Positions 1 through 24,841 of a DNA stretch of 24,841 nt are shown in pieces. Where the stretch lies: IMG/VR virus record IMGVR_UViG_3300042150_000006, positions 1 through 24,841 of that record; one strand, given 5' to 3'. The notes under the pieces are model-generated. The model did not search any database and was not told the origin of the DNA. It saw nothing but the letters and a program-made list of their open reading frames with translations. Position numbers and translations under genes: made by a program. The DNA comes from a virus. Within the stretch, counting starts at the first letter, position 1. Each line of letters starts with the position of its first letter.

Positions 1-66
1 GATCAGGTGCGGGAGACGGTGCGGTTCCAGATTTCCGATGCTCTGGCGGGAGTGCTGGCAGAGTAG
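1..66 (+). CDS. C-terminal end of an upstream phage gene (partial)
   Basis: The first 66 bases are an open frame that ends in TAG and encodes 21 residues ending in DALAGVLAE. The start lies outside the window. Its place just before tail-completion genes suggests a neck or head-tail joining protein of the HK97 gp10 type, but the visible piece is too short to assign. The stop is 18 bases before the next gene, consistent with one transcript. Confidence 0.55.
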   Translation, partial: DQVRETVRFQISDALAGVLAE

Positions 67-84
67 AATGGCTCCGAGGCGTTC

Positions 85-306
85 ATGCGACACAGCGCGT
101 ACGACATCGCCGTCCCGGTCGGGCAGGATGACCAGTACCGTTTCAGCATGGACCCGACCAAGGTGATCGCCGCGCTTCAAGAGGTCATCGATGGCATCAA
201 ATCGGGCCGGCTATTACCGCAGCGCGCCTCCTTTGAAACCGAGGCCCGCCGCGACGATTACGTCATGAGCTATGTGCACATGGTTTTCCACGAGAAACAG
301 CTATGA
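85..306 (+). CDS. hypothetical small phage protein (73 aa)
   Basis: A 73-residue soluble protein with no recognised family, signal or membrane segment. It is rich in charged residues, with a helix-like middle (VIAALQEVIDGIKSGRL). The start is ATG at 85. The stop TGA overlaps the ATG of the next gene (ATGA at 303-306), which implies translational coupling and supports it as a real gene. Its position between a neck-like fragment and a tail terminator-like gene makes a head-tail connection role possible, but this is context only. Confidence 0.6.
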   Translation: MRHSAYDIAVPVGQDDQYRFSMDPTKVIAALQEVIDGIKSGRLLPQRASFETEARRDDYVMSYVHMVFHEKQL

Positions 307-815
307 TGACCGCCACCGAGACGATCTTCCAAAATCTGTATAGTTTGCTCTCGCAGACCCAGCTACTGGTGGCCGGTGCACCCTCGGGCGGCCCGGTGTT
401 TCAGAACCCGACGGCTACCGGCCGGCGCATGCCCCAGCGCGACGCCATCACGCCGGCCATCCTGCCTGGGCTCTGGATTGTGGAAGGCGACCAGGATGTG
501 ATCGAGAACGCGCTCCCGCTTCCGAAATATGAGCTCCACTGCTGGGCGGCCGTGCTTTGCGAAATCACCGGCGGCGAGACCGCGATCGCGTCGACCCAGG
601 TAAACGGCTTGCGCGACGCTGTGCTCTACCAGATGCAGCAGCAGACCCTGAAGGCCGACGGCACGACGGTGATCCCGCTCCTGGGCGGCGAGAAACAGAC
701 GCTCGGCGGCGTTGTGTATCATGCAAGAGTGAAGGGCCGGATCCTCTTAAACGAGGGCCTGCAGAACAACCGGAGCGGCCTGATCTTTCCGGTCTCAATT
801 TTGAGCGGGCAGTAA
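303..815 (+). CDS. putative tail terminator / tail completion protein
   Basis: A 170-residue protein. The N-terminal segment (TIFQNLYSLLSQT) followed by a mixed alpha/beta body, and the position two genes before the major tail protein, are what is expected of the siphophage tail terminator, the lambda gpU class that caps the tail tube and joins it to the head. Length also fits (lambda gpU is about 130 aa, relatives up to about 170). No diagnostic motif is visible, so the call rests on synteny and overall look. The ATG overlaps the stop of the preceding gene by 4 bases. An unspecified minor tail protein is the main alternative. Confidence 0.5.
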   Translation: MMTATETIFQNLYSLLSQTQLLVAGAPSGGPVFQNPTATGRRMPQRDAITPAILPGLWIVEGDQDVIENALPLPKYELHCWAAVLCEITGGETAIASTQVNGLRDAVLYQMQQQTLKADGTTVIPLLGGEKQTLGGVVYHARVKGRILLNEGLQNNRSGLIFPVSILSGQ

Positions 816-831
816 TTTCAGCGGGGTGGAA

Positions 832-1047
832 ATGCTCATACCGGCGGCGATGTTTATCGAGACAGCCCTCGACCAGGTGAAAACCCTCGCCGACGGGGAT
901 CGCGCCGACCAGCTGAAAGAACTTCACACGGCTATTGGCGCGCAGGCAACGGAAGAGGTCTCGGCGGGCTATCTGTTAGGCCTTCAGACCGCCCGGGTCG
1001 TGCTCTCCGGGATGCCGGCGGCGATTCAGAACAAGGTGTCGATTTAG
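832..1047 (+). CDS. hypothetical small protein between terminator and tail tube genes
   Basis: A 71-residue mainly helical protein (ALDQVKTLADGDRADQLKEL region) with no recognised domain. ATG at 832 follows a GGGGTGG stretch closely; an in-frame GTG at 826 would add two residues, and neither start has an ideal ribosome binding site. It sits 16 bases after the tail terminator-like gene and 66 bases before the major tail gene, inside the structural operon. The function is unknown. Confidence 0.55.
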   Translation: MLIPAAMFIETALDQVKTLADGDRADQLKELHTAIGAQATEEVSAGYLLGLQTARVVLSGMPAAIQNKVSI

Positions 1048-1113
1048 GCACGAAGTAGAATGGACACAACCGCGCCTCCCAGCGCCACATTTAGCCGGCC
1101 AAGGAGTTAGATC

Positions 1114-1896
1114 ATGCAGCTTCCTGGTTTGATGTTTGGCACCGGCGTCGCTCTCGCAGCCCCGCAGCCCAGTTCCGGCAATCCGGCCCCGAATCCGACG
1201 CCGGTGGCGCTCGGCGTCCTTCAGAACATCAAGCTCACCCTGGGCGCCGACATCAAGTCGCTCTACGGCATCGATCAGTGGGCCGTCGACACCGCCATCG
1301 GGAAGCGCTCGATCAAGGGCTCGTTTGAGTTCGCGCAGATCTCGAACCTGCTGATGAGCCAGCTCTTCTTTGGCGACGCCGCCGCCGCCGGAACGGTCGA
1401 CACGACGACCTACCCTGGTGAGTCGCACACGCTGCCTGCCAGCCCCACGGCGCAGACCGTCACGGTGACCAACGAGGCTCTGACGCCCCTGGTCGACTAC
1501 GGGGTGACCGTGGCAGCGACCGGTGTCGCCTTGACGGCCGTTACGGGCACGCCCGGCGCGGGCCAGTACAAGGTGAATCTCGCGACCGGCGTCTACACCT
1601 TCGATCCGGCCTTCAGCCTGGCTGGCGACGCGGTTCTGATCAACTACAGCTGGACGCCGGCGAGCGGTGGCTCGACGCTGACCGCGCAGACCCACCCCAT
1701 GGGCTGGGGTCCGCTCATCGCGCTCAATCTCGTGTTCCCGTATGAAGGCGGCGGCCTGGGCTTTTATCTCCCCAATGTGCGCCTGGGCAAGATCGACATC
1801 GCCACCAAGCTCGAGGACTACACGATGTACACGACCGACTACGAGGGCTTCGCGGGGCCGAACGGCGTTCCGTTCATCAGCTACCAGGCCTTCTAA
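1114..1896 (+). CDS. major tail (tube) protein
   Basis: A 260-residue protein forming the stacked rings of the tail tube. The N-terminal half (around residues 30-80: LGVLQNIKLTLGADIKSLYG and the following KRSIKGSFEFAQI) has the look of siphophage tube proteins, in which a beta-rich core compares a measured rank of strands with a phrase like KGKFEFA. The middle (about 105-200) is Thr/Val/Gly-rich and looks like an inserted beta domain with repeated Val-Thr strands. A strong ribosome binding site (AAGGAG at 1101-1106) precedes the ATG. It is followed by a terminator-like hairpin and then by the chaperone genes, the usual order for a highly expressed tail tube gene. Confidence 0.8.
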   Translation: MQLPGLMFGTGVALAAPQPSSGNPAPNPTPVALGVLQNIKLTLGADIKSLYGIDQWAVDTAIGKRSIKGSFEFAQISNLLMSQLFFGDAAAAGTVDTTTYPGESHTLPASPTAQTVTVTNEALTPLVDYGVTVAATGVALTAVTGTPGAGQYKVNLATGVYTFDPAFSLAGDAVLINYSWTPASGGSTLTAQTHPMGWGPLIALNLVFPYEGGGLGFYLPNVRLGKIDIATKLEDYTMYTTDYEGFAGPNGVPFISYQAF

Positions 1897-1911
1897 GTTA
1901 AACCAAAGAGA

Positions 1912-1951
1912 GCCCCGTCGCGCACCGTCGAGAGATGGAGCGAGGCGGGGC
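1912..1951 (+). promoter_or_regulatory. alternative hairpin upstream of the terminator-like stem
   Basis: GCCCCGTCGC at 1912-1921 can pair with GCGAGGCGGGGC at 1940-1951 (ten base pairs with a 2-base bulge). The right arm contains the CGGGG that also forms the left arm of the terminator-like stem at 1946-1977, so the two hairpins exclude each other. This is an attenuator-like geometry seen directly in the sequence; whether it regulates anything is inference. Confidence 0.35.
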
Positions 1952-1983
1952 GAAGCCATTTGAAAGCCCGCACCCCGTTTTTT
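1946..1983 (+). terminator. putative intrinsic terminator after the major tail gene
   Basis: CGGGG at 1946-1950 pairs with CCCCG at 1973-1977, with further imperfect pairing inside, and is followed at once by six T residues (1978-1983). It lies in the gap between the major tail gene and the tail chaperone. A partial terminator here would give the tube gene more transcript than the downstream genes. The stem is short, so read-through is likely. Confidence 0.4.
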
Positions 1984-2001
1984 GAATTGAAAGGAGACCC
2001 G

Positions 2002-2313
2002 ATGCAGAAGCCGGTTCTCATCGAAGGTCAGGAAGTCATTCTCGCCACCATCACGGTCGGCGATCTCGAAACCATCGATCTTACGGGCAAGTCGGGCCGG
2101 AAGTTCAACATCGCCATGATTGCCGCATCGATCCTTGCGGCCGGCGACGCGGAGCGCGGCACCGAGGCCTGGGTTCGCTCCGTGCATGCCTTCGACCCCG
2201 AGGGCGGCGAGGCTCCGTTTCAACTCCTGCTCAATGCGGCCAACGAGGTGAACGGGTTCAAGCGGATGTCGGAAAAAAACGCACCGGCGCCGGCGGCACC
2301 GGCAGCCGAGTAG
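2002..2313 (+). CDS. tail assembly chaperone, short form (gpG-like)
   Basis: A 103-residue protein made without frameshifting. The start is ATG at 2002 because AAGGAG lies 5 bases upstream (1991-1996); an in-frame start at 1960 has no such site. In siphophages the short chaperone and its frameshifted extension coat the tape measure protein during tail assembly and are not in the virion. It begins with a compact beta/alpha segment (about 1-60: EVILATITVGDLETIDLTGK) and ends with an Ala/Pro-rich tail after the slippery site. Position directly before the tape measure gene and the frameshift signal support the assignment. Confidence 0.8.
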   Translation: MQKPVLIEGQEVILATITVGDLETIDLTGKSGRKFNIAMIAASILAAGDAERGTEAWVRSVHAFDPEGGEAPFQLLLNAANEVNGFKRMSEKNAPAPAAPAAE

Positions 2314-2663
2314 ACCTCGAGTACATCTTTGGGTCGCTGGCGCGTTGGCACGGGATCCCGCCGGACCGCGCGCGCTTGCTCCTGCTCACCGATTTCTGGA
2401 TGCTTGACGCCTTCATGGCCGAGCACCCGCCAGCCGACATTCTGGTCGGTGCCTACCTCCACTACAAGGCTCCTGGCCGCGACGGCAAGCGGGGAAGGCC
2501 ATCGATGCGCGAGGCTGCTAGGATGAATTCCGAGGCGCTTAGCAAGATGCCGCCGCGCAGAAACGTCAGAAAGCTGGCCGACATGCCGGCGTTCCTGCGC
2601 ACGCCAGATCAGCTGAAAATGATTGCGGACATGGAGCGGGAATGGCGGACGAACTCCGAGTAA
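2002..2663 (+). CDS. tail assembly chaperone, -1 frameshifted long form (gpGT-like)
   Basis: Slippage by -1 at A AAA AAC (2274-2280) moves the ribosome from the short chaperone frame into a frame that stays open from 2280 to the stop at 2661-2663. It adds about 127 residues for a product of about 220. The extension (DLEYIFGSLARWHGIPP, then LLLLTDFWMLDAFMAEH and a basic C-terminal part) would correspond to the T domain that binds the tape measure protein. The downstream frame has only a TTG at 2376 as possible independent start and no good ribosome binding site, which favours the fusion. The extension overlaps the tape measure start by 22 bases. Confidence 0.75.
2274..2303 (+). promoter_or_regulatory. 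-1 programmed ribosomal frameshift site with downstream hairpin
   Basis: The heptamer A AAA AAC (2274-2280) is in the correct phase of the chaperone frame (GAA AAA AAC) and fits the X XXY YYZ rule. Eight bases downstream GCCGG (2289-2293) and CCGGC (2299-2303) form a GC-only stem with a 5-base loop, at the right distance to pause a ribosome. The zero frame ends at 2313 while the -1 frame stays open to 2663. Confidence 0.85.
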
Positions 2664-5086
2664 TTATCACAGCCGACGCGAGCGGGGTCGGGCCCGCGGT
2701 CGCCCAGGCTACGGCAGCCGTCGAATCGTCTGCCGACCAGATCGCCGCAGCGCAGGCCAAGGCCACCGCCGCCACGAAGGCGCTTACGGAAGCGCAGGTT
2801 CAGTTGGGAGCCGCCGCTGAGGGTGGCAACGCCCAGGCCGCGGCGATCATCCAGCAATACGCGCAAGCGAGTACGATGGCCACCGCCGCGGTCCAGCAGC
2901 TCACCGCCAGCGAGGAAGCAAACACCGCCGCAACTCTTTCGAACGCTGCCGCCCAGCGCGTCGACACCGTGGCAACCTACAGCCACTCCGAGGCGATGGA
3001 GGCGGCGAAGGTGAGCATGGGGGCTATGACCGGCTCGGCTTACATGATGGAGACGGGCCTGGCAAAAGTTGCCGCGGGATCCTCCGTGGTTGGCCCGATG
3101 CTGGCCGCCATGGTCCCGGTGGCAATCTTCGCCGCGGGCGTGTTCCTGCTTTACGACCTTGGCGAGGCGCTTTACAAGGCCTTCGACATGGGCGGCGAGG
3201 GCGCGCGCGAGTTCGAGCAGAAGCTCTCCTCGCTCGACGGATCCTATCGCACCCTGATTGACGAAACCTCGCTCGAGGCCGACAAGATCGAGGCGGCCAA
3301 CGCGAAGCTCGAGCACAAGCCCAACCCCAACGCCATCAAAGAGGCGATCGACGACGCTCTGGTCGAAGCCGACAAAATGAACGCCAAGCTACAGGGGCTG
3401 ATCGACAAGGAGGAGTCGCTTCTGAAGATGCAGTCGCTGGCCGGCTCAACGCTGCAGCGTATGACGAGTACCACCGGGACGCGCCAGGAACAAGTCGACC
3501 TCGAGCAGCACGCGCTTTGGATGGAGAAGGCGGTCGCGCTCGAGGGTCAGCTCGCCGAGGCGAAAAGTTTCACGGCCGTGGAAGAGAAGAAGCTCCTGGA
3601 TCTGCACGCCCAGCAGACCATGAGCGTCGATCCGACCCCCCTTAACAACGAAGTCACCGCGACCGAACTCCTGATCGCGGACACGAAGAAGGAAACCGCG
3701 GCCATCGAGGAGCAGATGCGCCTGCGCGATGCCCAGCAGGAGCACGAAAAACTGACCGGCGCCGGAAAGACTGGTGGTGGCAGGGCTGCCTCCGACAATC
3801 TTCCCGAGCAGATCGCCCGCGCTCAGATCGAGGCCGCGCATGCCGACGATGCCCAGCTTGGCGTCGAGCAGCAGATCATCGCGGCGATGGACAAACAAAT
3901 CGAGCTCAATAACCTCAAGGCCACGACCTCAAAGGAAGGCACGGCGGCCGAACGGGAGACCCTTCGTGTGCTGGAGAACCAGGTGGCCCTTTCGCAGGCC
4001 AAGGAAAAGATCGCCGCGCTCGGCAAGGAGCAGATGAATGCCACTTTTGAAGCCCAGCAGAAGGAGGACGAGGCCGCCCGCCGGCGCGCCGAAGAGCAGA
4101 CCCGGGTCGAAGTCGAAAACGCCAACCGCACCCGGGAAGAGCAGATCAACGCAGCCCGTGAGACCGCGGCGGCTTTGATTGAGGCGGCCGACCAGGAATT
4201 CGAACGCACCCAGGTCGAGATCCGCGGCCAGGAAGAGCTCGGCATTATTTCGCACCGGGTGGCCGAGCAGCGGTTGCTCGACGCGCTGAAGCTCCGCGAG
4301 GCCACGACCCAGGGCGCGCTCAAGACCGAGCAGGGGCTTTTTAACCCGATCGCTGGTGAAAAGGAAGCCATCGAGTACAAAAAACTCGAAGATCAGATGA
4401 CGAAGGAGGCGCAGCGCGCCGCGCTCGAACGGGAACGTATCGTTCAGCAGGAAGCGACCAAAATGGAGCAGGCCTACAAAAAGGCCGCGAACGAGTTCAA
4501 TGCCGACTTCACCCGGGCCTTCAATGAGTGGGCGACCAAGTCGCAGACGGCAGGCCAGGCGTTCGGTCATATGCTCGGCGACATGGAACTGCAGGTTGTG
4601 GATTTCGTGGCGAGGTGGATTCTCCAGAAGGCAGAAATGTGGGCGATGGATAAGCTCCTGCAGGTCTCGGGGATGGCCACCCAGGTTGCAGTCCAGAAGA
4701 CCGCAAACGTCGCAATGGTCTCGAGCGACGCCGGTGTTGCCGCGGCGGGAGCGATGGCGTACTACTCCGCGATCAATCCGCCCGAGGCCCCGGCGATGGC
4801 TGCGCTGCAGTTCGCCGAGACCATGGCTTACGCCGTCATGGACACCGGCGGCATGATGCCGCACATGGGCTTCGCTTTTAACACCTCGGGGAGCGCCGAG
4901 CGGGTGCTCTCGCCATCGCAAACCTCGAACTTCGAAAGTCTGGTCAACAACGGGGGCAGCCGAGTCGCGCATCTCCACCAGACCAACAACTACGGGGGTG
5001 CGCCCACCAAGGAGATGCACGAGGCACAGACCGCGCATACCATCAACCGGCTCAAGTCCATGCTTCGCCCGGAGGCCTTCGCATGA
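2642..5086 (+). CDS. tail tape measure protein
   Basis: An 814-residue protein that sets tail length and is fed into the host during DNA entry. It is dominated by long Ala/Glu/Lys/Gln-rich helices (about 10-110 and 270-650) with coiled-coil character. One strongly hydrophobic segment lies at about 147-172 (VVGPMLAAMVPVAIFAAGVF) and an Ala/Met-rich weakly hydrophobic C-terminal region at about 670-760. Near the C-terminus SAERVLSPSQTSNF resembles the GPEVLSPSQ-type end of lambda gpH-like proteins. At about 0.15 nm per residue the tail would be roughly 120 nm long. The ATG at 2642 follows GGAGCGGG and lies within the end of the chaperone extension; its stop overlaps the next gene as ATGA. Confidence 0.9.
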   Translation: MADELRVIITADASGVGPAVAQATAAVESSADQIAAAQAKATAATKALTEAQVQLGAAAEGGNAQAAAIIQQYAQASTMATAAVQQLTASEEANTAATLSNAAAQRVDTVATYSHSEAMEAAKVSMGAMTGSAYMMETGLAKVAAGSSVVGPMLAAMVPVAIFAAGVFLLYDLGEALYKAFDMGGEGAREFEQKLSSLDGSYRTLIDETSLEADKIEAANAKLEHKPNPNAIKEAIDDALVEADKMNAKLQGLIDKEESLLKMQSLAGSTLQRMTSTTGTRQEQVDLEQHALWMEKAVALEGQLAEAKSFTAVEEKKLLDLHAQQTMSVDPTPLNNEVTATELLIADTKKETAAIEEQMRLRDAQQEHEKLTGAGKTGGGRAASDNLPEQIARAQIEAAHADDAQLGVEQQIIAAMDKQIELNNLKATTSKEGTAAERETLRVLENQVALSQAKEKIAALGKEQMNATFEAQQKEDEAARRRAEEQTRVEVENANRTREEQINAARETAAALIEAADQEFERTQVEIRGQEELGIISHRVAEQRLLDALKLREATTQGALKTEQGLFNPIAGEKEAIEYKKLEDQMTKEAQRAALERERIVQQEATKMEQAYKKAANEFNADFTRAFNEWATKSQTAGQAFGHMLGDMELQVVDFVARWILQKAEMWAMDKLLQVSGMATQVAVQKTANVAMVSSDAGVAAAGAMAYYSAINPPEAPAMAALQFAETMAYAVMDTGGMMPHMGFAFNTSGSAERVLSPSQTSNFESLVNNGGSRVAHLHQTNNYGGAPTKEMHEAQTAHTINRLKSMLRPEAFA

Positions 5087-6237
5087 GCCTGCCTGTATTT
5101 CCGAGCCTGCCTGGCCTCACGTATACCTCATTGAAGGCGCCGGGCTTCAAAACGCTCAACGAAGAGGGGTCGAACGGCTACGAAGTCCGCCTGCCGCAGT
5201 ATGTGAATCCAATCTGGACCTGGACGCTCATTTTCGATTTCCTGCACGACTTCTTTTGGGGCAGCTTCACGACGGTGAGCGAGCTCCGGACGCTCATGGG
5301 CTTTTTCAACGATCAGTACGGCTCGGCCGCGCCGTTCCTTTACACGGATCCGGACGACAATTATGTCGGGCCGGCTTTGGTCTCTGGCTCGCCGAACGCG
5401 CCTCTCGCAGAGCTTGCCCTGGTTTCGGATGGGGCTGGCGCCTACTACTCGCCGGTGCAGCGCACGCTCGACGGCGCGAGCTATGAGGACATCACGGACC
5501 TCAACGGCGCCATATCGGTGTATCTTGATGGGACGCTGGCCACTGCCGGCAGCGGCGCCAATGAGTACACCCTCGATGGTCCTGGCCTTGCCATCCCTGG
5601 TTACTCCTGGCTGGGCATGGTGCTCAAGTGGGGGCCTGGTGCCCCCGCCTGGGCAGCCATGCATGTCTATGCGCTGAATACTGAGATCCTCGACCCCGCC
5701 GGTCACATCCAGAAGGCAACGGCGCGGGCCTGGTCTGCCCTTGCCGTGGTTGCCCTCGGCTACGAGATCGTCGATCCGGCCGGGCATATCCAGAAGATCA
5801 CGACCGCTGGCACGCTGGGCGCTACCATTCCCACCTTCAACGATTCCGGGGGGACCACGAACGACGGCACGGGCGGCACAATGGCGGTCTGGACTGACCA
5901 GGGCAGCGCTGGGGGCAGCGCCGGAACCTCGGGGGCCTCAGCCCCTGCATTCAATGACGCCGGCGGCGCCACGCCCGACGGCGCGGGAACGCTGATCTGG
6001 GAAGACCAGGGCTACTACGCCGGCCCCGCGGCGCCGGTTACCGCGCAGTTTCACTTCTATTTTCGGGTGCGCTTCGACGCCGACTCACAGGACTTCGAGA
6101 AGTTTGCTGGCATCGGCTCCTCGGCCGGCCAGCCACCAGCCGGGCAGGGCGGCGGCTATTGGACCGTCGGCGGCTCAGAATCGCAGAACGGATCCGGGAC
6201 GCTGGTGCTCCGGACTGCAAGGCCGGTGCCCTCATGA
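5083..6237 (+). CDS. DUF2460-like distal tail protein with inserted repeat region
   Basis: A 384-residue protein placed directly after the tape measure gene, where the distal tail (Dit-type) protein is expected. Residues about 1-95 (start SLPVFPSLPGLTYTSLK, then ELRTLMGFFNDQYGSAAPFL and YTDPDDN) match the DUF2460 style, which also supplies gp12 of gene transfer agents. The last part (FHFYFRVRFDADSQDFEKFA, near 325-345) is the usual C-terminal strand. Between them, at about 190-310, lies extra material with repeated motifs (DPAGHIQK twice, FNDSGGTTNDGT then FNDAGGATPDGA, WTDQG then WEDQG), apparently decayed copies of a surface repeat. The ATG overlaps the tape measure stop (ATGA). Confidence 0.7.
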   Translation: MSLPVFPSLPGLTYTSLKAPGFKTLNEEGSNGYEVRLPQYVNPIWTWTLIFDFLHDFFWGSFTTVSELRTLMGFFNDQYGSAAPFLYTDPDDNYVGPALVSGSPNAPLAELALVSDGAGAYYSPVQRTLDGASYEDITDLNGAISVYLDGTLATAGSGANEYTLDGPGLAIPGYSWLGMVLKWGPGAPAWAAMHVYALNTEILDPAGHIQKATARAWSALAVVALGYEIVDPAGHIQKITTAGTLGATIPTFNDSGGTTNDGTGGTMAVWTDQGSAGGSAGTSGASAPAFNDAGGATPDGAGTLIWEDQGYYAGPAAPVTAQFHFYFRVRFDADSQDFEKFAGIGSSAGQPPAGQGGGYWTVGGSESQNGSGTLVLRTARPVPS

Positions 6238-7169
6238 GGCGGACGATCGGCGGCGATGGTTCGGACACGACGGTCGCCACCCAGGCCTACCTGAATTCGA
6301 CCGACGATCCGATCATCCGCGATCTTATCCTCATCGGGCCGCCCGAGAGCCCCAACGCGCTCTATCTCACCAACCACGAGGCTCCGGTGCTCTACAAGCC
6401 CTATGGGCTCTTCAATCCGGCTGTGGTATCGCGCGCCGGCGTTGAGGCGAAGGTGGGGCTTGACGCCCAGGCCCTGGCCATCACCTGGTCGCCTGGGGCC
6501 AGCGCGCAGGCTTCCAAAACGGCGAGCACCGCGACGGCATCTCCCTACCAGCTGGCCGCCCAGCATTTTTATGACAACTGGCCGGCGCTGATCCTTCGGT
6601 GCTTCATGCCCACGCCCGGCGACGCCGACACTCTGGGCTGCGCAGAGTGGTACGGCGGCCGGGTCCAGAATTGCAAAATCGCGCGCAACAAGTTGATCTT
6701 CAATACCAAGAGCTATTTGGACGTGCTCAAGCAAAAGGTGCCCTCGACCGTGGTAGAGGTGACCAACACGCTCGCGTCGACGGCTGCGGTGACCTTGCCA
6801 CCGGGCGACCCGTCTATTCCGGTTTTCAGCTGCATCCGGCCGTCGACCGAGACCTACATCGTGGCGGACTGTACGTCGCCATCGGCTGGAAGGATCTACT
6901 CGGGCGACCTTTTCTCTGGCGGCTACATGGTTTTCCTTTCCGGTCCGGGAGCAACGCTTGCCGGCGCCTGGTCCGCTATCGGCCAGAACGGCGAGTGGAC
7001 CGACGGCGACGGCAACCACCATTCCGAGTTCGTGATCTACTCGCCTTTGCCCTGGCCGCCCACGCCCGGTGTCGATACGTTCTATGTTTCGACGACGGCG
7101 CCGATCAACCTGGGCGACGAGGGATACTCCGGGTTCCCGTTCGTTCCAAATCCAACGCAGGCGGTCTGA
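6234..7169 (+). CDS. DUF2163-like tail tip protein
   Basis: A 311-residue protein starting at ATG 6234, which overlaps the preceding stop as ATGA. It occupies the slot between a DUF2460-like gene and an NlpC/P60 gene, the place of gp13 (DUF2163) in gene transfer agents and related siphophages, where it forms part of the hub of the baseplate. The segment GRVQNCKIARNKLIFNTKSY (about 143-162) resembles the GxVxxxxxxxGxL strand pattern of that family. The Cys-rich processing region of classical DUF2163 is not obvious, so this may be a diverged relative. The family call rests mainly on gene order. Confidence 0.55.
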   Translation: MRRTIGGDGSDTTVATQAYLNSTDDPIIRDLILIGPPESPNALYLTNHEAPVLYKPYGLFNPAVVSRAGVEAKVGLDAQALAITWSPGASAQASKTASTATASPYQLAAQHFYDNWPALILRCFMPTPGDADTLGCAEWYGGRVQNCKIARNKLIFNTKSYLDVLKQKVPSTVVEVTNTLASTAAVTLPPGDPSIPVFSCIRPSTETYIVADCTSPSAGRIYSGDLFSGGYMVFLSGPGATLAGAWSAIGQNGEWTDGDGNHHSEFVIYSPLPWPPTPGVDTFYVSTTAPINLGDEGYSGFPFVPNPTQAV

Positions 7170-7172
7170 GCC

Positions 7173-7652
7173 ATGAAAACGCGGGCCGAGGCAGTCGAAA
7201 TCGCGCGTTCGTTCATCGGGACGCCTTATGTCCTTGGGGGCCGGATGAAGGGCGCCGGCGTCGATTGCGCCACTTTGCTCGGCTGCTACCTGATTGAGAT
7301 CGGCACCGCACAGCCGGATCTTTGGGATGGACTCGAGGATCCCTATCGGCACGACTGGTTTTTGCACGGCTCGCACGAGCGCTACCTCCGCGGCCTGGTG
7401 CGCTTTGGCGTCGACGGCGCTCGCTCCCTTTGCCTTTGCCGGGCGGACTCGAAAGCTGAGCCGGGCGACCTGGTGCTCTTCCGGGTGATACAGAGCAAAG
7501 TCTTCAACCATGGCGCGATTGTGACCTCCTGGCCCCGCGGCGTGCATGCCGGCGTCGACGGCGTGCATGAAATCACCCTCACGACGCATAGGCTCACGGC
7601 GTTTCGGCCCATGGAGATCTTTGACCCCTTCGCTAAGATGGAGCCCGCATGA
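7173..7652 (+). CDS. NlpC/P60-family tail-associated peptidase
   Basis: A 159-residue protein with the papain-like NlpC/P60 layout: AFIGTPY-like start (SFIGTPYVLGG, 13-23), catalytic Cys32 in GAGVDCATLLG, the PGDLVLF strand (97-103) and catalytic His113 in FNHGAIV. A third polar residue probably comes from the following HE segment. Members cleave peptidoglycan stem peptides and in phages sit at the tail tip, where they help the tail cross the cell wall. Three bases separate it from the previous stop, and its stop overlaps the hub gene as ATGA. The same position is held by gp14 in gene transfer agents. Confidence 0.85.
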   Translation: MKTRAEAVEIARSFIGTPYVLGGRMKGAGVDCATLLGCYLIEIGTAQPDLWDGLEDPYRHDWFLHGSHERYLRGLVRFGVDGARSLCLCRADSKAEPGDLVLFRVIQSKVFNHGAIVTSWPRGVHAGVDGVHEITLTTHRLTAFRPMEIFDPFAKMEPA

Positions 7653-10600
7653 CGGTCACTTTCAAAGATCAGGCAGCGCAGCGCCCCACCGCTATGGGTT
7701 CGCTTCTGCAGGCCTCGGCGTATGGCGCGACGATCCCGGTTGGGTACGGTCAAACGCAGTCCAACTTGCTCGCCATCTGGGCGGCGAACCTTCGGCAAGG
7801 CGGCGCCGGTACCAAAAAGTTCAAGCAACTGAAGAAGGGCATCACTAACTACTGTGAAAACATAGACTTTCTCCTTGGACACAATCCGATCCGCGGCGTG
7901 CTCCAGGTGATGAACAATGGGTCGAACGCGCCCCTGGCCTTTCAGGAGCAGTCGTTTGCCGGCGCCGGCGGCCGGCAGTCTTTGACGGTCACGGACCCGA
8001 ACTTTTACTTCGTGATCGCCGTCACGCTCACCGCGAGCTACAGTTTTTCGGTCGACGATTACGGTGGCCAGGGGCCGCAGACGCTCTCGGGCTCTTGGGA
8101 AATCCCGCTCTGGAACGAGCTTGAGGTCGGGCCGGATCCGACCAATCCGATGAGCTACCGGACCTGGCCGTTCTGCTATCGCTGGCAGCAGGGCATGGGC
8201 GCCACCGTCTATTTGGACGCCGAGTCGTTCCCGGCCGGCACGGTCAACGTGTATTACGCCCAGCTCACCGCAGCGACCTCGAACCAGCCCCCGATCGCAA
8301 GGCTCGCCATGGCCTTCGAGCCCCAGCTCGGCTCGGGCGACGAGTACGCGAACGCCGGCCTTAGCTCTCAGCAGATCGTTTATCCACATTTCGCGGGCCT
8401 GCAGAGCTCGGAACTCGACCTCGGGGCCTCGGGCGCGATCCCGCAGCTGAATCCGGAGGTTGCATTTAAGTGGGGGGTGTACTCGAGCGGGGATGCCGAT
8501 TTTGTGGACATGATCGAGGACATCTATAAGTCGGGCATGGCGCAGGCGGCGATCGCGGCCGAGACCTCCGTGCAGCCCCAGCCGGCGGCGACCCAGATGG
8601 AGCGCGGGCTCTCGAGCTACGACCTGCCTGGCACGATCCAGAAGAAGGTCGACGCCAGCGCCACCGTGGGTCTGCCCCCGATGATGTACGACATGCCGAA
8701 CGCCGCCGGCAATATTCTCATCGCGACGGCCACCGGCTCTGGCACGCTCGGGATCAGCTCGACGAACGGCGAAACCTGGACCAAGGTCTATGGCGACGGG
8801 CTCGGCTACCAGGTCTGGTACGCCTATGCGGTCGGGGGTCCGAACACGGTCACCGTCTCCGGCGCGTCGGCTCCCTGGGGCATGGGAATCCTTGAGATCG
8901 GCGGGGTAGGCGCTTCCACCGGAAGCACTATCTTCGTTCCGCCAACCACGAGCGGCGCCAGCGCCTCGGCCGGTCCCACAAACACTGCCACCGCCAGCGC
9001 AACGGTGGACGGCGGGATGATGGCAGTTAGCGGCGTTTACCCGCCGTTCAACCTCTACGAGAATGTGCACACGGTCCTTGAATGGGGTGGATTTGAGTGG
9101 CCTGCTTTGCCAGCCGGTGTCGTGGTCACCGCCATCCAGCCGGTCGTGACCTTTGTTTCGACGCTCACGACTGACAACAGCTCACTGGAGTTCTCTGCCA
9201 GCGTCCCATCGGGCTCTTTCCCGCCGCCGCCATTTTCTGGGGTGTGGACCGGCCCCAGCTTCGGCACGACGGCGCCTGCGCTCGAGGCCGCCAGCTTTAA
9301 TTTTCAGTTCAACGCCACCGTTCAGCTTTCGAACTACTCCGGGAATATGGTGGTCACCCAGGTGGGGTTGCTTGTCTCGTACAGCATTCCCCCGGGCTAT
9401 CTAGGCGGCGAGACGGTCGACGCCGTGGCGACCTCCTCAAGCGGCCCCGCGCAGGCCTCTAGCAGCGTCGCCGAGGGCCTGCCTGGTTACCTGCTGGCCA
9501 TCTCGCTTTATCCCGGTGGCGGGGCCTCACCGGTCGCGGACGAGCCCCTGTGGCGCGCGGTGACCCCGGCGAACTTCCCCGGGCGGTCCCCGAGCACATT
9601 CCAAATGCAGGAGCGCATCATTCACTCACCTGGTGCGTTCGCGGCTGCGGGAGCAGCTGGCTCGCCGGCTTCGATCTGTCTGCTCGCCATCAAGGCCACC
9701 GAGCCGGTGCCCTATCCACGACCGCTCGGGGACTTCGTCGACATCCCGTCCTTTGACCTGGTGCGCGCGCAATGCCGCGCCAACGGCCTCTGGGGCTCGC
9801 TCACGATGAATTCGCAGTCGGCGGCGTCGGACTGGATCAAGACGCTCTGCAGCGCTGCCAATGCCGCCCCGGTGTTTCTAGGCGCCAAGTTCTACCTCTA
9901 TCCCTACTCCGAGGTCTCGGCCGCGGGCAACGGAGCGTTTTACCAGGCGCCCTCGGCCGCCGGGCCCGTCGCCGAGCTCGACGCCGATGCTGGCGACTTC
10001 GTACTCTCGGACTGCCCTTCGCTCGATACCGCAGTGCGCATCGATCTGCCGAACGTGCTTCAGATGCAGTGCGTCGACCGCAACGCGAACTATGCCCAGG
10101 TCACCGTGCAGACGCCGGATCCGGCCACGCTCGGGCTTTATGGGGTCCGCAAGGATGATCCGGTCACCAACAATGCGGTCCAGGATCCCTCGATCGCGCG
10201 CACCATTCTCGGGATCCAAGTGCGGCGCAATCAGTACGGCGGCGATGTGTGGAGCTTCAGAACGACCGCGCGCTGGTCGCTGCTCTCGCCCATGGATCTC
10301 GTGACGCTCACCGATGAGCTCCAGGGCATCATCGGGGTCCCGGTCCGAATCACCAGCTACAACGAACAGGACGACGGCAGCTTCGCCGTGACGGCCGAGC
10401 CCTTCGTTTACGGGATGTGCGCACCCGCGCTGCTCCCCGCGACCACGCCCGCGCCGACCCCGGTCAATCCCCAGCAAAGCGCCGGCAATGCCAACGCGCC
10501 GATCATTTTCGAGCCGACGCCGGGCCTCTATCCCGGCTCGGCCGGCGATGAGATCTGGGTGGTGGTTTCGAGCAACGACGCGAACTATGGCGGCGCGCAG

Positions 10601-11317
10601 ATCTTCGTTTCGACCGATGGCGGCGTGAGCTACAACCCGGCTCCTGGAGGCGCAGACGCGAACTCGAACATCGTGATCGGCTCGGCCGTCACAGGCGAGG
10701 TCACTGCCGACTGGCCAGCCGCTGCCGATCCAGACTCGACGAACAACCTCGAGGTCAACCTGGCCGAATCGGACGGGGCGCTTGAGTCCTATTCCACAAC
10801 GGTTGAAAACAACTTCGAAGTACCGTGCTACGTCGAGGGCGGCGCGCTCATTGTCGACGTGAACGGCACGATCGTGGCTGCAGGCGATCCGCTCCAGGTG
10901 AACGTCGCCGGCTCTCCTGTGGGTCTTGCGGGCACCATCGAGGTCGCCGGCTCGGCAGTGGCTTCGCCGAGCGGCGCCGGGTTCGGCTACGAACTCATGA
11001 GCTACGCGGTGGCCACGCTCACAGGCCCCAATGCCTACACTCTCGAGGCGACGGGCGTTGGGAACTCCCTGCGCCGTTCGATCTTCCTGGCGCCGAATTC
11101 GGGCGGCCCGGGGATCGACCATCCGGCCGGCATGCGCTTCGCCGTGGTGGGCCCGAGCCAGGCGGGAATCCTGAAGATGACCATGCCGCCTGCCTACATC
11201 GGCCAGGTGCTCTATTTCAAAATCTGTACGTTCAACACCTTCGGCGCTGCGCTCCAGTCTCTGGCCGATGTGACACCATACATTTACGTGCCCACCGGCG
11301 TGCCTGGCGCGGCTTAA
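7649..11317 (+). CDS. central tail hub / host-specificity protein (J-like, Phage-tail_3 type)
   Basis: A 1222-residue protein. The N-terminal part (about 15-110: IPVGYGQTQSNLLAIWAANL, then KGITNYCENIDFLLGHNPIR) is the start expected of J/gp15-type hub proteins. The hub continues near 690 (PLGDFVDIPSFDLVRAQC, SDWIKTLCSAANAAPVF, then WSFRTTARWSLLSPMDLVTL). Later YGGAQIFVSTDGGVSY (about 980-1000) is a hallmark of the Phage-tail_3 region. Between about 340 and 685 lies a large Thr/Ser/Gly-rich insert that resembles beta-sandwich domains of secreted bacterial proteins (GNILIATATGSG, ISSTNGETWTKVYG). It likely plugs the tube and contacts the cell surface. ATGA overlap with the peptidase gene. Confidence 0.8.
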   Translation: MTVTFKDQAAQRPTAMGSLLQASAYGATIPVGYGQTQSNLLAIWAANLRQGGAGTKKFKQLKKGITNYCENIDFLLGHNPIRGVLQVMNNGSNAPLAFQEQSFAGAGGRQSLTVTDPNFYFVIAVTLTASYSFSVDDYGGQGPQTLSGSWEIPLWNELEVGPDPTNPMSYRTWPFCYRWQQGMGATVYLDAESFPAGTVNVYYAQLTAATSNQPPIARLAMAFEPQLGSGDEYANAGLSSQQIVYPHFAGLQSSELDLGASGAIPQLNPEVAFKWGVYSSGDADFVDMIEDIYKSGMAQAAIAAETSVQPQPAATQMERGLSSYDLPGTIQKKVDASATVGLPPMMYDMPNAAGNILIATATGSGTLGISSTNGETWTKVYGDGLGYQVWYAYAVGGPNTVTVSGASAPWGMGILEIGGVGASTGSTIFVPPTTSGASASAGPTNTATASATVDGGMMAVSGVYPPFNLYENVHTVLEWGGFEWPALPAGVVVTAIQPVVTFVSTLTTDNSSLEFSASVPSGSFPPPPFSGVWTGPSFGTTAPALEAASFNFQFNATVQLSNYSGNMVVTQVGLLVSYSIPPGYLGGETVDAVATSSSGPAQASSSVAEGLPGYLLAISLYPGGGASPVADEPLWRAVTPANFPGRSPSTFQMQERIIHSPGAFAAAGAAGSPASICLLAIKATEPVPYPRPLGDFVDIPSFDLVRAQCRANGLWGSLTMNSQSAASDWIKTLCSAANAAPVFLGAKFYLYPYSEVSAAGNGAFYQAPSAAGPVAELDADAGDFVLSDCPSLDTAVRIDLPNVLQMQCVDRNANYAQVTVQTPDPATLGLYGVRKDDPVTNNAVQDPSIARTILGIQVRRNQYGGDVWSFRTTARWSLLSPMDLVTLTDELQGIIGVPVRITSYNEQDDGSFAVTAEPFVYGMCAPALLPATTPAPTPVNPQQSAGNANAPIIFEPTPGLYPGSAGDEIWVVVSSNDANYGGAQIFVSTDGGVSYNPAPGGADANSNIVIGSAVTGEVTADWPAAADPDSTNNLEVNLAESDGALESYSTTVENNFEVPCYVEGGALIVDVNGTIVAAGDPLQVNVAGSPVGLAGTIEVAGSAVASPSGAGFGYELMSYAVATLTGPNAYTLEATGVGNSLRRSIFLAPNSGGPGIDHPAGMRFAVVGPSQAGILKMTMPPAYIGQVLYFKICTFNTFGAALQSLADVTPYIYVPTGVPGAA

Positions 11318-11327
11318 GGAGCCAACG

Positions 11328-11864
11328 ATGAGCCTTGCGACGACAGTCAACCTCAACGCCACCACGCCGGCCCCTGCCACCGGCCTGCAGAACGTGGTTT
11401 TTGCCGACGACAGCGGCTCGCCAACTGTCAACATCTCAGCCACCGACCCGGTGATGGTGGGCGACTCGGGCTCCGGAGGCAAAGCGGGCAACGTCCCGGC
11501 GCCGCCGGCTGGGTCGGCCGCGGCGGGGAAATTTCTCAAGGCGGACGGCACCTTTGCCGTCCCTGCCGGCGCTGGGCTTTTGACGATCAACCCGCAAACG
11601 GCGAGCTATGCCGCGCTCTCGACGGACCTCGGCGCCATCATTCAAGAGAACTCATCGTCGGCGGTGACCGTCACGCTGCCAGTCACCTTTTCGACGGGTT
11701 TCGCTCTCTGGGTTAAAAACGTCGGGAGCGGGGCATGCACGGTACAGGCGTCAAGCGGGAACATTGACAACAATGCTTCATTTATTCTGAATCAGTGGCA
11801 GGCAGCTCAGTTCTACTGGGATGGTTCACTATGGCGAGTTTTAAGCGAATCCTTGGCGGTTTAG
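11328..11864 (+). CDS. tail fibre-like protein
   Basis: A 178-residue protein with AAGGAG (11317-11322) 5 bases before its ATG. The Gly/Ala/Pro-rich centre (GSGGKAGNVPAPPAG, AAAGKFLKADGTF) is a phrase often seen in the collar of short tail fibres. The C-terminal 95 residues (INPQTASYAALSTDLGAIIQ to QFYWDGSLWRV) form a beta-rich domain that recurs in the next protein. It directly follows the hub gene, so a receptor-binding or fibre-stub role is likely. There is no signal peptide, unlike the two following fibre-like proteins. Its end overlaps the next gene by 34 bases. Confidence 0.6.
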   Translation: MSLATTVNLNATTPAPATGLQNVVFADDSGSPTVNISATDPVMVGDSGSGGKAGNVPAPPAGSAAAGKFLKADGTFAVPAGAGLLTINPQTASYAALSTDLGAIIQENSSSAVTVTLPVTFSTGFALWVKNVGSGACTVQASSGNIDNNASFILNQWQAAQFYWDGSLWRVLSESLAV

Positions 11865-13519
11865 TCGTTCTTTGGCCGGCGCTCCTCTGGGGTCAGGTCC
11901 AGCAGCCTGCGAACGGCGGAACCGGCAGTAGCACGCCCCCGTCGGCCGGTCAGATCATGGTCGGCCAGTCGACTGGAAAGTACGCGCCTAAAACGGCGAC
12001 CGGATGCACCATCTCGGCCGCCGGCGTCTTTAGCGGTTGCGGCGGCGGGGGCGGCCTGAACGGCGTAAACGTTCAGACCGGCAGTTACACGGCCGTCTCA
12101 GGGGACAATAACAAGGCCATCCTGTTCAACTGCGCGGCGGCTTGCGTACTCACGCTGCCCACCTCTGTGCCTGCCGCGCCGTGGACGATTTTTGTCTCGA
12201 ATGAGGGCGTTGCGGCGTTTTCCGTGCTCCCCACGAGCGGATCGAGCCTGCTGAGCGCGCTGGGCGTAGCGCTCGGCACCGGCTCGCTGATTCCAGGGAT
12301 GGGCGTCTCGATTTGGTCAGACAGCACCAACTACCACGTGAACGAAGGCGGGATTATCACCGGGAGCAATGTGGTTCCCACGCTGGTGCAAAGCAAGCTG
12401 GTGGCTGACTGCACGAGCGGCGGTCCCCCGTGCACCTCGATCACTCTGACCGCGAACGTGAATCCAGGCGATGCGCTCGTCGTCGAGCTCATGCACAACG
12501 ACGGCACCGGCACGCCCACAATCAGCGACGCCCAGGGGGACACCTTCACCCTCGCCAACAGCAATCTGCTCTCCGGCGAATTCGATATACAGCAGTTTGT
12601 GGCCTGCGGCGCGGTGGGCGGCTCTACGACGGCCACGATCAACGGCGTAACTAACGGCTACAACATCGTGTCGGCTTATGAATTTGCCAACGTCGCTAAC
12701 TCTTCCTGCATCGATGCCCACACCATAGCCTCAGCGACCCACACTTTTGCCTCTTCGCAAACCCTGTCGACCGGATCGATCACGACGACGGTAGCCAATG
12801 ACCTGATTTTCGTCTCCGGCAGCAATCGCGGCGCGGGCGTGGCGACCATGACGGAGGCAAACGGCTATATTGCGCTGCAGACCTCCGGATATGTGGATGC
12901 GGCGCTTAGCTACACGAGTTTCTACGGGACCAAGGCTGGCGCCGGAAGCCTCTCCGACACGATAACCTTTGTGACGGGCGGCCTCTACAACATGCAGGCT
13001 GGGATCCTGGCGCTCAAGCCGACGACGAATTCCACCGCGTTCACAGTGGGCGACATTTTCATCGTCGGACCGGGCGGCAACGTTGTACGCCTGCCCGCAG
13101 GGCCCGTCGGCGATCCTCTCACCGGCAACGGCCTTAGTGCGATGCCGAGTTATCAGGCTCCTTCGGTGCCTGCGCAGTACAAGAAATGGTACTGCGGCGA
13201 CGGCGTCGGCGGAGGAACGGCGGCGCTTGCGACGGGCACCTACGCCACAAATCAGATTTGCCAGAACAAAGACGGGGTGACCTGGACAATCACGGGCGCA
13301 ACGTGCTCAGTGGACGCGGGGACCGGTACGACCATCACCATCACGGACGGAAGCGGGAACAACCTATTGGCCTCGACTTTGACCTGTGCCAGCGGTTTTG
13401 CGACGGCGATCGCCCCCGGAAGTACCACGACGATCAGCTCTGGCGGCTACATCAAATGGACGCCTTCGCCCGACGGCACGGCAAACACTATTACGGTGGA
13501 AATCTATGGAACGAAATAA
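11831..13519 (+). CDS. secreted-type fibre-like protein with signal peptide
   Basis: A 562-residue protein when started at ATG 11831, which gives a clean Sec signal (MASFKRILGGLVVLWPALLW, cut probably near GQ). Residues about 25-60 hold GGTGSSTPPSAGQIMVG, a typical fibre collar. About 75-180 repeat the C-terminal domain of the previous protein (VNVQTGSYTAVSGDNNKAIL). About 190-405 form a beta-sandwich-like region (DALVVELMHN, ISDAQGDTFTLAN) of a style common in exported bacterial proteins, with paired cysteines. The C-terminal 110 residues are another Thr-rich strand domain. It could be a virion adhesin or a phage-encoded surface protein. Confidence 0.55.
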   Translation: MASFKRILGGLVVLWPALLWGQVQQPANGGTGSSTPPSAGQIMVGQSTGKYAPKTATGCTISAAGVFSGCGGGGGLNGVNVQTGSYTAVSGDNNKAILFNCAAACVLTLPTSVPAAPWTIFVSNEGVAAFSVLPTSGSSLLSALGVALGTGSLIPGMGVSIWSDSTNYHVNEGGIITGSNVVPTLVQSKLVADCTSGGPPCTSITLTANVNPGDALVVELMHNDGTGTPTISDAQGDTFTLANSNLLSGEFDIQQFVACGAVGGSTTATINGVTNGYNIVSAYEFANVANSSCIDAHTIASATHTFASSQTLSTGSITTTVANDLIFVSGSNRGAGVATMTEANGYIALQTSGYVDAALSYTSFYGTKAGAGSLSDTITFVTGGLYNMQAGILALKPTTNSTAFTVGDIFIVGPGGNVVRLPAGPVGDPLTGNGLSAMPSYQAPSVPAQYKKWYCGDGVGGGTAALATGTYATNQICQNKDGVTWTITGATCSVDAGTGTTITITDGSGNNLLASTLTCASGFATAIAPGSTTTISSGGYIKWTPSPDGTANTITVEIYGTK

Positions 13520-14516
13520 GAAGTGGCTTGCAGGTTTCCTGCTCTTATCTGTCGCGGCTCTCGCGCAGAACGTGGGGCCGGGGCGGCACAGGGTTGCGGT
13601 CGCAGCGGGCCCTGCGGTCTGCATCAATTCGCCGGTCTGCGCGTGTGTCGTCGTAGGGTCTCAGCAGCGGGAATTTTGCACCAGCACCCAGTCTGCCTGG
13701 CATGCAACGACCAACGGCGCGAACATCACGGTCGAAGCCATCGGCGGCGGCGGCGCGGGTGGGGCATCAGGCTGCTGCCAGTCGAGCGGCGGCGGCGGAG
13801 AATACTGCAAGTCCATCTCTGTCAGCTACGCGTCAGGGGCGAACATCACCGTGACCGTGGGCGCAGGCGGTGTTGGGGGTGCGAATGGCGTCACGTCCAC
13901 GGCTGGCGGCCAGAGCTCCTTCGGCTCCTCAGTGATTGCAAAAGGGGGAGGGGCAGGCGGCCCCGCGGGCACGATTAGCGGCGGAACAGGCGGCACGGGC
14001 ACCTGCGTAAACGGCGGCAACGGCTTTGGGAACGGGAATCATATCCCCGGTGGCGCTGGGGGCGCTGGCGGCCCGAACGGCGCGGGCGCAAACGGTGGCG
14101 CGGCATACGGGCTGTCGAATGCGGTCGGTGCCGGCGGCGGCGGGTCTGGCGGAGGAAGCGCCGGTATTGAATTTGGCGCTGGAGGGGCTAACTACACCGG
14201 CAGCGTTACGGGCGGCGCGGCGGGCCTCGTCTCAGCCAACGGAGGGAACGGCGGCGGAGACGCAAACGGCGCTTCAGGCGGCGGCGGCGGCGGTTCCAAC
14301 ACGGGCCTGTATGGCGGAAACGGCGGCGCGGGTCTGGAGTGGGGCGCTTACGGCTCTGGAGGCGGCGCGGGGGGCGCGGGCAGCAACGCAGGCAACTCCG
14401 GCGGCAATGGCGGCACGGGCGGCCTGTACGGCGGCGGCGGGGGCGGCGGTGCCTATAGCGCAGGCAGCAGCGGCAATGGCGGCCACGGGATCGTGGTAAT
14501 CACGTACACTCCATAG
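13506..14516 (+). CDS. glycine-rich secreted adhesin-like protein
   Basis: A 336-residue protein beginning at ATG 13506, overlapping the preceding stop by 14 bases. The start shows a signal peptide (MERNKKWLAGFLLLSVAALA). After a Cys-containing region (about 38-62) almost all the rest is Gly/Ala/Asn/Ser (runs such as GGGGSGGGSAG). It ends in GGHGIVVITYTP, the terminal strand typical of glycine-rich tail tip and adhesin proteins. Such polyglycine regions fold as PGII helical bundles in T-even gp38-type adhesins; whether this one does is inference. Function is likely surface binding, with the Sec signal unexplained. Confidence 0.6.
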   Translation: MERNKKWLAGFLLLSVAALAQNVGPGRHRVAVAAGPAVCINSPVCACVVVGSQQREFCTSTQSAWHATTNGANITVEAIGGGGAGGASGCCQSSGGGGEYCKSISVSYASGANITVTVGAGGVGGANGVTSTAGGQSSFGSSVIAKGGGAGGPAGTISGGTGGTGTCVNGGNGFGNGNHIPGGAGGAGGPNGAGANGGAAYGLSNAVGAGGGGSGGGSAGIEFGAGGANYTGSVTGGAAGLVSANGGNGGGDANGASGGGGGGSNTGLYGGNGGAGLEWGAYGSGGGAGGAGSNAGNSGGNGGTGGLYGGGGGGGAYSAGSSGNGGHGIVVITYTP

Positions 14517-14524
14517 GCGCGGCG

Positions 14525-14722
14525 ATGACGAACGGGACGCGAGGCGTGGACGACCGGGCGGAAGTGAAGCGGATCGTGCTGCGGCTTGACGCGTTGCAGG
14601 CTGCGCTGGCGAAAGAGCCGCCGCACGCGCTGTGCGAGGGCTGGATCCTGAAACGGCTTGACGACTGCATCGCGCGCATCGAGGCGCTGAAAGTAATGAA
14701 CCAACGAATGAGGACACTATGA
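14525..14722 (+). CDS. hypothetical small helical protein
   Basis: A 65-residue charged helical protein (AEVKRIVLRLDALQAALAK and ILKRLDDCIARIEALKVM) with coiled-coil character and no membrane segment or known family. Its stop overlaps the start of the next gene (ATGA at 14719-14722), supporting expression. It lies between fibre-like and lysis-region genes; the function is unknown. Confidence 0.5.
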   Translation: MTNGTRGVDDRAEVKRIVLRLDALQAALAKEPPHALCEGWILKRLDDCIARIEALKVMNQRMRTL

Positions 14723-15270
14723 AAATGCGGAACGTTTTGCTCACCCTGTCGGCTTTGCTCATCCTGGCCGGCTTCGCGCCGCGGGCTCAGGCCCAGGCGG
14801 CAAATGAAACCCTCACGATCATCGATAGCAGTTGTACGACGGCCCAGCCCTGCGCGCTCGAGCTTTATCGCGCCGCGCTCGCGACGGGCACGACCTCTTG
14901 CCCAGCTCCTGGGAGCTCGGCGTACACGGCCCTGACGAGCACGCAGGTGGTCGCCACCGGCATGGTCAATACCGCCTGGACCTACGCAGATTCGACGATC
15001 CTTGCTGGCACGACCTACTGCTACTACGCGACCGTAACTCTTGCCTCCGGAGGCGCGGCGTCTCGTCCATCGGCTTTCTTTGAGGCATCGATCCCGTCGC
15101 CTGCAGCGCCCACGATCTCGGGCTCGTACGAGGCATCAAGCCCGTTGGCGAGTGCTCCTGCAACGACGCGGGCGGGTGTGACAGGGAGTTCGGCGCCGGT
15201 TCAGGCTCCGGCTCCCAAGGCGCCTAGCTTGCCGACGGTCTCAGGGACCTACAACCCGGCGAAACCATAA
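14719..15270 (+). CDS. secreted fibronectin-like protein with signal peptide
   Basis: A 183-residue protein. Residues 1-26 are a clear Sec signal (LLTLSALLILAGFAPRAQA, cleavage after AQA). About 28-125 look like one fibronectin type III-like domain: strands ending in YCYYATVTLASGG, a WTYADSTILAGTTY loop and two Cys pairs. The last 60 residues are a Pro/Ala/Ser-rich linker with two similar phrases (PTISGSYEASS and PTVSGTYNPAK). It is the third exported-type protein in this stretch. Possible roles are host surface alteration or a periplasmic accessory to lysis or adsorption; none is demonstrated. Confidence 0.55.
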   Translation: MKMRNVLLTLSALLILAGFAPRAQAQAANETLTIIDSSCTTAQPCALELYRAALATGTTSCPAPGSSAYTALTSTQVVATGMVNTAWTYADSTILAGTTYCYYATVTLASGGAASRPSAFFEASIPSPAAPTISGSYEASSPLASAPATTRAGVTGSSAPVQAPAPKAPSLPTVSGTYNPAKP

Positions 15271-15310
15271 TTGCCGTAGGAGTCTTCTTTTTGAAGGTCA
15301 AGGAGCAAAC

Positions 15311-15571
15311 GTGGCATATCGGGGCTTGGACCGCGGGGCAGTCGTCTGCAATTCGTCGGAGGATTGCCCATTGGAAGATAAGGTCAACAAAATGTTCACC
15401 GATCTTTACGTTGGGGCAGACAAGGAGAATCCTTCAATGAGCTCGCGGCTTTTGCTGGTCGAGGACGCTGTGGCGCGATTCACGAAAAATTCAAATAAAG
15501 CTATCTGGCTGCTGGTGAGCCTGCTGGCAGCTGCAGCCATCAACATCGGCCTGCACTTTGTGGGGAAGTGA
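15311..15571 (+). CDS. small C-terminally anchored membrane protein (holin- or XhlA-like candidate)
   Basis: An 86-residue protein. The start is GTG at 15311 with AGGAG at 15301-15305. About 60 hydrophilic residues precede one membrane segment at about 64-83 (IWLLVSLLAAAAINIGL), followed by three residues. This layout, in the region after tail fibres, resembles XhlA-type lysis accessory proteins. No endolysin is seen beside it, so lysis involvement is only suggested. Confidence 0.5.
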   Translation: MAYRGLDRGAVVCNSSEDCPLEDKVNKMFTDLYVGADKENPSMSSRLLLVEDAVARFTKNSNKAIWLLVSLLAAAAINIGLHFVGK

Positions 15572-15595
15572 GCGCGGTTTTTAAAGGGGAAGTGA

Positions 15596-15907
15596 ATGAT
15601 GAGCAGACTTGTTGACACAGAACTTGGGCAGTTCCGAGAGGTCACCGATGGAACTTCTTGCTCGTTTTTGTTCGAGTGTCCTGATTGTCACGAAATGCTG
15701 CCCATGGACGAGGAAATTCTGGCAGGTCGGGCACCGATAGACCATGAATCGCGGGTTCACGGTGCTAGATTCTGCACATTTGCGGGCACACGCGAGTTTG
15801 GACGAACACTGGTTGCGACCATGCAATCCCTCATCGTGATGGGATATAAGCCTCATCACGATGAGGGGCAAGATCGCTGGCAAAGCAACGGAAGCAACGG
15901 GTACTAG
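15596..15907 (+). CDS. hypothetical CxxC protein
   Basis: A 103-residue protein with start ATG at 15596 (a second ATG follows at once) and AAAGGGGA 5 bases upstream. C28-P-D-C31, followed by H50, H55 and C60, could bind one zinc ion. The last 30 residues are encoded across a perfect inverted repeat. It is the last + strand gene and converges on the - strand block. It is not recognised. An opposing frame of 100 codons covers the same DNA but lacks a good start signal. Confidence 0.45.
   Translation: MMSRLVDTELGQFREVTDGTSCSFLFECPDCHEMLPMDEEILAGRAPIDHESRVHGARFCTFAGTREFGRTLVATMQSLIVMGYKPHHDEGQDRWQSNGSNGY
15828..15867. repeat. perfect 14-bp inverted repeat
   Basis: CCCTCATCGTGATG at 15828-15841 is exactly complementary to CATCACGATGAGGG at 15854-15867, with a 12-base AT-containing loop. 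It lies within the 3' end of the CxxC protein gene and has no T-run after it, so it is not a standard terminator. It could be an operator, an RNA stability hairpin or a protein binding site. Confidence 0.7.
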
Positions 15908-15924
15908 GGACTCAAGTCCCTTTT
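15907..15924 (+). terminator. putative terminator between convergent blocks
   Basis: GGGAC (15907-15911), loop TCAA, GTCCC (15916-15920) and TTTT (15921-15924) form a small intrinsic terminator just after the last + strand stop. An overlapping palindrome (TCCCTTT-T-AAAGGGA, 15917-15931) follows. The location between converging genes fits, but the stem is short. Confidence 0.4.
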
Positions 15925-15961
15925 AAAGGGAATTATATACTTGACTTCCGTGGGCCATGAA

Positions 15962-16531
15962 TCAGCCCCACTGCTCGGCCATTGCGTCAGCAATGCCTGG
16001 GTCGGTGATTGAGCGCCGTTGCTGTCGGGTAAGACCGTTCTTGATTCCAGGAGATTCATAATGCACCCTCGGTACTCTTCCATCGACGATGTTGGACGGC
16101 TGGAGAAGCGGCAAACCTTTCAGCCAAAGACACGTCCCTTTGATCTCGCCATGCCCGAACTGCCAAGGCTGGATGATCTGATCTGGCTTGCGCCAACGTG
16201 TAGACATCAGGCCGATGGGATTTTCGATGGCGATCTTCGGAATATCGGCATTGGCGAAAAGCATGAACAGGTCTATCGCCTGTATTTGCTCGTCCTGCCG
16301 ATCCTTCCACCATCTAGCGCCGCTAACGGTCAAGTGGGTGCAAGGCGGATGGGCAATCATCATGTCCCACTGGTAGGTGTACGGAAGCAAGGCATCCCAA
16401 GCGTCACCTACGATATGGAACTCGCTCCCATCCGCAGCCGGAAGAATATCAAGGGACCACGCATCATGGCCCCGCTCACGAAAGGCGCGTCTGACCGCGC
16501 CAGAGAACTCACACGCGATCAGGATTTTCAA
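15962..16531 (-). CDS. compact cytosine-5 DNA methyltransferase-like protein
   Basis: A 189-residue protein when started at TTG 16531, which is preceded by an AG-rich stretch (GGAAAGAGAAG); an in-frame ATG at 16603 would add 24 unlikely basic residues. The Rossmann start KILIACEFSGAVRRAF (2-17), the PPC loop in IAHPPCTHLTVSG (59-71, Cys64) and ENP (103-105) match motifs I, IV and VI of cytosine-5 methyltransferases. The product is half the usual length and has no clear target recognition domain. Similar short forms are common in phages and could protect phage DNA. It is the last gene of the - strand block. Confidence 0.6.
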   Translation of the reverse strand: MKILIACEFSGAVRRAFRERGHDAWSLDILPAADGSEFHIVGDAWDALLPYTYQWDMMIAHPPCTHLTVSGARWWKDRQDEQIQAIDLFMLFANADIPKIAIENPIGLMSTRWRKPDQIIQPWQFGHGEIKGTCLWLKGLPLLQPSNIVDGRVPRVHYESPGIKNGLTRQQRRSITDPGIADAMAEQWG

Positions 16532-16640
16532 GTTTCTTCTCTTTCCGCTTCCGTTTCCCGGCTGCTTTGCTCTTCGGTTTTGGCTTATAGGCCAGTACAA
16601 CATCGGTTATCTTGTCCAACACTTCGGGCGTTTCTTTCAT
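16509..16640 (-). CDS. 43-aa Lys/Arg-rich small protein
   Basis: ATG at 16640 opens a 43-codon frame: an acidic/hydrophobic start (ETPEVLDKITDVVLAY) followed by a strongly basic tail (KPKPKSKAAGKRKRKEKK). AGAGG lies about 8 bases upstream. The ATG overlaps the stop of the transposase fragment (ATGA), and the end overlaps the methyltransferase start by 23 bases. The basic tail suggests nucleic acid binding. It may have travelled with the transposase remnant as a downstream companion gene; this is an inference to test. Confidence 0.5.
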   Translation of the reverse strand: MKETPEVLDKITDVVLAYKPKPKSKAAGKRKRKEKKLENPDRV

Positions 16641-16816
16641 GCTGTCAACCTCTTGTAAGTCAAACGTTGTCCATCAACTGCGGCGATGAACGAATCCAGC
16701 CGAGCCAAGGTGTGATTGGCCACATTGCCAGCGTTCAGCCGGAAGGTGACTTCATTGACGTACCGCGCAACATGCTTTGCGCTGACGTGGTGCCAAGTGC
16801 CGTAGACGCCGCGCTT
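16637..16816 (-). pseudogene. 3' fragment of an IS1595/ISXO2-type transposase
   Basis: Fifty-nine codons, without stops, encode KRGVYGTWHHVSAKHVARYV, then NEVTFRLNAGNVANHTLARL and an end in GQRLTYKRLTA. This is the C-terminal end of DDE transposases of the IS1595 family, where the sequence LKRGxxGxxHHVSxKHLxRYxxEFxFRxN follows the last acidic catalytic residue. The N-terminal two thirds, including the catalytic core, are missing. The fragment starts in frame right after the TAA of the upstream membrane protein gene, and its own stop overlaps the next ATG. No start codon is visible, so it is scored as a remnant. Confidence 0.75.
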
Positions 16817-17374
16817 TTAAAGGTCCATCAGGTGCGCCACTGCGACCGTGACCAGCGTGCTCCTCAACTTGCCGGCCGCCTCGAGGAGTTTATATTCGTC
16901 GCTGGCGCGCTTCATTACGATGGGGAGGATGTAGGCGGCCCCGCGCTCTGCTTCCGAGATCAATGGACCCATGTCGATTGTCCTGGCTTGCAGCAGGCGC
17001 GCCAGATCGTCTATTTCAGATGCGGTGAGAGTGCTCGGCGGCCCCACTTTCGTTAGCAGCTCATCCATCTCCGGGGTGTGGTAATGGGTCAACTCCTTGA
17101 TCAGGATGGCCTGGAAGGCGGCTGAGATCGGAACTACGGCCTGATCTACCAACGCCAGTTTGCCTTCAAGCGAGGTCACTCGCAGCGCCACCGCTTCCGC
17201 GCCTTTAGTCGCAGCCGCCGCCTTGGCGTGGCTGGCTTTTCTCCCCACCCAGTACAAGGTGGACACGAAAACCAGAGCCGCGCCGAAGATGGCATTCAGC
17301 AGCGTGAGCAACTCAGTTTCGTTCAAGGGCCACAAAGGCGGTATCCCTCTCTTCGCGCATTTTATATAACCCAT
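16817..17374 (-). CDS. N-terminally membrane-anchored hypothetical protein
   Basis: A 185-residue protein with start ATG at 17374; the longer open frame upstream runs over a neighbouring gene in another frame and is not protein-like. One membrane segment lies at about 21-43 (LLTLLNAIFGAALVFVSTLY). It is followed by an Ala/Lys-rich coiled coil (about 50-78, ATKGAEAVALRVTSLEGKL) and a cytoplasmic helical domain (HYHTPEMDELLTKVGPPSTL, LTASEIDDLARLLQ). No family is recognised. It abuts the transposase fragment; the last residues (MDL then TAA) may mark the recombination joint. Confidence 0.6.
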   Translation of the reverse strand: MGYIKCAKRGIPPLWPLNETELLTLLNAIFGAALVFVSTLYWVGRKASHAKAAAATKGAEAVALRVTSLEGKLALVDQAVVPISAAFQAILIKELTHYHTPEMDELLTKVGPPSTLTASEIDDLARLLQARTIDMGPLISEAERGAAYILPIVMKRASDEYKLLEAAGKLRSTLVTVAVAHLMDL

Positions 17375-17445
17375 GTTTCCGCGGTGTCTGCGAGGTTCAT
17401 GGGGATGGTTGGGACCGACCAGAGCAGCCTGGATCCGGAGGGGAT

Positions 17446-17604
17446 TTAGCGGAACAGCCCCAGGAGATAGCAAACGAGCAAGATCAGGAGAATGGTTCCG
17501 AGGCCGATGCCGGCGCCGCCACCGCCGCCCCAGCGGCTGTACCCGTAGTAGCCGCCGCCGCCACCGAAGACCAGAAGCAACACGATAATAAGAATGATCA
17601 GCAT
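17446..17604 (-). CDS. DUF3309-like small hydrophobic protein
   Basis: A 52-residue protein: an N-terminal hydrophobic stretch (LIILIIVLLLVF), a Gly/Tyr/Trp-rich centre (GGGGGYYGYSRWGGGGG) and a second hydrophobic stretch (GTILLILLVCYLLGLF). This symmetrical layout is that of the widespread DUF3309-type small membrane proteins of unknown function. GGAGG lies 5 bases before the ATG at 17604, so this start is chosen over longer in-frame extension. Such genes are more usual in bacterial chromosomes than in phages. Confidence 0.65.
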   Translation of the reverse strand: MLIILIIVLLLVFGGGGGYYGYSRWGGGGGAGIGLGTILLILLVCYLLGLFR

Positions 17605-17644
17605 TTGAGCCTCCTGCCCGATTGTACATTCGACCGGGTTTGGG

Positions 17645-17857
17645 CTAGGCGGCTTGCTCGTTCTCGATCTGGCTGCGCAGCCACAGGCGCTCGAGAATGG
17701 CGTCCGGATCCAGGCGCTCCTCAGGCTGGCGCTCGGCCATGGCGCGCAGGCAAACCGCGCAGTAGACCTGGCCTGGCTCGACGGGGGAGCCGCAGGCGAT
17801 GCAAGGGTAGGCAACGCGGCCGGTACGACGGGGCTGGGCTTCGCAGTTCATGACCAT
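17645..17857 (-). CDS. small zinc-ribbon protein
   Basis: A 70-residue protein with two CxxC knuckles (CIACGSPVEPGQVYCAVC, about 19-36), so a zinc ribbon, followed by a charged helix (LDPDAILERLWLRSQIENEQ). GGGAG lies 8 bases before ATG 17857; a second ATG two codons on is possible. DnaK suppressor-like or adaptor roles are typical for such phage ribbons, but no specific family is recognised. Confidence 0.6.
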   Translation of the reverse strand: MVMNCEAQPRRTGRVAYPCIACGSPVEPGQVYCAVCLRAMAERQPEERLDPDAILERLWLRSQIENEQAA

Positions 17858-17906
17858 TCCGGTGCTCCCTTCGCCTGAAAGGTTAGCACGGAATTGTGGA
17901 AGTTTG

Positions 17907-18548
17907 CTAGGCCAGAATTCTCTTAAACGTCACCGCCCAGACCCAGGGGTTGCCCGCCCAGGGGTGGCTCTTACCGTTGATCGCGTCCCATAGCTCGGCG
18001 AAGCCTTTGCGGTGTTCATCAGGGTCGCCATCCCAACCAGGATGCGGGTGCGTCTCGAACCAGACCCCAACGCCCTCTCCCGCAGCGTCGTTTTCACTGA
18101 TCTCCTGCAGGCGCTGTGCGCGGACCTCGATCACCTCGAGCAGGATCCGGCTGGCCCAGCGCGGCATGAATAGGGGCGTCACCCAGCCGTCCACCTTTGC
18201 GGCGGCCTTCGGTAGCACGTACGCCGGGTCGCAGTTCAGCGTCTGTTCCCCGCCATCGGCCGCATAGTGCAGGTGCATCGTGGAGAGGCCGGCCCCAGTC
18301 CATGTCCCTGTCCAGGTCTCCCGGACCCACAAGCGATCGCCTTCCTGGCCGTAAGGGCAACGGCCGTACCAGGCCATCAGGTCACGCCGCGCACCCTGCC
18401 AGTTATTAGGCTCGCCGGCGAACGGCCGGTAGACGCTCCTGGTGCCCACCGGTGGCTGTGGCTTAATGACACGTCTGGTCTGGCTCTTTCGATCCTCGAG
18501 GATGGCGCGCACCATCGGCCCGGAGAACAGGATGGGCCGTTCGCTCAC
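17907..18548 (-). CDS. ASCH/PUA-like phage protein
   Basis: A 213-residue protein starting at GTG 18548, just after AGAGAGG and 19 bases beyond the upstream stop. It begins SERPILFSGPMVRAILEDRK (2-21) with SQTRRVIKPQ after it, and contains CPYGQEGDRLWVRETW (64-79). Both are hallmark phrases of a widespread phage family with an ASCH-like, PUA-related fold thought to bind nucleic acid. The family's later part, RILLEVIEVRAQRLQEIS followed by a GFAELWDAINGK segment, is also present. The exact substrate is not known. It lies at the downstream end of the operon. Confidence 0.75.
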   Translation of the reverse strand: MSERPILFSGPMVRAILEDRKSQTRRVIKPQPPVGTRSVYRPFAGEPNNWQGARRDLMAWYGRCPYGQEGDRLWVRETWTGTWTGAGLSTMHLHYAADGGEQTLNCDPAYVLPKAAAKVDGWVTPLFMPRWASRILLEVIEVRAQRLQEISENDAAGEGVGVWFETHPHPGWDGDPDEHRKGFAELWDAINGKSHPWAGNPWVWAVTFKRILA

Positions 18549-18567
18549 CGCCCTCTCTGCGGTGCGC

Positions 18568-19263
18568 TCAATTGACAGCACGGCCGGCTGCCACTTCTTT
18601 TTGGTGGAACTCCCGGAGGTTGCTAGGCGTGCCCTTCGGCTTCGCTGGCTTCGCCCCCTTGCCACGTTTGGCCGGTCCGGTGTCCTTCGGTGGCTCGGCT
18701 TCGCCCGTGGCCTCCTGGAGGCCCGGCGTCGCTGGCATGGTGGTCTCTGGGGCAGATTCCCCAGGTTCCGGGGCCTCGAGGGGCAGCTCGCCGGTCTCGG
18801 CCACCGGCCCCTCGTCCGGCTTGCCGGCTGGGAACGTCATGTAGACCTCTTCACCGGCCATTTCGCCAGCCCAGGCCCAGAACTCCCGCGCGAACGAGAG
18901 GTAGAGCTTGAACTGCAGCTCGACCTCGGGCTCATCGGGCTTGCCGACGCGGGTCACCTTGAAACCGCGCAGCGACGCCGAGGCGATCTTGACGGCGCGC
19001 TTGGTGAACATCTCGCCATCTTTTTTCTCGTTCGTGAAGGCGATCGCCAGGTCGCTCATCTCCTGGACCTCGGGCTCGACGTCCGAGTACTTTTTCGAGA
19101 CGTCCTCGTAGGCGCGCGCCACCCAATCAGGCAGGGTGCCCATGGACTCGCCGGTGAGGGGCATGCGCATCTGGACGACGATGCGGCCGTTCGAGCTCTG
19201 TTTGGTCACGCTGCCGAGCAGCACGCGCTGGAGGCCTGCGGATAAGATCCCGTTGGTTTTCAT
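18568..19263 (-). CDS. hypothetical protein with Pro/Glu/Lys-rich tail
   Basis: A 231-residue protein. The start is ATG 19263, with GGACA 4 bases upstream and a 4-base overlap (ATGA) with the preceding gene. Residues 1-130 form a folded-looking alpha/beta part (GRIVVQMRMPLTGESMGTLP, then WVARAYEDVSKKYSDVEPEV). Residues about 140-195 are Pro/Glu/Thr-rich and about 197-215 are a Lys-rich linker (GPAKRGKGAKPAKPKGTP). No family is recognised. The acidic-then-basic low-complexity tail could bring partner proteins to DNA. Position after a methyltransferase fragment and before the ASCH-like gene suggests a DNA-related role only by association. Confidence 0.55.
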   Translation of the reverse strand: MKTNGILSAGLQRVLLGSVTKQSSNGRIVVQMRMPLTGESMGTLPDWVARAYEDVSKKYSDVEPEVQEMSDLAIAFTNEKKDGEMFTKRAVKIASASLRGFKVTRVGKPDEPEVELQFKLYLSFAREFWAWAGEMAGEEVYMTFPAGKPDEGPVAETGELPLEAPEPGESAPETTMPATPGLQEATGEAEPPKDTGPAKRGKGAKPAKPKGTPSNLREFHQKEVAAGRAVN

Positions 19264-19553
19264 GGATTGTCCTTTCGGGTTGTGGAACAACTTGAGTCGA
19301 AGGGTAGTTTATGCTGACCATCGCCAGAAAAGCCAGTACTTTTTTCCACAATCTGGATCTGGCCGCCGGTGGCGATGGCTCTGTCGCGATGGATGGAACA
19401 GACGTCGATCGTGTCATTCAGGCGCTTCAGGCCGCCTCCGGCGTCGCGCAGGCCCCAATAGGGCGGACTGGTGACCACGCAGTCGATCGACTCGGCCGGC
19501 ATTTCGGCCAGCACATCGAGGACGTGGCCCTGGCGGATATCGATCACACTCAC
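19260..19553 (-). CDS. truncated DPPY-type DNA methyltransferase (N-terminal piece)
   Basis: A 97-residue product. Residues 1-37 (VIDIRQGHVLDVLAEMPAES, then DCVVTSPPYWGLRD) match the N-terminal part of N6-adenine/N4-cytosine methyltransferases, with TSPPY (28-32) as the catalytic loop. The rest, about 60 residues (AGGGLKRLNDTIDVCSIHRD and on), does not resemble the family, which normally runs to 250-400 residues and needs a downstream SAM-binding region. It is therefore probably an inactive remnant. Yet both ends are coupled to neighbours (GTGA at 19550-19553, ATGA at 19260-19263), so it may still be translated as a bridge in the operon. Confidence 0.6.
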   Translation of the reverse strand: MSVIDIRQGHVLDVLAEMPAESIDCVVTSPPYWGLRDAGGGLKRLNDTIDVCSIHRDRAIATGGQIQIVEKSTGFSGDGQHKLPFDSSCSTTRKDNP

Positions 19554-19801
19554 GCCCGTCCTGCTTTCACCAACTCTAGGAACTCTGTCAATTCCCGGTG
19601 GATGTCCCTCATGGTTTCGAGGTCGGCCGGCGTGGTTTCGCCGCCCGCGGAGAGCTCGGCCATGACCCGAAACAGGATCATGTACGCGCCGCCGTAAAAA
19701 GCCCGGCGCATTTCCAGCTTCTGGATGGCCGGCGCGTCAGGCCGGAGCGTCATGCGCACGAACTCGTTCCATTGTTCGAGCACCAACATTCTGCGCGTCA
19801 T
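19550..19801 (-). CDS. hypothetical small helical protein
   Basis: An 83-residue protein, all helical in look (LEQWNEFVRMTLRPDAPAIQ, then RRAFYGGAYMILFRVMAELS). ATG at 19801 overlaps the rusA-like stop as ATGA, and its stop overlaps the next GTG. Similar short proteins often lie between RusA and other genes in phage operons, but no named function is known to me. Confidence 0.6.
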   Translation of the reverse strand: MTRRMLVLEQWNEFVRMTLRPDAPAIQKLEMRRAFYGGAYMILFRVMAELSAGGETTPADLETMRDIHRELTEFLELVKAGRA

Positions 19802-20196
19802 AAAAGGCTCCCCTGGGCGATCCGGATCACGATCACGGTTCTGGGGTTGGTGCGGTCGATCCGCCGGTACCCGTGGATCTCCGCCACCCTTTTGTCGTCG
19901 TCAATTGCCCCGCAGCCGTGCTGCTCGGCCAGGGAGTCGAGGATACACTTGGCGAAATTGTCGACGTCATGGATCCGGGCATCCTGGAGGAACACGACGT
20001 AGCTGATCGAGTAGTCCTCAGCCCGCAGCTGCTCCCCGCGGGCGAACACGGCCACGTCTCGGAACCAGGCTTTTGCCTTGGCGGTAAGGTACCAGAGCGC
20101 GACCGGCTTCCGGCCGCGCGCAGAAACGATGCGGTACTTTTTGTATTCGTTCACGCTCGGCGGGATGCCGGGCACTTCAATGCGCAGCTCGTTCAT
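19798..20196 (-). CDS. rusA: RusA-like Holliday junction resolvase
   Basis: A 132-residue endonuclease that cuts four-way DNA junctions as a dimer, usually made by lambdoid and other phages for replication/recombination. The family start (VPGIPPSVNEY, 8-18) and the acidic core (RIHDVDNFAKCILDSL, 74-89: D77, D79, N80, K83) match RusA D70/D72/K76, and the AIDDDKRV segment (97-104) supplies the last acidic residue. Length is normal (E. coli RusA is 120 aa). ATG overlaps the preceding stop by 4 bases and its stop overlaps the next start. Confidence 0.9.
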   Translation of the reverse strand: MNELRIEVPGIPPSVNEYKKYRIVSARGRKPVALWYLTAKAKAWFRDVAVFARGEQLRAEDYSISYVVFLQDARIHDVDNFAKCILDSLAEQHGCGAIDDDKRVAEIHGYRRIDRTNPRTVIVIRIAQGSLL

Positions 20197-20411
20197 AGGC
20201 TCTCGACTCTCGCGGGCGTGATGCCCCGTTTTTTGGCTCGTTCCAGGATCAGCAGGCAGCGGTCGACGTCGATCAATGGCCCACCCTCGATTAACTCGTA
20301 TTGCCGGCAGGAGTCAAGCGCAAGCGCCCACGCGGCAGCGTCGGCCGCCGCCTGGCATTCCCGTGGCGTGCGCGGCATCCTGGGCGCCGGCTCGATCGCC
20401 TTGATGCTCAC
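20193..20411 (-). CDS. hypothetical small protein upstream of rusA
   Basis: A 72-residue protein starting at GTG 20411, which overlaps the DUF5131 stop (GTGA) and has GGAGG 4 bases upstream; the longer open frame upstream is low-complexity and lies within the previous gene. It is helical (ECQAAADAAAWALALDSC, then DVDRCLLILERAKKRGI). No known family. Tight coupling with rusA suggests co-expression. Confidence 0.6.
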   Translation of the reverse strand: MSIKAIEPAPRMPRTPRECQAAADAAAWALALDSCRQYELIEGGPLIDVDRCLLILERAKKRGITPARVESL

Positions 20412-21496
20412 CGCGCCTCCGGGAACTGCCTGTGCTCGACGCCATCGAGCAGCGCGCCGGCGGCTTTTTTGCCGATCCGGCGGGCAACCCATACCCGATC
20501 GTTGCTTCCGGCGTTCAGTTGAATGACGTCGCCAGCAGTCTGGACGGCCGGTATCTCGATCCATTCGCCCTGTTGCTTAAAGAAAAATGGCACGCCGGCT
20601 GCCTTGCATTGATCGCGCAGGCTCCGGGCCCAGTCCGGGTGCATGGGCCGCGCCTGGGGTCCGCTTTCGCCGCCGCAGATTACCCAATTGAGGCCTTCGC
20701 CGAGCCGTTCGTTGAGTGATGTATGAGAGCAGGTTTCGCCGCATTTTGGACACGAAAACCCGTAATCGTCCGGGTCTGGTTCGTCGCGCATTGCAGCGCC
20801 CTCTAGACCGCGCCAACCACATTCGCATTCCAGGCCCTCTTCACCCCACTGAGCCAAAGAAACCGGCCCCAGCAGCGGCTCGGCCGAAATGAAGCGCACG
20901 GCCGCCGGCGTCTTCAGCAGCAGCGGGATCCGCTCATCGGCCGCGGCCTGGTTTTCGACGCTCACGCCCAGCCAGACGTTCGGAAGCGGCCCCGCGTTGA
21001 TTAGATCCTCGATGGCTCCAGTTGCGCATGGCGAAGCCTTGGGCGAATCCCACCAATCCGTGCGCGCCATGGCGAGAGAGACGCTGGCGGCTCGCGTGTC
21101 GAGCCTGTAGCAGTACTCGAGCATGCGCTCGGGGCGCTTCGTGAGGATCTGGAAAGTGTGTTGCTCGGCCAGCGCCATCACGGCAAAAATGCGATCGATC
21201 AACTCATCGCTCACGCCGGGGTGAAAGAGGTCGCTCATGGAGTTCACGAAGACTCGCCGCGGCCGGCGCCAGGAGAGCGGTTGGAGCAGCTGCCTGGTCT
21301 CGACGATCTTGCCGGTCCATTGCGCGTGACCGTTTGTCATGACTGCGAGCCCTGAGTACACGCTGGGCTTGCCCTGGCTGAAGCGTCCAGCGATGCCCTC
21401 GGCGTAGCAGTGCCGGCAGCCCTCGCTCACCCGGCTGCAGCCCAGGATGGGGTTCCAGCTGGCGTCCGTCCATTCGATCTTTGTTTTGGAGCTCAC
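20408..21496 (-). CDS. DUF5131 (phage Gp37/Gp68) family protein
   Basis: A 362-residue protein from GTG 21496, overlapping the previous stop as GTGA. The N-terminus has TKIEWTDASWNPILGC (5-20) and three cysteines, C20, C27 and C30 (CSRVSEGCRHCYAE), which look like an iron-sulfur/radical-SAM-type cluster. Family hallmarks follow: LTKRPERM (118-125), WLGVSVENQ (175-183), AEPLLGP (205-211), ICGGESGPQARPM (273-285) and KKAAGALLDG (343-352). Between 224 and 256 lies an extra cysteine set (C224, C226, C249, C252, C256) that probably forms a zinc ribbon. The family is common in phages and its reaction is unknown. Confidence 0.85.
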   Translation of the reverse strand: MSSKTKIEWTDASWNPILGCSRVSEGCRHCYAEGIAGRFSQGKPSVYSGLAVMTNGHAQWTGKIVETRQLLQPLSWRRPRRVFVNSMSDLFHPGVSDELIDRIFAVMALAEQHTFQILTKRPERMLEYCYRLDTRAASVSLAMARTDWWDSPKASPCATGAIEDLINAGPLPNVWLGVSVENQAAADERIPLLLKTPAAVRFISAEPLLGPVSLAQWGEEGLECECGWRGLEGAAMRDEPDPDDYGFSCPKCGETCSHTSLNERLGEGLNWVICGGESGPQARPMHPDWARSLRDQCKAAGVPFFFKQQGEWIEIPAVQTAGDVIQLNAGSNDRVWVARRIGKKAAGALLDGVEHRQFPEAR

Positions 21497-21897
21497 GCGA
21501 TGGCCTCCTGACGCGGGGCCGGCCTGGTGCCCACGTAGGACGGCCACTTCCTCCGGATCTCTTCGTCGGTGAAGCCACGCTCGTCGGCGATGCGCCAGAA
21601 CTCCTCGATCCGTTCCCGGTCGGCCCGGGCCTGGGCGCTGTTCTGGCTGGCTTCGTCGCGTGCCCTGAGTATCCGGCTCTTCAGGTCGGCCGGCCTGGGC
21701 ATCGTCGAGCCTCGGGGCATCAGGCTGCCCTGGGTGGGCTCTGTATCGTTCCACCAGCCGGACAGGGCCGCGGATACCTCATCCCTCGAGAAAGCCTGCA
21801 GGACGTCCTGCCAGGCGGCGCTGGCGAGCGGATCCTCGCGGCGTCCGGCCGCGGCGCAGGCTTTCTTGTAAATCGCGAGCAGCTGTTTTTCAGTCAT
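21493..21897 (-). CDS. replication-associated helper protein (candidate helicase loader)
   Basis: A 134-residue charged helical protein starting at ATG 21897 (GGAG about 8 bases upstream, 8-base overlap with the upstream gene). The order initiator-like gene then small helical partner resembles lambda O/P-type or DnaD/DnaC-type arrangements. Segments (QLLAIYKKACAAAGRRED, then WRIADERGFTDEEIRRKWPS) carry no ATPase motif, so it is not a classical DnaC. The role is inferred from position only. Confidence 0.45.
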   Translation of the reverse strand: MTEKQLLAIYKKACAAAGRREDPLASAAWQDVLQAFSRDEVSAALSGWWNDTEPTQGSLMPRGSTMPRPADLKSRILRARDEASQNSAQARADRERIEEFWRIADERGFTDEEIRRKWPSYVGTRPAPRQEAIA

Positions 21898-22690
21898 CGG
21901 AAACTCCGTAGAGAAAGGCTCTTTCGGTCGCGTCCATGCCAGCATCTTGCTTCCAGCCACCATCCTGCAACCAGAAATTCCACTTTTGCGGGCCCGCATT
22001 GCGCATGCGCTCCAACAGGCGCCTGGTGGCCTCCGCGAGCGAACAGCCCTCATCCTTGGCCAGCAGTTCGATTGTGTCGCCGGTTTTGACCTTGAGGGCG
22101 TAGCCGGCCGGAATGCTGGCCTGTTGAAGCACGAAGCCGGCGTACTGCAAAATCGTCATCCCCTCCGGGATGTTGGCTTCGGGGTCTTGGTTGAAATCGT
22201 CGGGCTCGAACGAGGGGCGCGTTCCCCTTGCCTCTGCCTCTGCATCTGCCTCTGCCTCTGCCTGTGTGACATCGTTGGACAAAATTGGACTGTCTCGGAC
22301 AAGTTGGACCGGTGGAGACGTTTTTGACCGTTTTCGCTGGTCGCGTTTTCGGTCGCGGAAATAGGCCCGCCGGCTCTCCTCATCGACCAGGTTTCGGTAG
22401 TGATCGTAGTTGACGATCTGCCATCCCCAGGTACGATGTGAATCGAGGCGAAGGAGACGCCGCCCCTGCTCCTCAATCGATCGGCTTAATGGGTCGGGCT
22501 TTGAAAGCTCTTCGATTGCGTGTTTTACGATCTCCTGGGGAACGTTTGTGCGGCGGCTGATGGCATCCACGGTCATGTCGACCACGCCTTCACGGTCGGC
22601 CAAAACAAGAAAGTCCATGAACATGTGCCGGACCGCGTAGTCTCGTGCGATGCTCGAATCAAAGATTTGGGAGAAGACTTTAGCAAACAT
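21890..22690 (-). CDS. phage replication initiator-like protein (winged-helix)
   Basis: A 266-residue protein when started at ATG 22690; ATG at 22732 would add 14 residues and has no ribosome binding site either. Residues about 1-105 (FAKVFSQIFDSSIARDYAVR, then VDAISRRTNVPQEIVKHAIE and a WGWQIVNYDHYR end) look like the winged-helix domain of replication protein O/replisome organiser families. It is followed by a basic stretch (RDRKRDQRKR), an acidic linker of alternating Ala/Glu (about 145-155) and a C-terminal helical domain (KDEGCSLAEATRRLLERM). It probably binds the phage origin and recruits the helicase. Confidence 0.65.
   Translation of the reverse strand: MFAKVFSQIFDSSIARDYAVRHMFMDFLVLADREGVVDMTVDAISRRTNVPQEIVKHAIEELSKPDPLSRSIEEQGRRLLRLDSHRTWGWQIVNYDHYRNLVDEESRRAYFRDRKRDQRKRSKTSPPVQLVRDSPILSNDVTQAEAEADAEAEARGTRPSFEPDDFNQDPEANIPEGMTILQYAGFVLQQASIPAGYALKVKTGDTIELLAKDEGCSLAEATRRLLERMRNAGPQKWNFWLQDGGWKQDAGMDATERAFLYGVSDD
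22229..22264 (-). repeat. hexanucleotide repeat in the initiator-like gene
   Basis: Six consecutive imperfect 6-base units of the type TGCCTC (plus strand) encode the Glu-Ala linker of the initiator-like protein. The tract can expand or shrink without a frameshift, changing only linker length. Confidence 0.7.
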
Positions 22691-22697
22691 TTTGCCA

Positions 22698-22726
22698 ACG
22701 CTAGTCGGGTGGTCTGGGAATGTCAA
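22698..22726 (-). promoter_or_regulatory. candidate sigma-70 promoter for a leaderless initiator transcript
   Basis: On the minus strand, consensus TTGACA (22721-22726) is followed after 17 bases by TAGCGT (22698-22703) and, seven bases later, by ATG 22690. The spacing would put the RNA start on the initiation codon itself, and no ribosome binding site is present. The -10 element is a poor match, so this remains a hypothesis. Confidence 0.3.
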
Positions 22727-22753
22727 GGACATTTAGCGGTGGAATTCACAGGC

Positions 22754-23167
22754 TTATGTGGAAACTGTGGAAGGCTCAGGCTTAACTACTCGCCGGGCTC
22801 CTTCGCGCGGCCCGCGCTTGGGTTGGCTCATGATCCGGATCCGCTCGAGCAGGTCGGCTGGCTGGCATTCGCGCAACACTGCGATGGCCTCCGGAGGGCA
22901 GCTTTCGGCTCTATCAACCAGCAACAGCACGGGAACATCGGGGCGCGCCCGTTTGAGCCGCGGGACCAACCACGCGCCGTCGACCACATGCGGGCAATCG
23001 TTCACTAAAACCAGGTCTATGCTCTGCGGTGCGATATAGGCCTTGAGCGCCTCGGCGGTGTTCCTGGCGGCGATGACTCTGTAAGCGTAAGTCACCAGCA
23101 GAAACCGACGCTCCATAAGCGTTTGCTCATCCTGATCAACCAAAAGAATAACGCGTTTCGGCCTCAT
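22754..23167 (-). CDS. CheY-like receiver domain protein, probably degenerate
   Basis: A 137-residue protein from ATG 23167, overlapping the previous stop as ATGA. The sequence follows the receiver fold: KRVILLVDQDEQTLMERRFL (4-23, acidic D11, D13, E14), YRVIAARNTAEALKAY (29-44), IDLVLVNDCPHVVDGAWLV (50-68, candidate phosphoacceptor D57 next to N56) and PDVPVLLLVD (76-85). The loop after D57 is one residue short, the conserved Thr/Ser is absent, and the conserved Lys near the end is not seen. There is no output domain, only a basic Pro/Arg tail. It may act by protein-protein contact. Confidence 0.6.
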   Translation of the reverse strand: MRPKRVILLVDQDEQTLMERRFLLVTYAYRVIAARNTAEALKAYIAPQSIDLVLVNDCPHVVDGAWLVPRLKRARPDVPVLLLVDRAESCPPEAIAVLRECQPADLLERIRIMSQPKRGPREGARRVVKPEPSTVST

Positions 23168-23496
23168 GCTTCGCCTTTCAGCGCGGCCTCGACGGCGTCC
23201 AGGGCGGCTTCGGCGCTGGTGATCCATCCAAGCTCCGGCTCCTTCAGTTCCGAATAGTCGTAGAGCTCGCCCTGCTGGCATGGCGGGCAGTACGATTCGC
23301 AGAGCGTTTGCAGCTGTTCATCCAAAACGGGCAGGGCTAGTTTGAGCGCAGCTGTTTGCTTTCGAATGGCCTCGCGAGCAGCAATCACTTCGGCCACCAA
23401 CTCAGTCAATTCGCGCGGCCTGATCTGTGCTGGAATCCGGCCATCGGTCCTGCTGGCGCGGGACTGCAGCCCGCGCAATTTCATTTCGTCGAGCAT
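23164..23496 (-). CDS. hypothetical helical protein with a CxxC pair
   Basis: A 110-residue protein from ATG 23496, preceded by GAGGGAA. It has a basic start (LRGLQSRASRTDGRIPAQIR), a long helix (ELTELVAEVIAAREAIRKQT), an ESYCPPCQQGELYDYSEL segment with one CxxC, and an Ala-rich end. A single CxxC could hold a metal as a dimer. No known family. It overlaps the receiver gene by 4 bases, so the two proteins are probably made together. Confidence 0.5.
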   Translation of the reverse strand: MLDEMKLRGLQSRASRTDGRIPAQIRPRELTELVAEVIAAREAIRKQTAALKLALPVLDEQLQTLCESYCPPCQQGELYDYSELKEPELGWITSAEAALDAVEAALKGEA

Positions 23497-23507
23497 TTTG
23501 GTTTCCC

Positions 23508-23735
23508 TCAGTTCAGCAGCCGGCCGACGCACTCGACCGATACCAGCCTGGCTGCCTTCATGGTGACGTAGTCACTCGAATCGGATAGCTGCGAGGCGAT
23601 GAAACTAGCGATCGAGCAGTCGTCGGGCGCGCGGAAATGGAAGTACTCGACCTTGTTGCTGATGGTCAGTTTGGCGCGCCACAGGTGCGTTAGCTCGGGT
23701 GACGGGTTCGGTGGAGGGTTCTTACCCACAGTCAT
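23508..23735 (-). CDS. hypothetical small protein
   Basis: A 75-residue protein with a Pro/Asn-rich start (GKNPPPNPSPELTHLWRA) and a beta/alpha body (KVEYFHFRAPDDCSIASFIA). ATG 23735 has AAGGAG almost touching it; GTG two codons later (23729) has better spacing and could be the true start. It is preceded by the 133-base gap with GGGTAG-type repeats. Not recognised. Confidence 0.5.
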   Translation of the reverse strand: MTVGKNPPPNPSPELTHLWRAKLTISNKVEYFHFRAPDDCSIASFIASQLSDSSDYVTMKAARLVSVECVGRLLN

Positions 23736-23757
23736 TCTCCTTCGTCGGCGGCATGGT

Positions 23758-23863
23758 CTTCTACCCTACCCGGTTTTACCGTGAATCTCCAACACTACCC
23801 ACCGCCTTGATCCCTAAATGGTTTAGTTCGATCTCTGGCCCTTGCTTCTACCCAGATTTACCG
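23758..23863. repeat. imperfect repeats in the SSB-downstream gap
   Basis: CTTCTACCCTACCCGGTTTT followed by ACCG (from 23758) and CTTCTACCCAGATTTACCG (23845-23863) are related copies in the same orientation about 85 bases apart. The core CTACCC occurs at further sites between them (CTACCC near 23795). The stretch 23736-23868 has no gene on either strand that I can support. It could be an operator, iteron set or part of an origin. Confidence 0.45.
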
Positions 23864-23868
23864 GAGCC

Positions 23869-24543
23869 TCAAAACGGGATGTCGTCGTCCGAGATCTCGG
23901 GGTTCATGCGATCTTCTGGCGGCTCGGTCTGGTCCCAGGCATCGGGCGCCTCGGGCTTGCCTTCGGGCTCGCCGGCCCCAGGCGCCGGCTCTTCGAAGAT
24001 CTGCCCATCGATCTTGCTGCGCAGCCAGCCGGGGAGTAGTTGGTAGGTCGACGTGTTCTCGGGCGTGTAAAGGAGCGCCGTGCCCTCGCAGATGATGGCC
24101 TTTGGGTCGATGCCCTTCGGAACTGGCCCGATGCCGGAAATGTTCGCGTAGGTTCGTTTCTCTTTTTTCGTGTGCATGACCATCAGCATGCATGGGCATC
24201 CGATGACAGTTCCAATATCGAACTTCGCGGCTTCCTCATCGGAAAATTCCAGGCCGCGCCAGGAGGCCAGCAAGTGTCGCAGGTTGGCCTTTTCGTTCAT
24301 GGACGCGGTGTAATCCTGGCCGATGAGGCGCGGCGCGTTCACCTTTTTGCCGTCCTTTTCGAACTGGTAGCGTTCGTTGGGCAGCTGAAACCGCAGGTAG
24401 ACTTTGGGCTTTGGGTCGGGGAAACGGCCGGAGCCTGGCTGGATGCCGAGCCACACGATCATGTCGCAGACGGCGATGTGGGAGCCGGCTGGCACCGGCT
24501 CGATTTCGATGGATGTTTTCACGGGAAGCGTCCAGGGTGACAT
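23869..24543 (-). CDS. single-stranded DNA-binding-like protein with SSB-type acidic tip
   Basis: A 224-residue protein starting at ATG 24543, 1 base or less after the upstream stop, with GAGG about 6 bases ahead. The body (about 1-160: VYLRFQLPNERYQFEKDGKK, NEKANLRHLLASWRG and TYANISGIGPVPKG) does not look like a bacterial SSB but fits a phage OB-fold replication protein. A Pro/Glu-rich linker (about 180-212) leads to EISDDDIPF, identical at its end to the E. coli SSB tip that binds SSB-partner proteins. It probably coats ssDNA and recruits host replication and repair enzymes. Confidence 0.65.
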   Translation of the reverse strand: MSPWTLPVKTSIEIEPVPAGSHIAVCDMIVWLGIQPGSGRFPDPKPKVYLRFQLPNERYQFEKDGKKVNAPRLIGQDYTASMNEKANLRHLLASWRGLEFSDEEAAKFDIGTVIGCPCMLMVMHTKKEKRTYANISGIGPVPKGIDPKAIICEGTALLYTPENTSTYQLLPGWLRSKIDGQIFEEPAPGAGEPEGKPEAPDAWDQTEPPEDRMNPEISDDDIPF

Positions 24544-24841
24544 CTAAACCTCTTCGCTTTCTAAATCGTCTTTGATGCATTCCAATACGGAGGCGGGAAG
24601 GCTTTCAAGTTCGGCGTAGCTGAGCCGTGACCACCATGCCCAGCGGTCGGCGTCGCTGAGCCCTGACCACAATGCCCAGCGGTCGGCGTCGCTGAGCCCT
24701 GACCACCATGCCCAGCGGTCGGCGTCGCTGAGCCCTGACCACCATGCCCAGCGGTCGGCATAGCTGAGCCCTGACCACAATGCCCTGCGGTCGGCGTCGC
24801 TGAGCCGTGACCACCATGCCCAGCGGTCGGCGTCGCTGAGC
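24544..24841 (-). CDS. Trp-rich 12-residue tandem repeat protein (5' end beyond window)
   Basis: The frame is open to the window edge and ends in TAG at 24544, immediately before the SSB-like ATG. It contains at least six copies of a 12-residue unit with consensus LS(D/Y)ADRWA(W/L)WSG. A non-repeat C-terminus follows (ELESLPASVLECIKDDLESE), acidic at the end. A TTG at 24780 could be an internal start, but repeats continue upstream, so the real start is probably outside. Each unit has Trp at three fixed places, suggesting a solenoid or amphipathic stack. Other frames through the repeat are also open because 36 is divisible by three; this frame is preferred for its sensible C-terminus and tight link to the next gene. 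Not recognised. Confidence 0.55.
   Translation of the reverse strand, partial: LSDADRWAWWSRLSDADRRALWSGLSYADRWAWWSGLSDADRWAWWSGLSDADRWALWSGLSDADRWAWWSRLSYAELESLPASVLECIKDDLESEEV
24613..24841. repeat. 36-bp tandem repeat array
   Basis: Six full units begin at 24613, 24649, 24685, 24721, 24757 and 24793, with a partial seventh at 24829 that continues past the window. Units differ at few positions (for example GTC/GTA/ATA near the start of the unit, CCACC/CCACA, CCCAG/CCCTG). There are no spacers, so it is not a CRISPR array. It lies in the coding region of the Trp-rich protein. Confidence 0.9.

Follow-up and report, generated by a model that had tools for sequence, protein, structure and literature searches.

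A phage gene of Trp-rich 12-residue tandem repeats, predicted to encode a short-helix solenoid in an accessory cassette

The repeat gene at the window's end

The window, the whole 24,841-nt stretch of DNA analysed, belongs to a bacterial virus known solely from environmental DNA. Its minus strand carries, at nt 24544–24840, the C-terminal part (98 residues plus the stop codon) of a repeat-protein gene. The frame, read from nt 24840 to 24544, is open right to the contig end, where the 5′ end of the gene is lost. Within it lies a 36-bp tandem array on the same strand, nt 24611–24841, which TRF reports at 6.4 copies with 93% matches and a score of 406. Listing of the units gives six full 12-residue units, LS(D/Y)ADR(W/R)A(W/L)WS(G/R), and one degenerate capping unit, in agreement with the original prediction of six or more. 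The tandem repeat is real and well beyond chance. The consensus first proposed holds in its overall pattern, and is refined by the occurrence of W/R also at position 7 and of G/R also at position 12.

The array runs into a C-terminal cap (nt 24547–24624, minus strand), composed of the degenerate unit LSYAELESLPAS followed by VLECIKDDLESEEV, for which helices are predicted at residues 194–198 and 202–214 of the intact protein. The acidic tail noted earlier at this end is present in the window but is not conserved, the corresponding end being KKDLESRSI in a second lineage (L003, below). The stop codon TAG (nt 24546–24544) directly abuts the ATG at nt 24543 of an SSB-like gene, leaving 0 bases between the two genes and not the single base originally reported.

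Intact gene and lineages

Five IMG/VR contigs carry the repeat besides the window. One of them, G001 (lineage L002), matches the window over its full length at 99.9% identity. Extension to the 5′ end had been proposed at the outset, and this near-identical phage supplies the complete gene: a product of 217 residues with an N-terminal cap (MTKAKLVAAIHKLL), 14 full units and a C-terminal cap. The window fragment is 98% identical to its C-terminus. The second lineage, L003, shows about 77–86% DNA identity in most of the longer aligned segments, and its gene encodes 97 residues with 4 full units. The third, L004, is a 58.8-kb contig with at least 8 units behind MKRKLVGEIKQLL; it has few other genes in common, at about 40% amino-acid identity, and is otherwise mostly a different phage. 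The comparison of repeat number among related phages, also suggested at the outset, thus gives 4, at least 8 and 14 full units. The N-terminal cap is present in three lineages and the C-terminal cap in two.

The remaining two contigs, L005 and L006, come from the window's own phage; they cover its 5′ side and are broken in the array, which is the break point of four of the six known contigs. Nucleotides 1–127 of the window overlap exactly with the L006 contig (IMGVR_UViG_3300042150_000003, nt 16512–16638), whose opposite end sits in the array and which joins both ends of G001. Therefore the phage genome seems to be a circle of about 41.5 kb, and the window contig seems to have broken at the array. 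The order of the units may be partly misassembled in the metagenome contigs.

Most of the 28 differences between the window and G001 fall in nt 23697–23914 (and 23114–23116); the longer stretch takes in the C-terminal tail of the SSB-like gene and the sequence just downstream. The clustering suggests that nt 23697–23914 are a recombined block. Two of the 28 lie inside the 231-bp array, both at already variable positions, and repeat misassembly can produce such differences.

The 36-bp unit contains no stop codon in any same-strand frame, and hence all three frames are open through the array. In the frame chosen here, an ATG follows the upstream stop by 3 bp in L002 and L003, and wherever the sequence extends far enough, which is the case for two lineages, the stop abuts the ATG of the following gene. 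The unique caps are conserved across lineages in this frame, and second codon positions carry the fewest differences. The combination of ATG, unique termini and abutting stop is seen in only one of the three open frames, which we take as the putatively expressed one.

No match to the repeat protein was found in the deposited phage records, and two scans of the genomes of 84,980 bacterial and archaeal species yielded no relative. Plasmid matches were rejected as low-complexity; the one with the best E-value, in Rhodococcus opacus, is antisense to its annotated gene. The Rfam search matched nothing, and a promoter scan around the intact gene found none. The repeat protein is a real, rare and new family of a known architectural kind.

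The cassette and its SSB-like neighbor

A small gene lies 3 bp upstream of the intact repeat gene (L002 nt 4449–4640; L003 nt 4749–4955). Its product of 63–68 residues has a hydrophobic N-terminal stretch and probably spans the membrane. The C-terminus, AEIAE(L/M)HASRWMGD, is almost invariant and the remainder diverges. This C-terminal end also faintly resembles a degenerate repeat unit. Every occurrence of the small gene was found beside the repeat gene. In L004 a different gene precedes the repeat gene; two genes ahead of the array, at L004 nt 4285–4782, lies a gene for a GroES-like co-chaperonin (phrog_3188, E 9e-14).

The SSB-like gene (nt 23869–24543, minus strand) encodes 224 residues. 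It matches the NCBIfam profile NF046043, "phage replication initiation protein, NGO0469 family", at E 9e-45 and 152 bits, where the profile cut-off is 75 bits; the homologues P0007, L031 and L032 also pass the cut-off. The replication-initiation label of NGO0469 was based on weak similarities in a prophage study (PMC1931599). Four homologues, those of the window, L003, L031 and L032, end in DDDIPF, which is the C-terminal hexapeptide of SSB (PMC5872125), and the annotation of a relative in Pseudoalteromonas phage RIO-1 reads "putative ssDNA binding protein". A search by sequence gave no solved relative. The shared DDDIPF ending suggests that the downstream NGO0469-family protein is SSB-like instead of a replication initiator, as the original prediction had it.

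The linkage to SSB-like genes, expected earlier to be conserved, does not hold generally. Two other phages have the SSB-like gene and lack the repeat gene, and the L004 contig, which is cut at the array, carries the array and no SSB-like gene. As far as the present data show, the linkage appears confined to close relatives. In L032, both flanking genes are kept, with about 100 bp between them and no cassette; the gene on the cassette's other side is 53% identical to that of L003. Judged from this gene order, the repeat gene and its small neighbor are an accessory two-gene cassette placed before the SSB-like gene.

Predicted fold

AlphaFold2, run from the alignment, places one helix of 8–10 residues in each 12-residue unit. 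The model of the 217-residue protein has a mean pLDDT of 72 and a pTM of 0.49, of moderate confidence only, and that of the 97-residue protein a pLDDT of 64. When both models were compared with the PDB by Foldseek, MgtE cytosolic domains ranked first for each. These domains fill the top seven places among the PDB matches, with probabilities of 0.92–1.00 and E-values of 0.08 or worse, none reaching E ≤ 0.001; for 2zy9_A the rmsd is 2.2 across 96 columns.

The Pfam profile MgtE_N (PF03448, gathering cut-off 25.9 bits) gives 49.6 bits with the full L002 protein, a kind of score that repetition inflates, and aligns over profile positions 3–101 of 102. The L004 fragment scores 24.1 bits, just under the cut-off, and the L003 protein and the window fragment do not match the profile. 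The cut-off is thus passed by one of the four sequences. As a control, the 12 positions were shuffled in nine random ways, each applied to every unit alike. None of the nine permuted arrays matched MgtE_N, whereas the unpermuted array does; one passed the cut-off of the unrelated Pcc1 profile over a short stretch.

Since perfect repeats inflate profile scores, the sequence match to MgtE_N alone proves little. Because of this inflation and the weak Foldseek E-values, we claim the same kind of fold and not membership in the family. The profile, the helix register and the predicted fold agree, and a short-helix superhelix of the MgtE-N type is likely for the repeat protein. The earlier proposal of a solenoid is supported by the single short helix per unit and by MgtE N-domains as the best solved-structure matches; taken alone, a solenoid fold is probable.

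A fold of this type does not make the repeat protein an MgtE. The likeness to the N-domain of the MgtE Mg2+ channel lies in the short helices arranged in a superhelix. In the channel, the N-domain is followed by a CBS pair and a transmembrane channel domain, which the repeat protein lacks; the whole protein consists of 97–217 residues of repeats and caps, and no Pfam domain besides MgtE_N scores above its cut-off. Unlike MgtE_N, it is also made of Trp-rich repeats that are near-perfect and vary in number. The middle and C-terminal domains of FliG, which form a short-helix superhelix as well, ranked lower in the fold searches, with low probability, low TM-score and no sequence match. A PDB sequence search gave weak composition matches only, the viral fold library gave nothing significant, and literature on 12-residue helical repeats and the MgtE N-domain yielded nothing usable.

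Variation within the units

Five codons of the unit vary: codon 3 (D/Y/V/A), 7 (W/R), 9 (L/W), 11 (T/P) and 12 (G/R). The T/P variation at codon 11 is found only in the third lineage and G/R at codon 12 only in the first. All variants within units change the amino acid except TAT/TAC. The original prediction had read such changes as a possible sign of selection. The differences are indeed mostly amino-acid changing, but their count alone is not significant, because random changes in the unit would be nonsynonymous in 77% of cases; sets of 4–5 events that are all nonsynonymous have a P of 0.28–0.36. The nonsynonymous excess was rejected as proof of selection on this ground.

The T/A polymorphism at nucleotide 19 and the T/G polymorphism at nucleotide 26 have both alleles in all three lineages. 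Sharing at these two positions has a P of about 1e-5 under uniform random placement, in a simulation that ignores common descent. It is a stronger sign of selection than the nonsynonymous count. A target of a diversity-generating retroelement was rejected as an explanation of the variation, which is two-state (T/A, T/G, G/C) and not A-directed. In the search for a template copy outside the array, the best match was no better than in shuffled genomes, for contigs that may be incomplete.

The units are conserved far beyond their flanks. Between L002 and L003, fixed differences occur at 0 of 30 sites in the units and at 33 of 105 in the flanks (Fisher P 8e-5); between L002 and L004, the figures are 1 of 25 and 16 of 39 (P 1e-3). 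In the unique flanks of the other lineages, 31–41% of bases differ from L002. In the third lineage, codons 11–12 are altered in every unit with the frame intact. Any one of three processes could account for the unit conservation together with the shared alleles: horizontal transfer of the array, constraint at the DNA level, or maintenance of the two-state positions.

Proposed role and alternatives

Each 36-bp unit would encode a short helix and a turn, with L-S as both turn and N-cap and the helix at about positions 3–12. Stacked on one another, the units would build a superhelix of the type seen in the MgtE N-domain, closed at one end by a longer N-terminal helix (beginning with MTKAKLVAAIHKLL) and at the other by a C-terminal helix (beginning with SVLECIKDDLES). 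Unequal recombination or replication slippage may change the number of units, giving 4, at least 8 or 14, and may also shuffle the two-state positions 7, 9, 3, 12 and 11, a route that we infer. The shuffled and resized units would then offer putative binding surfaces of different lengths and faces. The gene shares a compact operon with that of the small putative membrane protein and, in two lineages, with the SSB-like gene; most likely its product would act as a scaffold or inhibitor that binds another protein. As a whole, the reading of an accessory phage alpha-solenoid that binds as a putative scaffold or inhibitor, with length and face altered by repeat recombination, is given a probability of about 0.5. 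Any particular kind of putative binding partner is doubtful.

The near identity of unit DNA in otherwise mostly unrelated phages suggests recent horizontal movement. The array may be viewed as selfish or neutral, a slippage-prone open reading frame for an amphipathic helix, spread recently between phages by recombination and serving no specific function. Its rarity (five IMG/VR contigs besides the window) and its place in an accessory cassette fit this view. However, the same two base polymorphisms recur in three lineages despite the divergence of their flanks from L002, L002 and L003 share the caps and the operon position, and the third lineage has changed codons 11–12 in all units while keeping the frame. 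An array of this kind seems somewhat unlikely.

The small upstream protein, with its hydrophobic stretch, its strongly conserved C-terminus and its occurrence solely alongside the repeat gene, raises an anti-host or membrane role for the pair, such as lysis control, superinfection exclusion or inhibition of a host membrane complex. The Trp-rich units (10–15% Trp) would suit such a role. A PADLOC search gave no match, however, and in the third lineage another gene lies upstream; a role of this type is judged unlikely.

The conservation of units over flanks, and TAT/TAC as the sole synonymous variant inside units, would also fit an array that works mainly as DNA, for example as iterons for replication beside the SSB-like or "replication initiation" gene, with the protein secondary. 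Yet the reading frame has been preserved, as have its start, stop and caps, and the variable bases other than TAT/TAC alter amino acids. Single-strand DNA and RNA folding of the array is no better than that of shuffles, no extra unit copies occur elsewhere in the genomes, and the SSB-like gene occurs in phages without the array. A mainly DNA role is improbable.

Least probable is a new class of phage modular binding protein with a repeat code as in other modular repeat binders, in which the order and number of units with two-state residues (W/R at 7, L/W at 9, plus 3, 11 and 12), reshuffled by recombination, would specify the bound target and a balanced polymorphism would be held across mostly unrelated phages; we regard this combination as very unlikely.

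E. coli tolA offers a parallel, in that an in-frame repeat tract varies in copy number between strains (PMC3477136), as it does between lineages in the repeat gene. The protein and the repeat are different, and the effect of tolA copy number was tested on stress tolerance (PMC3477136).

Assembly breaks in the array usually leave the gene truncated, which is why such genes are overlooked. The new and rare family carries an unusual two-state repeat polymorphism. With its clear caps and its naturally occurring variants of 97 and 217 residues, the protein would be a natural, almost ideal repeat protein made of a very short helical unit, and it would therefore allow a clean test of whether phages use repeat number to tune binding proteins.
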